From Bryobacterales bacterium (GTDB taxonomy: Bacteria > Acidobacteriota > Terriglobia > Bryobacterales > Bryobacteraceae), in assembly GCA_003164035.1 (NCBI GenBank), contig PLRS01000141.1, positions 1 to 64,000 on the forward strand: a DNA stretch of 64,000 nt. Reading direction: 5' to 3'. Below the pieces are notes generated by a model. That model was not told the DNA's origin. It was given only the letters and a program-made list of their open reading frames with translations, and did no database searches. Below are positions 1 through 64,000 of this stretch, piece by piece (the first letter of the stretch is position 1; each line of letters starts with the position of its first letter). Made by a program: the position numbers and the translations under genes.

Positions 1-166
1 ACATGACGTCGAAGGCGATCCAAATCCCCCAGGGGAATTTGTCGCTCAGATTGGTGGACCCGCCCAACCCGTAAAACACGCGGAGGTAGGTGGCATACAG
101 CCCGGCTATCAAAATCGCCGCGAAAACTACGCGCCAGAAAGTGATTTTGGGAAGCCTCAAGCTCAT
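1..166 (-). CDS. NrfD/HybB-type integral membrane subunit (N-terminal part, cut by window edge)
   Basis: The reverse strand opens with ATG at 166 and stays open to the window edge. The visible 55 residues hold one hydrophobic helix (about residues 10-27) followed by 'STNLSDKFPWGIWIAFDV', a signature of the HybB/NrfD quinone-interacting family. The start overlaps the stop of the upstream ferredoxin gene by 4 bp (ATGA), so the two are translationally coupled. Such subunits pass electrons between a periplasmic or cytoplasmic Fe-S protein and the quinone pool. Only the N-terminus is visible, so the exact subfamily (HybB, HmcC, NrfD) cannot be fixed. Confidence 0.75.
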   Translation of the reverse strand, partial: MSLRLPKITFWRVVFAAILIAGLYATYLRVFYGLGGSTNLSDKFPWGIWIAFDVM

Positions 167-909
167 TTCCGCTTGCCTTCCTTCCGCGCCACTTCTGCGC
201 GGCGGTTGGTGATCCACCAGATGCCCCCCAGCAACACCGACCCGGTGGACACCACATCGGGGAGCAGCTCCAGCACGCGCCAGGTGGTTTCCGGCAGCGG
301 CTCCTGCGGAACGTTTGTACGCAGGCCGATTTGCTCGAAGGGCACGGCCGACAGGAACAGCACCGAGGTGCCGCCCACTTCTTTCAGGCCGTAAATCCGG
401 TTGTAGTACTGGTCGGGCTTGCCGGCGATACGCCGCCGGGCTTCGGCGATCAACTCGTCGCGGTCGCCGTTGACGGTTGCGCCCACCGGGCACGCCTCGG
501 CGCAGGCGGTCTGCTTGCCGTGGCTCTGGCGCTCATAGCACATGTCGCACTTGCGAACCAGCGGCAGGCGCTTGGACCACTCGTAGGTGGGAACCTGGAA
601 CGGGCAAGCCTGCATGCAGTACCGGCAGCCCATGCACTTGGAGCTGTCGTAAATCACAGGTCCCAGCGCGGTCTTTTGCAGCGCCCCCACCGGACAGACC
701 GAAACGCAAGCCGGCTGGAGACAACTCATGCAAAGCCGCCGGCAGTAATGATCGCCGTGTGTTTCGACCGCGGTCAGCTTGTGCGCCGAGATGTGTTCTT
801 CGGCGGCAATCCGGTCGTTGTAGGGCAACCCCCACCGTTCGGCGCAACCCGCCTCGCAGGCTTTGCAGTCGATGCAAAGGGTACTGTCGTACAAAATGGC
901 CCTAGGCAT
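163..909 (-). CDS. HybA/HmcB-like 4Fe-4S ferredoxin subunit with C-terminal membrane helix
   Basis: This 248-residue protein has four cysteine clusters typical of the DMSOR-associated ferredoxin subunits: CIDCKACEAGC near the N-terminus, CMSCLQPACVSVCP, CMGCRYCMQACP and CDMCYERQSHGKQTACAEACP. That is enough for four [4Fe-4S] clusters. A hydrophobic segment near residues 215-235 would anchor it in the membrane. No signal peptide is evident. It overlaps the NrfD/HybB gene, so the pair forms an electron-transfer module. A good GAGGG ribosome site precedes the ATG. The catalytic or haem partner is not in the window and may lie beyond position 1. Confidence 0.85.
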   Translation of the reverse strand: MPRAILYDSTLCIDCKACEAGCAERWGLPYNDRIAAEEHISAHKLTAVETHGDHYCRRLCMSCLQPACVSVCPVGALQKTALGPVIYDSSKCMGCRYCMQACPFQVPTYEWSKRLPLVRKCDMCYERQSHGKQTACAEACPVGATVNGDRDELIAEARRRIAGKPDQYYNRIYGLKEVGGTSVLFLSAVPFEQIGLRTNVPQEPLPETTWRVLELLPDVVSTGSVLLGGIWWITNRRAEVARKEGKRK

Positions 910-999
910 ATTGGGACCCTCAACTCTTTTTTAGCAGAGTTTTGCCGCAATGTGTAGCAAAAACTTACAAATAAGTACCGAAGACGAGGAAAAGACCGA

Positions 1000-1683
1000 C
1001 TATTTCGCCCGTCCGCCGTCAGTGAGGAAGAATTCCTGGGCGGTCTGCCTCCAGTTCGCTCCTGGGATCTCGGCCAGCAGGTCGTCGGTCGGACGGCCGC
1101 CGTCAGCCGCAAACGCGCCGGCGAACTCCGGTTGCCGGGCGTACAGCCGTTCGGCCGCATCGCGCATCCATTCTGCCACCAGGCTCTTGGGAATGAGGTT
1201 ACGCGTCACGCTCTCTTCGTCCGGCACGTTTACCGAGACTAGCCAGCCAGCGCCGTAAGGGTCCTGCCGCAGTAACCCCGGACGCTCGGCCACTGCCGCA
1301 TTGACTTCGACGACCTCGCCTTCGACCGGCGAAACCATCTCGACGCTTTCCCCGCTCCGGAACAACGTCAAAAACCTCTGTCCTTGCCGTAGCCATTGCC
1401 CGCGCTTCGGCAGTTCGACTCTTTCCAGCTTGCCCGCCAGCGCGGCCGCGAATTCAGTGGCGCCCACCCGCACCACGTTCTGCCGCTCACGCGCCATCCA
1501 TCCATGGCCGGGATGATAGGAAATATGGCCGGGAGTGTGGAATCCCGCTACGAAATCTGCCGATGACACGGGGCCCAGCGCGGCCTGTGTTTCACCAACC
1601 GTATGAAGAACCTTACCGCGGTTCAGCACCCAATCCATAACCACAAAAGCCAAGAACGTTGAGAGAACCAGAATGACTGTCAT
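1000..1683 (-). CDS. Membrane-anchored glycine-cleavage H-like protein lacking the lipoyl-lysine (copy 1)
   Basis: A 227-residue protein starts at the ATG at 1683, which has AAAGGA 8 nt upstream; a longer frame reaches 1740 but has no better signal. Residues 2-18 form a membrane anchor. Residues about 40-150 align by eye with the H protein (biotinyl/lipoyl fold): 'GHGWMARERQNVVRVGATEF', then 'FRSGESVEMVSPVEGEVVEVN'-type sequence. The canonical ESVKAxSDxxSPVSGEV lysine segment is shortened, so the lipoylated Lys is absent. It lies 90 bp upstream of the Fe-S/NrfD genes on the same strand and is a near-duplicate of the gene at 2131-2814. It is unlikely to serve glycine cleavage; a structural or redox-complex role is inferred. 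Confidence 0.75.
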   Translation of the reverse strand: MTVILVLSTFLAFVVMDWVLNRGKVLHTVGETQAALGPVSSADFVAGFHTPGHISYHPGHGWMARERQNVVRVGATEFAAALAGKLERVELPKRGQWLRQGQRFLTLFRSGESVEMVSPVEGEVVEVNAAVAERPGLLRQDPYGAGWLVSVNVPDEESVTRNLIPKSLVAEWMRDAAERLYARQPEFAGAFAADGGRPTDDLLAEIPGANWRQTAQEFFLTDGGRAK

Positions 1684-1723
1684 AGTCTTTATCCTTTGAA
1701 GTAGCCTTCCGGCATCTCTATAG

Positions 1724-1739
1724 GGCACGACAAGGGCCA
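1724..1739 (-). promoter_or_regulatory. Candidate sigma-54 (-24/-12) promoter for the copy 1 H-like gene
   Basis: Read on the minus strand the site is TGGCCC-N5-GTGCC, with GG and GC separated by exactly 10 nt, the invariant spacing of RpoN promoters. It lies about 40 nt upstream of the ATG at 1683. The same arrangement occurs at the paralogue (2845-2860), including the following CCTATA.AGAGA. A sigma-54 activator with a GAFTGA loop is encoded at 5891-7246. No transcription data are available. Confidence 0.55.
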
Positions 1740-1743
1740 AAAC

Positions 1744-2110
1744 GCCGCATTGTTCGGCAGGCTATCTGTTGCGATTTGATGCAGATCCGGCCCGTCGAAA
1801 ACCACCACAATCAGGTAGTGTCGAGTAATTCTACGCCACGAAAGCCAGTAATTGCGCCAAGCCTTTCCGATTCTATGTCTTGAAGGTCCGCAGGAAAATA
1901 CGACGGCCATGTAGTACAATCCAACGCTTCCGACTGAACTTGAGCCGCTCGACCTCCAGTCGCAAACCCACGGTTCTCGCCTGCGACAGGCCAGCCAAAC
2001 GGCGATCCTGATTGGTAACACGGGAACAGCAGGGCCAAACACAACGCCGGCCGCGGAGCCGGTCATGCCATTCGAAGCACGTCCTGGTCGTCCGCGGCCG
2101 GTAATTGGAA
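1744..2110. other. Intergenic stretch without a recognisable gene
   Basis: Between the promoter region of the first H-like gene and the stop of the second there are about 370 bp. The open frames here are short, overlap in all directions and show no recognisable protein family. No tRNA or clear hairpin terminator was seen. It may hold activator sites for the sigma-54 promoter at 1724-1739. Confidence 0.4.
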
Positions 2111-2130
2111 AGGAGGATTGGAAGGGCTGG

Positions 2131-2814
2131 TTATTTAGCCGGGCCGCTTTCGGTGAGGAAGAACTCCTGGGCAGTCTGCTTCCAGTTCGCCCCTGGGATC
2201 TCGGCCAGCAGGTCGTCTGTCGGCCGGCCGCCGTCGGCGGCAAACGCACCGGCCAACCGCGGTTGCCGGGCATACAGCCGTTCTACGGCGTCGCGCATCC
2301 ATTCCGCCACCAGGCTCTTGGGAATAAGGTTACGCGTCACGCTCTCTTCGTCCGGCACGTTTACCGACACCAGCCAGCCGGCGCCGTAAGGATCCTGCCG
2401 CAGCAAACTCGGATTCTCCGCCACTTCTGCGTTGACGTCGATGACCTCGCCTTCCACCGGCGAAACCATCTCCACGCTTTCCCCGTTCCGGAACAACGTC
2501 AAGAACTTCTGCCCCTGCCGCAGCCATTGACCCCGCTTCGGCAGCTCGACTCTTTCCAACTTGCCCGCCAGCGCGGCCGCGAATTCGTCGGCGCCCACGC
2601 GCACCACGGTCTTACGCTCACGCGCCATCCATCCGTGGCCGGGATGATAGGAAATATGGCTGGGAGTGTGGAATCCCGCTACGAAATCTCCTTGCGGCGC
2701 CACTGCGGGAACCGCCTGCTCCGCAGCAACGGTGTGATGGACCTTACCACGATTGATCGCCCAATCCACGACCACGAAAACCAAGAACGTTGCAAGCACC
2801 AGAATGACTGTCAT
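2131..2814 (-). CDS. Membrane-anchored glycine-cleavage H-like protein lacking the lipoyl-lysine (copy 2)
   Basis: This is the tandem paralogue of the gene at 1000-1683, also 227 residues, with most of the sequence identical by eye from the TM anchor (MTVILVLATFLVFVVVDW) to the C-terminus. The ATG at 2814 follows an AAAGGATGGAAGG ribosome-binding region; the frame extends to 2889 but the upstream part is unlike the paralogue. It keeps the same H-protein-like core and the same loss of the lipoyl-lysine segment. The C-terminal 60 residues ('GANWKQTAQEFFLT' at the end) extend beyond a normal H protein of about 125-130 residues. The divergence is concentrated just after the TM helix. Confidence 0.75.
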   Translation of the reverse strand: MTVILVLATFLVFVVVDWAINRGKVHHTVAAEQAVPAVAPQGDFVAGFHTPSHISYHPGHGWMARERKTVVRVGADEFAAALAGKLERVELPKRGQWLRQGQKFLTLFRNGESVEMVSPVEGEVIDVNAEVAENPSLLRQDPYGAGWLVSVNVPDEESVTRNLIPKSLVAEWMRDAVERLYARQPRLAGAFAADGGRPTDDLLAEIPGANWKQTAQEFFLTESGPAK

Positions 2815-2844
2815 AACCTTCCATCCTTTCTGGTCTCTGTATAG

Positions 2845-2860
2845 GGCACGGCGGATGCCA
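2845..2860 (-). promoter_or_regulatory. Candidate sigma-54 promoter for the copy 2 H-like gene
   Basis: On the minus strand the site reads TGGCAT-N5-GTGCC. The GG and GC dinucleotides are 10 nt apart and the site is about 32 nt upstream of the ATG at 2814. It matches the RpoN consensus TGGCAC-N5-TTGCA at the key positions. It is conserved in sequence and spacing with the paralogous promoter at 1724-1739, whereas the DNA further upstream is not. Confidence 0.55.
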
Positions 2861-3160
2861 AATAACGGTCTTTGAGGGCTCTTTATCATTCATCATTTCA
2901 ACCAGATACACGGCGTTGCGAAATGCAGCATTTGCCCGTTGTAGAATACGGCAACGGTACGCTGACCTGAATCGCGCCAACTTACGTAGAATCAGCGTAT
3001 TGAGGAGATGTAGCAAAAGTCGACTCATCCGTAGAGAAACGCGGCGCCGAACGCGACCCACAGCAGGTTTCGCCCGCGCCCTCCAGATCCGCCTTCCCTC
3101 TGCCCGCGGTTCGACGTAGAATTCTCTTTGGACCAACCTAATATAGAGGAGAGCCTTCCA
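2861..3160. other. Divergent intergenic region
   Basis: About 300 bp separate the minus-strand H-like gene from the plus-strand DUF6526-type gene. No convincing gene was seen. The region should hold upstream activator sites for the sigma-54 promoter at 2845-2860 and the promoter for the gene at 3161. Confidence 0.4.
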
Positions 3161-3595
3161 TTGCCCGAACAGAACTATTCCAACCACCGGCAAACCGTGC
3201 CGGCGTTTCACTTCTTCCTGTTGCCCGTGCTGCTCTTGACGCTGATCGGTTCGCTTGTGAACCTCTACAAGTCATGGGGCGATCACGAGCGGTTCTACAG
3301 CGCAGCCCTCATCGTGGTGCTGAGCTTCTGCGTTCTTCTGGCGGCTTTGTTGAGCCGCATGTTTGCCCTAAAGGCTCAGGACCGCGCCATCCGCGCCGAG
3401 GAGAACCTGCGCCATTTCGTTCTCACAGGCAAATTGCTCGACGCGCGCTTGTCCATCCGCCAAGTCATCGCCCTGCGTTTCGCCGTTGACAGTGAATTCG
3501 TGCCGTTAGCCGCAAAAGCTGCGGCGGAAAGCCTGCCGCCGGACGCCATCAAGCAGGCCATCGGCAACTGGCGCGCCGACACCTACCGGGTCTGA
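3161..3595 (+). CDS. DUF6526-type two-helix membrane protein
   Basis: The product (about 144 residues) opens with PEQNYSNHRQTVPAFHF and has two hydrophobic helices (about residues 20-38 and 48-68). This is the pattern of the DUF6526 family of unknown function. I place the start at the TTG at 3161 because GAGGAGAG lies 8 nt upstream; the frame is open from a TTG at 3128, but that has no ribosome site. The cytoplasmic C-terminal half (about 75 residues) is charged. It lies between the divergent H-like gene and the sensor kinase, but a link to either is only positional. Confidence 0.6.
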   Translation: MPEQNYSNHRQTVPAFHFFLLPVLLLTLIGSLVNLYKSWGDHERFYSAALIVVLSFCVLLAALLSRMFALKAQDRAIRAEENLRHFVLTGKLLDARLSIRQVIALRFAVDSEFVPLAAKAAAESLPPDAIKQAIGNWRADTYRV

Positions 3596-3643
3596 GGGCC
3601 GGCTGAACCCTTCCGGCGTTTCGTCGGTGTTTCCGACGGCGTG

Positions 3644-3673
3644 TTGGATTTCTCGGCGGCCCTTCCTTATAAT
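3644..3673 (+). promoter_or_regulatory. Candidate sigma-70 promoter for the sensor kinase operon
   Basis: TTGGAT at 3644-3649 and TATAAT at 3668-3673 are separated by 18 bp and lie 35 nt upstream of the kinase ATG at 3709. The -10 box is a perfect consensus match. AAAAGGGGA directly before the ATG serves as the ribosome site. Confidence 0.55.
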
Positions 3674-3708
3674 AAGAGTTCAGGATCTCTAAAAGGGGAA
3701 TCGCCATC

Positions 3709-5343
3709 ATGCCTCACCGGCTCGGCCCCAAGCTTATTTTCTCCCTGACGGTGCTGATCGTCGTCATCAGCGGGTTCACCGGCTACCTGAACCTGCGAGC
3801 GCAGAAGAACCGTCAGGTGGAAACTATGGTTATCGGCGCCGACCAACTCTCCCGCAGTATCACCAGCGCCACCTGGCACGCCATGCTCGACGACCATCGC
3901 GAGGCCGCTTACCAGATCATGGGGGTGATCGCCGACAAGCAGGGTATCGACCGCATCCGCATGTTCAACCGGGAAGGGAAGCTGGTGTTTTCGACCGATG
4001 CGCGCGAGCATCCGAGCACGGTGGTGGTGCACGACGAGGTCTGCCGCAGTTGCCACGATGCGGTGCCGGCGCGCGGCAAGCCGCCGGAAACGTCGCGCGT
4101 CCGTTTTACCCAGTCTCCCGAGGGCGCCAAAACGCTCAGCATGATCACCCCGATTTACAACGAGGCGGCCTGCGCCAGCGCCGACTGTCATGCTCACCCC
4201 AGGAATTTGAAGGTGCTGGGAGTGCTGGATGTGGCGCTGCGGCTGGACCCGGTCGAGCAGCAGGCGCGAATCATGACCCTGCAGACGGTCTTGTCCACCA
4301 GCGTGGAGGTGATCATCGGGGCAGCCTTCGTGATCCTCTTTACGCGGCGCTTTGTGGCGACACCGATCCGCGAGCTGATCGAGGGCACGAAGGACGTCAG
4401 CGCCATGGAACTCGATCGTCCCATCGAGATCGTCCATCGCAGCCAGGAACTCGACGAGCTGGTGGACTCGTTCAACGCCATGCGCGAACGGGTCAAAAAG
4501 AGCGTCGCCGAGCTGAACGAGATGGCGCAGACGCTCGAAACCAAAGTCGACGAGCGCACCCGGCAGTTGAATGCCGCTCAGCGCAAGCTCCTCCAATCCG
4601 ATCGCCTGGCTTCGCTCGGGCAGCTTGCCGCCAGCGTGGCGCACGAGATCAATAATCCCGTATCCGGCGTGCTCAACCTGTCCATGCTGGTGGAGCGGAT
4701 CATGAGCAACGGTGGCATTCCGCCGGGACGCGAGGCGGAGGTGCGGAAGTATCTGGGACAGATTTCGGCCGAGACGGCGCGGGTGGGGCGCATCGTTTCG
4801 GACCTGCTGGCCTTTTCGCGGCGCTCGAAACCGCAGCACGGTTCCGCCGACCTCAACCACCTGGTCCGCACCACCATGGGGTTGGTGAGCCATAAGCTGA
4901 AACTGACCGAGGTCGAGCCGGTGCTGGAACTGGCCGACGACCTGCCGCCGGTCCTGTGCGACGCCTCGCAGATCCGGCAGGTAATTCTGAACCTGGCGTT
5001 GAATGCGGCCGAGGCGATGCAATCCAAGGGCGGGGGAAAGCTGACGGTCACGACCGGCACGCTGCCGGACAGGAGCGGGGTAGAGTTGCGGGTGCGGGAT
5101 ACGGGCGAGGGTATCGCGCCCGAAAACCTATCCAAGATTTTCGATCCGTTTTTCACCACCAAACCGGAAGGGAAGGGAGTGGGCTTGGGGTTGGCCGTGC
5201 TCTACGGCATCGTCAAGGCTCACGACGGCGAAGTGGAAGTGACCAGCCGGCGCGACCAGGGAACGACGTTCACCGTGACCCTGCCGCTGAAGCCAGGCGT
5301 CCCGCCGGTGGCGTCCGGGGTAGCGCAGGGCCATGCGGTGTGA
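3709..5343 (+). CDS. Membrane sensor histidine kinase with periplasmic c-type haem motifs
   Basis: This 544-residue kinase has a TM helix at about 9-28, a periplasmic sensor of about 160 residues, a second TM at about 193-212, a HAMP region, a coiled coil and a HisKA domain with the phospho-acceptor in SVAHEINNP (His312). A HATPase domain follows, with [20 protein letters not shown] and GVGLGLAV. The sensor contains CRSCH (residues 112-116), a canonical c-haem site, and CASADCH (155-161), a CX4CH variant. This suggests covalent haem and redox or gas sensing. The stop overlaps the metalloprotease start by 4 bp (GTGA) and the operon ends with an NtrC-type regulator, its probable partner. Confidence 0.85.
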
Positions 5344-5894
5344 GCGCGCTTTACGTGGTGGCGGTGGGAGCGGTGCCGCCCAAGCCTCTGGAATGGATCG
5401 AGGCGGCGGCCGCCGAGTGGTTTCCGCTGCCGGTGGCGCGGTTGCCGGCGCTGCGCATGCCGGAACGCGCCTACGACCCGGCTCGCGGGCAGTACCATTC
5501 GGTCGAGATCCTGAAGGCGGTGGCGCGGGCCGCGCCCGCCAACACCACCCGCATTCTGGGCGTCACCGAGGTGGATCTTGCCATCCCGGTGCTCACCTTT
5601 CTGTTCGGCCAGGCACAGCTCGATGGACCGGTGGCGGTGGTTTCTTTGTGCCGCCTGCGCCAGGAGTTCTATGGCTTGCCCGCCGACGAGGCGCTGCTCC
5701 GCGAGCGCGCCGCCAAGGAGGCGTTGCATGAGCTGGGGCACACCTTCGGCCTTACGCATTGCAGCGACACGAGGTGTTCGATGAGCCTTTCCACCGATAT
5801 CGCGCTGGTGGACGCCAAGGGGGGACGCTACTGCCCGCGCTGCGGCGCCCATCTGGTGCGCCGGTTTGCCGCGCTGGACGGAGAACAGTCATGA
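5340..5894 (+). CDS. amzA: Archaemetzincin-family zinc metalloprotease
   Basis: The GTG at 5340 starts a 184-residue protein. It carries the archaemetzincin signature HELGHTFGLTHC-SDTRC-SM, i.e. HEXXHXXGX3CX4CXM, and later YCPRCG for the structural zinc. Length and motif order match the AmzA family (about 180-200 residues). It is cytosolic, with no signal peptide. It overlaps the kinase by 4 bp and the response regulator by 4 bp, so all three are translationally coupled. Placement of this poorly understood peptidase inside a two-component operon is unusual. A role in signal processing is only inferred. The frame is open further upstream, but that part overlaps the kinase. Confidence 0.88.
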   Translation: MSALYVVAVGAVPPKPLEWIEAAAAEWFPLPVARLPALRMPERAYDPARGQYHSVEILKAVARAAPANTTRILGVTEVDLAIPVLTFLFGQAQLDGPVAVVSLCRLRQEFYGLPADEALLRERAAKEALHELGHTFGLTHCSDTRCSMSLSTDIALVDAKGGRYCPRCGAHLVRRFAALDGEQS

Positions 5895-7246
5895 AGAATA
5901 TCTGGCACATCCTGATCGTGGACGACGAAGAAGTGATGTGCGAATCCATGGCCGCGTGGCTTCGCGAAGACGGCTACCGGGTCGATACCGCGCCCAACGG
6001 GCGGAAGGCCGTCGAACTGGCCCAGGCGGCCGACTATGCCATTTACTTCATCGACCTGAAAATGCCCGGCGGCATGGACGGCATCGATACCATGATGGAG
6101 ATCCGGCGGATCCGTCCGGAGGCCTCGATCATCATCATCACCGCCTACGCCACCGTCGATACGGCCATCCAGGCGATGAAGGAAGGGGCGCAGGAGTACA
6201 TCGTCAAGCCGTGCAACCCGCAGGAGATCTCGCTGCTGGTCTCGCGCATTCTGAAGCTCAAGAAGCTGCAGCGCGAGAACGCCATTCTGCGCAAAAAGAT
6301 CAGCCGCCAGTACCACCATCACGACCTGATCACCAAGAACGCCCGCATGGAGGATATCCTCAGCCTGGCGCGCGACATTTCGAGCCTGCGAAGCACGGTG
6401 CTGATTCGCGGCGCCAGCGGCACCGGCAAGGAACTGGTGGCCCGAGCCATTCATTACTCGGGCGACCGCGCCGCCCGGCCCTTCGTCACCGTCAGTTGCG
6501 CCGCCCTCACCGAAACCCTGCTCGAAAGCGAGCTGTTCGGTTATGAAAAAGGCGCCTTCACCGGCGCCGGGGCGCAGACCCGGGGGAAATTCGAACTGGC
6601 CAATGGCGGCACGATTTTTCTCGACGAGATCGGCGACATTTCGCCCAAGCTGCAGGCCGACCTTCTGCGCGTGCTGCAGGAGCGCTGCTTCTACCGGGTG
6701 GGCGGAAGCGAAGAGGTGCGGGTGGACGCGCGGGTGATCGCCGCCACCAACAAGGACCTGGCCCAGTTGGTGGCCGAGGGGAAGTTCCGCGACGATCTCT
6801 ACTATCGGTTGAACGTGATCGAGATCCGCATCCCGCCGCTGCGGGAACGGCGCGAAGATATCCCGCTGCTGGTGGAGCACTTCGTCGAGAAGCTCGCCCA
6901 CGAACTGGGCAAGGAAGTGAGCGGCATCTCCGAGGGAGCCATGAAGCTGCTGCTCGATTACGACTGGCCCGGGAACGTGAGGGAGCTCGAAAACGCCATC
7001 GAGCGCGCCATTGTTACCTGCCGTAACGGCAAGCTGCAGGAGTCCGACTTCTCTTCGCTCGAAGGGAGCATAGGGCGGAACCAGCCCTGGCAGGTGCCCG
7101 ACCTGCCCCTGGCGGAACTGGAGCGCCAGGCCATCGTGGCTGCCCTGGAGCGCAAGAGCGGCAACGTAAAAGAAGCCGCCGCCGCCCTGGGCATCGACCG
7201 GTCCACGCTCTACGACAAGCTCAAGCGGTACGAGATTCCGCGCTGA
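5891..7246 (+). CDS. NtrC-family sigma-54-dependent response regulator
   Basis: The 451-residue regulator starts at the ATG at 5891, overlapping the protease stop. It has a receiver domain with acidic pair DDEE (residues 11-14) and phospho-acceptor Asp55 in FIDLKMPGG. An AAA+ domain follows with Walker A GASGTGKE, the sigma-54 contact loop GAFTGA and a Walker B region FLDEIGD. The C-terminal Fis-type helix-turn-helix ends RSTLYDKLKRYEIP. It should be phosphorylated by the haem-type kinase upstream and activate RpoN promoters. Two candidate RpoN promoters occur at 1724 and 2845. Confidence 0.92.
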   Translation: MKNIWHILIVDDEEVMCESMAAWLREDGYRVDTAPNGRKAVELAQAADYAIYFIDLKMPGGMDGIDTMMEIRRIRPEASIIIITAYATVDTAIQAMKEGAQEYIVKPCNPQEISLLVSRILKLKKLQRENAILRKKISRQYHHHDLITKNARMEDILSLARDISSLRSTVLIRGASGTGKELVARAIHYSGDRAARPFVTVSCAALTETLLESELFGYEKGAFTGAGAQTRGKFELANGGTIFLDEIGDISPKLQADLLRVLQERCFYRVGGSEEVRVDARVIAATNKDLAQLVAEGKFRDDLYYRLNVIEIRIPPLRERREDIPLLVEHFVEKLAHELGKEVSGISEGAMKLLLDYDWPGNVRELENAIERAIVTCRNGKLQESDFSSLEGSIGRNQPWQVPDLPLAELERQAIVAALERKSGNVKEAAAALGIDRSTLYDKLKRYEIPR

Positions 7247-7360
7247 CGCCGGGACACGCTTTCAAGCTGTGAGCGCGAGACGTGTCGAGACTCCGATCTC
7301 CTGATCTCGGCCCGTCGGTTCGCGCCGCACGGGACACGACAACCGCCGGCAGATCGCCGT

Positions 7361-7504
7361 GGGGCAGACCATCGTTTCTTGTGGTCTGCCCTACACTCTG
7401 GCAACTCGACCACGCTCCTTTGTCCTCGTCATTCCCCACTCGCACGGAACCACTCCGGGACCAGTGACTTGGCGGGCAGACCACGAAAAACGATGGTCTG
7501 CCCC
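7361..7504. repeat. Two oppositely oriented copies of a 31-bp hairpin repeat
   Basis: Positions 7361-7391 and 7474-7504 each form a stem of GGGCAGACCA paired with TGGTCTGCCC around a short loop containing CGTTT. The second copy is the inverted form of the first. They occupy the gap between the regulator gene and the small ORF at 7572, where nothing else was recognised. They could act as terminators or be non-autonomous repeats. Confidence 0.7.
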
Positions 7505-7571
7505 ACTTCCCGCACGAGTGTCATGCCGCCGCCTTTGGCATCCGGCCGGCGAGTGCGATAATGTCGATCTG

Positions 7572-7772
7572 ATGCGCCGCACGCTCTACTGGGAGCAGAT
7601 TTCACTCAAACGCTGGACCTCCGCGTCGGGGTACGTGGAGGAAGAGAACGGCACGTGGACGGCCAACCTCTACCGCAACCAGCGCACTGGAAAGGCGTGG
7701 ACCGAGCGTAAGACGGGATTTGCCGCCAGCGCCGACGCCCGCCGCTGGGTGGAACGCGAGGCCGAGGATTAA
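7572..7772 (+). CDS. Small hypothetical protein
   Basis: The frame encodes 66 residues, rich in Arg, Trp and charged residues ('YWEQISLKRWTSASGYVEEE', ending WVEREAED). There is no signal peptide or TM helix and no family was recognised. The ATG at 7572 is the first that excludes the repeat region upstream, but no strong ribosome site is visible. The composition (several Trp, alternating charged residues) looks like a real folded protein rather than a shadow frame. The confidence is modest because of the short length. Confidence 0.5.
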   Translation: MRRTLYWEQISLKRWTSASGYVEEENGTWTANLYRNQRTGKAWTERKTGFAASADARRWVEREAED

Positions 7773-7818
7773 GGTTCCGATTCGCGGGGCGCGAATTGCC
7801 GGGCCAGCGTATTTCCGG

Positions 7819-7888
7819 GCAACCGCTCCCTAACGGTCGCGGCTCGGAAACGCGCCAAACCGAGCCGCGACCGTTAGGGAGCGGTTGC
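7819..7888. repeat. 29-bp perfect inverted repeat between convergent genes
   Basis: The arms 7819-7847 and 7860-7888 are perfectly complementary and enclose 12 nt. The arm contains CCGCTCCCTAACGGTCGCGG, a module that recurs at 43 kb, 51 kb and 61 kb. It is followed by TTAATTATGTAGCCGTAATT, which matches a module at 18932-18960. It sits between convergent genes and could serve as a bidirectional terminator, though no T-run follows. Confidence 0.8.
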
Positions 7889-7931
7889 TTAATTATGTAG
7901 CCGTAATTCCGAAATCGGAGGCCCAGCAAGG

Positions 7932-8441
7932 TTACTTCCTGCCCCTTTTCTCGAGTTCTTCGCGTGTCGGCCAGGTGTTTGGGTCCGCGTTCAGAAACTC
8001 GATGTGGCGAGCGCCGTCGGTAAAAACCAGAATATCGCCTCCCGGGTCTTCACCATGGATATGGAGCTCCCCGTACACATACAGCCGATTGCCGTCGCAG
8101 AAAAGGGGCCGTTCCTCCCCGTATTGGATTTCCTGTCTCACGTGAAGGCTGTCATCCAGCACGACGATCCGGTTATAGCCACGGGCCACGGAGGCGTTTC
8201 GGATCAGCTCGCGCACGTCGGCCACCGGGTATGCTTTTCCATCGATGCTCAGGTTGCAAACATGGCTGACATGAGCCAGCACCCGGCCGGAATCCAGTAG
8301 CTTCGCGCGGTCCAGAGCGGCAATGATTCTGGCGCGATCGGAACCGACGGGAGCTTCCTGCGCCTGGGTCGCCGCATGCCATAGGAAGAAGATGGCGATG
8401 GCGCCAAGGGCCCCCGGCGGATGGTATTTATTGAGACGCAT
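7932..8441 (-). CDS. Secreted hypothetical protein
   Basis: The start at 8441 gives about 169 residues with a signal peptide (a basic N-terminus MRLNKYHPPGALGAIAIFFL, then cleavage near ATQA-QEAP). The mature part of about 140 residues is mixed alpha/beta with two separated cysteines (HVCNLS and LFCDGN) that could form a disulfide. It has a charged C-terminus ending EELEKRGRK. No family was recognised. The start overlaps the end of the upstream LysM gene by 14 bp on the same strand, so the two are probably co-transcribed and may work at the envelope together. Confidence 0.65.
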   Translation of the reverse strand: MRLNKYHPPGALGAIAIFFLWHAATQAQEAPVGSDRARIIAALDRAKLLDSGRVLAHVSHVCNLSIDGKAYPVADVRELIRNASVARGYNRIVVLDDSLHVRQEIQYGEERPLFCDGNRLYVYGELHIHGEDPGGDILVFTDGARHIEFLNADPNTWPTREELEKRGRK

Positions 8442-9381
8442 CCCGCTGCTCGATCTCCCGCAGGCGCTTTTGGACCTTGGCCACATACTGTGAATCGCCT
8501 CCGCCGTTGTAGGCCTTCACGGCATCGGGCAACCAGGGCCGCCAGCCATCGATGGTCCACGCCGCGCTTCCTTTTCGGTACCCTAACTGTGTGCCTTTCT
8601 TCAGGATGGCATTGGGGTCCAGACGATTGGTTTCCGCCAGGCTTTCTACCGTCGTACCTTCTCTCCGCGCAATCGCCCCGAGCGTATCGCCGTCGCGTAC
8701 CGAATAATTTCTGAGAGCCGGTTCATAGCGGGTCACCAGCTTAGTTTTCATCGCTTTTGTGACCAACCAGGCGATACCGCCCTTGATGCTGAGTTCACCG
8801 GTCAGCTTTCCCGCCAGAGCTTTGCGCAGCTCCGGTGTTGTAATCAGATCGCTGTGCTCGGCGCCGGTACGGAGCACCTTCCATCCCGGATCGACGGGGT
8901 TCCCGATTTGCATAGGGTCGGTCGCCCAGTGTGAGTCCTTCGGTCCGGCCATGACCTCGGTCCATACCATCGCTTTTACCAGGTGCCAGTCTAAGTCGGT
9001 ATACCCGGCGACACCTTTTAGGCGCTTGTTGTAACCGTCCACCTCCTGCTGGATTAACTTGTCATAATCGTTCCATCGGGGATCGAACGTCGGCTTGATT
9101 CTGAGGTGACCGTTGGCTAGCTCGCCCGCCATCAGATCGATGACATCGGTCTCTCCCCGATGGTGCATCAGATGACCGTGGCCTAATAGGCCGTGCGTCG
9201 ATAAATAGCCGCGGAACCTCCCGATCACGAGTTCGTTCCGGACGTACGCCTGCAGGAACCTCTTCGCCGCTTCCAGATCCGGAACCGGCCTGCAGCCTTC
9301 GGCCAACGAACAGCGCTCGGGGGGTTCCAGTTCCAATCCGCCGCCCAGTTGCAAGGCGCGTATCCGTTTCAATCTGCTCAT
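8428..9381 (-). CDS. LysM-containing lytic-transglycosylase-like protein
   Basis: The ATG at 9381 has GGAGG 6 nt upstream and gives 317 residues; a GTG/ATG-rich extension to 9402 is possible. The middle region contains VWTEVMAG followed by DPMQIGNP, resembling the catalytic Glu and MQI motif of SLT-type lytic transglycosylases. A LysM domain (about residues 225-268, YSVRDGDTLGAIARREGTT) should bind peptidoglycan. No signal peptide is obvious, which is odd for a wall hydrolase and suggests phage-like or non-classical delivery. It overlaps the secreted protein gene downstream. The enzymatic assignment rests on short motifs. Confidence 0.6.
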   Translation of the reverse strand: MSRLKRIRALQLGGGLELEPPERCSLAEGCRPVPDLEAAKRFLQAYVRNELVIGRFRGYLSTHGLLGHGHLMHHRGETDVIDLMAGELANGHLRIKPTFDPRWNDYDKLIQQEVDGYNKRLKGVAGYTDLDWHLVKAMVWTEVMAGPKDSHWATDPMQIGNPVDPGWKVLRTGAEHSDLITTPELRKALAGKLTGELSIKGGIAWLVTKAMKTKLVTRYEPALRNYSVRDGDTLGAIARREGTTVESLAETNRLDPNAILKKGTQLGYRKGSAAWTIDGWRPWLPDAVKAYNGGGDSQYVAKVQKRLREIEQRDASQ

Positions 9382-9447
9382 GCAGGCCCTCCGCGACACC
9401 AATCATCTGGTTCGTATCATACGATGATACCCGGACCATCCTTGCGC

Positions 9448-12400
9448 CTACTTCACCGGCGCCCTGAAGCTGTAGTTGCCGGACTCGACTTCGAAGACGG
9501 CGGCGCCAGCTTCGGTGCGCAGCAGCTTCACGCCGCGGGCGTGTTGCGCCGGATGGCCCGATTCGGTGACTTGAGCCGGGTCCGCCGCCGGCACCCAGAC
9601 GGTAGCGGTGGTATTGGGCGGGATGGCGACGTTGAGCTGGAACTGGCCAGGTTCGCGTTTCCAGGCGGTGGTAATCGGTCCGTAGGGAGACTGGTGCGCG
9701 CCGTTGACGAAGGTGAGATCGCCGGCCGGGTAGGGGTGAATCAGAATGTGGCGGAAGCCGGGCTGGTCGGGATCAGAACGGATGCCGGCCAGGTATTCGT
9801 ACATCCACACGGCCAGGTCGCCGATCTGCATCACGTGGTTGCCGGAGTTCATGGCCGGATCGGCGGTGTCGCCGTTCCACAATTCCCATACCGTGGTGGC
9901 GCCCTTTTGCACCATGTAGCCCCAGCCGGGATACGTTTTCTGGGTGGCGATTTCGTAGGCCAGGTCGGAGCGGCCGTTGTCGGAAAGCGTGCGCATCAGC
10001 CACTGCGCGCCCACCAGGCCGGTGCCCACGTGCCCATGGCTGACTTCTTCGATGTTGCGGGCGAGCGCGGCCAGCACCGGGGCGCGGAATTGATCCGGCG
10101 TCATTTGAAAATAGAGCGGCAGGATGCTGGAAGTCTGCGTGCCGTTGTCGTAAGCGCCCTTATCGGGATTGTAGAATTTCTTCTGGAACGCGGCGCCGGT
10201 TTCGGCGGCGCGGGATTCGAGCGCGGCGGCATCGTCGGCCTTGCCCAGAATGCGGGCGTAGCGGGACATGGTCCGCAGCAGGTGATAGTAATACGCCGAA
10301 GCAATCAGGGTCTTATCGGTGACGCGGGTGGGGTCCTGGGAATGAATCAGCTTGGGATCTTCGGGCGGCACGCACCAATCGGCGTATTGATCCTTGGAAG
10401 TCAGGCCGTCGTGTACGTAGGTCTGTTCCAGGTCGATCCAGCGCTTCATGGCGGGGTAAGTGCGCTCCAGCACGCGGCGGTCGCCGTATTGGTCGTAGAG
10501 CATGCCGGGCACGAACAGAAACGTGCTGGGCCAGGTGAGGTCGTCGTAGTAAAGCGGCCAATAGTTGGGAGACACCACGGGGATGGAGCCGTTGTCACGC
10601 TGGGAATCGGCCAGATCTCGTTCCCACTTGGAGTAGAACGCCGCCACATTAAACAGGTACGATTCCGAGCGGCTCACCTGAGAACGGTCGCCCAGCCAGC
10701 CCTGGCGCTCGTCGCGCTGCGGGCAATCGGTGGGGATGCTGCGATAATTGCCGCGCACACCCCAAAACACGTTGTGGTGGATCTGATTCAGAATCTGGCT
10801 GGAACTGGTGAAGTTGGCGGTGACGGCCATATCGTCATGCACCACGCGGCCTTCGATGGACGCCAGGGTGGGCTCGCCCGGATAGCCGGTCACTTCCACG
10901 TAGCGGAAACCGTGATAAGTGAAGCGCGGCTCCCAGGTTTCCGCCGGGCCGCCGCGCAGGGTGTAGAGATCGGCGGCGCGGGCGGTGCGCAGGTTGGCGG
11001 TATAGATGGACCCATCGGGCTGGAGAGTTTCGGCGAAGCGCAGACGGACTTCGGCGCCGCGCGGACCGGTGACGTTCAGCCGGCACCAGCCCACCATGTT
11101 CTGGCCCATGTCGTAGATCCACACGCGGGGCGCGAGCGGCTTGGCCGAAACCGGCTTGATGGTTTCGATTACGCGCAGCGGCTCGGCCATTTGCGCCGCC
11201 AGCGCGCCGGAGGGGCCGGCTACCAGGTGCGCGGTTTCCCATTGGGAATCGACATAGCCGGCGCGATCCCAGGCGCCCAATTCCGCGCGGGCGTCGTACT
11301 CTTCGCCGTCATACTCGTTGTTGGCGCGGATGGGTCCCTTGGTGGAAAGCTTCCAGGAATCGTCGGAAACCACGGTCTGGCGCGAGCCGTCGGCATATTC
11401 CAGGTTGAGCTGGAGGATGGCTTTGGGGAAACCGAAATTGCGGGTCTGGTCGACGCGCGGTGCGTGAAACCGGCCGTTGCCCAGGGTCAGGCCGATGGCG
11501 TTGGCACCGTTGACGATCTGACCGGTGACGTCGAAAGTGACGTAGAGCGCGTGCTTGTCGTAATCGGTGAGGCCGGGGGAAAGAACGTTGTCGCCGATTT
11601 TGGCGCCGTTGAGATAGAACTCGGAAAGGCCAAGGCCGGAGTAATAGACCGTGGCGCGGGCAACTTTGCCATGGGTGGAAAACTCCTTGCGCAGATAGCG
11701 CGCCGGCAGGCGATGCTCGGCGGTGAGCCCGACGCGTCCCCAAGGGGCCATGCCGTAGGCGCCTAGCTCCACGGCTGGCGCCCAGGCGACCGGGTCCGCT
11801 GCCGTTACCTTCCAGGCATCGGAGGAGGCGACCACCAGCGGCTCGCCGGAATCGAACTCCACCCGCGCCACCGCGATCAGGCCGGCGGGGGTGTCGTCCT
11901 TGCCGTGGTGCGCGGTGACTTCGACGGTGTTGGCACCGGCGTGCAGCGCGCCAGCGAGGTCCGCCACGATGGGAAGATGCGCTTCGGATCGGGTGGCGAC
12001 GGCCCGGCCGTTGACGCTGACGTCGGCCTCGTTGGCGGCGCCGGCAATCACGAATCCGCGGACAATTCTGCGGCCTTCGGGAATCGTGATTTCAGTGCGG
12101 AAGACGAGCGTTCCGGCGGGTGCGCCAGTGGTCGCGCCGGCGGCGTTCCAGATCCAGTGCGCGCCTTCGAGCGAATGATAGACGCTGGCCGGATCCTCGT
12201 AGCCGGCGGCTTCATCCCGCCCGATCCATTTCCCCTGCCAGTCCTTAGCATCGAGCAGCCCCATGGTGAAGCTGGCCGAAGCGCTCCAGCCGCTCTGTTT
12301 TCCATCCTGGTCCCAGACGCGAACGCGCCAGAAGGCGGCGGCGCCGGAGGCGAGCGGGTGGCCGGCATACGGGACCTGGGTGGATTCGCCGGACACGATC

Positions 12401-12651
12401 TTGCCGCTGTCCCAGAGGTCGCCCTGACCCGCATCGAGAGCGCGTTCGGTGGACGACACCAGGATGCGATAGGCGGTCTGGTGCAGGCTGCGGGTACGCG
12501 GGTTGGCGGGTGTGAGAATCCACGAGAACCGTGGTTGGGTCGCGTCGATCCCTTGCGGATTGGCACGGTACTCGACACGGAGCTGGCCGGGCTGGAGCGA
12601 AGCCGCGGCGCACGCGGCCGCAAAAACAAACGCACAAGTAAGGGCTTTCAT
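9448..12651 (-). CDS. GH78 alpha-L-rhamnosidase, secreted
   Basis: The protein of 1067 residues begins at the ATG at 12651 with a signal peptide (MKALTCAFVFAAACAAASLQ). It has the standard bacterial rhamnosidase order: an N-terminal beta domain ('LRVEYRANPQGIDATQPRFS'), a carbohydrate-binding region, the Bac_rhamnosid domain ('GWCRLNVTGPRGAEVRLRFA'), the (alpha/alpha)6 barrel and a C-terminal beta domain. The catalytic-site motif DCPQRDERQGWLGD lies near residue 645 and VWELWNGDT in the barrel. It should release terminal L-rhamnose from plant or bacterial glycans in the periplasm or outside. An open frame upstream of 12651 runs through repeats and is not coding. It stands alone on its strand. 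Confidence 0.92.
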   Translation of the reverse strand: MKALTCAFVFAAACAAASLQPGQLRVEYRANPQGIDATQPRFSWILTPANPRTRSLHQTAYRILVSSTERALDAGQGDLWDSGKIVSGESTQVPYAGHPLASGAAAFWRVRVWDQDGKQSGWSASASFTMGLLDAKDWQGKWIGRDEAAGYEDPASVYHSLEGAHWIWNAAGATTGAPAGTLVFRTEITIPEGRRIVRGFVIAGAANEADVSVNGRAVATRSEAHLPIVADLAGALHAGANTVEVTAHHGKDDTPAGLIAVARVEFDSGEPLVVASSDAWKVTAADPVAWAPAVELGAYGMAPWGRVGLTAEHRLPARYLRKEFSTHGKVARATVYYSGLGLSEFYLNGAKIGDNVLSPGLTDYDKHALYVTFDVTGQIVNGANAIGLTLGNGRFHAPRVDQTRNFGFPKAILQLNLEYADGSRQTVVSDDSWKLSTKGPIRANNEYDGEEYDARAELGAWDRAGYVDSQWETAHLVAGPSGALAAQMAEPLRVIETIKPVSAKPLAPRVWIYDMGQNMVGWCRLNVTGPRGAEVRLRFAETLQPDGSIYTANLRTARAADLYTLRGGPAETWEPRFTYHGFRYVEVTGYPGEPTLASIEGRVVHDDMAVTANFTSSSQILNQIHHNVFWGVRGNYRSIPTDCPQRDERQGWLGDRSQVSRSESYLFNVAAFYSKWERDLADSQRDNGSIPVVSPNYWPLYYDDLTWPSTFLFVPGMLYDQYGDRRVLERTYPAMKRWIDLEQTYVHDGLTSKDQYADWCVPPEDPKLIHSQDPTRVTDKTLIASAYYYHLLRTMSRYARILGKADDAAALESRAAETGAAFQKKFYNPDKGAYDNGTQTSSILPLYFQMTPDQFRAPVLAALARNIEEVSHGHVGTGLVGAQWLMRTLSDNGRSDLAYEIATQKTYPGWGYMVQKGATTVWELWNGDTADPAMNSGNHVMQIGDLAVWMYEYLAGIRSDPDQPGFRHILIHPYPAGDLTFVNGAHQSPYGPITTAWKREPGQFQLNVAIPPNTTATVWVPAADPAQVTESGHPAQHARGVKLLRTEAGAAVFEVESGNYSFRAPVK

Positions 12652-12752
12652 GGTTATCGCCGAAGGAAACGATATCACGCTTACAGAAAGGCGAGGAGCA
12701 CGAGGTTCGATTGCGGCGACAAGATGGGCGTCGTTGACCGCGTTGTGCAGAA

Positions 12753-12863
12753 TTGTGCAGATTTGGGGAAAGCCAGTGGCGTGTCCACGAAGCAGGTGGG
12801 CAGTGTGCGCGAAGGGAAGAGCCGCCTGGAAAGGCGGCTGCAGCCATGATTGGCTGCCCCACA
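12753..12863. repeat. About 110-bp dispersed repeat, copy 1
   Basis: This copy shares most of its length with 13582-13686: TTGTGCAGATTTGGGG, a GTGTCCACGAA.CAGGTGGGCAG segment, then the nested hairpins GCCGCCTGGAAAGGCGGC and GCAGCCATGATTGGCTGC ending in CCCCACA. It lies in the 310-bp gap upstream of the rhamnosidase, where no gene was seen. Confidence 0.85.
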
Positions 12864-12886
12864 GCGCAACATAGCCGCAGCCAAAA

Positions 12887-12933
12887 GCGCCGGGATGAGT
12901 CCCGGTGTGGCAGACCGAGGGTCTGCTCCACGG
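12887..12933. repeat. 46-bp dispersed repeat (GCCGGGATGAGTCCCGG type)
   Basis: The stretch contains CGCCGGGATGAGTCCCGG followed by GTGGCAGAC and GTCTGCTCCACG. The reverse complement of 40756-40801 is nearly identical. Two small palindromes are embedded (CCGGGA/TCCCGG and GCAGAC/GTCTGC). No gene was recognised around it. Confidence 0.75.
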
Positions 12934-12962
12934 AGAAATCGTTGCGGCGGGAGAACGGGTTG

Positions 12963-13385
12963 TCAGGCGGCGGTGGGGAGGGGTTTGTTCTGGGAGTCGC
13001 CGGGTTTGTGCATTTTTGTGCATTTTGGGGCGGTTCGGGAAGCGCGGCGTTTCGCGACTTCGGACGGAGTGGGAGCGGTGGCTTGCTCGATGATGAATCG
13101 GGCGGCTTTGAACTGGACGCTGGGGGAAGCTTTGTCGTCGCGGAGGATGTCGCCGAGGGTTTGGTAGGCGAGGTCGGCCAGGGTCATGGCTCTTTCGCGG
13201 AGCATGAGGTCGCGATCGGCGAAGGCTTGCTTGAGGGCGGTTTCGAAATGGGGCAGGTCGCGGCGCCAGGCGAGGACGTCCTTGCGGAGAACGTTCGCGA
13301 GGGCGACGGCGCCATGGATGGTGCCGCCGGAGGAGATCACGTCGAGGACCTCTTGCTGTTGCGGTGTGAATTCAGTTTCGGCCAT
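12963..13385 (-). CDS. HTH-type small protein of a dispersed acidobacterial family
   Basis: The ATG at 13385 gives a 140-residue protein. The N-terminus FTPQQQEVLDVISSGGTIHG with LRKDVLAWRRDLPHFETALKQA reads as a homeodomain-like HTH, similar to phage terminase small subunits or resolvase-type HTH. It is followed by a helical segment (DILRDDKASPSVQFKAARFI). A truncated relative is encoded at 51919-52080, and the two share upstream DNA. The C-terminus is basic and ends in 'CTKMHKPGDSQNKPLPTAA'-type low-complexity sequence. Function unknown; a DNA-binding protein linked to a mobile repeat is inferred. Confidence 0.6.
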   Translation of the reverse strand: MAETEFTPQQQEVLDVISSGGTIHGAVALANVLRKDVLAWRRDLPHFETALKQAFADRDLMLRERAMTLADLAYQTLGDILRDDKASPSVQFKAARFIIEQATAPTPSEVAKRRASRTAPKCTKMHKPGDSQNKPLPTAA

Positions 13386-13497
13386 GAGAAGCTCTTCTGG
13401 CCAACACGATAACAGGCGAGCGGGCGCGAGACGGGGTGAGGGGGACGGAGCGGGCGGGTGGGGGGCGATGGAAACAAAGGGGTAAGTGAGGTCAGGG

Positions 13498-13525
13498 AAA
13501 ATTTCGAAAGTCTGTGACCGGGGGT
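13498..13525 (-). other. Conserved leader segment upstream of the HTH family gene
   Basis: Read on the minus strand this carries CGGTCACAGACTTTCGAAAT, about 115-140 nt before the gene start at 13385. The same string with few changes (CGGTCACAGAACTTCAAAAT) occurs about 115 nt before the related truncated gene at 52080. Both leaders also share GTTATCGT.TGGCC just before the gene. Conservation of non-coding DNA in two places suggests a promoter/regulatory leader or an element end. Confidence 0.55.
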
Positions 13526-13581
13526 TTGGGGGAGGGGGGGGAAGGCAGGGGCGAGAAGATTGGCTGGCGATTGTGCAACGG

Positions 13582-13686
13582 TTGTGCAGATTTGGGGGAA
13601 ACGAGTGTCCACGAAACAGGTGGGCAGGGGCGTGAGGGGAAGAGCCGCCTGGAAAGGCGGCTGCAGCCATGATTGGCTGCCCCACA
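13582..13686. repeat. About 105-bp dispersed repeat, copy 2
   Basis: Same element as 12753-12863 and in the same orientation, with the same two hairpins ending in CCCCACA. It is flanked on both sides by TTGTGCAACGGTTGTGCA (13571-13588 and 13688-13705), a short direct repeat that could be the element border or target duplication. The rest of the 13386-14003 gap holds the leader (13498-13525), GGTTAAGCACCCC (near 13880) and a hairpin (13935-13960), but no gene. Confidence 0.8.
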
Positions 13687-13934
13687 TTGTGCAACGGTTG
13701 TGCATCCTGAGCGCCGCTCGGCGTGAAAAAACAAATAAGTCCTTTAATTTCTTCACTGGTTGTTGCCGGGGGCTTTTTACGTTGTGCAGGATTGTGCAAG
13801 AAAAGCGGAAAGGAATCTCCGAACCGATGCCGTGGAATTTGGGTTGAGCCAGGTTGCCGGGGACGGATTTCCCCAAATCGGTTAAGCACCCCCAAGCCCC
13901 TCGCCGCCTGCCTTCCAGGTGTTATCCTGCAAGG

Positions 13935-13960
13935 GCGACAGGCCGGGAGGCCTGTCCCAC
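13935..13960. repeat. GGCCTGTCC hairpin repeat
   Basis: GGACAGGCC-type arms around GGGA form a compact stem-loop. A longer perfect copy lies at 33861-33888, downstream of rutE. It lies about 45 nt upstream of the ABC permease start and could affect its transcription. Confidence 0.6.
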
Positions 13961-14003
13961 GGACTCAGTGAAGCATATTGGCTTTCAGCACGGGGAATCG
14001 GAG

Positions 14004-15215
14004 ATGGAGATCGGGCGAATCGAGCTCGACGGCGCCCGGGTGACGGCGGAATTCGCCATCCGCAACCGATCCGGCGGCGCTTGGCGTTCTTCCGAGGGAT
14101 TCGCCATCGGCTACCATCTTTTCGATGCCGAAACGGGCACGCTCATCGTGGACGGCGCGCGCGTACACGCCCCGCGCGACCTCGCGCCCGGCGATTCGGC
14201 GCAAATTTCGATCGGCTTCGAGCTGCCGCCCGAAGACGGGCGCTACCAGGTATTGATTTCCGCCATGCGCGAAGGCAAATGCTGGTATTACGAGCGCGGC
14301 TGGCCGTTCGTGTTGGTGGAGGCGACCGTTCGCGGCGGCATGTCGCGGCTCGAGGCGGGGCGCGTGGCCACGCGCGGTAGCCTGGCGCGGCGCCGCCTGC
14401 TGCGGTCGCTGGGGCGCGGGCTGGTGTATCCCTGGGTCACCATCTGGCGCAACCGCGGTTTGATCCGGGTGATGGTCCGCCGCGACATTCTGGGGCGGTA
14501 CCGGGGCTCGTTCGGCGGCGTCTTCTGGACCGTATTCAATCCGCTGCTGCTGATTCTGACCTACGCCTTCGTCTTCGGCGCGGTCCTGCGGTCGCGTTTT
14601 CCGGGCGACCCGAGTCCGCTCGGCTTCCCGCTCTACTTTCTGGCCGGCATGCTCCCGTGGCTGGCCTTTAGCGAGGCCGCCGGACGTGCTCCCAGCGTTA
14701 TGCTGGAGCATCGCAACTTCGTCAAAAAACTGGTGTTCGCGGTGGAGACGCTGCCCGTCAACCTGGTAGTCTCGGGGCTTGTCAGCGAGGGTTTCGCGCT
14801 GTTGCTGTATTGCTGCCTGGTCCTTTTCGCGCGCCATCGCCTGCCGCTTACCGTGCTCTGGCTGCCGCTGCTGGTGGTGCCCCAGGTGCTGTTTACGGCC
14901 GGCGTGAGCTGGAGCCTGGCGGCGCTGGGCGCGCTGTTTCGCGACCTGGGGCAGATCATCGGCTTCCTGCTGACGATCTGGTTTTTCATCACTCCCATCT
15001 GCTACCCCGAACAATCCCTGCCCCCATGGGCCGCGCCGGTGTTTGTCAAGAATCCGATCTACGTGCTGGTACGCGGCTACCGCGCCGTCTTTCTCGAAAA
15101 TCGCGCGCCGGCGATGGGTTCTTTGTGGAAATTCTGGGTGCTGGCGCTGGTAGTCTTCCTCCTCGGCCACGCGGGATTTTATAAACTAAAGAAGTCCCTC
15201 GCGGATCTGTTGTGA
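14004..15215 (+). CDS. Polysaccharide/O-antigen ABC exporter permease with fused N-terminal beta domain
   Basis: The 403-residue product begins at the ATG at 14004, preceded by GGGGA and GGAG. Residues 1-110 form an Ig-like beta domain ('VTAEFAIRNRSGGAWRSSEG', 'LAPGDSAQISIGFELP') resembling Wzt C-terminal or glycosyltransferase-linked domains. The remainder is a six-helix Wzm/ABC2 permease ('RRDILGRYRGSFGGVFWTVF', 'IWFFITPICYPEQ', 'KNPIYVLVRGYR'). It exports polysaccharide with a Wzt ATPase; the best candidate is 34 kb away at 49049-50293. The domain fusion on the permease side is not the usual arrangement. It overlaps the following VTT gene by 4 bp. Confidence 0.85.
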   Translation: MEIGRIELDGARVTAEFAIRNRSGGAWRSSEGFAIGYHLFDAETGTLIVDGARVHAPRDLAPGDSAQISIGFELPPEDGRYQVLISAMREGKCWYYERGWPFVLVEATVRGGMSRLEAGRVATRGSLARRRLLRSLGRGLVYPWVTIWRNRGLIRVMVRRDILGRYRGSFGGVFWTVFNPLLLILTYAFVFGAVLRSRFPGDPSPLGFPLYFLAGMLPWLAFSEAAGRAPSVMLEHRNFVKKLVFAVETLPVNLVVSGLVSEGFALLLYCCLVLFARHRLPLTVLWLPLLVVPQVLFTAGVSWSLAALGALFRDLGQIIGFLLTIWFFITPICYPEQSLPPWAAPVFVKNPIYVLVRGYRAVFLENRAPAMGSLWKFWVLALVVFLLGHAGFYKLKKSLADLL

Positions 15216-15805
15216 AACATCTCGCGGTAGTGCTGCTTCAATTCGGACCCGTGGGGGTGTTTTTGCTGGCGATTATCGAATCGTCCGGCCTGCCGATTCC
15301 CGCCATCCTGGATATTTCTCTCACCTTGGTGGCCTGGAAAAGCCCCGAACACGCTTACCTGGCGGCGGCGCTCGCGGTGGCCGGTTCGCTGATCGGCAAT
15401 CTCGGTCTCTTTTCGGCCGCGCGCTTCGGGGGCAGCCGGTGGGTGAAGGCGCCCGATCCGGAAGCTCCCGCGCGGTTTCGGCAGTGGTTCCAACGCTACG
15501 GTCTGATTACCGTGTTCGTGCCGGCCGTGCTGCCGATTCCGCTGCCGTTGAAAGTGTTCGTGATCTCCGCCGGCGTGCTGCGCACCGGGTGGGCGCGCTT
15601 CATCGCGGTGGTAGTGGTGGCGCGAACCGTTCGCTACTTCGGCCTGGCCTGGCTGGGCCTAAGCCTGGGCGGGGACGCGCCGGCTTTCCTGAAGCGAAAT
15701 ATGTGGACTTTCACCGGCGCGGCGGCCGCCCTGGTGCTGGTACTATTCGTGCTGGTGTGGCTGGCCGACCGGCGCGGCGACGGCGCGGACGTTACAATAA
15801 GTTGA
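15212..15805 (+). CDS. VTT/DedA-like (YqaA-type) membrane protein
   Basis: The GTG at 15212 overlaps the permease stop and yields 197 residues with about five hydrophobic helices. The N-terminal reentrant region carries ESSGLPIPAILDISLTL. The helix pair 'FVPAVLPIPLPLKVFVISAG' has the proline-rich pattern of the VTT (SNARE-associated) superfamily, whose members move lipids or lipid-linked carriers. Tight coupling to a polysaccharide permease suggests a role in lipid carrier or membrane handling during export, but this is inferred from position only. It could equally be annotated DedA family. Confidence 0.75.
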   Translation: MKHLAVVLLQFGPVGVFLLAIIESSGLPIPAILDISLTLVAWKSPEHAYLAAALAVAGSLIGNLGLFSAARFGGSRWVKAPDPEAPARFRQWFQRYGLITVFVPAVLPIPLPLKVFVISAGVLRTGWARFIAVVVVARTVRYFGLAWLGLSLGGDAPAFLKRNMWTFTGAAAALVLVLFVLVWLADRRGDGADVTIS

Positions 15806-15823
15806 TCGGCCCGCTGCTTTCGA

Positions 15824-16516
15824 ATGCCAAAGCGAATTGCGATTGTGGAAGACGAAGCCGAGCTGGCTTCGCTGCTGGAATACAACCTGGGGCGTCAGGG
15901 CTACCAGACGCAGGTGCTCAACGGGGCTAAGGGCACGGTCAAGTCGCTCGAATCCGGGCGGCCGGACCTGATTCTGCTCGACGTCATGCTGCCCGATATC
16001 GACGGGTTCGAACTGTGCCGCGAAATCCGCCGCTCGCCCACGCTGGGCCGCACGCCTGTGCTGTTTCTGACGGCGCGCTCGGATGAAGTGGACCGGGTGC
16101 TGGGCCTCGAAATCGGGGGCGACGACTACATGACCAAGCCGTTCAGCCCGCGCGAGCTGGTAGCCCGCGTCAAGGCGCACTTGCGGCGCGGCGAGATGGA
16201 CGCCGATTCGCCGGCGCTGGAGATCGGCCCGTTCCGGCTGGATCGCACCGGCCGGCGCGTGTTTCTGGGCGACCGCTCGTTGAATCTGACCTCGACCGAG
16301 TTCAACCTGCTGGAGTTTTTCCTGACCCATCCCGGCCACGCCTACAGCCGCGACCAGTTGCTGGATGCGGTCTGGGGCGAGCAGCGCTACGTGACTCCGC
16401 GCACCGTGGACGTACACGTGCGCCGCCTGCGGGAGCAAATCGAGGAGCAGCCCGATTCTCCCAAGTATCTGACCACCATTCGCGGCTTCGGTTATCGCTT
16501 CGAGGAGTTTTCGTGA
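15824..16516 (+). CDS. PhoB/OmpR-family response regulator
   Basis: A 230-residue regulator with a receiver domain (acidic VEDEAE, Asp53 in LILLDVMLPDIDG, Lys in MTKPFSPREL) and a winged-helix DNA-binding domain ('LNLTSTEFNLLEFFLTHPGH', 'TVDVHVRRLREQIEE', 'TIRGFGYRFE'). It overlaps the kinase gene start by 4 bp, so it is the cognate partner of that PhoR-like kinase. A second regulator of the same family follows at 18039. Targets are unknown; phosphate or envelope stress control is typical for this pairing. Confidence 0.88.
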   Translation: MPKRIAIVEDEAELASLLEYNLGRQGYQTQVLNGAKGTVKSLESGRPDLILLDVMLPDIDGFELCREIRRSPTLGRTPVLFLTARSDEVDRVLGLEIGGDDYMTKPFSPRELVARVKAHLRRGEMDADSPALEIGPFRLDRTGRRVFLGDRSLNLTSTEFNLLEFFLTHPGHAYSRDQLLDAVWGEQRYVTPRTVDVHVRRLREQIEEQPDSPKYLTTIRGFGYRFEEFS

Positions 16517-17982
16517 CCGCCAGAATTTTTTTCAAATTGATTGCCGGTGTATTCTGTCTGCTGCTGGTGGCGCTGGTGACGGTGGATTTTTTCACCACCA
16601 GAGTGGCCCGCGACGCTTACGTTCGAACCCTGGCCGACCAATTGACCGGCAAGGCCCGTCTGCTGGCTCTGGACATGGACGCGCCCGGCCGGGTGGATGG
16701 GGCGCGCGTCCGGGCGCTGGCGCAGGCCGGCGCGGCGCGGGTCACCGTGATTCGCGCCGATGGCGGCGTGGTGGCCGATTCCCAGGCCGACGCCGCCCGC
16801 ATGGAAAACCACCGCACACCCAACCGCAAGGAACTCATGGCGGCCTTCGCGGGGCGCGCCGGGCAGGATATCCGCACCAGCGCCACGCTGCACGTGCCGT
16901 TTCTTTACGTGGCCGTACCGATACCCGGCGGAGCGGTGCGCCTGGCCGAGCCGCTCTCGCTCATCGACGGACAGGTGGCACAGGTGCGGACCCGCATACT
17001 GGAAAGCACGGCCATGGCGTTTCTGCCGGCCATCCTGCTGGCGGCGGTGCTGGCGCGCTGGATATCGCGCCGCTTCGCCACCATCATGTCCCACGCGGTC
17101 GAGCTGGCTCGGGGAAACTTCCGCGCCCGCCTGGCCGATACCGGCAACAGCGAATTCGGCCAACTGGCCCTCACGCTGAACGAAACCGCCGAGAACCTGC
17201 AGAGCACCGTGGAGCAATTGCAGCGGGAACATATCGAACTGGAAAAGCTGGAGCGCATCCGAAAGGACTTCGTCATCAACGTGTCACACGAGCTGCGCAC
17301 GCCGCTGGCATCCATCCAGGGCTACACCGAAACCCTGATGGACGGCGCCCTCCACGACCCGGACCACAACATGCGCTTCCTCGGCATTATCCGCCACAAC
17401 GCCGAGCGGCTGGCGCGGCTCACCGAAGACCTGTTGACCCTGTCGCGCATCGAGCAAAAACGCCAAAACCTGGAATTCGAGCCGCGCAATATCCAGGCGC
17501 TGATCGGACAGGCCATCGAACAGGTGCGGCCCATCGCCGAAAAGACCGAGATCCGGCTGGTGTCCGCACTCGATCCGGCCGTCACCGAAGCCTGGTGCGA
17601 CGACGAAGCCGTTTCGCAGGTGTTCAGCAATTTGCTCGATAACGCCATCAAGTACACTCCCCGCGGCGGCACCATCACGGTTGGCGTCCGGCCCGCCGGC
17701 CAATTCGTCGAAGCCTGGGTGAGCGATACCGGCGCCGGTATTCCGTCCGAGGATTTGCCGCGGCTGTTCGAGCGTTTCTACCGGGTGGATAAGGCGCGCT
17801 CGCGGGAACTGGGCGGCACAGGGCTCGGTCTGTCCATCGTCAAGCACCTGGTGGCGTCGCACAACGGCGTGGTTCGTGTGGAAAGCCACGTCAACCGGGG
17901 GTCCACTTTTTTCTTCACTTTGCCGGCCGAGGAAGCGGCCCTGCCGGCGCCTCAGCTTAATCCTGAATTTACGGCCTCGTAA
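16513..17982 (+). CDS. PhoR-like sensor histidine kinase
   Basis: The GTG at 16513 begins a 489-residue kinase. It has a TM at about 5-24, a periplasmic domain to about 165, a second TM at 167-182, HAMP, a HisKA domain with His259 in INVSHELRTPLASIQGY and a HATPase domain ('LLDNAIKYTPRGG', 'DTGAGIP', 'GGTGLGLSIVKHLV'). It is coupled to the regulator at 15824 by overlap. The stop lies in a direct repeat resembling a Pho box that precedes the next regulator gene. The absence of a clear PAS domain between HAMP and HisKA differs from classical PhoR. Confidence 0.88.
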   Translation: MTARIFFKLIAGVFCLLLVALVTVDFFTTRVARDAYVRTLADQLTGKARLLALDMDAPGRVDGARVRALAQAGAARVTVIRADGGVVADSQADAARMENHRTPNRKELMAAFAGRAGQDIRTSATLHVPFLYVAVPIPGGAVRLAEPLSLIDGQVAQVRTRILESTAMAFLPAILLAAVLARWISRRFATIMSHAVELARGNFRARLADTGNSEFGQLALTLNETAENLQSTVEQLQREHIELEKLERIRKDFVINVSHELRTPLASIQGYTETLMDGALHDPDHNMRFLGIIRHNAERLARLTEDLLTLSRIEQKRQNLEFEPRNIQALIGQAIEQVRPIAEKTEIRLVSALDPAVTEAWCDDEAVSQVFSNLLDNAIKYTPRGGTITVGVRPAGQFVEAWVSDTGAGIPSEDLPRLFERFYRVDKARSRELGGTGLGLSIVKHLVASHNGVVRVESHVNRGSTFFFTLPAEEAALPAPQLNPEFTAS

Positions 17983-17994
17983 CGATCCTGTAAC
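17978..17994 (+). promoter_or_regulatory. Pho-box-like direct repeat upstream of the second regulator
   Basis: CGTAAC (17978) and TGTAAC (17989) repeat with an 11-bp period, the helical spacing at which PhoB-type winged helices bind. A less exact TGTTAG follows at 18003. The site overlaps the end of the kinase gene and is 45-60 nt before the ATG at 18039. It may let either regulator control the second regulator. Confidence 0.35.
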
Positions 17995-18038
17995 GCGAAC
18001 GCTGTTAGCGTAATTTTGCGGGAGCCGATAAAGAGGTT

Positions 18039-18755
18039 ATGAAGAAGATTCTCCTCATCGAAGACGACTCGGACTTATTTTCCTTGCTGAAATACAACTT
18101 GGAAAAGGAAGGATTTCAACTTTCGGGCCTGCAGACCGGCAAAGGCGCCATCGAGCTGTGCCGGCAGGTGCGGCCGGACTTGATTCTGCTCGATATCATG
18201 CTGCCCGATTCCGACGGTCTGGACATCTGCAAGGGCATTCGCCGGGACCCGGAGTTGGCTGATACACCCGTGATTTTCCTCACCGCGCGCGCGTCGGAAA
18301 CCGACCGGATTGTCGGTCTGGAGCTCGGCGCCAACGACTACGTGGTGAAGCCGTTCTTCGTGCGCGAATTGATTGCGCGCATCAAGCTGCAAGTCCGCGG
18401 CGCGACGCGCAACCAGAGCACCGCCGCGCGCGTGCTCGAAGCCGGCGGCCTGGAAGTGGATACGGCCAGCCGCCAGGTGCGCCTGAACAGCCGGCCGCTG
18501 GCGCTGACCGCTACCGAGTTCCGCCTGCTGGAATTCCTCATGACGCGTCCGGGAGTGGTCTTTAGCCGCGAGCAACTGCTGAATTCGGTGTGGGGGCAGG
18601 ACCGCGCCATTACCGACCGGGCGGTGGATGTTTATGTGCTTCGGCTGCGGCAGAAGATCGAAGAGGACCCGGCCGCGCCCGTGCTGATCCATTCCGTCCG
18701 CGGCTTCGGCTACACCTTCGAGCCGCGCCGGGCGATGGCAGCTATGGAAGTGTGA
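18039..18755 (+). CDS. Second PhoB/OmpR-family response regulator without adjacent kinase
   Basis: This 238-residue regulator has Asp52 in LILLDIMLPDSDGLDIC and VKPFFVRELIARIKL in the receiver. The winged helix contains LTATEFRLLEFLMTRPGVVF and ends VRGFGYTFEP. It resembles the regulator at 15824 but is clearly diverged, so it is an older duplicate. There is 56 bp between the PhoR-like kinase stop and this ATG, with a possible Pho-box repeat. No second kinase is present, so it may share that kinase or be driven by an unlinked one. Confidence 0.88.
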   Translation: MKKILLIEDDSDLFSLLKYNLEKEGFQLSGLQTGKGAIELCRQVRPDLILLDIMLPDSDGLDICKGIRRDPELADTPVIFLTARASETDRIVGLELGANDYVVKPFFVRELIARIKLQVRGATRNQSTAARVLEAGGLEVDTASRQVRLNSRPLALTATEFRLLEFLMTRPGVVFSREQLLNSVWGQDRAITDRAVDVYVLRLRQKIEEDPAAPVLIHSVRGFGYTFEPRRAMAAMEV

Positions 18756-18862
18756 ACCGCGCTGCCGAGCCGCGAGTGTAAAGGCAGCGGTCATTGGCGG
18801 TGGATGACGGCAAACCGGAACAAAGTACCCGTTTGTCCGCCGTAAGTTATTGATTCGTGGCA

Positions 18863-18978
18863 AAAACCGGCACTAAGTACTCCATTTCGGAATTACGGCC
18901 AATAATGAGCGACCGCTAGGCAGCGGTTTTCTTAATACGTGGCCGTCATTCCGAAATCGTGTACTAAGTACCGGTTTT
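18863..18978. repeat. 116-bp imperfect palindromic element
   Basis: The left arm (18863-18905) and right arm (18932-18978) are inverted copies sharing AAAACCGG, TAAGTAC, ATTTCGGAAT and ACGGCC. The centre is a smaller hairpin ACCGCTAGGCAGCGGT. The right half (TTAATACGTGGCCGTCATTC) matches 7889-7915. No gene was recognised in 18756-19028. The structure looks like a non-autonomous mobile palindrome or a terminator between convergent genes. Confidence 0.75.
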
Positions 18979-19028
18979 CCACGCTGGGTAGCCAGGACCC
19001 GACGAAATCCGGCCTGAGGTCTAAGCCT

Positions 19029-19352
19029 TTAGACCTGGAAGGAGCTGCCGCACCCACAGGTGGATTTCACTTGCGGGTTGTTGAACTTGAAGCCGGCGCC
19101 CTCCAGGCTCTCGACATAGTCCACTTCGGCCCCATCCAGATAGAGCAGGCTGGCCTGATCGACGAATACCTTCAAGCCCTCGTAGCTGTAAGTTTTGTCC
19201 AGCATGTTGGGTTGGTTTTCGAAGGCCATCGAATAGCTGAAACCGGAACACCCGCCGCCGACTACGGCGATCCGCAGCCCGGCTGGCGACGGCTGCTGCG
19301 AAGACATGATTTCCTTTACCTTGCCAATCGCTTTTTCGGTCAGTTGAACCAT
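19029..19352 (-). CDS. erpA: A-type iron-sulfur cluster carrier (ErpA/IscA family)
   Basis: The protein has 107 residues with the family motifs LRIAVVGGGCSGFSYSM and the C-terminal CGCGSSF, giving the three conserved cysteines that hold the Fe-S cluster during transfer. Length and spacing match IscA/ErpA/SufA. It delivers clusters to apo-proteins in the cytosol; the many Fe-S proteins nearby (at 163-909) are plausible clients. It is not in an isc or suf operon here. The symbol is by best resemblance; IscA or SufA cannot be excluded. Confidence 0.88.
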   Translation of the reverse strand: MVQLTEKAIGKVKEIMSSQQPSPAGLRIAVVGGGCSGFSYSMAFENQPNMLDKTYSYEGLKVFVDQASLLYLDGAEVDYVESLEGAGFKFNNPQVKSTCGCGSSFQV

Positions 19353-19488
19353 TGAATATACTCCTTAGATTTCGGAAGCTCCGATCAGCCCCATTTTGCC
19401 AGACGGAAGCCTGTAATTTCAATTACAAGCGTTTAGATGCCTCGGGAGAGCCCCCGGTCGCGTAAAATGCGGGCCGAACGGTAGGCTT

Positions 19489-20511
19489 TCACCCGCGGCC
19501 GGTGTGCGGCGGTTCGGCCAGAAGGACCTCGAGCGCCCTCAGGCCCTGTTGCCCGCCCATCGCGATCAGGGTATCGCCAGCCTGAATGGCCGCATCGGCC
19601 GGCGGGTTGAAGTGCATCTTTCCATGGCAGTCGCGAATCGCCATCACGATCACCCCCAGGTCGCGGCTAAGCTGCATTTGGCGGATGGTCTTGCCCACCG
19701 TTTCGCAACCCTCCGCCACCAGTACCTGTTCAATAGCCGTTTCTTCCTTCACGTCGTTGGTGGCAAAATCCAGGAATTGCACCACGTGCGGACGAAGCAG
19801 CGATTGCGCCAGGCGGTGGCCGGTGAGCGCATAGGGCGCAATCACCGAACTCGCGCCGGCCCGCCGCATTTTTTCCACGGCGCCCTCTTCGGCCGCCCGC
19901 GCGGCCACGTAAAGGTCGGGGTTTAAGGCCTTGGCCGATAGCAGGACGAACAGGTTATCGGCATCGGTGGCCAGCGCCGCCACCAGGCCGTGCGCCCGTT
20001 CCACGCCCACCTGCCGCAAGCTATCGTCGTGGGTGGCGTCGGCCGCTACCGCCAGCATGCCCGCCATCATGGCGCGTTCGGCGCGGGCCGGGTCGCTATC
20101 CACGACCACAAAGGGCGCGCCGGCGCGTTGCAATTCCTCCGCGGCCCCGCGCCCTACCCGCCCGAAACCGCAAATGATGTGGTGATGGTTGAGCTTCTCG
20201 ATCATGCGTTTGTTCCGCCGCTTGTTGAAGACGTCTCCGAATTCCAGTTCGATGATGGTCTGGGTCATGGCGCCAATGGCGATGAAGATGGTGGTGACCC
20301 CGAACATGATCAGGAAGGAATTGAACACCCGCCCGGCGTGCGAAAGGGGATGCACTTCGCCATAACCGACGGTGGTCATGGTGATGAGCGTCATGTAAAA
20401 GGCGTCGAAGGGCGGATAGTGGTCGATCAGGGTGAAGCCCACCGTGCCCGTGACGAGCGTGCCCAGAATCGCCCCCGCAATGAAGAGAAATCGCCGCGTC
20501 AGCCGGTTCAT
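19489..20511 (-). CDS. Two-TM potassium channel with RCK (TrkA-N and TrkA-C) domains
   Basis: From the ATG at 20511 the product is about 340 residues. It has TM1, a pore helix with the K+ selectivity filter TMTTVGYGE, and TM2 ('FNSFLIMFGVTTIFIAIGAM'). A Rossmann RCK domain follows (IICGFGRVGRGAAEELQRAG) and a C-terminal TrkA-C segment ending in 'DTLIAMGGQQGLRALE'. This is the layout of MthK-like calcium or nucleotide-gated channels. The frame starts six residues earlier at 20529. It stands alone next to tRNA-Lys. Confidence 0.9.
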   Translation of the reverse strand: MNRLTRRFLFIAGAILGTLVTGTVGFTLIDHYPPFDAFYMTLITMTTVGYGEVHPLSHAGRVFNSFLIMFGVTTIFIAIGAMTQTIIELEFGDVFNKRRNKRMIEKLNHHHIICGFGRVGRGAAEELQRAGAPFVVVDSDPARAERAMMAGMLAVAADATHDDSLRQVGVERAHGLVAALATDADNLFVLLSAKALNPDLYVAARAAEEGAVEKMRRAGASSVIAPYALTGHRLAQSLLRPHVVQFLDFATNDVKEETAIEQVLVAEGCETVGKTIRQMQLSRDLGVIVMAIRDCHGKMHFNPPADAAIQAGDTLIAMGGQQGLRALEVLLAEPPHTGRG

Positions 20512-20631
20512 CCCGTTTCCCAAGCCCAAGTATAGCGGCCGGCATGGCGGAGGGATAGGTTCCGGCCCCGGCCTTTGCTAAACTGGACTGGTGGCAGTTG
20601 CTCGCGGGCAACTGCTTTATCCACCACGCGG

Positions 20632-20707
20632 GGGCCGGTAGCTCAGTAGGTAGAGCATGTGCCTTTTAAGCACAGGGTCGCGGGTTCGAGTCCCGCCCGG
20701 CTCACCA
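20632..20707 (+). tRNA. tRNA-Lys (TTT anticodon)
   Basis: The 76-nt sequence folds into a cloverleaf. The acceptor stem is GGGCCGG paired with CCGGCTC, the D-stem GCTC/GAGC, the anticodon stem TGTGC/GCACA with loop CTTTTAA (anticodon TTT), and the T-stem GCGGG/CCCGC with loop TTCGAGT. CCA is encoded at the end. Confidence 0.97.
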
Positions 20708-20832
20708 TCGCTAAGTCTTACATCATCCGGCATCCGAAATAGCCACGCCCCGCCGATGCCTCTGTCCGCATCCGAAAGAGACACGAAATCGGTGTCTGGC
20801 TGTGCAAGAGATCGCGCGGTGGTGTAGCTTGT

Positions 20833-21795
20833 TTATGGGTCCATCAACTCCGGATACGCGTCCGAGACGCGGTCGATCTCCCGGGCCTGGCCGGGCGAAA
20901 GTCCTGCATCGGGATCCAAACACCAGATACCGTCGAGCAGGCCCTGGCGGCGAAGGACTTCGTGCACGCCGGCGATCGAGCCGCGGAACCCGTTCGCCAC
21001 ATCGAAGATGGCACCGTTGGCGTCGGTCAGCCGCGCGGCCGTTTCCAGCCATTCCGGCGCGTCCGGGTTGCGGTGAATCGCTTCGAGTGTCGCCACCGCC
21101 CGGCGGGTCCAGACGGCCCACTGGCCAAGCAGGCCGCCTACCATGCGGAGGCCGTGGAAGGTCGTAACCAAATCGAGGACGATGTGGTCGTCGTTGCCGC
21201 TGTAGAGGGCGATTTCCGCGGCACGGCCCGATTCGGCCACGCCCCGCAGCACGTCGAGCGTATGGTAGCGGTTGAACGGCGCAATCTTGATGGCGACGAC
21301 CGAATCCAGGCTGGCGAAGCGGCGCCAGAAATCCGCGTCGAGCACACGCCCGCCCACCGCCGGCTGCAAATAGAACCCGACCAGGGGCAGCACCTCGCCG
21401 ACGGCGCGCGCGTGCGCGATCAGTTCATCGGTGGTGGAGCCGGCCAGCGAGGCGAGACTCAGCAGCACGGCGTCGTAGCCCAGCCGCGCGGCGCATTCGG
21501 CCTCGCCGAGCGCCTGGGCTCGGGCGCCGCACACGCCCGCAATCTTCACCACCGCGTGCCCGCCCGCCTCTTCGCGCGCGAGCGCGAGCACCGGCTCGTA
21601 TAATCCGTGTTCGCGAATGGCAAACTGGGTGGTGTGCACCCCCACCGCGATTCCGCCGGCGCCGGCATCCAGATAGTAGCGGGTGAGCCCGCGCTGGCGG
21701 CGCTCATCGAGCTTGCGCGCGGAGGTCAATGCCAGTGGATGCGCCGGAATCACCACTCCCTCGCGCAGCCGCCGGCGCCAATCAAAAGGCGCCAT
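20833..21795 (-). CDS. Dihydrodipicolinate synthase-family (class I aldolase) protein
   Basis: This 320-residue protein reads as a DapA/NAL-type TIM barrel: 'GVVIPAHPLALTSARKLDER' at the N-terminus, AGAGGIAVGVHTTQF, and VAIKIAPFNRYHTLDVLRG, where the Lys is the likely Schiff-base residue. It is too divergent from DapA to assign a substrate; a 2-keto acid aldolase or dehydratase is likely. It overlaps the neighbouring epimerase/dehydratase by 14 bp on the same strand, so the two probably act on one sugar-acid pathway. Confidence 0.75.
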   Translation of the reverse strand: MAPFDWRRRLREGVVIPAHPLALTSARKLDERRQRGLTRYYLDAGAGGIAVGVHTTQFAIREHGLYEPVLALAREEAGGHAVVKIAGVCGARAQALGEAECAARLGYDAVLLSLASLAGSTTDELIAHARAVGEVLPLVGFYLQPAVGGRVLDADFWRRFASLDSVVAIKIAPFNRYHTLDVLRGVAESGRAAEIALYSGNDDHIVLDLVTTFHGLRMVGGLLGQWAVWTRRAVATLEAIHRNPDAPEWLETAARLTDANGAIFDVANGFRGSIAGVHEVLRRQGLLDGIWCLDPDAGLSPGQAREIDRVSDAYPELMDP

Positions 21796-22789
21796 CGCGC
21801 ACCTCGAAATGAGTCGGCTTGTCCAGCGTCGGCAGGCCGGCCACGATCCACTCCGCCTGCCGTTGAATCAGGTCAGCCGCGGCGACTGAAGGCGGTCCGA
21901 GCAACCGGCGGCACAGCGAGGAATCGTTCAGCAGTGCGGTTTCCGCTTCGCGCCCCTCGAAGCGCGGCTCGATGCGGAACAATTCGCCGAACCGCTCCGC
22001 GATCGAGCGCACGCGCAACGTCTCGGGACCGGTGACATTCAGTATGAGCGGGGGAGAGGACGCCAGCGCCAGCGCGCGCAGAATGATGGAATTCGCGTCG
22101 CCCTGCCAGATGACATTCACCGCTCCCATGGCGAGCGGCACCGGCCGCCGCTGCCAGACGCAACGGCCGATATCGAGCAGCACGCCATAGCGCAGGTCGA
22201 CGGCGTAATTCAAACGCATGATCGCCACCGGCGTGCGGTCGCGGCCCGAGAAGTATTCGAACACGCGCTCCCGGCCGAGCACCGACTGTGCGTATTCCCC
22301 GACCGGCGCGGGTGGGGTGTCCTCGGTGGCGCCGGAAGCGGACAATGGGTAGACATTCCCGCTCGACAGCGCCACGATGCGGGATCCGCGGAATCGCTCC
22401 GCGACCATCGCCGGCAGTAGCGTGTTGGTGGCCCAGGTGAGCGGCATGTTCCCGGTAGAACCGAATTTCCGGCCCGCCAAGAGCAGCACGTTCGGGCAGT
22501 CCGGAAGGTGCGCGATCCGGCCCCGATCCAAAAGGTCGCAGGAGATGGTCTCGATGCCCCACCCGGCAAGCTGGCGCCCGGTCTCCCCGTCGGCGAAACG
22601 CGAGGCCGCGACGATGCGGCGCGACACGCCGCTCCGGTCCGCCGCGCGCCGCGCCCGACGGGCGAGCGACGGCCCCATCTTGCCGCCGGCGCCCAGCACA
22701 AGCAGGTCGCCCTCCAGGCCGCGCAGGAAAGCGCAATCGGCATCGGAGGGGCGCGAGAGTTCGTCTTCCAGGCCAGGGATTGAAGTCAT
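21782..22789 (-). CDS. NAD-dependent epimerase/dehydratase (extended SDR)
   Basis: The 335-residue protein has a Rossmann start VLGAGGKMGPSLARRARRAA, ALSSGNVYPLS for the SDR serine and VGEYAQSVLGRE, where Tyr is present but the YxxxK lysine is replaced (YAQSV). This suggests altered catalysis or a non-epimerase role. C-terminal residues ('LILNVTGPETLRVRSIAERF') are typical of extended SDRs. It is coupled to the DapA-like gene by overlap and lies just after the flavin reductase on the same strand (6 bp gap), forming a probable three-gene operon. Confidence 0.75.
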   Translation of the reverse strand: MTSIPGLEDELSRPSDADCAFLRGLEGDLLVLGAGGKMGPSLARRARRAADRSGVSRRIVAASRFADGETGRQLAGWGIETISCDLLDRGRIAHLPDCPNVLLLAGRKFGSTGNMPLTWATNTLLPAMVAERFRGSRIVALSSGNVYPLSASGATEDTPPAPVGEYAQSVLGRERVFEYFSGRDRTPVAIMRLNYAVDLRYGVLLDIGRCVWQRRPVPLAMGAVNVIWQGDANSIILRALALASSPPLILNVTGPETLRVRSIAERFGELFRIEPRFEGREAETALLNDSSLCRRLLGPPSVAAADLIQRQAEWIVAGLPTLDKPTHFEVRDGAF

Positions 22790-22795
22790 TAATCG

Positions 22796-23407
22796 TTATC
22801 TCGGCCGCTCCATTTGGAAGCCCGTCGCCGCCTCGGTGTAATCCGCGGTGTAACCGGCGCGCTGAACCGGACGCGTCGCCAGAAGGTCGAAAAGTCCTTC
22901 CTTGAGATAGTCGGGGTCGATGTGTACGCCAACTACTTCGCCGATGGTGAGGTACTGGTCGAGCGCGGCGCCGTCGGTGCCATGCAACTGTACAATCTGC
23001 ACCAGCTTGCATTCCAGCGCCACCGGAGCCTCCGCAACGCGCGGCGGCATTACCATCCGGCTCGCAGCGGCGTCCAGCTTCGCGAACTCGAATTCGTTGA
23101 CACCGTGCGGCAGGGCGGCCGAGGTCTGGTTCATTTTCTCAGCCAACGGACGAGTGACAAGATTGCAGACGAATTCGCCGGTTGCCTTGATATTGGACAC
23201 CGTGTCCTTCCACCCCGACGAACTGAACATGACCATGGGCGGGTGGTCGCACACGGCATTGAAGAAGCTGTACGGCGCAAGATTCACGCGGCCTTCGGCG
23301 TCTCGGGTCGAAATCCAGCCGATCGGCCGCGGCGCCACGATCGCCTTGAACGGATCGTGCGGCAGGCCGTGACCTTTCGAAGGCTCGTAGAAATAGAATT
23401 CCGGCAT
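22796..23407 (-). CDS. Flavin reductase family protein (FMN-binding)
   Basis: The start at 23407 is preceded by AGGATGG and gives 203 residues; the frame continues upstream without a better site. The N-terminal 'AIVAPRPIGWISTRDAEGRV' and 'NLAPYSFFNAVCDHPPMVMF' are the FMN-binding signature of the flavoredoxin/flavin reductase-like family. It probably binds FMN as a dimer and reduces flavin or an unknown substrate. It is the first gene of the run with the SDR and aldolase-like genes, and lies 26 bp from the CDF transporter gene upstream. Confidence 0.82.
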   Translation of the reverse strand: MPEFYFYEPSKGHGLPHDPFKAIVAPRPIGWISTRDAEGRVNLAPYSFFNAVCDHPPMVMFSSSGWKDTVSNIKATGEFVCNLVTRPLAEKMNQTSAALPHGVNEFEFAKLDAAASRMVMPPRVAEAPVALECKLVQIVQLHGTDGAALDQYLTIGEVVGVHIDPDYLKEGLFDLLATRPVQRAGYTADYTEAATGFQMERPR

Positions 23408-23432
23408 CGTTTCCATCCTATGCAAATGGGGG

Positions 23433-24293
23433 TTACGGAGCAGGTTCCACATGGACCAGTACATCGGCTACCCAGTCCAGCGATTTCAGGATGTGCAGGC
23501 GCGCCTGGTGGGCGATCTCGTGCGATTGTCGCACGGTCATATCCGGGTCGACTTCCAGGTGCAGATCGACGTGATAGCGGAGGCCGGTCTTGCGGGCGTA
23601 GCACTTTTCCACGCCGCGGACGCCATCCACCTGGGCGGCGGCCTGGCGGATCTTGTCCATCAGCCGGTCGTCGGGCATGGTGTCCGCCAACTGCATGGCG
23701 GTCTGGTAAGCGACGCGGGCACCGGCGGTGACGACCAGGAGTCCGACGGCAAGGCCGCCGTAACAATCGGCGGAAACGAAACGGCTGGGGTTGTAGACGG
23801 CAAGGCCGACGGCGATAAGGGCCGTGGCGGCGGAGGTGGAATCGGTGGCGTCGTGCCAGGCGTCGGCGACCAGGGCGGCGCTCTGGATCTTGCGCCCGTA
23901 GCGAAACTTCGAAAGGGCCAGGGCGGGTTTGGCGACGAGCGAAGCCACCAGCGGCCAGACCACATAGGACTGCACGACCAGGTGGGGCCGCCCGAGACGC
24001 TCGATGGCAGAGTATGAGATGAGCGCGCCGATCACCGCTAAGCCCAGGCCGATCAGCAATCCACTCAGGATTTCCAGGCGGCCATGGCCGTAGGGGTGAT
24101 TTTCGTCGGCGGGCTTGGCGCCCAGGGTGAGGCCGGCCAGGAGCAGGGAAGAGGTAAGCAGGTCGGTGGAAGATTCCACGCCATCGGCCACGGCGGCGGT
24201 GGAATGGCCGGCCAGGCCGACCAGAATCTTGGCGACGGCCAGCGCGGCACTCACCGCCATACCGGCGATGGCGATGCGCTGGCCGGTTCGCAT
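23433..24293 (-). CDS. Cation diffusion facilitator (CDF) family metal exporter
   Basis: From the ATG at 24293 the protein is 286 residues with six TM helices. The metal-site motifs are in place: DGVESSTDLL in TM2 and DAWHDATDS in TM5 (HxxxD), with the HPYGHGRLE motif after TM2. A cytoplasmic C-terminal ferredoxin-like domain ends 'YHVDLHLEVDPDMTVRQSHE'. It exports divalent metals such as Zn, Fe or Mn by proton antiport. It lies 4 bp downstream of aceE on the same strand, though functional linkage is unlikely. Confidence 0.92.
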   Translation of the reverse strand: MRTGQRIAIAGMAVSAALAVAKILVGLAGHSTAAVADGVESSTDLLTSSLLLAGLTLGAKPADENHPYGHGRLEILSGLLIGLGLAVIGALISYSAIERLGRPHLVVQSYVVWPLVASLVAKPALALSKFRYGRKIQSAALVADAWHDATDSTSAATALIAVGLAVYNPSRFVSADCYGGLAVGLLVVTAGARVAYQTAMQLADTMPDDRLMDKIRQAAAQVDGVRGVEKCYARKTGLRYHVDLHLEVDPDMTVRQSHEIAHQARLHILKSLDWVADVLVHVEPAP

Positions 24294-24297
24294 CGAT

Positions 24298-26985
24298 TCA
24301 GGCGCGGGCGGGGTCGTTCCGTTCGGTATCGACACCAAGCTCGGCAAAGGCGGCCTTCGCTTTCCCGGCGTCAAATTTGCCCTCGCGCGCCAGCCGCGAC
24401 AGCGCCGCGGTCACGATCGACTCGGCGTTGATTTCGAAATGTTTCCGCAAATACTCGCGGTTGTCGCTGCGGCCAAATCCATCGGTGCCCAGCGTTTCCA
24501 TCCGCCCCGGCAGCCACGGCGCCACCTGGTCCGCCACGGCCTTCATATAATCGGTGGCCGCCACGATGGGGCCGGCGGCGTCCTTCAAGGCCGTGAGCAG
24601 ATAGGGGATCCGTTCCGGCTGGTCGGGGTGGAGACGGTTCCAGCGTTCCACCGACAGGGCTTCCCGCCGCAGTTCAGTGTAACTGGTGACGCTCCACACG
24701 TCGGCGGGCAGGTCGTACTTTTCGGCCAGAATCCGTTGCGCGCGCAACGCTTCGTTGAGAATCGGACCGCTGCCGAACAACTGCACCCGGGCCGGGCTTT
24801 TCTTGGCGGGAAGGTAACGATAGATGCCCTTGAGCACACCTTCGGGGTTCAGGCCCTCCCTCATAGGCGGCATGGGGTAGTTTTCGTTGTACAGGGTGAG
24901 GTAGTAGAACAGGTCCTCGCGCTCCTGGTACATGCGGCGGATGCCGTCCTGCACGATGATGGCGATTTCGTAGGCGAAGGCGGGGTCGTAGGCGGCACAG
25001 TTGGGTACGGCGCTGGCCATCAGCAGGCTGTGGCCGTCCTGGTGCTGCAGCCCTTCGCCGGACAGGGTGGTGCGCCCGGCGGTGCCGCCGCAGAGGAAGC
25101 CTTTTCCGCGGGCGTCGCCGAACGCCCAGATCAGGTCGCCTACGCGCTGAAATCCGAACATGGAATAGTAAATGAAAAAGGGAATCATGTCCGCGCCGTA
25201 GTTCGCGTAGGCTGTGCCGGCGGCGGTGAACGAAGCCATGGAACCGGCTTCGGTGATCCCTTCTTCCAGAATCTGACCGTCCTTGGACTCCTTGTAGTAC
25301 AGGAACATCTCGGCGTCGTGGGGGCGATAGAGCTGGCCCTGGCTGGCGTAGATGCCGAACTGGCGGAACAGCGACTCCATGCCGAAGGTGCGGGCTTCAT
25401 CGGGGATGATCGGCACCACGCGCTTGCCGATCTCGGGATGTTTGAGGAGCTGGGTGAGCACGCGGACGAAGGCCATGGTGCTGGAGACTTCGCGGCCGGA
25501 AGAGCCTTCGAGCGATTCGGAAAAATATTCGACCGCGGGCGGCGTCACGGCGGGAACATCCACCCCGCGGCTGGGCATGTAGCCGCCGAGTTGGCGCCGG
25601 CGCTCGTGCAGGTAGGCCATTTCGGGGCTATCGGCGGGCGGCTTATAAAACGATGCGTTGCGCGCGGCGTCGTCCGGGATGGGAATTTCGAAGCGCGATT
25701 TGAAATGGGCGATTTCCTGCTCGTTGAGCTTCTTCTGCTGGTGGGTGATGTTGCGGCCCTCGCCGGCCTCGCCCAGGCCGTAGCCTTTGACGGTATGGGC
25801 CAGGACGACGGTGGGGCGGCCGGCGGTCTCCACCGCGGCCTTGTAGGCGTTATAGACCTTGCGCGGGTCGTGGCCGCCGCGCTTCAGGCGGTAAAGCTGG
25901 TCGTCGCTCAAGTGCGAAACCAGGTCGAGCAGTTCCGGGTATTTACCGAAAAAGTGCTGGCGCAGCCAGGCGCCGTCTTTGGTCACGTAGGTCTGGAATT
26001 CGCCATCCACCACTTCGGACATGCGCTGCACCAGCAGGCCGGTGGAGTCGCGCGCCAGCAGCTCGTCCCATTCGCTGCCCCAGATCAGCTTGACCACGTT
26101 CCAGCCGGCGCCGCGGAAGGCTCCCTCCAATTCCTGAATCACCTTGCCGTTGCCGCGCACCGGGCCGTCCAGGCGCTGGAGGTTGCAGTTTACGACGAAA
26201 ATCAGGTTATCGAGTTTTTCGCGGGATGCCAGCGTGAGCGAGCCCAGGGATTCGGGCTCGTCGGTTTCGCCGTCGCCCAGAAACGCCCAGATCTTGCGCG
26301 GCGTGACCTGGATCAGGCCGCGGTTTTCCAGGTAGCGCATGAAACGCGCCTGATAGATGGCGTTGATGGGTCCCAGGCCCATGGAAACGGTGGGGAATCG
26401 CCAGAAATCGGGCATCAGCCAGGGGTGGGGGTAGGACGGAAGACCGGGGGAATCGCGCAGCTCGTGGCGGAAGTTCTTGAGGCGATCCTCGCTCAGGCGC
26501 CCTTCGAGGAAGGCCCGGGCGTAGACGCCGGGCGAAGCATGGCCCTGAAAATAGACCAGGTCGCCGGGCTGGTCGCCGTAGTGGGCGTGGAAGAAATGGT
26601 TGAACCCCACTTCCAGAAGGGTGGCGAGGGAAGCGTAGGTGGAAATATGGCCGCCGATGCCGCTGTCGTACTTGTTCTGGCGGACCACCATGGCCATGGC
26701 GTTCCAGCGGATCAGGCTCTTGATGCGCCGTTCCATGGCGCGGTCGCCGGGGTACGGCACTTCCTGTTCGGGTCGAATGGTATTGACGTAGGGCGTGTTG
26801 ATTTGGGGAGCGAGTTCGACCCCGCTGGCGAGAGCGCGCTGCCGGAGTTGTTCCAGCAGGTAGGCGGCCCGGTCGGGACCCTCCTCATCGACGATCTGAT
26901 CCAGCGATTCGAGCCACTCCGCGGTTGCCGGTGGATCCAGGTCCACCACCCTCTCGTTGAGTTTCTGGTGCATGAATACTCTCAT
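24298..26985 (-). CDS. aceE: Pyruvate dehydrogenase E1 component, homodimeric type
   Basis: The 895-residue product matches AceE length and layout. The ThDP motif begins GDGETDEPES and ends VVNCN. The N-terminus contains NTIRPEQEVPYPGD and SGIGGHISTYAS, both hallmarks of AceE, and 'GGTAGRTTLSGEGLQHQDGH' lies in the second half. The ATG at 26985 is 9 nt after GGAGGT. It decarboxylates pyruvate and acetylates the lipoyl group of E2. No aceF or lpd gene is next to it, so the complex is encoded at separate loci. The long open frame on the opposite strand is a GC-rich shadow. Confidence 0.97.
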   Translation of the reverse strand: MRVFMHQKLNERVVDLDPPATAEWLESLDQIVDEEGPDRAAYLLEQLRQRALASGVELAPQINTPYVNTIRPEQEVPYPGDRAMERRIKSLIRWNAMAMVVRQNKYDSGIGGHISTYASLATLLEVGFNHFFHAHYGDQPGDLVYFQGHASPGVYARAFLEGRLSEDRLKNFRHELRDSPGLPSYPHPWLMPDFWRFPTVSMGLGPINAIYQARFMRYLENRGLIQVTPRKIWAFLGDGETDEPESLGSLTLASREKLDNLIFVVNCNLQRLDGPVRGNGKVIQELEGAFRGAGWNVVKLIWGSEWDELLARDSTGLLVQRMSEVVDGEFQTYVTKDGAWLRQHFFGKYPELLDLVSHLSDDQLYRLKRGGHDPRKVYNAYKAAVETAGRPTVVLAHTVKGYGLGEAGEGRNITHQQKKLNEQEIAHFKSRFEIPIPDDAARNASFYKPPADSPEMAYLHERRRQLGGYMPSRGVDVPAVTPPAVEYFSESLEGSSGREVSSTMAFVRVLTQLLKHPEIGKRVVPIIPDEARTFGMESLFRQFGIYASQGQLYRPHDAEMFLYYKESKDGQILEEGITEAGSMASFTAAGTAYANYGADMIPFFIYYSMFGFQRVGDLIWAFGDARGKGFLCGGTAGRTTLSGEGLQHQDGHSLLMASAVPNCAAYDPAFAYEIAIIVQDGIRRMYQEREDLFYYLTLYNENYPMPPMREGLNPEGVLKGIYRYLPAKKSPARVQLFGSGPILNEALRAQRILAEKYDLPADVWSVTSYTELRREALSVERWNRLHPDQPERIPYLLTALKDAAGPIVAATDYMKAVADQVAPWLPGRMETLGTDGFGRSDNREYLRKHFEINAESIVTAALSRLAREGKFDAGKAKAAFAELGVDTERNDPARA

Positions 26986-27142
26986 TATAATGAACCTCCG
27001 GCTGCCACGGACCCGTGGGTTGATTACAATGGCACAAGGGGGTGCAGCCCGCGGCGTTTGAAAATCCGATGAACATCGGGCGACGGGCTTGCCAAACCCG
27101 GAATCTATCGGCTATCAGTAGTAATTCGGGAGGCTTTTCATC

Positions 27143-27370
27143 ATGGTGACGTGCCCGGTATGCGACGGCGCAATCGATCTCGATGAAGAAGACGTAGACG
27201 AAGGCGACATCGTCAGTTGTGACGAGTGCGGCGCGGATTTGACGGTGGTGAGCGTGGAACCGCTCGAGCTGGAGTCGGCGGAAGAGGTGGAGGAGGAAGA
27301 AGAAGAGGAAGAGGACGATTACCTCGAGGAAGACGAGGAGGACGAAGATGCCGACGAGGACTGGAAATAG
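27143..27370 (+). CDS. LysW-like zinc-ribbon carrier protein with extended acidic tail
   Basis: The 75-residue protein opens MVTCPVCDGAIDLDEEDV and continues with VSCDECGADLTVVSVEPLEL. This matches the LysW/ArgW amino-group carrier fold: two CxxC pairs, then the conserved PLEL. A canonical LysW then ends EDWGE, where the terminal Glu is the attachment site. Here a tail of about 30 Glu/Asp residues follows and the protein ends EDWK. The family assignment is good; the carrier function is doubtful without the terminal Glu. No lysX or lysYZ gene lies nearby. The next gene begins 1 bp later. Confidence 0.75.
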   Translation: MVTCPVCDGAIDLDEEDVDEGDIVSCDECGADLTVVSVEPLELESAEEVEEEEEEEEDDYLEEDEEDEDADEDWK

Positions 27371-27371
27371 G

Positions 27372-27752
27372 ATGAGTATCGACACCCGTTTCCGGCCCGC
27401 CTTGAGAAAGGCGGTTGCCGTTTTCGCCTTGCTGGCATGCTCCGGGGCAGCGATCGCCCAGCAGCAGAAGAAGGGAAGCCAGCAGACGCGCAGCGTGCAG
27501 GGCGTGGTTCATGCGCCCGACGGCGCGCCCCAGGCCGGCGCCGTCGTGCAGCTCGAAAACAAACGGACGATGCAGGTCCGCTCCTTCATATCTCAGGCGG
27601 ACGGCAGCTACTACTTTCACGATCTTAACGCGGACGTGGATTATGGGCTGCGCGCCGAATTCCGCGGGGCGGCCAGCGACAAGCGTACCGTCAGCAGCTT
27701 CGATTCCCGCCAGGACGTGACCATGGACCTGCAATTGAAGGCCGCCAAATGA
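27372..27752 (+). CDS. Secreted carboxypeptidase-regulatory-like (CarboxypepD_reg) domain protein
   Basis: From the ATG at 27372 the product is 126 residues. A signal peptide (about 30 residues, ending SGAAIAQ) is followed by one beta-sandwich domain: 'VQGVVHAPDGAPQAGAVVQL', 'FISQADGSYYFHDLNADVDY'. Such domains are found at the N-terminus of TonB receptors; here it stands alone. It starts 1 bp after the LysW-like stop, so the two are co-transcribed. The function is unknown; surface or periplasmic binding is likely. Confidence 0.75.
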   Translation: MSIDTRFRPALRKAVAVFALLACSGAAIAQQQKKGSQQTRSVQGVVHAPDGAPQAGAVVQLENKRTMQVRSFISQADGSYYFHDLNADVDYGLRAEFRGAASDKRTVSSFDSRQDVTMDLQLKAAK

Positions 27753-27882
27753 ATCCAAGGGGATCTGTGGTAGACTCACCGTCGGGACCCAAAGGCCCGG
27801 TTCGGCCTCGGGTCGCGGTCCGGCACCCCGCCAACCCGGATATGCATTCCAGCGCGTCCCATCGGCTTCGGGAAAACCTTGG

Positions 27883-28128
27883 ATGGCTTCGGAGAACTTT
27901 CTGCCCCTGACCCGGGACGAGCATTACGAGCTAGGTCGAGAGCTGCGGGCGATGAGCGCCCGGATGCGTGAACTGTGCGGTTTGGTGGTGAGCGTGTACG
28001 GTCCCAATAACCAGTCGGCTTTTCAATTCGAAAAGGCGACGGCAGTTTTGGACCGCTTGCGCGGCGACATGCAGGCGCAGGCGGAAGCCGACCTGCCGGG
28101 ATTCGATGTTCGCGGGTATTACGACTGA
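27883..28128 (+). CDS. Small helical hypothetical protein
   Basis: This 81-residue protein is helical and charged ('LTRDEHYELGRELRAMSARM', then ATAVLDRLRGDMQAQAEADL, ending 'FDVRGYYD'). It has no TM helix or signal peptide. The ATG at 27883 follows GGAAAACCTTGG, a weak ribosome site. No family was recognised. It lies 78 bp upstream of tRNA-Asp. Amphipathic helices suggest an oligomer or a partner protein. Confidence 0.6.
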   Translation: MASENFLPLTRDEHYELGRELRAMSARMRELCGLVVSVYGPNNQSAFQFEKATAVLDRLRGDMQAQAEADLPGFDVRGYYD

Positions 28129-28206
28129 GGCGGCGCGGCTTTCCTGTTCGATTTGGACTCGGCGCGCCGATCATGCTAGCATCGAAGATGTTGGCGTGAG
28201 CAATGC

Positions 28207-28283
<77 letters not shown>

Positions 28284-28467
28284 TTCCTTTCAATCGCTTC
28301 CGAGCTTTCAAGTTCCGGCTGTCCCAATCGAGGAAGAAGTGGATGCCAGCGAGTGGTCGGCCTTTGGTTTGGGACGCCGCCGAGGCAAGAAAAGTTCCCG
28401 GTGTGGTCGAGCAACATTTTTTCGCGGTTGGGCCACAGAGACCTCCTTGTGACCCCGCCCGCGCCGC

Positions 28468-29889
28468 TCAATGCCCGAACGAAGATTTCACTTGAGGCAT
28501 TGTATTCATCTTGCTGAAGCGGGGCCAGTTGTAACCGTAGAACGCCACGAAGGCGAAGCAGAACATGGGGACGATGAAGCCGCGCGACATGTCGAACTTA
28601 TCGGCCACATAACCCATCAGCTTGGGTAGAATCGCGCCACCCATGATGGCCATCACGATAAACGCCGAAGCTTTCTTCGCGCGCGCGCCCAAGCCGAAGA
28701 TTCCCAGCGCGAAAATCGTCGGGAACATGATCGACATGAAGAAGTAACTCAGAAATACGCAGGCCACCGAAACCCAGCCCAGCTTCAGGAAAACCAGCAG
28801 CGTGACGGCCACGTTCATCAGCCCGTACAGGCCCAGAATCTTGTGCGCGGCGAATTTCCGTAACAGCCCGGCGCCGCTGAACCGGCCCACCAGAAAGAAG
28901 ATCAGCCCCAGCGACGCCATGCTGGAAGCCCCTTTGTCGCTCAGCGCCAGCGCGCCGTTGCGGGCGGTCTCGAACCATCCCTGCAGCCAGGGTTGCAGGA
29001 TGCCGGCGTGGCTCGAAAGGTGCGTCATGCGGGAGGCCCAGACGGCCGGGATGGCCGGCAATTCCGAAGTCATGTAGTTAATGAAGAAGCTGAAGATGCC
29101 GGCCTGCGCCGCCACGTAAAGGAATTGCGCCGCCACCGCCAGCACGAAATGCGGGTGGGTCCAGATGGAGTGGGAGACGCTCCCGGTCGTATCGTCAAGG
29201 TGATAGTCGTCCTCGGTTTTGATGTCGGGCATATCGGCGAAGAAGAAAACCGTGGCCAGCACCAGCACCACCAGAGCCATGCCCACGTACGGAATGTAGA
29301 GCGTCTGGCTGCCGGTGCTGTGGCCGGCGGCGTCCTTGGAGTAGAAATACATGCTGCCCACGATGGGCCCGCAGATCCATCCCACCCCGTTGGACGATTG
29401 CGCCAGGTTGATGCGCGTGGCGGCATATCGCGGGTCGCCGAGCACGGTGGTGTAAGGGTTGGCGATGGTCTCGAGAAACGTCAGCCCGGTGGCGATGAGG
29501 CACACTCCCGCCAGAAAAGCCACGAACGCGGTGGTGGGCGATACGGCCCCTTCATGAACCATGGCGTTGATATGGGTGGCCGGAATGAACCAGAACCCGC
29601 CCGCCGACACGATGGCCAAACCGGCGATAATTCCGCCCTTGTAGCCCAGCTTGCTGGCCAGCCAGCCCGCCGGCATGGACATGAGGAAGTAGCCGAGATA
29701 GTGGGCGAACTGCACCCAGGCCGACTGCGACTTGTTCAGGTGCAACTCCTCCTGAAAATGCTTGTCCATCACGTCGATCATGCCGTTGCAGAATCCCCAG
29801 AGAAGGAACAACGAGGTCACCAGGAGGAACGGGAACAGGAAGTTTCTCCCATCGGTACCGATAAAGATACTCTTTTTGTCGCGGGTCAT
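28468..29889 (-). CDS. FucP/NagP-type sugar MFS transporter
   Basis: The 473-residue protein has about 12 TM helices. It carries the FucP-subfamily signatures FLLWGFCNGMIDVMDKHFQE, GCNGMI-like N-terminus and 'FLETIANPYTTVLGDPRYAA' with R.NLAQ, which mark the glucose/galactose or fucose:H+ symporter family. It imports a monosaccharide such as L-fucose, galactose, glucose or N-acetylglucosamine; substrate cannot be read from sequence. It is divergent from moeA, with only 44 bp between the starts. The rhamnosidase at 9448 and gmd/fcl at 55 kb show deoxysugar metabolism nearby, but no catabolic operon is attached. Confidence 0.85.
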   Translation of the reverse strand: MTRDKKSIFIGTDGRNFLFPFLLVTSLFLLWGFCNGMIDVMDKHFQEELHLNKSQSAWVQFAHYLGYFLMSMPAGWLASKLGYKGGIIAGLAIVSAGGFWFIPATHINAMVHEGAVSPTTAFVAFLAGVCLIATGLTFLETIANPYTTVLGDPRYAATRINLAQSSNGVGWICGPIVGSMYFYSKDAAGHSTGSQTLYIPYVGMALVVLVLATVFFFADMPDIKTEDDYHLDDTTGSVSHSIWTHPHFVLAVAAQFLYVAAQAGIFSFFINYMTSELPAIPAVWASRMTHLSSHAGILQPWLQGWFETARNGALALSDKGASSMASLGLIFFLVGRFSGAGLLRKFAAHKILGLYGLMNVAVTLLVFLKLGWVSVACVFLSYFFMSIMFPTIFALGIFGLGARAKKASAFIVMAIMGGAILPKLMGYVADKFDMSRGFIVPMFCFAFVAFYGYNWPRFSKMNTMPQVKSSFGH

Positions 29890-29933
29890 GGCGATCAGAC
29901 GATTCTAACAGGCATTCCCCCTACAATAGAGCT

Positions 29934-31121
29934 GTGGCCGCCCTCGCATTCCCCCAAGCCCGACAGATGGTGCTCGACCGGGTCCGCTCGCATCTTCCTC
30001 AACCGCGCTGGGAGCGCATCGACCTGGCGGAGGCGGCGGGGCGGGTGCTGGCCGAAACTCTCGCCGCCGACCGCGACGCGCCGCCGTTCGACCGTTCCAT
30101 GCGCGATGGCTATGCCGTCCGCGCGGCCGACTTGCCCGGCGCCCTGGCGGTGATCGGCGAAGTACGCGCCGGAACGGCCTTCCGCGGTTCTGTGGGCGAG
30201 TGCCAGGCGGTTGAAATCATGACCGGAGCGCCGGTTCCCGATGGGGCCGACGCGGTGGTCATGCTGGAGCACGCGCGGCGGCGGGACGCGGAGGTCGAGA
30301 TCGACGGAGGCGTCCAGACCGGGCAAAACATCAGCCGGCAAGGCTCGGAAGCCCGCGCCGGAGACGTGGTGGCCGCGGCCGGCGTGCGCATCGATTACAG
30401 CTACGCCGCCCTGGGCGCCTCCATCGGCCGCACCCGGCTGAAGGTTTTCCATCGCCCGGAGGTCGCCATCGTCGCCACCGGCGATGAAATCGTGCCCGTC
30501 GATGCCACCCCCGAGCCTTTCCAGATTCGCAACTCCAACGCCGCATCGCTGGCCGCGCAGATCGCCCGCGCCGGCGGCGTTCCGCGCCATCTTCCGATCG
30601 TGCGCGACGACCTCGACAACACCCGCGCGGTGCTGGAATGGGCGTTCGAATCCGACCTGGTGCTGATTTCGGGGGGTGTCTCGCGGGGCAAATACGACGT
30701 GGTGGAACCGGCCCTGGCGAGCCTGGGAGCGGAATTCTTTTTCGACCGCGTCGCCATGCAACCCGGCCAGCCCACGGTGTTCGGCCGGGCTTGCGGCAAG
30801 TTCTTCCTCGGCCTTCCCGGCAACCCGGCCGCCACCATGGTGACCTTCGAAGTGCTGGCGCGCGCGGCGCTCGACCTGGTTGCCGGCCACGCCGCGCCGC
30901 TGCTTCCCTTTTCATACGCGAAGCTGGCGCGCGACTTTCACCAGCACGCCGGGCTCACCCGTTTTCTTCCCGCCACGGTTCTCGACGGCGAAGTCACGCC
31001 GATCGACTGGAGCGGTTCGGGCGACATCAACGCCCTGGCTCGGGCCAACGCCTTTCTGGCGACCGATCCCGCCCGGACCGAATACGCCGCCGGAGAATGG
31101 GTTCGGGTGCTCGCCAAATGA
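29934..31121 (+). CDS. moeA: Molybdopterin molybdenumtransferase MoeA
   Basis: The GTG at 29934 starts a 395-residue protein with MoeA motifs: PPFDRSMRDGYAVRAADLPG, EIMTGAPVPDGADAVVMLE, IVATGDEIV, 'ISGGVSRGKYDVVEPALASL' and LGLPGNPAATMVTFE. It inserts molybdate into adenylylated molybdopterin. It is the first gene of a compact moeA-moaC-mog operon, and each later gene overlaps the previous one by 4 bp. Molybdoenzymes (for example DMSOR-type partners of the Fe-S/NrfD module at the window start) are plausible consumers. Confidence 0.95.
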   Translation: MAALAFPQARQMVLDRVRSHLPQPRWERIDLAEAAGRVLAETLAADRDAPPFDRSMRDGYAVRAADLPGALAVIGEVRAGTAFRGSVGECQAVEIMTGAPVPDGADAVVMLEHARRRDAEVEIDGGVQTGQNISRQGSEARAGDVVAAAGVRIDYSYAALGASIGRTRLKVFHRPEVAIVATGDEIVPVDATPEPFQIRNSNAASLAAQIARAGGVPRHLPIVRDDLDNTRAVLEWAFESDLVLISGGVSRGKYDVVEPALASLGAEFFFDRVAMQPGQPTVFGRACGKFFLGLPGNPAATMVTFEVLARAALDLVAGHAAPLLPFSYAKLARDFHQHAGLTRFLPATVLDGEVTPIDWSGSGDINALARANAFLATDPARTEYAAGEWVRVLAK

Positions 31122-31588
31122 AAAAGCTCTCTCATTACGATGCCGCCGGCCAGGCCCGCATGGTGGATGTGGGTGCGAAGGCCGCTACCGTGCGCACGGC
31201 CCGGGCCCACGCCTTTGTGCGTATCGGGCCCAAAGCGCTGCGGAAGCTGCCCGCCAATCCCAAGGGTAATCCGCTGGAGGTGGCGCGGCTGGCCGGCATC
31301 ATGGCCGCCAAGCGAACCAGCGAGCTGATCCCCCTCTGTCATTCTCTGCCCCTGGCCTTTGCCGACGTCGAGGCGAGCGTCGAAAAGCGAGGTGTGCGCA
31401 TTCTCACCACCGCCCGGACTTCCGCTCAGACCGGGGTGGAAATGGAGGCTCTCACGGCCGCGGCCGTGGCCGCTCTGACGGTCTACGATATGACCAAGGC
31501 GCTGGATAAATCGATCGAGATTCAGGACGTCTATCTACTCGAAAAGACAGGCGGCAAGAGCGGGGACTTCAAGAGGAGCATGAAGTGA
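31118..31588 (+). CDS. moaC: Cyclic pyranopterin monophosphate synthase MoaC
   Basis: The 156-residue protein contains [16 protein letters not shown], the pocket [31 protein letters not shown] and [20 protein letters not shown] ending GGKSGDFKR, all MoaC signatures. It converts the 3',8-cH2GTP product of MoaA to cPMP. The ATG overlaps the moeA stop by 4 bp and the stop overlaps the mog start. No moaA is nearby. Confidence 0.97.
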
Positions 31589-32082
31589 AAATCGCAGCCG
31601 TTCTCACCATCAGCGACTCGGCCACGCGAGGTCTACGCAGCGACCGCAGCGGTCCCGCCGTGCGCGCCCGCCTGGAGGAGCTTGGCTGGACGGTGCCGGT
31701 GATGGATGTGTTGCCTGACGAAGCGGACCTGATCGGCGAGCGCCTCCGGGATCTGGCCGACGGAGGCCGGATCGAGGCGATTTTCACCACCGGCGGCACC
31801 GGCGTGGCCAAGCGCGACGTCACCCCGGAGGCCACGCGCGCCGCTATCGAGCGCGAAATTCCCGGCCTGGCGGAGCGGATGCGCGCCCGCGGCCTGGAAT
31901 CCACGCCTCGCGCCGCACTTTCCCGCGCGGTAGCCGGTACCCGCGGCGATGTACTGATCGTCAACCTTCCCGGATCGCCGCAAGGCGCGGTGGATTCGCT
32001 CGATGCTATCGTGGAGTTAGTACCGCACGTGCTCGATCTGTTGCGAGGCCGTACGGAACATGGAAGCGAGGGTCGGAAATAA
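31585..32082 (+). CDS. mog: Molybdopterin adenylyltransferase (MogA/MoaB family)
   Basis: From the GTG at 31585 the product is 165 residues with [39 protein letters not shown] and [17 protein letters not shown]. This is the MPT-binding fold with GGTG and PGSP motifs. It adenylylates molybdopterin before MoeA inserts molybdate. It overlaps moaC by 4 bp, completing the cofactor operon. The MogA versus MoaB choice rests on similarity only. Confidence 0.93.
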
Positions 32083-32083
32083 T

Positions 32084-33238
32084 ATGCGGCGCGTGTTTGT
32101 GGTGATGTGTGTTGGCATGGTCTTGACGGTGTTTGGCGCGCTGGTGGCCGCACAGCAGGCGGACCAGAAGCAGGAGCCGAAACTGGCCGACAAGCAGGAG
32201 CGGAATGCCGGAGACGCGCTCGACCTGGACCTCCCGAAAATCACCATCACGACTTTCAACGTGGTGGCTCCGGTGCTGGCGTGGGGCTACGACGGTAACC
32301 CGGTGGGCGGCCTCCGGCCCGAACAGTTCCACATCTTCGATAACGGCGTGGAGCAGCAGGCCCGGGTGGACGTGAGCTTCCAGCCGATTTCGCTGGTGAT
32401 CGGCATTCAGGCCAACTCCGCCGTGGAACACATCCTGCCCGAGGTGAACAAGATCGGCAACCTGATTAAGCCGCTGCTGCTGGGCGACCAGGGCGAAGCC
32501 GCGGTGATTGCCTACGATTCGCGCATCCGCACGCTGCAGGACTTCACCACCGACCCCGACAAAATCGCCAAAGCGGTGAAGAGCATTTACCCCGGCAGCA
32601 CCTCCGTCCGGCTGGTGGATTCGGTCGAAGCCGGCATGCGCCTGCTGGCGCATCGGCCCAAGAACCGCCGCCGGATCATGCTCTGGATCGGCGAAGCGCG
32701 CGACATGGGCAGCCAGGCGCGCGGGCGCGAGACCATGATCGACCTGCAGCTTTACAACATCATGTTTTTCCAGGTGGATATGTCGCACCTTCTCGAGACC
32801 TTGAGCGGGCCCCCCAGGGAGCCCGACCGCCGCGCCCTTTCGCAACCGCCGGCCGCGTACCCCATGCCGATGAACCAGGTGGCCACGCCTACCACGGTTG
32901 CCGAGGCTTACGGACCGGAGAATCAGGTGCAGTTCATGCCGCTCATGGAGGAAATCTACCGGGACGCCAAGGCGATTCTCAAGGCCAATCCCACCGTGGT
33001 GTTCACCCGGGCGACCGGTGGAAACCAATTCTCGTTTTATCGCGGCAAGGGTTTGGAGCAAGCCATCGAAAAAATCGGCGATCAGGTACACGCCGAATAC
33101 CTGCTGAGTTACAACCCCAATAAGGAAGTGATGGTGGGCCAGGGCGGGTTCCACCAGATCAAGGTGGAGATCTCCTCGCCCTTGGTCAAGAAAGTGCAGA
33201 CGCGGCCGGGCTATTGGGCCGCCGCCCTGGCGCAATAA
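32084..33238 (+). CDS. VWFA-related acidobacterial secreted protein
   Basis: About 384 residues from the ATG at 32084 (a start at 32060 is also possible). A signal peptide (MRRVFVVMCVGMVLTVFGAL, cleavage near VAA-QQ) is followed by a von Willebrand A-like domain: 'FHIFDNGVEQQARVDVSFQP', a decayed MIDAS in VIGIQANSA instead of DxSxS, AAVIAYDSRIRTLQDFT, IMLWIGEARDMGS. The family is typical of Acidobacteria and of unknown function, probably a periplasmic or surface binding protein. Loss of the DxSxS metal site in this copy is notable. It lies 1 bp after mog, but a functional link is not expected. Confidence 0.75.
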   Translation: MRRVFVVMCVGMVLTVFGALVAAQQADQKQEPKLADKQERNAGDALDLDLPKITITTFNVVAPVLAWGYDGNPVGGLRPEQFHIFDNGVEQQARVDVSFQPISLVIGIQANSAVEHILPEVNKIGNLIKPLLLGDQGEAAVIAYDSRIRTLQDFTTDPDKIAKAVKSIYPGSTSVRLVDSVEAGMRLLAHRPKNRRRIMLWIGEARDMGSQARGRETMIDLQLYNIMFFQVDMSHLLETLSGPPREPDRRALSQPPAAYPMPMNQVATPTTVAEAYGPENQVQFMPLMEEIYRDAKAILKANPTVVFTRATGGNQFSFYRGKGLEQAIEKIGDQVHAEYLLSYNPNKEVMVGQGGFHQIKVEISSPLVKKVQTRPGYWAAALAQ

Positions 33239-33264
33239 AGGCCTCAACGGGAGAACGATTCTCT

Positions 33265-33855
33265 ATGAAAACACCACTCTCCGCCGAGGCGCTTGACCTT
33301 GTTTTTCGTCAGGCCCGCACCTACCACGGGTGGCTGCCCGACCCCGTGGAACCGAAGCTGTTACAGGATTTGTACGATCTGGTGAAGCTGGGGCCGACCT
33401 CCGCCAACTGCTCGCCGGCCCGCCTGGTTTTTCTCACCACGCCTGCCGCCAAACAGCGCCTGTTGCCGGCACTGATGCCAGGCAACGTGCCGCAGGTGCA
33501 GCAGGCGCCGGTGACCGCCATCGTGGCTTGGGACAACGAATTCCATGAAAAACTGCCCCGGCTGTTTCCTTATGCCGACGCCCGCGCCTGGTTCACCGGT
33601 AACGCCAAGCTGATTCATGACACCGCATTTCGAAACTCGTCCCTGGAAGGCGCCTACCTGATTCTGGCGGCGCGGTCGCTTGGCCTGGACACCGGCCCCA
33701 TGTCGGGCTTCGACCCGGCTAAATTGGATGCCGAATTCTTCCCCAACGGCAAATGGAACTCGAATTTCATCTGCAACCTGGGCTACGGCGACCCGTCCTC
33801 TCTACACCCACGCGCCCCGCGCCTGGAATTCGACGAAGCCTGCCAGATTCTGTAA
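33265..33855 (+). CDS. rutE: RutE-like malonic semialdehyde reductase (nitroreductase family)
   Basis: The 196-residue protein is exactly E. coli RutE length and carries TYHGWLPDPVEPKLLQDLYD and KLGPTSANCSPARLVFLTTP, typical of RutE/HadB/YdfG-like nitroreductases. It uses FMN and NAD(P)H to reduce 3-oxopropanoate in uracil breakdown or related toxic aldehydes or quinones. No other rut genes are present, so the substrate in this organism is open. GGGAGA precedes the start. Confidence 0.85.
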   Translation: MKTPLSAEALDLVFRQARTYHGWLPDPVEPKLLQDLYDLVKLGPTSANCSPARLVFLTTPAAKQRLLPALMPGNVPQVQQAPVTAIVAWDNEFHEKLPRLFPYADARAWFTGNAKLIHDTAFRNSSLEGAYLILAARSLGLDTGPMSGFDPAKLDAEFFPNGKWNSNFICNLGYGDPSSLHPRAPRLEFDEACQIL

Positions 33856-33860
33856 GACTA

Positions 33861-33888
33861 GTGGGACAGGCCGGGAGGCCTGTCCCAC
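33861..33888. terminator. Perfect hairpin downstream of rutE (also a dispersed repeat)
   Basis: GTGGGACAGGCC and GGCCTGTCCCAC form a perfect 12-bp stem around GGGA, between the convergent rutE and TonB receptor genes. There is no T-run, so it may not be an intrinsic terminator. It is a longer copy of the hairpin at 13935-13960. Confidence 0.6.
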
Positions 33889-33905
33889 GAGATCCGGCGC
33901 GCGCC

Positions 33906-36900
33906 TTAGAAGTTCAGCCGCAGGGCCATCTGGATCAGCCGGGGAGTGTTGAGCTGGCCGCTGACGACGCCAAATAGCGAGCTGCCCAACTGGTTGCCTG
34001 GCGGGTTGAACTGCACGCGGTTGAACAGGTTGTAGAGTTCCGCCCGGTAGGAAAGTGAAAAGCGCTCGGTGATTTTGGTGTCCTTCGTCAGGGAGAAGTC
34101 CCAGTTGTTGATTCCCAGGGTGCGGGCACGCGAATCGGCGCGAGGCTCATCGCCGAACCCGAACGAGGAGGGCTGACTGTAGCAGGAAGTGTTGAACCAT
34201 TCGCTCAGCTTGGCGGTGGCGGCGGCGCTAATCGTCGGATCGCAACCGGCGGTGATGTTGGGCCGCGGCGCCCCGGCGTTAAAGTACGTGCTCAGAGAGG
34301 TCGGCTGGGCGAGTATGGGGATCGGGAAGCCCGACTGGAAGGTCGTGATGCCGCTGATTCCCCAACCGGAAACGAGCTTGTTGAGGGGTCCCGTGGCGCC
34401 GGATAGGAGCTTTTGACCGCGCCCAAGAGGCAGGGGCATCACATAGCTGACCACGCCGCGGAAGGGAGCGTTATAGCTGAGCTCGGAGCGGTCCCCGCGA
34501 AGGTTGTAATAATCCTGGGTTTCGCCGGGCTGGTAGTATTCGCTGTAGCCGGTCATGGTATCGGCGTTGCCGATGTTCTTGGCGTACTCGAAGGAAACCA
34601 GCAGCGTACCGCCACCGTGGAAATGTTTCTGGACCCTGGACTGCAAGGCGTGGTAGACGCTATCGAAGGCAGCCGTGCTGGCGGAGTAGACGCCGGTGTA
34701 TTGGGGGTAGGGGAGCAGGAGCTGACCATATTGAACGGTGGGCAGCGCCAACGGGCCGGCTTTTACGAGCCCGTAGAACGGATTGGGAACCTGTTGCAGC
34801 AGTTGGCTTCCCAGAGAGAGGTCCGAATAGGGGATCTGGTCGAAGCCCATGCCGTTGCAAATGAGGCCGCCGGCATCGTACAGGTGAACGCCACGGTTGC
34901 CCACGTAGGCAAGCTCCAGCGCGAACCCTCCGGGCAGTTGGCGTTGCAGGTCGATGTTCCAGTTCATCATGTACGGTGTACGGTCGTTGGGAATATCGGT
35001 TACCACCGACTCGCCCAAAGTCAGGGTCTCGTAGCTGGAGTTGCGGAGCGGGAGCGGGAGCAGGCCGTTCGGGAACGGATTGTTGAACGTGGCCACGGGC
35101 GTGAAACCGCCGTCGAGCGTCGGCACCCAGGGAGTGGCCGAGTTATTGATTGGGCTGGCATAAGGGTTCCCGTTCTGTACGGTGTAGCCGGGCGTATAAA
35201 ACACCCCGAACGCGGATCGAACCACGGTCTTTTCGGTGGCGCGCCACGCCACGCCGACGCGCGGCGAGAAAAGCTTCCAGTGAGGCTGCTGGCCAAGCCG
35301 GCTGGAATACCGCGGCGAGTTTACCAGCACCACATCGCCGGGGTAGTTCAGGCCGGCGGCCTGTAAAGCCGGGTTAGTGGCGCCGGGCTCCCAGACCGTG
35401 TTCCAATCGTGTTTCTCGGTCCAGTAGCCGGTGTATTCCCAACGCATGCCAATATTCAAGGTGAGCTTATTGGTGGCCCGGAACGCGTCGTTGATGTAGG
35501 CTCCGGCATAGTGCTGCTCGCCATACGGAGTGTCGGTGTTGGTTTCGTTTCCGGAATTTCCCAAACCCAGAAGGTACGATGCGTAGGCGTTGCCGGTGCT
35601 GCCGGGGGATAGCGGATTGGCCGCCGTAAACGCGGTGGTGAAGTTAAAGACATTGGCGTTGCCGCCTTCCTGGCCGTAGGCGGCAATCTCGCGCCGGATC
35701 TCCGCGCCGAAATGCAGCGTGTGGCGGCCGAGGGTCTTGGTTATCCCTCCGTTCAGCGATTGGCTATCGGAAATCTGCTGCAAGAACAGGCCCGCGAAGC
35801 GGCTGCCGCCCGCACTGTAACCCGGCACCACAACCTCCGGCGTCTGCGAGTGCAGCAGGCCAGCCGTGGTGGCAGCGGGCCAGCCGATCGCGGAGGTGAG
35901 GTTGATCCCCTGTTCCCACGATGTGCGCGTGGAGTAGTCCCGCAAAACTCCGATGTTGATATCCAACACGGTGGTTGGACTCAGCGAGTAAGTATCGCCG
36001 ATCACGCCCTGGTCGGACTGAGAGATGCTCCTGGTCATCTGAAGGTTAGTTCCATAGATGTCGACCGGCTTGGTCCACGGGTTGACGCCGGTGTAGCGAA
36101 CGAACAGGTGCTGCTTGTCGCTGATGTTCTGATCGAGCCGGGCGCTCTGCTGGTTACTGTCGGAGCCGGTGGTGTAGTTGACGATGAAGTTGTTGACCAG
36201 GCCAGGCTGGTTGGGGATGTTCCACCAGTTGTTGAGAAGCGCCGACGTCGGGTTCAGCCGGTTGGAGGGGATGATGTTGCCGGGGAACGGCGTGCGGCCG
36301 GAAGTGACACCGGCTGGGCAGGTCGGCAGCCCCTGTCCGCCGCAGGTGGTGGTCGCCGGGTCGTAGATTACCGCGCTCAGGGCGGAGAGGTTTCCACCGC
36401 GCTCGGCGACGGTGGGGAAGGTGTCGGTGCCGGTTGTCCCGGTGCGGATGCGATTGCCTTCATAAAGCAGGAACGCGAAGGTTTTGTTCTTGCGGATCGG
36501 GCCGCCGACGTTTACGCCGAACTGGTTCTGGCTGTATGCCGGCCGCGGCAGCCCGGCCTTGTTGCTAAAGAAGGTGGAAGCGTTGAGGAGCTTGTTGCGC
36601 AGGTAGTCGTAAGCCGTGCCGTGGAACTCGTTGGCCCCCGATTTAGTCGAGAGGTTGATGACGCCGTCCAGTGTGCCGCCGTATTCCGGACCGACGCTAT
36701 GCGACATGACCTGGAATTCCAGGATCAGGTCCTGGGCGGGCTCGAAGGCGGCGGTGTTGAGCTTGACGTTCATGAACGGAGCGCCGTCCACCCAGGTGAC
36801 GCCCTGGTTCGCCAAGCCACCGGAGATCTGGAAGTTGAGCGAGCCGGCCAGCGCGCCGTTCTGCGGTACCACCCCCGGCGCCAGCGCGATGAGCGCGAAT

Positions 36901-37397
36901 ACGTTGCGCCCGTTGAGCGGCATATCGGTGACGATGCGGCCCTCCACCACCTGGGCTTCGGCCGCGTTTTCGGTTTGTAACAGAGGTGTCTCCGCGGTGA
37001 CTTCCAGGTTCTGGTCGACAGTGCCGACCTGCATGACGGCGTCTATGCGGACCACGTTCTGGGTTTCCACCTGGACGGTATCGCGGGTGAGGTGCTTGAA
37101 GCCGGACTTTTCAACCTCCAGTTTGTAGTTTCCCGGGACCAGGTTGACAAATTGGTAGCTGCCGCTGACATCGGTTTCGGCGGACCGGTGTTCGGTAGTT
37201 CCCAGATTGGTGAGCGTCACGGCCGCGCCGGGGATACTGCTGGAGCTGGCATCGGTGACCGTCCCGACGATCGAACCATACGACGTTTGGGCCGGTGCAG
37301 GCGAGGCAACAGCCATCAGCACGGCTGCCAAAACGCCGGTCGACAGCGTGCCTGGGAAAGCTAACGTAGCACTCCACTCGCGAATTTTGCGGGTCAT
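33906..37397 (-). CDS. TonB-dependent receptor of the Oar/acidobacterial type
   Basis: The ATG at 37397 has AAGGAG upstream and gives 1163 residues. A signal peptide is followed by a CarboxypepD_reg domain ('YGSIVGTVTDASSSSIPGAA', 'DVSGSYQFVNLVPGNYKLEV'), the plug ('VEGRIVTDMPLNGRNVFALI', 'GEYGGTLDGVINLSTKSGA'-like), and a long beta-barrel ending in aromatic 'LNF' for BAM recognition. It is an outer-membrane importer or adhesin; the ligand (glycan or oligopeptide) cannot be read. It is divergent from a ToxR-like regulator gene with 280 bp between, a common regulator-receptor pairing in these bacteria. Confidence 0.92.
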   Translation of the reverse strand: MTRKIREWSATLAFPGTLSTGVLAAVLMAVASPAPAQTSYGSIVGTVTDASSSSIPGAAVTLTNLGTTEHRSAETDVSGSYQFVNLVPGNYKLEVEKSGFKHLTRDTVQVETQNVVRIDAVMQVGTVDQNLEVTAETPLLQTENAAEAQVVEGRIVTDMPLNGRNVFALIALAPGVVPQNGALAGSLNFQISGGLANQGVTWVDGAPFMNVKLNTAAFEPAQDLILEFQVMSHSVGPEYGGTLDGVINLSTKSGANEFHGTAYDYLRNKLLNASTFFSNKAGLPRPAYSQNQFGVNVGGPIRKNKTFAFLLYEGNRIRTGTTGTDTFPTVAERGGNLSALSAVIYDPATTTCGGQGLPTCPAGVTSGRTPFPGNIIPSNRLNPTSALLNNWWNIPNQPGLVNNFIVNYTTGSDSNQQSARLDQNISDKQHLFVRYTGVNPWTKPVDIYGTNLQMTRSISQSDQGVIGDTYSLSPTTVLDINIGVLRDYSTRTSWEQGINLTSAIGWPAATTAGLLHSQTPEVVVPGYSAGGSRFAGLFLQQISDSQSLNGGITKTLGRHTLHFGAEIRREIAAYGQEGGNANVFNFTTAFTAANPLSPGSTGNAYASYLLGLGNSGNETNTDTPYGEQHYAGAYINDAFRATNKLTLNIGMRWEYTGYWTEKHDWNTVWEPGATNPALQAAGLNYPGDVVLVNSPRYSSRLGQQPHWKLFSPRVGVAWRATEKTVVRSAFGVFYTPGYTVQNGNPYASPINNSATPWVPTLDGGFTPVATFNNPFPNGLLPLPLRNSSYETLTLGESVVTDIPNDRTPYMMNWNIDLQRQLPGGFALELAYVGNRGVHLYDAGGLICNGMGFDQIPYSDLSLGSQLLQQVPNPFYGLVKAGPLALPTVQYGQLLLPYPQYTGVYSASTAAFDSVYHALQSRVQKHFHGGGTLLVSFEYAKNIGNADTMTGYSEYYQPGETQDYYNLRGDRSELSYNAPFRGVVSYVMPLPLGRGQKLLSGATGPLNKLVSGWGISGITTFQSGFPIPILAQPTSLSTYFNAGAPRPNITAGCDPTISAAATAKLSEWFNTSCYSQPSSFGFGDEPRADSRARTLGINNWDFSLTKDTKITERFSLSYRAELYNLFNRVQFNPPGNQLGSSLFGVVSGQLNTPRLIQMALRLNF

Positions 37398-37677
37398 GAC
37401 CTTCTCCTTAGTAAGCTCGAACCAGTCCACGCCGGTATCGACGTCTTGAAAGTATCCTCTCTTAAAGGCCCCACCATCTCAGTTACGACAGCGGATTGAT
37501 CGGGCCACCCCATTCTGCCCGGCCGACATCCGGATCTTTGGCGTAATTGTGAAGCGGGCCAGACCGAACAAACCAGCACATACAAGCAAAAACAAGGGTC
37601 AAAGACGTTACGTAACAATTTGTATTTTAGGCCTCAAGGCGATATACTCCCTCCTAGCCTGGAGGGTGGCAAGGGTG

Positions 37678-38991
37678 ATGGTGCCGTCGTCAGTTTCCGT
37701 GACCTCCGACGACAAGCGGCGGGCGGTCGACCAAGTTCTAGCCAGTCAGACTCTTAACCGGTGTGAGCAACTCAAGAGGATACTGTCCTACGTTTGTGCA
37801 AAGGATATCGAGGGGCGATCGCAAGAAATAACCGAGTATTCGCTGGGAGTTGAGGCACTGGGAAGGAGCGCCAGTTTTTCTCCGGGCGAGGATTCGTCGG
37901 TGCGGAGCCGGACGCATGCCCTGCGGAAGAAGCTGCAGGAGTATTACCTGGTGGAGGCTCCCGAGGCCGATATCCGCATCGATATTCCGAGGGGCACTTA
38001 CGGTCCGCAATACATCCGTGGTCACGTTCCCAACGGGGCAGCGGCGGCGGCCCGGCCGGTCCAGCCGCTGCGCCGGCAATGGCTGGCGCGAGCCATTGCG
38101 GCGTTTGCCTGCGGGGTGCTCTTGACGGTTGCTCTCGGCTACGGTCTGCGGCGCTCGTTGGTGCCGGCGGCGATACGCGCCGGAATCCCAGCCATCGTGA
38201 AAGAGGCGTGGGGACCGCTGCTCGGCGGTGACGAGGTGCTGGTGGTGATCGCCACGCCCGCACAGCTTTTCTTGCGGGACTACGGTGGCATGCCCACGCC
38301 CACGGCCCCGGCCGGGGTGCCGCGGATCAATCAGACGCCCGACATTCTGAGCGTGTATGGGCGGCGGCAGCCAGTCTCCGCGCACACGAGACTGCTGTTC
38401 CACCCGAATCAAAGCTCCCCGCTTTGGGGAGACGCGGACGGCGCCATGTCGGTAGTTGCGCTGCTGGCCTCTTACCGTGTGAGCTACCGGGTCCTGCCGG
38501 AGCGGCTCATCCAGCCGTACATGCTACACAATCGAAACGTCCTGCTTTTTGGCAGGCCCGAATACAGCCAGGCGGTTCGACTGCTTTTGGCGGATGCGCC
38601 TTTCGTGATCGAGTACAACCCGGAAATACGTTCCTGGGGGGTGCGCAACCGTTCGCCGAAGAACGGGGAGCCGGCCTTTTTTCAGGCACGTACGGAAGAA
38701 AACACCACGCAGGAGGTCTACGGATTGCTGACGGTGCTGTCAAGCGACGCGCCGGCCGGCGGCAGCCGAAGGACCGTGATCTTCTCGGGGGTCACCACGG
38801 CGGGAGCAAAAGCCGCGGAAGAATTTTTTGCCGCGCCGGAGACCTTGAACGAACTGAAGGCCCGCTTCCGCCGGGACGGGCTGAGCGGGTGGCCGCGCGC
38901 CTGGCAAGTGGTGCTGAAGACGCGCGTTGCCGCCGATGCCACGCTGTTGATGGACTTCAGCTACGCGGCCTACCGGGTGCTTGAGAAGTGA
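37678..38991 (+). CDS. Transmembrane regulator-like protein with N-terminal winged-helix domain
   Basis: From the ATG at 37678 the protein is 437 residues. Residues 1-115 have the acidobacterial winged-helix pattern ('CEQLKRILSYVCAKDIEGRS', 'EYSLGVEALGRSASFSPGED', SSVRSRTHALRKKLQEYY, 'IDIPRGTYGPQY'). A TM helix follows (about 140-160, 'AIAAFACGVLLTVALGYGLR'), then a periplasmic part of about 270 residues of unknown fold. This is a ToxR/CadC-like layout. It lies divergent to the TonB receptor, so it may sense and regulate glycan or nutrient uptake. GGAGGG precedes the start. Confidence 0.7.
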   Translation: MVPSSVSVTSDDKRRAVDQVLASQTLNRCEQLKRILSYVCAKDIEGRSQEITEYSLGVEALGRSASFSPGEDSSVRSRTHALRKKLQEYYLVEAPEADIRIDIPRGTYGPQYIRGHVPNGAAAAARPVQPLRRQWLARAIAAFACGVLLTVALGYGLRRSLVPAAIRAGIPAIVKEAWGPLLGGDEVLVVIATPAQLFLRDYGGMPTPTAPAGVPRINQTPDILSVYGRRQPVSAHTRLLFHPNQSSPLWGDADGAMSVVALLASYRVSYRVLPERLIQPYMLHNRNVLLFGRPEYSQAVRLLLADAPFVIEYNPEIRSWGVRNRSPKNGEPAFFQARTEENTTQEVYGLLTVLSSDAPAGGSRRTVIFSGVTTAGAKAAEEFFAAPETLNELKARFRRDGLSGWPRAWQVVLKTRVAADATLLMDFSYAAYRVLEK

Positions 38992-39091
38992 CCGCGGGCT
39001 GCGCCAAGTCCCGGGATACATCCGACGGCGGAAATACGGCGCGGACGCGGGCGTTCGCCGCACGTTACCGCACGCTATAATCCGGTTTCCG

Positions 39092-40609
39092 ATGCCAGCC
39101 AACCAAACCGGCGGCGGCGCCGGCGCGGAAGAAATGCGCCGGGCGATTGCCGCCTTCGTCGCCAGTGCGCGGCAACCGGCGCTGCTCGAACCCGGGGAAG
39201 AATTGTTGCCCATCGGCGCGGAGAACTTCCTTTTGGAAGCGCGTCCGCGCGGTTTGACGATGCAGGCCTGGGACCGCACGCGCAACCTGACGCGGCGCGT
39301 CGTCGCGATCAAAGCTTCCTCGGCCGGCAAATTGGAGCTGGTGGTGGAGCACTTCGCCAAACGGGAAGGCACGGTCTACCTGCTGGACCTGGCGCGGCAT
39401 TCCGGCGCCGAGATGGGGCGGCGCAGCGGGCGCCTGGTATTCCGGGAACGCTTCCGGTTGTTCCTGCGCCGCCAGTTTCCAGGTTGGAAGTTGGCGGAGC
39501 TGAGCGCCGAAGCCAACCTGGAGTTCAGCCTTTCGCCGGTCTTCCCGCGCGCTTTGCTTCGCGATGGGCGCAAGGGGTGGGCCGCCATCGCGTGTCCGCC
39601 CGAGGGCGACGCGGCGGCGCTGGTTTCGTTCGGCCTGATCTGGCTCGCGTATCTGCGAGGCCGCGAGCGCCGGGTGGCGATGGAGGGCCTGGTCTTGTAC
39701 GTGCCGTCGGGCGCCGAGCGCGCGCCCGCGCTTCGCCTGCTGTGTCTCGATCGCGAGACCGCCCGCTTCGAGCTGTTCCGCTATACCGAAGAGGATTCGG
39801 TGCTGGCGGTGGACCCGCGCGACCACGGCAATCTGGATACGCGCGTGGAGGTTTGCCGCGGCGCGGCCGAGCCGCCATCGCCGGGGTGGGACCGGATCGC
39901 CGCGCAGCCCGGGGTGGAGCGCGTGGTGAAGCACGATGGCCGGGTAAGCCTGCGGGTTCACGGCCTGGAATTCGCCGAGTGCGCGGATGGCGAGTGGCGG
40001 TTTGGCTTGGGCCTTGGGTCGGGCCAGCGGCAGGTGGCCCGCGAGCATCACCTGGGCGAGATCGAGCGCCTGGCCGAAGTGTTGGCCCAGGCGCGCGCGG
40101 CGGGCGCCGGCAGCCGGCAGCACCCGCTCTATCGGCAGTCGCCCGAGGCATGGCTGGAATCGCAGGCGCGCGCGAACCTGGCAGTGCTGGATGCCAGCCT
40201 GCTGCCCGCACCCGTCTATGACCAGGTTCCCGCGTTTGCCGGAGGGGAGCGCGGTTTGATGGACCTGGTGGCCGCCGATAGCCGTGGACGGCTGGCGGTG
40301 ATCGAGCTCAAGGCAACCGCCGACCTGCACCTGCCGCTGCAAGCGCTGGACTATTGGATCCGCGTCAAATGGCACCTGGACCGCGGCGAGTTTGCCACGC
40401 GCGGCTACTTTCCCGGCCTCACGCTAAGCGCCGAGCCGCCGCGCCTGCTGCTGGTGGCCCCGGCGCTGGAATTCCATCCCACCACCGAAACCATCCTGAG
40501 CTTCTTCGATCCCAAAATCGAAGTCGAGCGGATTGGCGTGGGCGAGGACTGGCGGTCCGAGCTACGAGTGATGTTCCGGCTGAAAGGGGCGGATCGGCCG
40601 GGGTTGTGA
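39092..40609 (+). CDS. Hypothetical protein with possible PD-(D/E)XK nuclease-like C-terminal domain
   Basis: The 505-residue protein is cytosolic and Arg-rich, without family recognition. The C-terminal region contains GERGLMDLVAADSRGRLAVI followed by ELKA. The spacing D-x13-ELK matches the PD-(D/E)XK restriction-endonuclease-like motif, with alternating hydrophobic strands. LQALDYWIRVKWH follows, the usual helix after the motif. The N-terminal 300 residues are of unknown fold and have segments (IIRF... RRVVAIKASSAGKLELVVEH) of a beta-rich domain. It may act on DNA, but no partner (methylase, helicase) is adjacent. Confidence 0.6.
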   Translation: MPANQTGGGAGAEEMRRAIAAFVASARQPALLEPGEELLPIGAENFLLEARPRGLTMQAWDRTRNLTRRVVAIKASSAGKLELVVEHFAKREGTVYLLDLARHSGAEMGRRSGRLVFRERFRLFLRRQFPGWKLAELSAEANLEFSLSPVFPRALLRDGRKGWAAIACPPEGDAAALVSFGLIWLAYLRGRERRVAMEGLVLYVPSGAERAPALRLLCLDRETARFELFRYTEEDSVLAVDPRDHGNLDTRVEVCRGAAEPPSPGWDRIAAQPGVERVVKHDGRVSLRVHGLEFAECADGEWRFGLGLGSGQRQVAREHHLGEIERLAEVLAQARAAGAGSRQHPLYRQSPEAWLESQARANLAVLDASLLPAPVYDQVPAFAGGERGLMDLVAADSRGRLAVIELKATADLHLPLQALDYWIRVKWHLDRGEFATRGYFPGLTLSAEPPRLLLVAPALEFHPTTETILSFFDPKIEVERIGVGEDWRSELRVMFRLKGADRPGL

Positions 40610-41028
40610 AGAGGGCGGTGGGTCGCGATTGGCGCGCATCTCAGACAGCCGACTCGGTGCGTTCAACTGCCGGCCATCGGGTGACCGCTCAGAGTCCGAA
40701 CTGAAGTCGCCCCGGCAGTTTCTCGCCATGAAAGAAAATGGGCAGAGCCCTCTTTCGTGGAGCGGACTCTCAGTCTGCCACGCCGGGACTCAGCCCGGCG
40801 CTTGTCTCGCATAGGCTGTTATGCAACGGGAACGGCCCGCGCCTCTGGTTGCGGCTCGCTGGCTGCCCGAGCCTGGCCCAACCCAAATTCCACGCCGTCA
40901 GGATCTCGGAGACCAGACCCGCTTCGGACCGGTCGTCCCGTTTCGGCCCCACAAAGCGGCCTCGCGACTCCATCAAGTTAAACTATGGCTGGAGTTCAAG
41001 GTCCTCGGAGGTGCCCTAAAATAGCCGT
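40610..41028. other. Intergenic region without a gene
   Basis: About 420 bp with short open frames on both strands, none credible. It contains the dispersed repeat at 40756-40801. The remainder shows no tRNA or strong hairpin. Confidence 0.5.
40756..40801. repeat. 46-bp dispersed repeat, reverse copy
   Basis: The reverse complement (CGCCGGGCTGAGTCCCGGCG then GTGGCAGACTGAGAGTC) is nearly the same as 12887-12933, including the flanking CTCCACG. Two copies in 64 kb imply many genome-wide. Confidence 0.75.
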
Positions 41029-41589
41029 ATGGGCAAACCGGCAACATTGCTCCAAGGGTTATGCGGTCACGCGTTGTCGCTTGGCGCTGAGTCGATTGGG
41101 GTCGAGCACAAAGACGGCCGGGATTGCGTGTTCGCCTATAAGGGCGGCGACGGCTTCAAGATCGCGAATTACGCGAGCTCCAGCGCGGATGGGAAAGAGC
41201 TGCGCGGGAACCTTTACGCCGCCGCCAAGAAACCGGTTCGCACCGTCATCGGCGGACAGGTCTATATTCTCAAAGTACGCCTCGTCGAAAGCTTCGGCGA
41301 GGACGCCTTCGAGGTAAGCATCGATCCGGCGCCGAAGCCCGATCCGGCCATGGCGCCGCGATTCACCGCGAAACAGGGACAATATCTCGCCTTCATCTAC
41401 AACTACACCAAGATTCACCGCCAGGCCCCCGCCGAGGCCGACCTGGAGCGCTACTTTCGGGTATCCCCACCTTCGATTCACGAAATGATTAAGACCCTGG
41501 AGCGCAACAGCCTCATCGAAAGAACCCCTGGGCAGGCCCGTTCCATTCGCCTCCTGGTGCAACCGGAACATCTGCCGCGATTGGACTAG
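41029..41589 (+). CDS. LexA-like winged-helix DNA-binding protein
   Basis: The 186-residue product has a C-terminal 75-residue domain resembling the LexA DNA-binding winged helix (FTAKQGQYLAFIYNYTKIHR, 'SPPSIHEMIKTLERNSLIER'). It lacks the LexA autoprotease (no Ser-Lys dyad). The N-terminal half (about 105 residues; 'TVIGGQVYILKVRLVESFGE') is a beta-rich domain of unknown type, probably for ligand or partner binding. It is a candidate repressor. It is convergent with the orphan gene at 41677 and has no operon. Confidence 0.65.
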   Translation: MGKPATLLQGLCGHALSLGAESIGVEHKDGRDCVFAYKGGDGFKIANYASSSADGKELRGNLYAAAKKPVRTVIGGQVYILKVRLVESFGEDAFEVSIDPAPKPDPAMAPRFTAKQGQYLAFIYNYTKIHRQAPAEADLERYFRVSPPSIHEMIKTLERNSLIERTPGQARSIRLLVQPEHLPRLD

Positions 41590-41676
41590 GGGCACGAATA
41601 GGCCGCTTGGCTGGCGCCTCGCAACGCGGTGATAACGGGATCTGGCGACTTTCGCTGGGAAACCCGGCCCGTTTTC

Positions 41677-42996
41677 CTACTTGGTTAGCTCCGGTTCTAC
41701 CTCGCCCCAGTTCACGATGAAAGTGGGAGTGAGGACGCGGAGGTACAACTCGCGGTTCTTGGAGACGCTGCTGAGCATGTGCGCGTTGTTGCTGAAGTCG
41801 CCGGCGTTCGTTACTAATCTTACCGGCACCGCGCGTTCCTGAGCCTCGGGGCGGTAGAGATTGTAAAGCAGTTCCTTTCCCGTGGGCACAAGCGAGAGGT
41901 CGACCAGCACCAGCAGATTGTCAGTCCCCGAGAAGGGGTCGCCGCTATTGGCGTACGACCTCTTGACTTTTGCCCTCCAAGTGCCGCCGGTTGCCTCCAC
42001 ATGCGAGAGAGAGATAGAGCTCAAGCACAGACCCCGTCCGGAGGGACCGCTTCCGAGCTCCTGGTGCACGTGCAGCATCTCGCGGGTTCCCAGATCGTCC
42101 CCCGCGGCGAGGTCGGGCACCTGGTGCGCTTCGAATCCCTGTACCTTCTTAACGCTTGGGTCTGGCGCAAACGGGTCGGTCACTTTCGGGAGGGTCCTGC
42201 CATTCTGAGTCGCAAACCTGCCTTTCAGGTAGCCGGCATTGGTGCCCAGCAGGCCCTTCAGCACGTCCTTGGCCTTCCACATGGTGGCGTAGCGGCGGGT
42301 AAAGATGTCGTCGTCGTCTTTCACATATTGGGAGGTGCCGCCGACTTCAGCCTGCGACTTCTTTTCATAGAGGTCGCGAACTCCGTCGGCGACCTTTACG
42401 TAGGAGTCGTCGATGCCGGTGTGTATGGTGAGCAGGGGTATGTTGAACTGTACCTTTCCCACAACCTGGCCCTTTCCGGGAGGCTTGTTTTTCAGGCCCA
42501 GCACCGTGTCGGTATCCCAGCCCGCGACCCAGCAGCTCTCTACCGTGGTCTTCTTCTCATCCTTTTTTTGGACCGCCGCCGCGGCCACGGGCGCACCGTT
42601 TAAGAAGGTCACCTGCACCGGCATGTTACCAACAGCCATTTTCAATTTCGCGAACGCGTCCTTGACGCCTTTCGACCCCATGACCGCGGGCGCCGACATG
42701 CCGATCTTGCGAAGCTGCTCGATGTACCCCTTGCCGTTAGAGAACTCGTTCTTTCCAAACAGGTAGTCGCGAAAATTGTCGTCGTCCGCGCGATCGTTCT
42801 TCTGTTTTTCCAGGTCGGCTTTTGCCGCGCGCTGGGCCTGCTTCACAGCCTTGATGGCGGTCTTGACGGCGGTGGCGAAGGTGTCGATTGCGTCTTTGAA
42901 CTTGCCGACGTATAGCTTCTCCGTTGCGTCAAGATCGTCGAATTTACGAATGGTAAAGCCTAATGCCAGATTTTTTTGGCCCGGATCGCCGATCAT
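41677..42996 (-). CDS. Orphan hypothetical protein
   Basis: The ATG at 42996 has AGGAGGT 8 nt upstream, an excellent ribosome site; the frame extends to 43047 with no better signal. The 439-residue protein is without signal peptide and has a Lys-rich helical N-terminal third ('KFKDAIDTFATAVKTAIKAV', 'KQAQRAAKADLEKQKNDRAD'). Beta-rich parts follow (AVGNMPVQVTFLNG, VQFNIPLLTIHTG, VVLVDLSLVPTG-like). No family was recognised. Its Asn/Lys/Asp-rich composition differs from the Ala/Arg-rich neighbours, hinting at transfer from another source. It lies between a LexA-like gene and a repeat cluster. Confidence 0.65.
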   Translation of the reverse strand: MIGDPGQKNLALGFTIRKFDDLDATEKLYVGKFKDAIDTFATAVKTAIKAVKQAQRAAKADLEKQKNDRADDDNFRDYLFGKNEFSNGKGYIEQLRKIGMSAPAVMGSKGVKDAFAKLKMAVGNMPVQVTFLNGAPVAAAAVQKKDEKKTTVESCWVAGWDTDTVLGLKNKPPGKGQVVGKVQFNIPLLTIHTGIDDSYVKVADGVRDLYEKKSQAEVGGTSQYVKDDDDIFTRRYATMWKAKDVLKGLLGTNAGYLKGRFATQNGRTLPKVTDPFAPDPSVKKVQGFEAHQVPDLAAGDDLGTREMLHVHQELGSGPSGRGLCLSSISLSHVEATGGTWRAKVKRSYANSGDPFSGTDNLLVLVDLSLVPTGKELLYNLYRPEAQERAVPVRLVTNAGDFSNNAHMLSSVSKNRELYLRVLTPTFIVNWGEVEPELTK

Positions 42997-43235
42997 TTCC
43001 GTCACCTCCTGACTAAGTAGAGGAGTATATCGCAATCGTGCCGCCATGGAGTAGTGCCGGAAATGTGACTTAACACACTAACTGTGGATTAAGTCGCAAC
43101 CTAGAAGTCACTTAGGAGAAACCAGTGCGAAAAACCGGTGACACAAAAACCGGAGGGGCGAAGGACGGCGCGTTCTGAAGCGGCAGTGACGCCTTCGAGA
43201 CTTCCATAAATACGGGAAGCGGGTAAACACGGGCA

Positions 43236-43400
43236 AGGGTGCTTAACCGATCTGGGGATTTGACGGTTCAGGCGCGGAAACCGCTCCCTCGTGGTCGCGG
43301 CTCGGTTACGAGTGCCGCGTGTTTTCAGTCACTTGCCGAACCGCAACCGCGAGGGAGCGGTTTCCCGGAACGGATTTCTTCCAGATCGGTTAAGCACCCC
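43236..43400. repeat. Nested palindromic composite element
   Basis: The outer arms GGTGCTTAACCGATCTGG (43239) and CCAGATCGGTTAAGCACC (43381-43398) are inverted. Inside are inverted copies of the CCGCTCCCTCG.GG..GCGGCTCGG module. Both modules recur separately: the outer arm at 13870-13895 and 51350, the inner at 7819-7888, 51389, 51498 and 61331. It fills the gap before the three-gene operon. Confidence 0.75.
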
Positions 43401-43451
43401 ACGGGCAAGATACATTCCTGCAGCGGAACCTGTCTATGTGATGATATGTGA

Positions 43452-44588
43452 ATGGTGAGATTTCCGCGAGCAGCGGGTCTCAGGGCCCCCTTGTTTCTGC
43501 TTTTTTGTGTGTTCGGCCCGGCTGCGAATGCGCAGTTTAAGGAAATCGGGCCGCCTCCATTTTCGCCCGCCGTGGCGCACCAGCGGATCCGGACACTGCT
43601 GGATAATGTCGAGCCCGCCAACCGCCAGCAGACCATCGATACATTAAACGGTCTGACGCCCTGGTTCAGAAATATCCTCGACGAGGAGCTGATTGCCGGT
43701 TGGCAGAGAGACGGCCGGGAGCGGCTGACGCTGGTGATGGAGCCATTGGCCGATGCGCGCGTCGCCGCCGAGGTCGTCGAGTTTTCCTGGCGGAAGCGGA
43801 CGGATGCCACCCTCAATCCGGCTTACGCACCCATGTTGGGACACCTGATGGCCCGCTATCCGGAGAGCGGCAAGACGTTTCTCGCCGATCTGCTTGGGCC
43901 TGTGCCGCCGCAGCTTTCTCCACGGGAGGAGGAGGCCGTTTGCAGAATCCTGATCGACATGCCCGACCTGGGAACCTGGAACCAAAGCGCGCTCCGGATT
44001 CTGCCCCGTTATCGTGCCACAGCCGAGGGCCTGCTCATCGAGGACAGGCTGGGGGACGATCAGGAGAAGAGGTATCGGGCGCAGATGTGGCTGGCCCAAC
44101 TCCGCGGAGAAACGCCGGGCGCCATTAGCCAGCCGTCCATGGCGCGGCGAAAGGCCGCTGTCTCGCCGCTGCCCGATGGGAGTGCGGGTCCCTCCGTTGA
44201 TTCGCCACCGGCCGCGGAGCCGTCGCCCACCGCGCGGGACCGCAGGCCCGAGCCCACAGCCGGCAACCAGCCGGCTCAGCCGCCCCCGTCGCTCGCTGGG
44301 AACCCTGCGCCTGCGCCGCCGCCGCGCGCCGCTCCCGTTCCGGCTGCCCCGCGGCCATACAATGGGGTCATGTCCGGGACCCTGGAATGCACCGGCGGCC
44401 CCGTACCGCAAAATGCGGAATACGTTTTCCGCAATCTGCCGCTTCTGAAAATCGAGCTCGATTACGACAGGAAAGTCTGGGAGGCGCGACTGGCGCCAGG
44501 CGAAAACCAGACCCAGAGGTTGATTCTCAAAAACAAAAGCTCAGGCCCGCAGAAACGGTGCGTGGTGCATTGGAGTGTCGTTCCGTAG
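43452..44588 (+). CDS. Secreted protein with proline-rich linker
   Basis: The product of 378 residues has a signal peptide (hydrophobic 'APLFLLFCVFGPAANAQ'). A helical domain follows (about 30-220, 'RTLLDNVEPANRQQTIDTLN', 'EEVCRILIDMPDLGTW'-like). Then comes a Pro/Ala-rich linker (about 235-305) and a C-terminal beta domain of 75 residues ('GTLECTGGPVPQNAEYVFRN', ending CVVHWSVVP). No family is recognised. The ATG at 43452 is weakly supported; GTG/ATG alternatives lie close. It is the first of three genes that share the signal-domain-proline-linker plan. Confidence 0.65.
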   Translation: MVRFPRAAGLRAPLFLLFCVFGPAANAQFKEIGPPPFSPAVAHQRIRTLLDNVEPANRQQTIDTLNGLTPWFRNILDEELIAGWQRDGRERLTLVMEPLADARVAAEVVEFSWRKRTDATLNPAYAPMLGHLMARYPESGKTFLADLLGPVPPQLSPREEEAVCRILIDMPDLGTWNQSALRILPRYRATAEGLLIEDRLGDDQEKRYRAQMWLAQLRGETPGAISQPSMARRKAAVSPLPDGSAGPSVDSPPAAEPSPTARDRRPEPTAGNQPAQPPPSLAGNPAPAPPPRAAPVPAAPRPYNGVMSGTLECTGGPVPQNAEYVFRNLPLLKIELDYDRKVWEARLAPGENQTQRLILKNKSSGPQKRCVVHWSVVP

Positions 44589-44602
44589 TCGCCGAGGACG
44601 CT

Positions 44603-45469
44603 ATGAAAACAACTCTGCTTGTTCTGTCGTGGCAGTTGGGCATGCTGGCAGGCGTCAACGCATTTGCCGACGTCGTCACGCTAAAGGACGGCCGGCAGGT
44701 TTCCGGGTCGATTGAATCCGGCAACACCCAGGAGGTTCGCATCCAAACAGAGGGCCGCACCGAAGTCGTACCGGTCGATCGGATTCAATCCATCCGGTTC
44801 GGTGTCGAGGAGGCGGCGCCACCCCCGCCTCCGACCAGGACTTCGGCGCCTGCTCCGGCTTCGGCGCCTGCTCCTGCCGCGGCACCCACTGCTCAACCGG
44901 CTCTGCGACAGTCTCCGCAACCGGCTCCATCCGCGCCGGCGGAGTCGCACGGTATTAACCTGCCGATCGGCACGGAGATCGCGGTGCGCACCATCGAGCG
45001 CATCGATTCGAAGAAGGCGGATCTTTCTCGCGAATACGCCGGCAGCCTGGACGACCCCATTGTCGTGGACGGCGTGGAAGTGGTTCCGGCGAACGCGAAC
45101 GCGGTGCTGAAGGTGATCGAAGTGCAACGTCCGGGACTGACGCATCGCGCGTCTCTCGCTACAGTGCTGGTTGCCGTGACCATTCACGGACAGAGGGTCA
45201 GGGTGGAAACCGGCAAGGTCGATTCCACGGCCGGATCGCAGGCGAAGCGCACGCTGACCGGCACGGCGGCGGGCGCGGGCACCGGAGCGGCGATTGGAGC
45301 CGCGGCCGGCGGCGGAGCGGGCGCCGCAATCGGAGCCGGAGTCGGCGCCGCGGCGGGAACCGTTGCCGGGAAGCTTGCCGGCAAGGGAGTGGAAATCGCT
45401 CCCGAGACGCGCTTCACCTATAAGCTGACGCAGCCGGCTGTAATCGCTCCCAAGGAGGCGGCCAGATGA
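44603..45469 (+). CDS. Secreted protein with proline-rich linker and glycine-zipper tail
   Basis: From the ATG at 44603 the 288-residue protein has a signal peptide and an SH3-like beta segment (VVTLKDGRQVSGSIESGNTQ). A Pro/Ala-rich stretch (about 72-115) is followed by a beta domain (LPIGTEIAVRTIERIDSKKA). The tail 'GTGAAIGAAAGGGAGAAIGA' is a glycine-zipper like those in outer-membrane lipoproteins. Such zippers insert in or stabilise membranes. It overlaps the next gene by 4 bp. No family is assigned. Confidence 0.65.
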   Translation: MKTTLLVLSWQLGMLAGVNAFADVVTLKDGRQVSGSIESGNTQEVRIQTEGRTEVVPVDRIQSIRFGVEEAAPPPPPTRTSAPAPASAPAPAAAPTAQPALRQSPQPAPSAPAESHGINLPIGTEIAVRTIERIDSKKADLSREYAGSLDDPIVVDGVEVVPANANAVLKVIEVQRPGLTHRASLATVLVAVTIHGQRVRVETGKVDSTAGSQAKRTLTGTAAGAGTGAAIGAAAGGGAGAAIGAGVGAAAGTVAGKLAGKGVEIAPETRFTYKLTQPAVIAPKEAAR

Positions 45470-46194
45470 GGGTGCGAACAACCGTCCTGCTCTTGGTGCT
45501 CGGGTTTTCCGCCCACGCCGACACGCTGATCCTCCGCAACGGTACGCGGGTCACGGGGCGATGGTGGGCGACAGATGCGAACGTAGTCAATTTTCTGGTG
45601 AACGATCGCCTGGTGGGGTATTCCCGGTCGGAGGTAACAGAGGTGGTATTCGGCTCCGAACCGGCAGCCCTGCCAGCCCCGATGCCCGCAACCGCAGCTC
45701 CGGCAGCCGCGCCCCCGCCGGCCGCCTCCACCCGGCCCGCCGGGCCGATCGTTACCAAGCCGGACCAGATCGGGGCAATCTACTTCCAGGAGGATTCCGG
45801 CAACCTGCTGCTGCTAGAGCGAACCGTGGGCGTTCCGCACCGGGTGTCCCGGCCCTTGAAAGACGGCGCCTTCCAATACTGGGATATCGAGGGCCCGCGC
45901 TCTCCGTTTCGTTTGAAGAGCGGCTCGAAGCTGCTCTTCGTCGTGGAGATGCCTTACGGAATCGCCTCCGATTCGTTCAGCTTGTACCCACTGGAGACGA
46001 AGGGATCGGCCCGGCGGACAAAAGCCGGCCCTGGAAACAGCCTGGCAATGACGATCCCGCTCAGCGTCAGGAAGGTTACGGGAAACATCTACATTCTGGC
46101 GCCGTCGGAGCAACTGGCGCCGGGTGAATACTCGTTCAGCCCCGCGAAGTCGAACGATGCCTATTGTTTCGGCATCGATCCGGGCGAGCGGTAG
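45466..46194 (+). CDS. Secreted protein with proline-rich linker
   Basis: A 242-residue product with signal peptide (MRVRTTVLLLVLGFSAHA) and a beta segment (TLILRNGTRVTGRWWATDAN) closely related in plan to that of the upstream gene, so the two are paralogous at the N-terminus. A Pro/Ala linker (65-95) and a 150-residue beta domain ('YWDIEGPRSPFRLKSGSKLL', ending CFGIDPGER) follow. The start overlaps the preceding stop. The operon of three related secreted proteins suggests one envelope complex. Confidence 0.65.
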   Translation: MRVRTTVLLLVLGFSAHADTLILRNGTRVTGRWWATDANVVNFLVNDRLVGYSRSEVTEVVFGSEPAALPAPMPATAAPAAAPPPAASTRPAGPIVTKPDQIGAIYFQEDSGNLLLLERTVGVPHRVSRPLKDGAFQYWDIEGPRSPFRLKSGSKLLFVVEMPYGIASDSFSLYPLETKGSARRTKAGPGNSLAMTIPLSVRKVTGNIYILAPSEQLAPGEYSFSPAKSNDAYCFGIDPGER

Positions 46195-46235
46195 CGGGAT
46201 TCCCGGGGCGGGGATTTCCGGGACGGGGGATTTCC

Positions 46236-46601
46236 GGGACAGTCTGACGCGACGCCGACGTGAATTCGTATTTCGGGGCACACAGCTCCGTCCCTTCACT
46301 CGATTTTATGCTATGGCCGCGTTTTCCGTGGCTGTTGCTTGGCTGGTGGTCGCCGCCAAGAGGCTCGGGTCCGGCCGCTCATCGCTCGCCCGCGCAATTG
46401 AGCGCCTCCCCTCGATAATGAAAAAGACCCGTCCGCGATTGGTTCCGCGCTGCGCGACGCGGTAAGCGAGTCCGGGCTCGACACACCCGGCATTTCGAGG
46501 CATTGAGGAAGAAGTGCGTCGCCAGGGCTAAAATCCCCATTTGGGACACACTGCTCCGTCACGGAAAGCCGATTTTCGCAGGCGTCGCGTCAGACTGTCC
46601 C
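46236..46601. mobile_element. 366-bp RAYT-derived element with 21-bp terminal inverted repeats
   Basis: The ends 46236-46256 and 46581-46601 are perfect inverted repeats of 21 bp (core GACAGTCTGACGCGACGC). Inside are a truncated REP-associated tyrosine transposase start (46306-46503, minus) and near-repeats CACACAGCTCCGTC and CACACTGCTCCGTC. Outer DNA carries GGGATTTCCGGGAC in tandem (46211-46240). The whole looks like an internally deleted copy of a RAYT/IS200-like unit. Confidence 0.6.
46306..46503 (-). pseudogene. Truncated REP-associated tyrosine transposase (RAYT)
   Basis: The frame from the ATG at 46503 begins MPRNAGCVEPGLAYRVAQRG followed by TNRGRVFF, the start of Y1_Tnp/RAYT proteins (usually M.R....pG..yHV..RGnnr..vF). 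After about 28 residues similarity stops and the frame becomes low-complexity. The catalytic HUH motif and tyrosine are lost. It is a pseudogene remnant inside the inverted-repeat element. Confidence 0.6.
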
Positions 46602-48589
46602 CACTGTCCCCCCGCCGAGGTACGGCGCTCCGGCCTGCACGACGAGGGGGATGCCGCTAACCTGGTGGTTCAGAGCGCCGGAGGTACCTGCAAGGGTGAG
46701 GTAGTACGTGCCGGGCGGAGTGCTTGCCGAGGTCGTGACGACCATGAACTCAGGCGCCGGGTTCGGCGACGGGTTGAAGCTCGCCGACGCGCCGGCCGGC
46801 AACCGGGACGCCGCGAAGCTGATCGGCCCGCTGAAGCCATCGATTGCCGTGATCCCAATGATGTAGGTTCCGCTGCCGCCAACTGGAATCTGATTGGGGG
46901 ACTGTGTGATGGCTAGCGAGAAGTTGGGGCCTGTTGCTAGGGCGAAATTCGCCGTGACGGTCTCGGGCCCGTTGATTGGCGGCAGACTCTGTGGACTCGT
47001 CGTGCCGCTCAGCGCTCCGCTGAATCCCAAGAACTGATAGCCGCTGTTCGCGCTGGCGCTAATCGACGGCGCCAAGCCGGCGGTCAACCACCCGCTACCC
47101 GGGCTGATGGTGCCCTCGCCCGCCGGGCTTACCGCGGTCGTCAGGTAATACTGGGGCACGTACTCGGCGGTGATGGTGGTGGCGGCCGCGTACACGGTGT
47201 GCGAGATTGCGCCGTTATCGGACCAGCCCGAGAACAAGTATTGGGTTCCCGCGGGCGTCCCCGACGGGGCGGCGGTCGACGGCGCTGTGATCGTGTGCTG
47301 CGACCCGGCCACCCACGAGAAAGCGTAGGGCGAGGCGTAGTTCGCTCCGTCGATGGTCAGCGTGATTCCGGTGGGCGCGGTTTCGAATGTCTCGGTAACG
47401 TAACTGCTGCCCGCCGCCGCGAAATATCCGGAAATATCCAGCAGCAGTTGGGTGGAATTGGATGCGTAGGCGTCGACTTGGCCGCCGGTGTCCGGCACGA
47501 CGGCCATATTGTTGGTGATGGCGCCATCCAAGGCGTCCAGCACTGTGGCGAGGGCCGGCTGCGGCTGCCCGTACTGCCAGAGCTGCAGGTAACCCAGCGA
47601 CGTCGGCGGCACCACGGTGGCATTCAGCACGTTGCCCTGGGTCCCGGTGGGCACGCCGCATGAGCTCGCCGCCACATCCGCCGGCAGGGTTCCGGTGAAT
47701 GCTCCAGCGCCCTCGCGCGTATCCAGCACCCGGCAGGGCGTAAGCGTGTAGAGCAGGCTGCCCCCGGCTCCGGCGGGGCGAAATAGCCCTCGATATCGAT
47801 CGTCAGGTCCGTATTGTCGGCGACGTACACATCGATGCTGCCGCCGGTCCTGGCCGGCACGATGGCCGCATTGGCCACCACTGTGGCGGTCAGGTCGTTC
47901 AGCGTCGAGACAAGCGGCTGGTTCTCTCCGGTTGGCCACGTAATGAGATAGCCCACGATGTTGGGCGGAATGACGGTGAAGTTCAGCAGGTAGGCCTGCG
48001 CGGCTGAGGGCACGTTGCACGAACTCTGCTGGATCGGGAAGGCGCGGCCGGCGGCGCCGCCGACCAGCGACGGGCCGCCGAGGGGCCCGGTGGCGTTGCG
48101 CGTATCGGCAATGCGGCAGGGCGCCAGGGGGTAGAACTCCAGCCCGCCGCTGGGCGCAAAGTATCCGTTTATATCCAGTACCAGGTCCGTCTCGCCGGCG
48201 GCGTAGAAACTTACCGCGCCCCCGGTCCCGGCGGGCACGATCGCGGCGTCGGCTTTGATGCGCCCGTCAATCGAGTTCAGCAGGGAGACTAACGGCTGCG
48301 ACTCTCCGGTGGGCCAGACCGTCAGGTAGAAGAGGGAACCATCGGGAACAACGGTGACGTTCAAGGAGTAGGCCGACGCGGTGGAAGGAATGCCACAGGC
48401 GCTATTCGGAATGACGAAGCTTCTGGTTGTTCCGGACGCCAGGGACGGGCCTCCGAACGGCCCATCGGCCTTGCGCGTGTCGGCAATCCGGCAAGGCGTG
48501 ACGGGGATGAAAAAGAGACCCTGGCTGAAAAGGGCCGAGGGTGCGAGGGCAAACGCGAGCAGCTTGAGCACACTCCACGGGAGACGCAC
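46590..48589 (-). pseudogene. Secreted repeat-domain protein broken by a one-base frameshift
   Basis: Two frames form one gene. The first (48589 down to about 47766) starts at a GTG with GGAGGA upstream, encodes a signal peptide (MRLPWSVLKLLAFALAPSAL) and two repeats of about 140 residues that open PVTPCRIADTRKADGPFGGP and LAPCRIADTRNATGPLGGP. The second frame continues with the third repeat (TPCRVLDTREGAGAFTG) and Ig-like C-terminal domains ('GWSDNGAISHTVYAAATTIT', 'PAGASASFNPSPNPAPEFMV'). The shift is at five C (47761-47765), where six would restore the frame. This is either a true frameshift or a homopolymer sequencing error. The family is a secreted surface protein typical of Acidobacteria. 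Confidence 0.7.
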
Positions 48590-48809
48590 CGATTCCTCCA
48601 ATATTCCGCCATTTGTCTCCGCATGTAAGATGCGCACGCGCAGACGAGCGAAAGCTAGTGTAAGAGCGGGAAGGCAGCACTTACCGCCGGAGTAAGTGGG
48701 AATCCTATGAGGACTACTTCACTTAGTCCTGCGTACTATTTGGGCCCAGAACGGCGATTTTGCCAAGGTTCATTTTGGGAATTTTTGTTCCGAATATCTG
48801 CAAGACGCA

Positions 48810-49067
48810 TCAGCTCAGGCGCCGTTCGAGTTCCTGTTGGCCGATGCCGTCGATTTCGACGATCTTGGTGCGGGCGGATTCGCCTCTGACGATGCGGACG
48901 GCGGTGCGCGGGACGCCGGCCAGCTCGGCCAGCAGGCGGATGCATTCCTGGTTGGCTTTGCCATCCACGGGAGGGGCGGCGACGCGAAGCTTCCAGGCAT
49001 CGCCGAGGCGTCCGGCGGGCTCGGAGCGGCTGGCGCGGGGCTGCACTTTCACCGTGATGCGCGCCAT
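48810..49067 (-). CDS. DUF167/YggU-family protein
   Basis: The ATG at 49067 gives 85 residues with MARITVKVQPRASRSEPAGR, APPVDGKANQECIRLLAELA and VRIVRGESARTKIVEIDG, the DUF167 family signature. The small alpha/beta protein is of unknown function. It overlaps the end of the ABC ATPase gene by 19 bp on the same strand. The longer open frame upstream is a shadow of that gene. Confidence 0.9.
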   Translation of the reverse strand: MARITVKVQPRASRSEPAGRLGDAWKLRVAAPPVDGKANQECIRLLAELAGVPRTAVRIVRGESARTKIVEIDGIGQQELERRLS

Positions 49068-50293
49068 TCGATTCTGGCTCTCAAGTTGGCCACCCCGGCG
49101 GCGACGCGCGTATCCACCACGTCGAAGGCGATGGCATCGTCCACCCAATCGTGGCTCGATCCGTCGTCGTTCTGGGTAGCGGCGGTCAGGGTGTAGGACT
49201 GCGGGGTGAGCCAGCACTCCAGATGAAAATCCACTTCCAGTTCGTCGCCGGCCGCGAAATTGCCCAGCGGCGTCTGCTCGATACGGGTATTGGTGCCGTA
49301 AACGTCCATGCCGATGCGGGTGCGGACGAGAATTCCCACCATGGGGTCCTCGACCGGCCGGTGGAAGCGCGCCCGCACGCGGACCGCGACCGGCTCACCG
49401 CTGGCCACCGAGGCCACCTCCTGGCCGGCGGCGTTCAGGATGGCCACGCTGAGGATTTCGCTGGTGCCGTCGCCGTGGCGGAAACTGCCGCCGCGGCCGC
49501 GCTTCTCCCGTTCCGGCGCTTGTTTTTCGAGCACCACGCCGATGTAGCGATTGATGACGTCGCGCGGCGAGCCTTCGGCGGCGATGCGGCCGCCCAGCAG
49601 CAGAATGGCGCGGTCGGAGAGCTGCTTGACCAGACCGAGGTCGTGGGAGACGAACAGCACCGTCACTTTGCGGGCGCGCAGTTCCTCAAATTTGCGCACG
49701 CAGCGGTTGGCGAAGACCGCGTCCCCCACCGCCAGAGCTTCATCGACGATCAAGATCTCCGGGTCCACGTGGATGGCGGTGGAAAAGGCCAGGCGCACGT
49801 ACATGCCGCTGGAATATTCCTTGACGGGGCGCTCGATGAATTCCCCGATTTCGGCGAACGCCTCGATGGACGGCATCGCCTTGGCGATTTCGGCGCGGCT
49901 GAGGCCCATGATCTCGCCGTTCAGGTAGACGTTTTCGCGGCCGCTGAACTCGGGGTTGAAACCGGCGCCCAGTTCGAGCAGGGCGGCCACCCGCCCGCGC
50001 GTGACTACCCGCCCGGAAGTGGGCTGCAGGATGCCGCTGACGATCTGCAGCAGGGTGCTTTTGCCGCAACCGTTGGGGCCGACCAGCCCCAGGGTTTCGC
50101 CCTTTTCGAGCTCGAAGCCGATGTCGCGGAGCGCCCAGAAATCGGTGTGCAGGGTGCGCGAGCCGGGGACCATTTCGCGCAAACGGTCGGCCGGACGGCG
50201 ATAGAGACGATACAGCTTGGAGACTTTCTGGACCAGGACCAAATTCGATTCTAGTCGGTTTGAAGGGCGGCCGCCTGGGGGCCGCGCCGCCAT
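49049..50293 (-). CDS. Wzt-type polysaccharide ABC transporter ATP-binding protein
   Basis: The 414-residue product starts at 50293, or at a TTG at 50243 that would fit the family better and avoid overlap with the divergent gene. It has Walker A GPNGCGKST, the signature YSSGMYVRLAFSTA, Walker B ILIVDEALAVGD and the H-loop SHDLG. The C-terminal 140 residues form a Wzt carbohydrate-binding beta domain ('VRVRARFHRPVEDPMVGILV', 'DVYGTNTRIEQTPLGNFAAG'). It energises export of O-antigen or another glycan. The matching permease is at 14004-15215, not adjacent. Confidence 0.9.
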   Translation of the reverse strand: MAARPPGGRPSNRLESNLVLVQKVSKLYRLYRRPADRLREMVPGSRTLHTDFWALRDIGFELEKGETLGLVGPNGCGKSTLLQIVSGILQPTSGRVVTRGRVAALLELGAGFNPEFSGRENVYLNGEIMGLSRAEIAKAMPSIEAFAEIGEFIERPVKEYSSGMYVRLAFSTAIHVDPEILIVDEALAVGDAVFANRCVRKFEELRARKVTVLFVSHDLGLVKQLSDRAILLLGGRIAAEGSPRDVINRYIGVVLEKQAPEREKRGRGGSFRHGDGTSEILSVAILNAAGQEVASVASGEPVAVRVRARFHRPVEDPMVGILVRTRIGMDVYGTNTRIEQTPLGNFAAGDELEVDFHLECWLTPQSYTLTAATQNDDGSSHDWVDDAIAFDVVDTRVAAGVANLRARIEWRASR

Positions 50294-50529
50294 TGAAGCC
50301 GGAATTCATTCCCGTAATACTCGGATTCGCGACGTTCCTGGGAACGCTCACGGTGGTTATCATCGGGTTCCTCTATAACAACTCACGCATCACCGACGTT
50401 AAAGAACTTTTTCGCGCCGAACTGAAGGCCGTCGAAGCCTCGATTCTCTCCCAGATGGCGACCTTTCAGATGGACATCATCTCTAAGATCGCCGAACTCG
50501 ATAACCGCATCAGCCGCCTTGCGCGGTAG
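50293..50529 (+). CDS. Small single-TM protein with coiled-coil tail
   Basis: The frame from TTG 50293 (or ATG 50260, which overlaps the divergent ATPase) encodes about 78 residues. It has a TM helix (PVILGFATFLGTLTVVIIGF), then LYNNSRITDVKELF and a coiled-coil with heptads (AELKAVEASILSQMATFQMD). Similar short membrane proteins occur in Acidobacteria as hypotheticals. No function is known. Confidence 0.55.
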   Translation: MKPEFIPVILGFATFLGTLTVVIIGFLYNNSRITDVKELFRAELKAVEASILSQMATFQMDIISKIAELDNRISRLAR

Positions 50530-50670
50530 GCCTTTTCTCCTTCCCAGTTTCGCCAGCTCTCCAAGAACGCCCGCCAATAGCGACGGGCATTATCCCTCCC
50601 GCGCAGCGACCCCTGCCCGCGCCATAAAGTTCAAACCCAGCGGATTCAAATAACTGAGTGCAAGGCACTC

Positions 50671-51270
50671 CTAGCTTCTGGCGGCTTTGCCTCGACTGCG
50701 TCTGGGGGCGAAAATCTTGTTGACGGCGTCGACGGAAAATGCCTGGGGATCGAAATCGCCGATCCACTCGAGCATTTCTTCGTGCCGTTCGTGGTCGGGG
50801 TCGGCGAGGGCCTCCACCAGGTCGTAGTATCCGGGAATGCCTCCGCAATCTTCCGGCGGACAGGCGAGTTGACCATCCGTGCAGGCCGGATAGGAAATAC
50901 TCAGATCGGCCGGAAGCCGCTTTTCGAGGACGACGACATGCTCCCAGGTATCGCCAAAATCATACGTGTAGGTGAACTTGGAGCCGACCCTCGCCAGGAT
51001 GCCGGCGAGGCGGACCTTGCGCTCGTCTTCGGTGACGGTCCTCCCCATGAATTGTTCATACGGGCTGGGCTGCCCGAAGCGCCTCTTGCCCACCGAAAAC
51101 TCGTGCACGTGGCTATCGTCCCACCCCATCGCGGCTTGCAGCACGAAGTGCATCTGCTCCAGGGCACTCGCGGGTACCAGCAGACGGCGCCAAATGGGTG
51201 GGTCCGTGTAGAGCAAAGTAACCTTGAGCTGATAGATTTCCGGGAGAATCGCTTTCTGTTTGGCTGGCAT
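50671..51270 (-). CDS. Plasmid pRiA4b ORF-3-like (IS1096 TnpR passenger) family protein
   Basis: A 199-residue protein with family motifs YQLKVTLLYTDPPIWRRLLV, FVLQAAMGWDDSHVHEFSVG, FTYTYDFGDTWEHVVVLEKR and YPACTDGQLACPPEDCGGIPGYY-type C-terminus. The family is widespread near mobile elements. The GDTWEH and the cysteine pair are conserved features. Function is unknown; a passenger gene of a mobile element is inferred. The gap before it (50530-50670) has no recognised gene. Confidence 0.88.
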   Translation of the reverse strand: MPAKQKAILPEIYQLKVTLLYTDPPIWRRLLVPASALEQMHFVLQAAMGWDDSHVHEFSVGKRRFGQPSPYEQFMGRTVTEDERKVRLAGILARVGSKFTYTYDFGDTWEHVVVLEKRLPADLSISYPACTDGQLACPPEDCGGIPGYYDLVEALADPDHERHEEMLEWIGDFDPQAFSVDAVNKIFAPRRSRGKAARS

Positions 51271-51308
51271 ATTTGCGCTCTCCTCGATCTTAAGGAGAAA
51301 ACCGGGGA

Positions 51309-51535
51309 CGCGCCATATTTTTTCGCCCTTGCCTGAAGGCGGCGTGCAACGGATGCTTAACCGATGTGGGGAAGTTAGTTTCCGGCAAGCGCTCCCTGAC
51401 GGTCGCGGCTCGGTAAGCGACTGAAAACACGTTGCCTGTTACATTTTCGCCCTTGCCTGAAGGCGGCGGCGTGCAACGGGTGCTTCACTCCCGGCAACCG
51501 CTCCTCCCTTTACGGTCGCGGCTCGGTAAGTTACG
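51309..51535. repeat. Two tandem copies of a 125-bp intergenic repeat
   Basis: TTTTTCGCCCTTGCCTGAAG followed by GCGGC and GTGCAACGG begins near 51317 and again near 51441. Each copy continues into the CCGGCAA.CGCTCC...GGTCGCGGCTCGGTAAG module. The first also carries GCTTAACCGATGTGGGGA, as in the 43-kb palindrome. It is the intergenic spacer upstream of the pRiA4b-like gene. Confidence 0.75.
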
Positions 51536-51911
51536 GCTGTGGGAGCGATCTATAGCGGCGGAGGTGCTCGATGTGGCTGCGCTCTCTGCGTTCGAGGTGT
51601 TTCTCAAAAGATTCGATCATGCGGAGCTTTTCGCCGAGGTCGGCGAGGAGGGCGGATTTGGCGCGCGCCACCCGAATGCGGTTCCGCCGGGTTAAGGCGA
51701 TGGATTCGATGGGGAACATTTCCATGCGGTCGATGGGCTGGTAAAGGCGGACGAGATCGGCTGTGATCCGCTCGAGATCGTCGTCGGGCTCCGAAGTAAC
51801 GGGCACGAGTTTGGGGCTGGGGGAACGCTTCGGACGGGACTGGGCCGGGGGACAAGCCCGGTTAGCGGCGAGCTGCCGCCGGGAAATTGGAAAGCTGGAT
51901 GGCTTTTTCAT
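51531..51911 (-). CDS. Small hypothetical protein associated with the HTH family
   Basis: This 126-residue protein begins MKKPSSFPISRRQLAANRAC, resembling acidobacterial proteins that start with 'RQLAANRANA' next to HTH-type genes. It then has a helical region ('DDDLERITADLVRLYQPIDR', LTRRNRIRVARAKSALLADL) and a basic tail. The middle looks shortened compared with what I recall of such relatives. It is 8 bp from the truncated HTH gene and shares its orientation, so the pair is likely a degenerate unit. Confidence 0.5.
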   Translation of the reverse strand: MKKPSSFPISRRQLAANRACPPAQSRPKRSPSPKLVPVTSEPDDDLERITADLVRLYQPIDRMEMFPIESIALTRRNRIRVARAKSALLADLGEKLRMIESFEKHLERRERSHIEHLRRYRSLPQP

Positions 51912-51918
51912 GGCTCTG

Positions 51919-52080
51919 TCAGGCTGTGGCCGCCAAGGGCTTGCCCAGGCAGCAGTGTGGATCGTTTATGAGCTCATTGCGGTGGACGCCGGCGAGGGCG
52001 GCGGCATCGGAGAGGCTGGCGCCGGATGACAGGGCGTCGATAACCTGGCGTTGTTGGGAGGATATTCCTAAATCGATCAT
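51919..52080 (-). pseudogene. Truncated member of the dispersed HTH family
   Basis: From the ATG at 52080 the frame encodes MIDLGISSQQRQVIDALSSG and ASLSDAAALAGVHRNEL, equivalent to the N-terminal HTH of the 140-residue protein at 12963-13385. It then stops after 53 residues ('INDPHCCLGKPLAATA'). The rest of the protein is missing, so it is a truncated copy. Its upstream leader is conserved with that gene. Confidence 0.55.
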
Positions 52081-52260
52081 AAGGAACAGCTTTCGGCCAT
52101 ACGATAACGGGGGAGCGGGGAAAAGGCGGGGTGCCGGGAGGGGCGAAGTGTCTGTAACCAACTGGAGCGGGAGGAGTAAGAAATATTTTGAAGTTCTGTG
52201 ACCGGGAGCCGGAGAACAGACCGGCGGGGCTACGTTTTGTGCATTTTTGTGCACGACGCA
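52081..52260 (-). promoter_or_regulatory. Conserved leader upstream of the truncated HTH family gene
   Basis: On the minus strand the region has CGTTATCGTATGGCC just before the ATG and CGGTCACAGAACTTCAAAAT about 115 nt further up. Beyond it lies TGTGCACAAAAATGCACAAA (52232-52251), also found as TGTGCATTTTTGTGCA at 13004-13019. All three parts have counterparts by the gene at 12963-13385. The remaining region to 52396 has no gene. Confidence 0.45.
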
Positions 52261-52396
52261 CAAGGATACGGGCGAGGGACGGCGCCACTGTCCAATTTCG
52301 GACAGTCAAATCCTAAAACAAGGCAGTTTCAACTTGGGCGAGGCGTGGATTCAACGGCTTACGCCTGGCCTGGCGATTGCAGGATGGGTCCATACC

Positions 52397-54850
52397 ATGC
52401 GCGCCATCTGGCAAGATCTCCGATTCGGCCTGCGGATATGGCATCACAGCCCGGGCTTCACCGTAGCGGCGGTGCTGACGCTAGCGGTGGGCATCGCGAT
52501 GAACGCGACTGTCTTCAGTTGGATCGATTCGGTGCTGCTGCATCCTCTGCCTGGAGTGGGCGATGCGCGGGACCTGGCGCTGCTGGAAACGGTGACCTCC
52601 GGCGGAGAGCATCTGGTCAATACTTCCTATATTGACTGCCGCGACTACGGGCGGGACCTGCGGCTGATCTCAGAGCTGGCATTCGGCCGCTTCACCCCGC
52701 TGAGCGTTGGGGCGGAGGGCAAGACCGGGCGCGCCTGGGCCGAGCTGGTGTCGGCGAATTACTTCGACGTGCTCCAGGTGAAACCTGTGCTGGGGCGCGG
52801 GTTCCGCGTCGAGGAGGCGCAACGGCCGGGGGCGGAACCGGTCGCGGTGATCAGTTATCGGATGTGGCGGGACCGGTATTCCGGCGACCCCAGAGTGCTG
52901 GGAGAAGCGATCCGGCTGAACCGCCGGGACCTGACGATTGTCGGTGTGGCGCCGCCGGGGTTTCACGGCAGCATGGTGGGCGTGCTCTACGACGTCTGGG
53001 TTCCGATCACCATGGCGGAGGCGATGGGAACCGGCAACGGGACTTTGAACTATCGCGGGACTCGCGACATTACCTCAACGTTCGTGCGCTTGAAACCGGG
53101 GGCCAGTCTGGAGCAGGGGCGGGAAGAGGTGGCCGCGTTGGCGCGGCGGCTGGCGGCGGCGTATCCCGGCACCAACCGGGGTATCGAGGCGACGCTGGTG
53201 CCGGTGTGGGCCGGGCACCTGGGTGCGCAGGGCATTCTGCTGCGGCCGCTGACGATTCTGATGGCGATGGCCGTTCTGCTGCTGCTGATGGCATGCGCCA
53301 ACGTAGCAAACCTGTTCCTTGCGAGGGCGGTTTCGCGGCAGAAGGAATTCGGCCTGCGGCTGGCGCTGGGTGCGCGGCGCAGTCGCCTGGCGGGGCAGTT
53401 ATTTGCCGAGACCCTATTGATTGCGGGCGCGGGCGGCGCGGCTGGGTTGGTTCTGACAGCGTGGATGGGACCGGTTCTGCAGTTTCTGCTTCCACCGATG
53501 GATATTCCGCTCGATTTTGGGGGTGGGCTGAACCTTACCACGGCCGGTTTCACGCTGCTGATGGTGGCAGCGGCGATGCTGCTCAGCGGCACGGCGCCGG
53601 CGCTGTTTTCGGTTCGGGCGGACCTGAACAGCACGCTGAAAGAAGGTGGGCGCGGGGGAAGCTCCGACGGCGGGTCCCATGGTTGGCGGCGATTACTGGC
53701 AACCATCCAGGTGGCGCTAGCCATGGTGGCGCTGACCGGCGCGGCCCTTTTTTCGCGGAGTTTCCGCGGCATTATGGACATCCAGCCGGGCTTTAACATG
53801 GATCGTGTATCGGTGTCGCAATTCTACCTGTCGAGCGCGGGATACTCGGCGGTGGAGCAGCGCCAGTTCTGCCGGGAACTGCGCCGGAGGCTGGAAGCGC
53901 AGCCGGGAGTGACGGGTGTGACGTACTCGGACGTGGTGCCGCTTGGTTCGGCGGCGGGGTCGGCTCCGTGGCATCAACTGGCGATCGAAGGATACGTACC
54001 GGAGCGGAACGAACAAGTGATTGTGCACCGTGCCACGGTGCCGCCGGGCTATTTCGAGTTCATGAAGATCCGCCGGCTGGCGGGGCGCGAGTTCAGCGAA
54101 GACGACAACAAAGACAAGCCGATGGCGATGATCGTGAACCAGGCGTTCGCGGCGCACTATTTCCGCGGCCGGTCCGTGGTGGGCCGCAAAGTGATGGTGG
54201 AAGGCGCGGCGGCCACGGTAGTCGGGTTGGTGCAGGACAGCAAATACAACACGCTGGCCGAGGGGCCGACGCCGTTTTTCTACCTGCCGTTCCAGCAGTG
54301 GTTCGCGCCCGGGCTGAATTTCGCCGTGTTCCTTCGTGCGGCGGGCGATCCGATGCGGGTCACGCCGGTGCTGCGCCGGGAGGCGCTGGCGCTCAACCAG
54401 GATGCGGTGTTCAACACGCGCCTGCTGGCCGAAGAAGCCACGGTATCTCTCTATCCCCAGAGGGTGGCGGCGAATCTGTTGGCGGTGGTGGGAGGCGCGT
54501 GCCTGCTGCTGGCGGCGATCGGGTTGTACAGCGTGATGAGTTACACGGTGAGCCAGCGCACGCGGGAGTTAGGCATCCGGGTAGCGCTGGGAGCGCAGCC
54601 GGCCACAATACGTTGGATGGTTCTGCGGGAGGGCCTGCTTTTGACAGTTCCCGGGCTGGCGGCGGGGTTTGGGATTGCGGTGCTGGCCGGCCGCCTGGTG
54701 AGCGGCATGCTGGTGACGGTGAGCGCGGTTGACCCGGCAGCTTTCGGCGCCGCGGCGTTGTTTGTGGCGGGGGTTGCGCTCGCCGCAAGCTACCTGCCGG
54801 CGAGCCGCGCCACCAGGGTAGACCCGGTACAGGTGCTCAATCGGGAGTAA
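52397..54850 (+). CDS. MacB/FtsX-type ABC permease without ATPase (acidobacterial orphan permease)
   Basis: The ATG at 52397 gives 817 residues; the frame extends upstream to 52247 without support. It begins MRAIWQDLRFGLRIWHHSPG, then TM1 and a MacB periplasmic core domain ('YIDCRDYGRDLRLISELAFG'). FtsX-type TM bundles follow ('LLMACANVANLFLARAVSRQ', KEFGLRLALGARRSRLAGQL), repeated in a second half ending ASYLPASRATRVDPVQVLNRE. The double FtsX layout is typical of acidobacterial permeases that lack an adjacent ATPase. It likely moves lipoproteins, peptides or toxic molecules. No MacA or ATPase is nearby. Confidence 0.9.
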   Translation: MRAIWQDLRFGLRIWHHSPGFTVAAVLTLAVGIAMNATVFSWIDSVLLHPLPGVGDARDLALLETVTSGGEHLVNTSYIDCRDYGRDLRLISELAFGRFTPLSVGAEGKTGRAWAELVSANYFDVLQVKPVLGRGFRVEEAQRPGAEPVAVISYRMWRDRYSGDPRVLGEAIRLNRRDLTIVGVAPPGFHGSMVGVLYDVWVPITMAEAMGTGNGTLNYRGTRDITSTFVRLKPGASLEQGREEVAALARRLAAAYPGTNRGIEATLVPVWAGHLGAQGILLRPLTILMAMAVLLLLMACANVANLFLARAVSRQKEFGLRLALGARRSRLAGQLFAETLLIAGAGGAAGLVLTAWMGPVLQFLLPPMDIPLDFGGGLNLTTAGFTLLMVAAAMLLSGTAPALFSVRADLNSTLKEGGRGGSSDGGSHGWRRLLATIQVALAMVALTGAALFSRSFRGIMDIQPGFNMDRVSVSQFYLSSAGYSAVEQRQFCRELRRRLEAQPGVTGVTYSDVVPLGSAAGSAPWHQLAIEGYVPERNEQVIVHRATVPPGYFEFMKIRRLAGREFSEDDNKDKPMAMIVNQAFAAHYFRGRSVVGRKVMVEGAAATVVGLVQDSKYNTLAEGPTPFFYLPFQQWFAPGLNFAVFLRAAGDPMRVTPVLRREALALNQDAVFNTRLLAEEATVSLYPQRVAANLLAVVGGACLLLAAIGLYSVMSYTVSQRTRELGIRVALGAQPATIRWMVLREGLLLTVPGLAAGFGIAVLAGRLVSGMLVTVSAVDPAAFGAAALFVAGVALAASYLPASRATRVDPVQVLNRE

Positions 54851-55140
54851 GCGGGCAGCCGGCCGAGGCAGTACCAACTGCTTTTCCCAACATCGGGATT
54901 GCCACGGAGCGACAAGCGGAACCGAGGAGACCGGCGACAAGATCGCCGGCGCTACGAGGTTGGACCGGACCGGCGCCGCTGGCAGGCTGAGTTTCCCGGG
55001 CGGCGCGGAACGTCGGCTCGACAGCCGACGCCGCAGGCCAGCGGCCCGCGCCACGAGCACGACGAGCACGTTTCCGGGTAGCAACATTCGGGCGCGATAG
55101 GCGATACTGATTATTGCTTCGGCAGGGTGGAGAATATCCT
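54851..55140. other. Intergenic spacer with GC-rich repeats
   Basis: About 290 bp with short palindromes such as GGCGACAAGATCGCCGGCGC and CGTCGGCTCGACAGCCGACG, of the type that recurs in the genome. No gene was recognised. Confidence 0.45.
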
Positions 55141-56169
55141 TTGAAGAAAGCTCTGATTACGGGGATCACCGGCCAGGACGGATCGTTTCTGACCGAGTTT
55201 CTACTGGACAAGGGTTACCAGGTGCACGGGATTGTGCGCCGCGCATCCACTTTCAATACGGACCGGATACGGCACCTGTACCACGATCCGCACGATCCGG
55301 AAACGCGTCTGTTTCTACATTACGGCGATGTGACGGACGCGTCGGGACTGCGGCACGTACTGGAGAAAGTGCAGCCGGACGAAATCTACAACCTGGCCGC
55401 GCAGTCGCATGTGCGGGTGAGTTTCGACCAGTCCGAGTACACGGCGGACGTCGTGGCGACCGGGGCACTGCGGGTGCTGGAGGCGCTGCGGCATCACGTG
55501 CATGAGTCGGGACGAGCGGTGCGGTATTACCAGGCGGGGTCGTCGGAGATGTTCGGGGCGGCGCCGCCGCCGCAGAGCGAAGGGACCGCGTTTTATCCGC
55601 GCAGTCCGTACGCCGTGGCCAAGGTGGCGGCCCACTGGTACGGAGTGAACTACCGCGAGGCGTACGGGTTGTTCGTGGCGAACGGGATTCTGTTCAACCA
55701 CGAATCGGAGCGGCGCGGGGAAACCTTCGTGACGCGCAAGATCACGCGTTCGCTGGGGCGGATCAAGTTGGGGTTGATGGACAAGTTCTATCTGGGGAAC
55801 CTGGAGTCCCGGCGGGATTGGGGATACGCGGGCGATTACGTGGAAGCCATGTGGCTGATGTTGCAGCAGGAGGCGGCGGGCGATTACGTGGTGGCGACGG
55901 GCGAAGCGCACTCGGTGAAGGAGTTTCTGGAATTAGCGGCGGAATACGCGGGCGTGGACTGGACCAAGTGCGTCGGCACCGATCCCCGTTATTTCCGGCC
56001 GACGGAAGTGGACAGCCTGTGCGGGGACTCGTCGCGGGCGCGGGCCAAGCTGGGGTGGAAGCCGAAGGTGAGCTTTCCGGAGTTGGTTCGCAAGATGGTG
56101 GATTGCGACATGGAACTGGCGCGGCGGGAACGGACGCTGCTGGCGGCCGGGCACGCGGTGCATATATAG
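55141..56169 (+). CDS. gmd: GDP-mannose 4,6-dehydratase
   Basis: The TTG at 55141 follows GGTGGAG by 7 nt and gives about 342 residues. It has NAD(P)-binding [31 protein letters not shown], the catalytic GSSEMFG, YAVAK (Tyr and Lys) and [20 protein letters not shown], all GMD signatures. It converts GDP-mannose to GDP-4-keto-6-deoxymannose. It is followed by fcl, so GDP-L-fucose is made. Surface glycan assembly and the Wzt/Wzm pair are the likely users. A start at 55114 is possible but lacks a ribosome site. Confidence 0.95.
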
Positions 56170-56252
56170 AGAGCTTTCAGCGATCAGCCATCAGCGGTCA
56201 GCCAAACCAAGGCGGCTGAGAGCTGAGCGCTGAATGCTGACAGCTTAAACCT
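56170..56252. repeat. TCAGC-rich spacer between gmd and fcl
   Basis: The 83-bp gap holds repeated CAGCGATCAGCCATCAGC and GCTGAGAGCTGAGCGCTGAA, which pair as a hairpin. Such spacers are common non-coding repeats in many genomes. They could set the ratio of gmd to fcl expression. Confidence 0.5.
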
Positions 56253-57188
56253 ATGGAGCAGACAAGCAAGATCTTCGTGGCGGGACATCGCGGGCTGGTG
56301 GGGTCGGCCATTTGCCGGCGTCTGGACGCGGGTGGATTCAGCAACCTGCTGGTTCGGACTCATGGCGAAGTGGACCTGTCGGATGCCCGCGCGGCGGAGG
56401 CGTTGTTTTCGACGGAAAAGCCCGAATACGTTTTTCTGGCGGCGGCCAGGGTGGGCGGCATCCTGGCGAATTCCAGCCGTCCGGTGGATTTTCTGCGCGA
56501 TAACCTGCTGATGGAGACCTCGGTTCTGGACGCGGCCTGGCGCCATGGGGTGAAGAAAGTGCTTTGCCTCGGGTCGTCCTGCATTTATCCGAAATTCGCA
56601 CCGCAACCGATCCGGGAAGACAGCCTTCTGAGCGGGCCGCTCGAGCCCACCAACGAGTGGTACGCCATCGCCAAAATCGCCGGGATCAAGCTGGCGCAAG
56701 CCTATCACCGGCAGTACGGCATGGAGGCCATCTCGCTGATGCCGACCAATCTGTACGGGCCGGGCGATAACTTCGACCTGCAGACATCGCACGTGGTGCC
56801 GGCGCTGCTGCGAAAATTCCACGAAGCGGTGGAGAGCGGGGCGCCGGAGGTGACGTTGTGGGGCAGTGGGTCGCCGCGGCGGGAGTTCCTGCACGTGGAC
56901 GATCTTGCCGACGCGGCGGTGTTCCTGATGGAGTGCTACTCGAGCCCGGAGATCGTCAACGTCGGGGTAGGCGAGGACCTGACGATTCTGGAGCTGGCGG
57001 AAATGATCGGAGAGATCACCGGATTTCGCGGCAAGCTGCGCTTCGACAGTTCGAAGCCGGACGGAACACCGCGCAAACTGCTGGACGTGTCCCGGCTGAC
57101 GGCTCTGGGCTGGAAAGCGCGCATTCCGCTGCGCGAGGGCATCCGGCAGACGTACGAGTGGTACAAGCGGAACCGAAGGGCCGGTTGA
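56253..57188 (+). CDS. fcl: GDP-L-fucose synthase
   Basis: The 311-residue protein has the NADP-binding IFVAGHRGLVGSAICRRL, AARVGGILANSS, the active-site GSSCIYP and YAIAK, and MPTNLYGPGDNFDLQTSHVV, all typical of Fcl/GMER. It epimerises and reduces GDP-4-keto-6-deoxymannose to GDP-L-fucose. It is directly downstream of gmd. The product probably enters extracellular polysaccharide. Confidence 0.96.
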   Translation: MEQTSKIFVAGHRGLVGSAICRRLDAGGFSNLLVRTHGEVDLSDARAAEALFSTEKPEYVFLAAARVGGILANSSRPVDFLRDNLLMETSVLDAAWRHGVKKVLCLGSSCIYPKFAPQPIREDSLLSGPLEPTNEWYAIAKIAGIKLAQAYHRQYGMEAISLMPTNLYGPGDNFDLQTSHVVPALLRKFHEAVESGAPEVTLWGSGSPRREFLHVDDLADAAVFLMECYSSPEIVNVGVGEDLTILELAEMIGEITGFRGKLRFDSSKPDGTPRKLLDVSRLTALGWKARIPLREGIRQTYEWYKRNRRAG

Positions 57189-57203
57189 GTCAGGCTTGAC
57201 AGC

Positions 57204-58559
57204 CTACGCCACGAGGTACCTCTGCTTCACCCATTCGAGGGCTTCGGCGGCGGTGACCAGGCGGCCCTCCAGTTGGGCGTCTTCCACCGCGTCCAGAATC
57301 CCGGCGAAGCGGGGGCCGGGAGCGTAGCCGGCGGCGATCAGGTCGGCACCGGTGAGGAGGCGCTTCGGTTTCAACTGTTCCGTGCCTAGCTCGGCCAGGC
57401 GCCGGCGGCAGAATTCCCAGCCATCCAGATGGCCGTTACTGCCGAGACAATCCAGGCGATGGAGCTCCAGATGCTGGTCGAAGTTCGGCTGGCGGAGGAA
57501 GCGTTTGAGCGTGCTCTGTTTCATCCGCCCCACATCGAGAAAGCGCATGTGGTTGGCGACCAGCGCCTCCACCTGTTCGATTTGGTCGCGGGAAGCGCGC
57601 AGGCGGGCGAGGATTACGCGGGCCAGCCGGACGCCTTCCTCGGCGTGGCCATCGAAACGAATGCGATCGGCCACGCGAAACGTGGGCGGCTTGCCGACGT
57701 CGTGCAGCAGCGCGGCCCAGGCTAAAGCGGGGCTGGCGTCTTTCAGGTTTTCGAGCAGGAGCAGGGTGTGGGTCCAGACATCGCCTTCGGGATGGAACTC
57801 GGGCGGCTGGGCCACGCCTTTCATGGCGGCCACTTCCGGCAGCAGAACGGCCAGCATGCCGCTGGCGTCCAGCAGCTCGAAGCCGCGGCGCGCGCCGCCT
57901 TGGGTCAGGATCCGTTCCAGCTCGTCGCGCACGCGCTCCGGCGCCACGGTCAGGATGGAGGCGGGATGGCGCTCGATCGCCCTCCAGGTTTCGGGATCGA
58001 TCTGGAAACCCAGGCGGGCCGCGAACCGCACGGCGCGGAGAAGGCGCAAATGGTCTTCCGCGAAACGCGCCTCCGGGTCGCCGATGGCCCGCAGCGTGCG
58101 GCTTTCCAGGTCGCGGCGCCCTTCCACGAAATCCAGCACCTGGCCGGTTTCCAGGTCCATCATGAGGCCATTGATGGTGAAGTCGCGCCGCAGTACATCG
58201 GCACGCGGATCGATTTGGAAATCGACCGAGGTGGGGCGCCGGCCGTCGGCATATTCGCGGTCGCTGCGAAAGGTAGCGACTTCCACCTGCGCGGCGCCGT
58301 CCCGCACCAGCACCACGCCGAAGTGCGCGCCCACCGTTCCCGAACCGGGGAACAGATTCAGCAGGCGCTCGGGGCGCGCGTCGGTGGAAATGTCGAAATC
58401 CTTAGGTGGAACGCCAAGCAGCAGGTCGCGCACGGAGCCGCCCACCAGGTAGGCGTGGTGCCCGGCGGCACGCAGGCGAGAAGCGACGGACCGCGCCAGC
58501 CGTTCGGAATCCAGGTTGGTCGGGTTCCGCTCCACACTACCGATGGTACCCTGCCGCAC
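57204..58559 (-). CDS. cca: CCA-adding tRNA nucleotidyltransferase with HD domain
   Basis: A 451-residue protein from a GTG at 58559. It has GGSVRDLLLGVPPKDFDIST (nucleotidyltransferase with the DxD metal ligands), FRSDREYADGRRP, RRDFTINGLMMD, a neck region and the HD phosphohydrolase motif WAALLHDVGKPPTF. It repairs or adds the CCA end of tRNA, or acts as a poly(A)/A-adding enzyme in split systems. Both tRNAs in the window already encode CCA, so a repair role is likely. It is convergent with fcl. Confidence 0.93.
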   Translation of the reverse strand: MRQGTIGSVERNPTNLDSERLARSVASRLRAAGHHAYLVGGSVRDLLLGVPPKDFDISTDARPERLLNLFPGSGTVGAHFGVVLVRDGAAQVEVATFRSDREYADGRRPTSVDFQIDPRADVLRRDFTINGLMMDLETGQVLDFVEGRRDLESRTLRAIGDPEARFAEDHLRLLRAVRFAARLGFQIDPETWRAIERHPASILTVAPERVRDELERILTQGGARRGFELLDASGMLAVLLPEVAAMKGVAQPPEFHPEGDVWTHTLLLLENLKDASPALAWAALLHDVGKPPTFRVADRIRFDGHAEEGVRLARVILARLRASRDQIEQVEALVANHMRFLDVGRMKQSTLKRFLRQPNFDQHLELHRLDCLGSNGHLDGWEFCRRRLAELGTEQLKPKRLLTGADLIAAGYAPGPRFAGILDAVEDAQLEGRLVTAAEALEWVKQRYLVA

Positions 58560-58650
58560 ATGATAAGATGTGAAAGCTGTTTCGCCTCAGAGAGCATCGC
58601 TCGAACCCCGATTTTATGGCCGCCTGGCGCCAATACGGAGAAAACGTTTC

Positions 58651-60894
58651 GTGACTTCCGAGCAACGGCAAGGAACGGTGAAGGTGGTTGTGGCCACCAC
58701 CGTCATGCTGTCGTTCATCTCGTTCTGGCGCGCCGCCGCCATCGTACTCAGCGATCTGGCCTCGTCGGCTTACTACGTAGGCGGCATCGCGGAGCAGGCC
58801 ATCGGCAAGGCGGCGCCGTGGTTCATCCTGGCCATCATGCTGTTCTCCTACGCGGTGCGCGCCATCTACATCGAAAGCTGTTCGATGTTCGTGCGCGGGG
58901 GCGTGTACAAAGTGGTACACGAGGCCATGGGCGGGACGCTGGCCAAGTTTTCGGTTTCGGCGCTGATGTTCGATTACGTGTTGACCGGCCCGATAAGCGC
59001 CGTCAGCGCGGGTCTGTACCTGGGCGGCCTGATCAACGAAACCGCCGAACACCTGCATCTTCCGGGTCTGCACGTGCACCCGCCGTATTTCGCCGCGGTG
59101 TTCGCCGCCGTGGTGACGATTTATTTCTGGCGCAAGAACATCATCGGGATTCACGAATCGAGCGAAAAGGCGTTGCGCATCATGCAGATCACCACGGTGA
59201 TGGTGGTGATACTGATCGCCTGGTGCCTGGTTACGATCTTCACCCGCGGCTACCAACCCGTCCCGTTCCCCATCATGAAGAACATGCATTTTGCGCCGGA
59301 CGCGCTGGGATGGCTGAAAGGGACGGTTGCGCCCAAGATCACGTTCATCGCCATCCTGGTCGGCCTGGGGCATTCGCTGCTGGCGATGAGCGGCGAGGAG
59401 AGCCTGGCGCAGGTGAATCGCGAAATCGCCTTTCCCAAGCTGAAAAACCTGGAGCGCGCCGGCTTCGTGATTTTCATCTACAGCATGGTGTTCACCTCGC
59501 TGGTTTCTTTCTTCGCGGTGATGCTCATTCCCGACGCCGAGCGCCAGCACTTTCTGGATAACCTGATCGGGGGCCTGTCGATGTTCCTGGTCGGCCCGTT
59601 GCCGGCGCGGATGCTGTTTCATGGATTCGTGGTGCTGGTGGGGATGCTGATTCTGGCCGGCGCGGTGAATACGGCCATCATCGGGTCGAACGGCGTGCTG
59701 AACCGGGTGGCCGAGGACGGCGTGCTGCCCGACTGGTTTCGCCATCCCCATCACCGCTATGGAACCACTTCGCGGATCATCAACACCATCGTCATCCTGC
59801 AACTGGCGACGATCGCGATCAGCCGTGGCGACGTGAATATGCTGGGCGAGGCCTATGCCTTCGGCGTGGTGTGGAGCTTTGCCATGAAGGCGCTTTCGGT
59901 GCTGGTGCTGCGCTACAAGCAGCCCAGCGGGCGGGAATGGAAAGTGCCGCTGAATTTCCACGTGGGCAAGACGGAGCTGCCGGTGGGCTTGCTGCTGATC
60001 ACGGTCGCCCTGTTCGCCCTGGCCATCATCAATGTGCTGACCAAAGAGGTAGCCACTATCTCCGGGGTGAGCTTCACCATCGTTTTTTTCATTGTCTTCG
60101 AGCTCTCCGATATCGCCAACCGCAAACGCAAAGCCGCCCATCCGGCGGAGCTGGAGAAATTTCGCCTCGACACCAAGGACGAGCTGAGCGCCGGCACCAC
60201 CGGGGTGCGCACGGGCAATGTGGTGGTTGCCGTGCGCAATCCCAACCGGCTGCAGCATCTTTCCCGCATCCTGGCCAAGACCGACACGCGCAAGCAGGAC
60301 ATTGTGGTGCTGAGCGTGCGGCGGGTGACGCAGGCGGCCAGCGGCGAGCACCCACTCGACACCGACCAGATTTTCTCCGACGACGAAACCAACGTCTTCA
60401 CCCACGTGGTGACGCTGGCGGAAAAAGCCGGCAAGCACGTGGAGCTGATGGTGGTACCGGGCTCGGACCCTTACGAAGCCGTGGTCCGCACGGCCGCGCG
60501 TCTGCAATCGTCGCGCATCGTCATGGGCCTGTCGCCGAAGCTCACCCCCTCCGAACAGGGCGCCCAGGTGGGACGATACTGGGAGCAATTGCCGGAGCCG
60601 CGGCCTTCGATTTCGCTCGAAATCGTGCTGGAGAATCAGAAGGACGTGGTGTTCTTCAACCTGGGACCGCACCCGCCGCGTCTCTGGCCGGAAGACGTGG
60701 ACCTGGCGCATCGGCTGTGGCTGGAGCTGAGCGGCATGGGTCCGGGCTCGAAGCTGCACCACCGGGATATCATCGGGGTGGCGTTGCGCCGCATGAGCGA
60801 CGAGTTGCACTCGGACCGCAAGCCCGAAGTGGTGGAGGACGTGCTAAAGGAAGTGTCCGGCGCCAACGGGCAGGCGACGGAGGGAAAAGCGTAG
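58651..60894 (+). CDS. APC-family amino acid permease with C-terminal USP-like domain
   Basis: The GTG at 58651 has GGAG upstream and gives 747 residues; a longer frame starts at 58570. Residues 1-500 have 12 TM helices and APC motifs (LSDLASSAYYVGGIAEQAI, 'AMSGEESLAQVNREIAFPKL', LAGAVNTAIIGSNGVLNRVA). From about 535 a cytosolic domain follows ('TGNVVVAVRNPNRLQHLSRI', 'ELMVVPGSDPYEAVVRTAAR', SSRIVMGLS). This resembles a universal stress protein fold, often an ATP/cyclic-nucleotide regulator of the transporter. The substrate is unknown. Confidence 0.85.
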   Translation: MTSEQRQGTVKVVVATTVMLSFISFWRAAAIVLSDLASSAYYVGGIAEQAIGKAAPWFILAIMLFSYAVRAIYIESCSMFVRGGVYKVVHEAMGGTLAKFSVSALMFDYVLTGPISAVSAGLYLGGLINETAEHLHLPGLHVHPPYFAAVFAAVVTIYFWRKNIIGIHESSEKALRIMQITTVMVVILIAWCLVTIFTRGYQPVPFPIMKNMHFAPDALGWLKGTVAPKITFIAILVGLGHSLLAMSGEESLAQVNREIAFPKLKNLERAGFVIFIYSMVFTSLVSFFAVMLIPDAERQHFLDNLIGGLSMFLVGPLPARMLFHGFVVLVGMLILAGAVNTAIIGSNGVLNRVAEDGVLPDWFRHPHHRYGTTSRIINTIVILQLATIAISRGDVNMLGEAYAFGVVWSFAMKALSVLVLRYKQPSGREWKVPLNFHVGKTELPVGLLLITVALFALAIINVLTKEVATISGVSFTIVFFIVFELSDIANRKRKAAHPAELEKFRLDTKDELSAGTTGVRTGNVVVAVRNPNRLQHLSRILAKTDTRKQDIVVLSVRRVTQAASGEHPLDTDQIFSDDETNVFTHVVTLAEKAGKHVELMVVPGSDPYEAVVRTAARLQSSRIVMGLSPKLTPSEQGAQVGRYWEQLPEPRPSISLEIVLENQKDVVFFNLGPHPPRLWPEDVDLAHRLWLELSGMGPGSKLHHRDIIGVALRRMSDELHSDRKPEVVEDVLKEVSGANGQATEGKA

Positions 60895-60910
60895 GAGCGG
60901 GTCCGTTGAG

Positions 60911-61206
60911 TCACGATGGAGGAGGGCTGGCAGCGCCGCAGCAGTTCTTGAACTTCTTGCCACTACGGACAGACAGTAGTCATTACCGCTGATCTTGGGC
61001 GGCAGACGGGGCTTGGCGGCGCTCGCCTTCTCGCTCAGCTTGTCGAGGAGCCATTCGACGTCCGATATGTCCTCGGGTTCGTCCTCTTCGATGCCCGCGA
61101 TCACCTGCCAGCCGTGTTGGTTACAAAGGGCAACGATGTTCTCCGCTTTTTCGGCGGAGCGTACCCGAACCACGGCGGGGTGCTTGTGAGTTCCTAGTTT
61201 TGCCAT
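60911..61206 (-). pseudogene. SEC-C motif protein disrupted by a frameshift
   Basis: The frame starts MAKLGTHKHPAVVRVRSAEK and resembles the PBPRA1643-type SWIM/SEC-C family. After KISGNDYC the reading frame shifts: the frame continued from CTG is broken, while another frame gives RSGKKFKNCCG ending at a stop at 60911. One missing base around 60967-60969 would restore a CxC...CC zinc motif. If unrepaired, the gene runs to 60844 with nonsense. It may be a recent pseudogene or a sequencing error. Confidence 0.7.
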
Positions 61207-61330
61207 TTTCGCTTCCAGTTTAATTCGTCGCGCGGCATGAGGCGAATGACGGGACTAATAGTTTCCGGGTATTGTGCGGCCGTGCGTGGTTCGGGTAGCT
61301 TATTATAGATTGTCAGGAAATGATCCCTGC

Positions 61331-61366
61331 CGGCAACCGCTCCCTTGCGGTCGTGGCTCGGTATCG
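61331..61366. repeat. CCGCTCCC...GCGG dispersed module
   Basis: GGCAACCGCTCCCTTGCGGTCGTGGCTCGG is the same module as at 7819, 43276 and 51389 (given here in parts: CCGGCAACCGCTCCC and GGTCGTGGCTCGG). It lies just before the DUF3179-type gene. Confidence 0.65.
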
Positions 61367-61383
61367 GACGTTGGGAGTTTAAG

Positions 61384-62598
61384 ATGACCGTTTCCGGCCG
61401 CATTCGATGGATTCCCGTATTGCTTGGCTGCCTGGGTGTGTCTCTGATCCTGGTTATCTATCCGATCTATGTGATCCGGCCATTCCGGGCGCAGGGAGCG
61501 AGGGAACTGGCGGTGGCGCTGATGATTAGCCGCTTTCGGCCGGGGCTTACGGTGATCTCGGCGCTGGCGGCGGTCTGGGCTGCAATTCGGTATCGCGGGC
61601 GCTGGTGGCGGCGGACACTGGCAGCGGCGGGCGCGGTCTTGGTGTGCGCGCTGGCGGCGCTGGCGCGGGTAAACGTGTACGAGCTGATGTTCCACCCGGA
61701 CGACCATCCGGCCTTCGCCGCGGCGAGTGAAGCGAAGCTCGATAAGGATGACAAGCTGATCGTGGTGAACGTCCGCGGCAGCGCGCGTGCGTACCCGATC
61801 CGCACCATGGGTTACCACCATGTCATTAATGACGTGGTCGGAGGGACGGCTCTCGCGGCGACCTATTGAACGCTCTGTCACACCGGTCTGGTGTGGACGA
61901 GAGATGTGGACGGGCTGCGGCTGACGTTTCACCTGGCCGGCATCAATAACCAGAATTTTCTGATGCGCGACGACCAGACGGGGACCTATTGGCAGCAGAT
62001 CAGCGGACTGGCTATTTCGGGCCCGCTGAAAGGGCGGCAACTCACACTGGTTCACTCCGATGAGCTGACCTTCGCGACGTGGAAAGCGGAGGAGCCGGAA
62101 GGCACGGTGCTGCGGGACGTGGCCAGGTACGCCCCCCAATACGAGAAGAAAGATTGGGACGTGCGCATGAAGCGGGCGCCGGTGGTCATCCAGTTTCCGG
62201 AAGCGGGCATGAAGGCGCGCGAGCTGCTGCTGGGCATCCAGGCTTTCGGCGCCAGCCGGGCGTTTCTCTACGACCGGGTGATTCAGGAGAAGCTGGTGAA
62301 GGACCACGTGGGGGCCGAGCCGGTGCTGCTGGTGGTGGGCGGGGACGGGGAATCGGTGAGAGGTTTCCGCGACCGAATCCCCGGTGTGGATGGTGCACCG
62401 GATTTCTACCGCATGACCGCGAACACGGCCGGCACGCTGCTGATGGATGCGGCAACCGGCAGCGAGTGGAGCTTCCAGGGGTGCGCCGTGTCGGGGAAAG
62501 CGAAGGGCATTTGCCTGGAACCTGTCCCCATGCTCAAAGACTATTGGTTCGACTGGCGGAACTATAATCCCAAGACGACGATTTGGGGGAAAAGATAG
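61384..62598 (+). CDS. DUF3179-type membrane-linked protein, probable selenoprotein (Sec at residue 162)
   Basis: The ATG at 61384 has GGGAG 6 nt upstream. Three TM helices (about 8-28, 40-62 and 75-95) precede a DUF3179 domain ('LIVVNVRGSARAYPIRTMGY', HHVINDVVGGTALAATY). The codon at 61867-61869 is TGA, then TLCHTG, so the protein reads TY-Sec-TLCHTG where relatives have TYCxLCxTG. The same frame continues for 243 residues with family motifs ('DQTGTYWQQISGLAISGPLK', LVHSDELTFATWKAE, YDRVIQEKLV) and stops at 62598. A SECIS-like hairpin follows the TGA. Together this makes a UxxC redox selenoprotein of 404 residues. A nonsense mutation is the alternative, but the hairpin argues against it. Confidence 0.85.
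61873..61903 (+). promoter_or_regulatory. Candidate bacterial SECIS hairpin
   Basis: Nucleotides 61873-61884 (CTCTGTCACACC) pair with 61890-61903 (GGTGTGGACGAGAG) around a GGTCT apical loop. The stem has 12 base pairs with two single-G bulges at 61896 and 61899. The first loop G is 16 nt after the TGA, within the 16-37 nt window of bacterial SECIS. GGTCT is the loop sequence of the E. coli fdhF element. It codes for the protein as well (TLCHTGLVWTR). Confidence 0.8.
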
Positions 62599-62609
62599 AC
62601 ATTTCGGGC

Positions 62610-64000
62610 TCACCGCTGAAACGCCACGAATCGGCCAATGGCGGTGCTTTTGGGAAATCCCCGGTACAAGCTAAGGCGTTTGGCGTCGCCGGCGCAGTCC
62701 AGGCAAATTACGGCGCAGGGGGCGGCGGGCACGGGAGGTGGGTAGCGGCGGGTGAGGTTGGACACGCCGGTGTGGAGGAAGCGGATTTCGGGGTGGCGCT
62801 CGCGGAGCAGGGCCTGCAATGGGTACTCGAGGGTGAGGTTCGAGATGTCGATGCCCAGGACGGCGCAGCCGGAGCGCTCGAGGAGCGAAACCACGCCGAA
62901 ATACGACGCCTGGTTGCGCCAGGAACCCATATCGGCGAAGTACTCGCGGTCGCGATCGGCGTGGAGGACGCTGGCGGGGCCGCTCCAGGGGCGCACCCAA
63001 TTTTCGAACAGGGCCGGGCGCGCGTTGTTGAGCAGAAACAGCGCCAGCAGGATCGACAGGGGCGCGCGCCAGCGGCCGAATACCGCACCCATGAGCGGGG
63101 CGGAGGCCAGCAGCAGCGGCAGGAACAGGCGCGCCAGAAACGGTTGCCACTTCAGATACGCGCAGAAGGCGAGGAAGCCAAATGCCAGCGCTGCGGTATA
63201 CCAAAGCCAGGCCGCGTTGCGCCTGTGAATGGCTACCAGCGCCGCCAGGGCGAGCAGCAGCAATTGCCAGCGGTTGGGGGCGTTGGCTTCGTGGTTGGCA
63301 TTGACGGGGGGAGCGAATTCGGCCCATGGCCAGGTGGTGGCGGGATCGTTCCAATCGATGTGCAGCTTTTTGTGCACAGCGACGACGAAGCGATAGACGC
63401 CTTGATTCCAGCGCGGGCTGCGGGCGCCGAGTTGCTCGGAGAGATTGCGCAGGGCGCCGGAGACCAGCGGCTTCCAACCGAGCTTATCGTTGCGCCAGCG
63501 GAAGGCGCCATCGGCTTGGGCGGAATCGAACCCCAGCGGCCAGCCGCTCAGCCGCCAGTTGCGCACGAAGAGCGGGGCATTGATGGCGAGGGCGCAGGCG
63601 AGGGCGATGGCGGGGCAAGCGAGCACGTGGGGCGGGCGCCAATCGCGCATGTTGCGCCACACCCGAGGCATGGCGCGCGCCGCGGCCCGCGCGCCCGCCC
63701 ACCATGCCACGGCTACCAGGGCGGGGGCAAACAGATAGGCCGTAGCCTTGGTATCGAGCGCCAGCCCGAGGGCACAGCCCAAGCAGACGGCATCCCACTT
63801 CCAGCGCGCCGCGCCGGTGCGGCTGGCGAAATAAACGGCCGCCACCAGCCACATGGCGCAGACGAGATCGTTCTTGGCGCCGGAAGAAGCCAGGATGCCG
63901 GCCGGCAGCGTTGCCGCAACCAGCGCCGCCAGCGCCTGGCCGCGGGCGCCGGCGCCTAACTCGCCCGCCACCAGCGACACGCCGACCATAGCGCCCAGCG
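62610..64000 (-). CDS. Multi-spanning membrane protein resembling GT-C glycosyltransferases (N-terminus beyond window)
   Basis: The frame is open to the window edge; the first ATG seen (63989) is probably internal, as the frame continues to 64000. At least 460 residues with eight or more hydrophobic segments ('LALVAATLPAGILASSGAKN'-like, LAFGFLAFCAYLKWQPFLARL, 'APLSILLALFLLNNARPALF'). The 'ASSGAKNDLVCAMWLVAA' region and the long soluble C-terminus resemble PMT/ArnT-like GT-C enzymes. The C-terminal domain of about 120 residues (GCAVLGIDISNLTLEYPLQA) is cytosolic or periplasmic. It may glycosylate lipid-linked or surface substrates. The N-terminal active-site loop is outside the window. Confidence 0.65.
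   Translation of the reverse strand, partial: LGAMVGVSLVAGELGAGARGQALAALVAATLPAGILASSGAKNDLVCAMWLVAAVYFASRTGAARWKWDAVCLGCALGLALDTKATAYLFAPALVAVAWWAGARAAARAMPRVWRNMRDWRPPHVLACPAIALACALAINAPLFVRNWRLSGWPLGFDSAQADGAFRWRNDKLGWKPLVSGALRNLSEQLGARSPRWNQGVYRFVVAVHKKLHIDWNDPATTWPWAEFAPPVNANHEANAPNRWQLLLLALAALVAIHRRNAAWLWYTAALAFGFLAFCAYLKWQPFLARLFLPLLLASAPLMGAVFGRWRAPLSILLALFLLNNARPALFENWVRPWSGPASVLHADRDREYFADMGSWRNQASYFGVVSLLERSGCAVLGIDISNLTLEYPLQALLRERHPEIRFLHTGVSNLTRRYPPPVPAAPCAVICLDCAGDAKRLSLYRGFPKSTAIGRFVAFQR

Follow-up and report, generated by a model that had tools for sequence, protein, structure and literature searches.

The DUF3179 family (PF11376) is already entered in the selenoprotein lists of two reviews (PMC9312934, PMC13188914) with the motif UxxC/T, and the first of these credits the DUF3179 selenoprotein to Zhang and Gladyshev 2007 (Olavius symbiont). 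The family is also listed in a table of a paper on electroactive Idiomarina. For Acidobacteria, a 2006 survey gives three selenoprotein families and four selenoproteins, and a 2025 paper reports three known selenoprotein genes in Occallatibacter riparius; DUF3179 may be among the selenoproteins counted there. A literature search found no account of an acidobacterial DUF3179 selenoprotein. The remark in the first-pass annotation that this family was not known as a selenoprotein is thus overtaken by the entries of the two reviews, and what is added here is the spread of the selenoprotein in Acidobacteriota, two hairpin registers, UxxA forms and Cys clades nested among Sec forms.

The gene under study lies in a 64,000-nucleotide stretch of Bryobacterales DNA, the whole of which is called the window. 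Set against the list entries of the reviews rather than example proteins (PMC9312934, PMC13188914), its product belongs to the same Pfam family and carries the same motif with Sec first, and differs by its acidobacterial origin, the two hairpin registers and the UxxA/D/V forms. The Cys-form DUF3179 proteins of genomes of the same class (family f11) are 44-49% identical to it over nearly the whole length and share the TLCHTG motif, but have TGC in place of TGA and relaxed codons over the hairpin. The SECIS elements of formate dehydrogenases such as fdhF likewise place a stem-loop with a G-rich loop right behind the UGA (model in PMC13188914), whereas the protein they serve is unrelated and the loop in the window sits near the lower end of the spacing range.

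Reading frame and predicted protein

On the plus strand, a frame of 404 codons (61384-62598) runs from an ATG at 61384-61386 to a TAG ending at 62598 and is open except for one in-frame TGA, codon 162, at 61867-61869. A GGGAG at 61373-61377, 6 nt before the ATG, is the probable ribosome-binding site, as had been proposed in the first-pass annotation. The further claim that DUF3179 motifs occur on both sides of the TGA was borne out by one Pfam match to PF11376 that spans codon 162, covering residues 107-398 (61702-62577) and profile positions 8-292 of 292 with an E value of 3.9e-60 and a score of 204.2 bits against a gathering score of 27. The same family is matched in all 49 rows of alignment A1, in which codon 162 (Sec read as Cys), Cys165 (61876-61878, the second residue of the U-x-x-C motif), His145, His146 and the AGINNQNF stretch are invariant, C367 and C377 being nearly so. 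The protein has a single match in its own genome (8.0 Mb, 169 contigs). No match was found among the 18950 models of NCBIfam or in PADLOC, and sequence and profile searches of the PDB gave no related chain at E up to 1.

The N-terminus has two clear hydrophobic segments, perhaps a third. Those at residues 13-31 (61420-61476, hydropathy 2.44) and 78-96 (61615-61671, hydropathy 2.06) are probable membrane helices, and the second is flanked by four positive charges at residues 70-78 and none at 97-107, which suggests a periplasmic domain. From hydropathy and charges together, the DUF3179 domain probably faces the periplasm.

The TGA column and the selenocysteine machinery

Homologues were collected with search patterns derived from the window protein, so that the set is biased to close relatives: 128 stretches matched a pattern, 108 of them encode a relative and the best 80 were kept, with titles naming Bryobacterales, Terriglobia, Acidobacteria and related groups. 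In 79 of these 80, codon 162 reads TGA, and the remaining one (L114) has TGC. Bryobacterales bacterium F-183 (L068, AP025252.1) is one of the strains with TGA here. Over the 107 loci of the 108 in which the column could be aligned, with some genomes represented twice through two collections, the counts are 97 TGA, 9 TGC and 1 TGT, and in a wider set of 166 homologues 130 TGA forms and 36 Cys forms were found, with no other residue at the column (L039 looks misaligned there). Among 20 distant matches picked for a listed TGA, 19 have it at the column, L182 having TGC. The proposed replacement of a Cys by TGA in a UxxC motif is upheld by the alignment at the Cys/Sec column. A gene broken by a nonsense mutation or an assembly error, as the splitting of the frame into two separate ORFs without Sec reading might suggest, is hardly conceivable and a sequencing error not credible, given the same TGA in nearly all of the 80 homologues from separate assemblies and a protein conserved on both sides of it.

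Absence of selC and selB had been named in the first-pass annotation as evidence against its reading; the opposite was found, as tRNA-Sec, SelB, SelA and SelD all score over their cut-offs in this genome. The tRNA-Sec gene (74.3 bits) is on the contig of the window, about 66 kb downstream, and ARAGORN also calls it tRNA-SeC with anticodon TCA; SelB scores 306.5 bits, rising to 341.1 when a second piece is added, SelA 491.3 and SelD 372.6. In 14 control genomes, the cut-offs were passed by tRNA-Sec in 5, SelB in 2, SelA in 1 (E. coli) and SelD in 2. A formate dehydrogenase as second selenoprotein was also looked for, and no Fdh-alpha over cut-off is present in this genome. Some of these results also bear on a general reassignment of TGA or a nonspecific readthrough inserting another residue, e.g. 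Trp, for which the frame being open through the TGA would speak. This explanation is very improbable, considering the presence of tRNA-Sec, a column that alternates with Cys only, and the use of TGA as stop codon by two neighbouring ORFs, of which one has Pfam matches.

In a scan of the phylum, 132 of 396 genomes gave a match, two thirds being without one at the threshold used. Co-occurrence was examined in every other genome whose listed match reached 259 bits, 31 in total, of which 21 have the TGA form and 10 the Cys form. SelA is over the cut-off in 21/21 genomes of the TGA form against 0/10 of the Cys form, and tRNA-Sec at E up to 1e-9 in 20/21 against 0/10, the one TGA-form genome without it (G312) being 88% complete. 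The family that contains the Cys forms also includes two genomes (G182 and G307) that keep TGA, SelA and tRNA-Sec. The Fisher value of 2.3e-8 overstates the case, because the 10 Cys genomes form a single clade; they come close to being one event.

A second set of 101 genomes of relatives says little on co-occurrence, since SelA is over the cut-off in 89 of them; it is so in 15 of 18 TGA-form genomes, a count that leaves out G090 (weak match). In two of the other three, G006 and G059, SelA is split into two pieces, and the best tRNA-Sec candidate of G006 reaches 46.6 bits, just under the cut-off of 47. The third, G030, whose 10.7 Mb assembly is 10% contaminated, shows a 71.2-bit tRNA-Sec, although no SelA passes the cut-off.

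A quick tree was built from 94 of the 166 rows, TGA forms of at least 40% identity being thinned to about 1 in 3 and rows under 130 residues dropped. On this tree the 10 Cys forms and a Cys paralogue (L184) make up one clade nested among TGA forms, and L114 is a second Cys branch. Over the whole tree 9 changes between Sec and Cys are needed, at least 7 by starred branches; their direction is a reading only, because the root was not inferred. One genome (G014) holds a TGA copy (L035) and a Cys copy (L184) of the close subfamily together.

Taken together, the Sec machinery of the genome, the conserved TGA and a Sec/Cys column that tracks the machinery support the selenoprotein reading of the first-pass annotation, and the gene very probably encodes a 404-residue DUF3179 selenoprotein in which UGA 162 would be read as selenocysteine.

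The hairpin behind the TGA

Folding gives a SECIS-like hairpin of -14.7 kcal/mol at 61873-61903 (plus strand). Its outer stem begins at the 4th nucleotide after the TGA (61873), and the hairpin has two one-base bulges on the 3' side, in agreement with the two small bulges and the 3 nt interval described in the first-pass annotation. Within it, a core at 61878-61896 pairs the arms 61878-61884 and 61890-61896 in seven pairs around the loop GGTCT (61885-61889), whose first base (61885) is the 16th nucleotide after the TGA, as also described. The loop of the fdhF SECIS is GGUCU. In the bacterial SECIS model given in the Fig. 2 legend of PMC13188914, the loop has 3-9 nt with G in the first two positions, the upper stem 4-16 pairs and the MFE is -7.5 or below; the window hairpin agrees with it in loop, upper stem (the seven-pair core) and energy. 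The model puts the spacing from UGA to loop at 16-37 nt, and the window, with 15 nt between and the first loop base at the 16th, is at its lower limit or one below.

By energy alone the window hairpin is unremarkable, hardly more than chance. Against dinucleotide shuffles its z value is -1.25 to -2.01, the best fold is a different one if 54 nt are folded instead of 39, and a comparable hairpin (-12 kcal/mol or below) follows 25 of the 1381 TGA triplets counted over the two strands of the window. Synonymous recodings were as stable in 5996 of 20000 cases and had the geometry set in 12225 of 20000, since the amino acid sequence all but imposes a hairpin. The energy was consequently rejected as proof of a SECIS. 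The loop and the seven-pair core are conserved and the outer stem is not; the hairpin on its own is weak evidence.

By conservation, on the other hand, the hairpin is beyond chance. In the window and its 80 homologues (81 sequences), the share of the commonest codon is 0.93 over the 8 conserved degenerate columns that immediately follow the TGA against 0.585 over 92 other conserved columns, the highest single share elsewhere being that of Tyr161 (0.95), directly before the TGA. This codon pattern is lost in the 10 Cys forms, as seen in Cys homologues with 44-47% identity, and in the TGC-bearing L114. Among non-redundant sequences (<40% identity), an unbroken stem of at least 7 pairs occurs in 20 of 23 TGA forms against 2 of 24 Cys forms. 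Means compared with synonymous recoding were 6.98 vs 5.79 in close and 7.13 vs 5.20 in distant TGA forms, and 5.33 vs 6.21 and 4.17 vs 4.49 respectively in Cys forms. Single stems fell under 5% in this test in 0/85 close and 3/23 distant TGA forms, and 9 of 95 close TGA homologues depart from the geometry set. The frequent success of recodings would be expected if the hairpin were a by-product of peptide and codon bias, with a different signal directing Sec; this is improbable given that TGA forms, unlike Cys forms, hold their synonymous codons fixed along the hairpin, and that distant TGA forms retain a stem of other sequence.

The loop is found in two registers. Of 108 non-redundant TGA-form sequences, 83 have it at +16 in their best stem and 19 at +21; by pairs, the first register (+16) fits 113 and the second (+21) 24 of the 130 TGA forms, 11 fitting both and 4 neither. 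Next to the loop, the 113 rows that fit +16 have a C-G pair 101 times and a G-C pair 12 times. Two members of the close subfamily (L112 and L116) have GGTCT at +21, that is, a hairpin 5 nt further downstream than in their close relatives, which constitutes a shifted SECIS register; on the quick tree the two do not group as sisters, so that one shift or two are both possible.

Under the selenoprotein reading, the hairpin with its GGUCU loop behind the UGA would recruit SelB carrying Sec-tRNA, in whose making SelA and SelD would help. This decoding scheme is suggested by the presence of its parts in the genome and by the conservation.

Possible role and meaning for the family

The surroundings of the gene name no substrate: among the 80 loci, no window ORF recurs besides the gene itself. 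Pfam assigns a MacB/FtsX permease (52247-54850, plus strand), a GDP-mannose dehydratase (55114-56169, plus), an epimerase (56253-57188, plus) and a poly(A) polymerase/tRNA nucleotidyltransferase (57204-58559, minus). A cluster common to 48 loci was discarded, being an antisense ORF of the gene itself and not a neighbour, and the other clusters are common to at most 16 loci, the window not among them. A long ORF upstream of the gene recurs in 16 of the 80 loci (L095-L110 region) and is absent from the window; its N-terminus, with the motif GFTLI, we take to be pilin-like.

The protein is more probably than otherwise a membrane-anchored selenol/thiol oxidoreductase with U-x-x-C as redox centre. 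Its main rival accepts the selenoprotein and would make Sec a metal ligand or a monothiol-like single selenol acting as nucleophile, instead of half of a redox pair. Such a role would fit the invariant His145 and His146 and the 11 of 130 TGA forms in which C165 is replaced (U-x-x-A in 9, U-x-x-D in 1, U-x-x-V in 1), but the residue is Cys in the other 119 TGA forms and in 33 of 36 Cys forms, and known prokaryotic selenoproteins are described as mostly redox proteins in PMC9312934, which leaves this alternative rather unlikely. The replaced forms are L171 and the distant TGA forms L168-L170, L172, L174, L178-L181 and L183, and they go beyond the UxxC/T listed in the reviews. For the oxidoreductase, Sec probably enhances a reaction of which Cys is capable as well, since relatives without Sec machinery have Cys at the same position.

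As a joint reading, which is put forward tentatively, the acidobacterial DUF3179 subfamily would be predominantly, perhaps ancestrally, a selenoprotein whose dependence on Sec contributes to retention of the Sec machinery, the loss of which goes with replacement by Cys. Its SECIS would occur in either of two registers (+16 or +21), offset by 5 nt, the GGTCT loop having moved between them within the family (L112, L116), and in the UxxA forms Sec would work without a resolving Cys.

Because gene callers stop at TGA and no NCBIfam model matches, a conserved soil-bacterial protein is easily annotated as two fragments. The two hairpin registers offer a handle on how SECIS elements move, and the pairing of Sec clades that have the Sec machinery with Cys clades that lack it is a clean natural experiment on what Sec contributes to a DUF3179 protein, the selenium form of which is found across a soil-bacterial phylum, tracking the presence of the selenium machinery.
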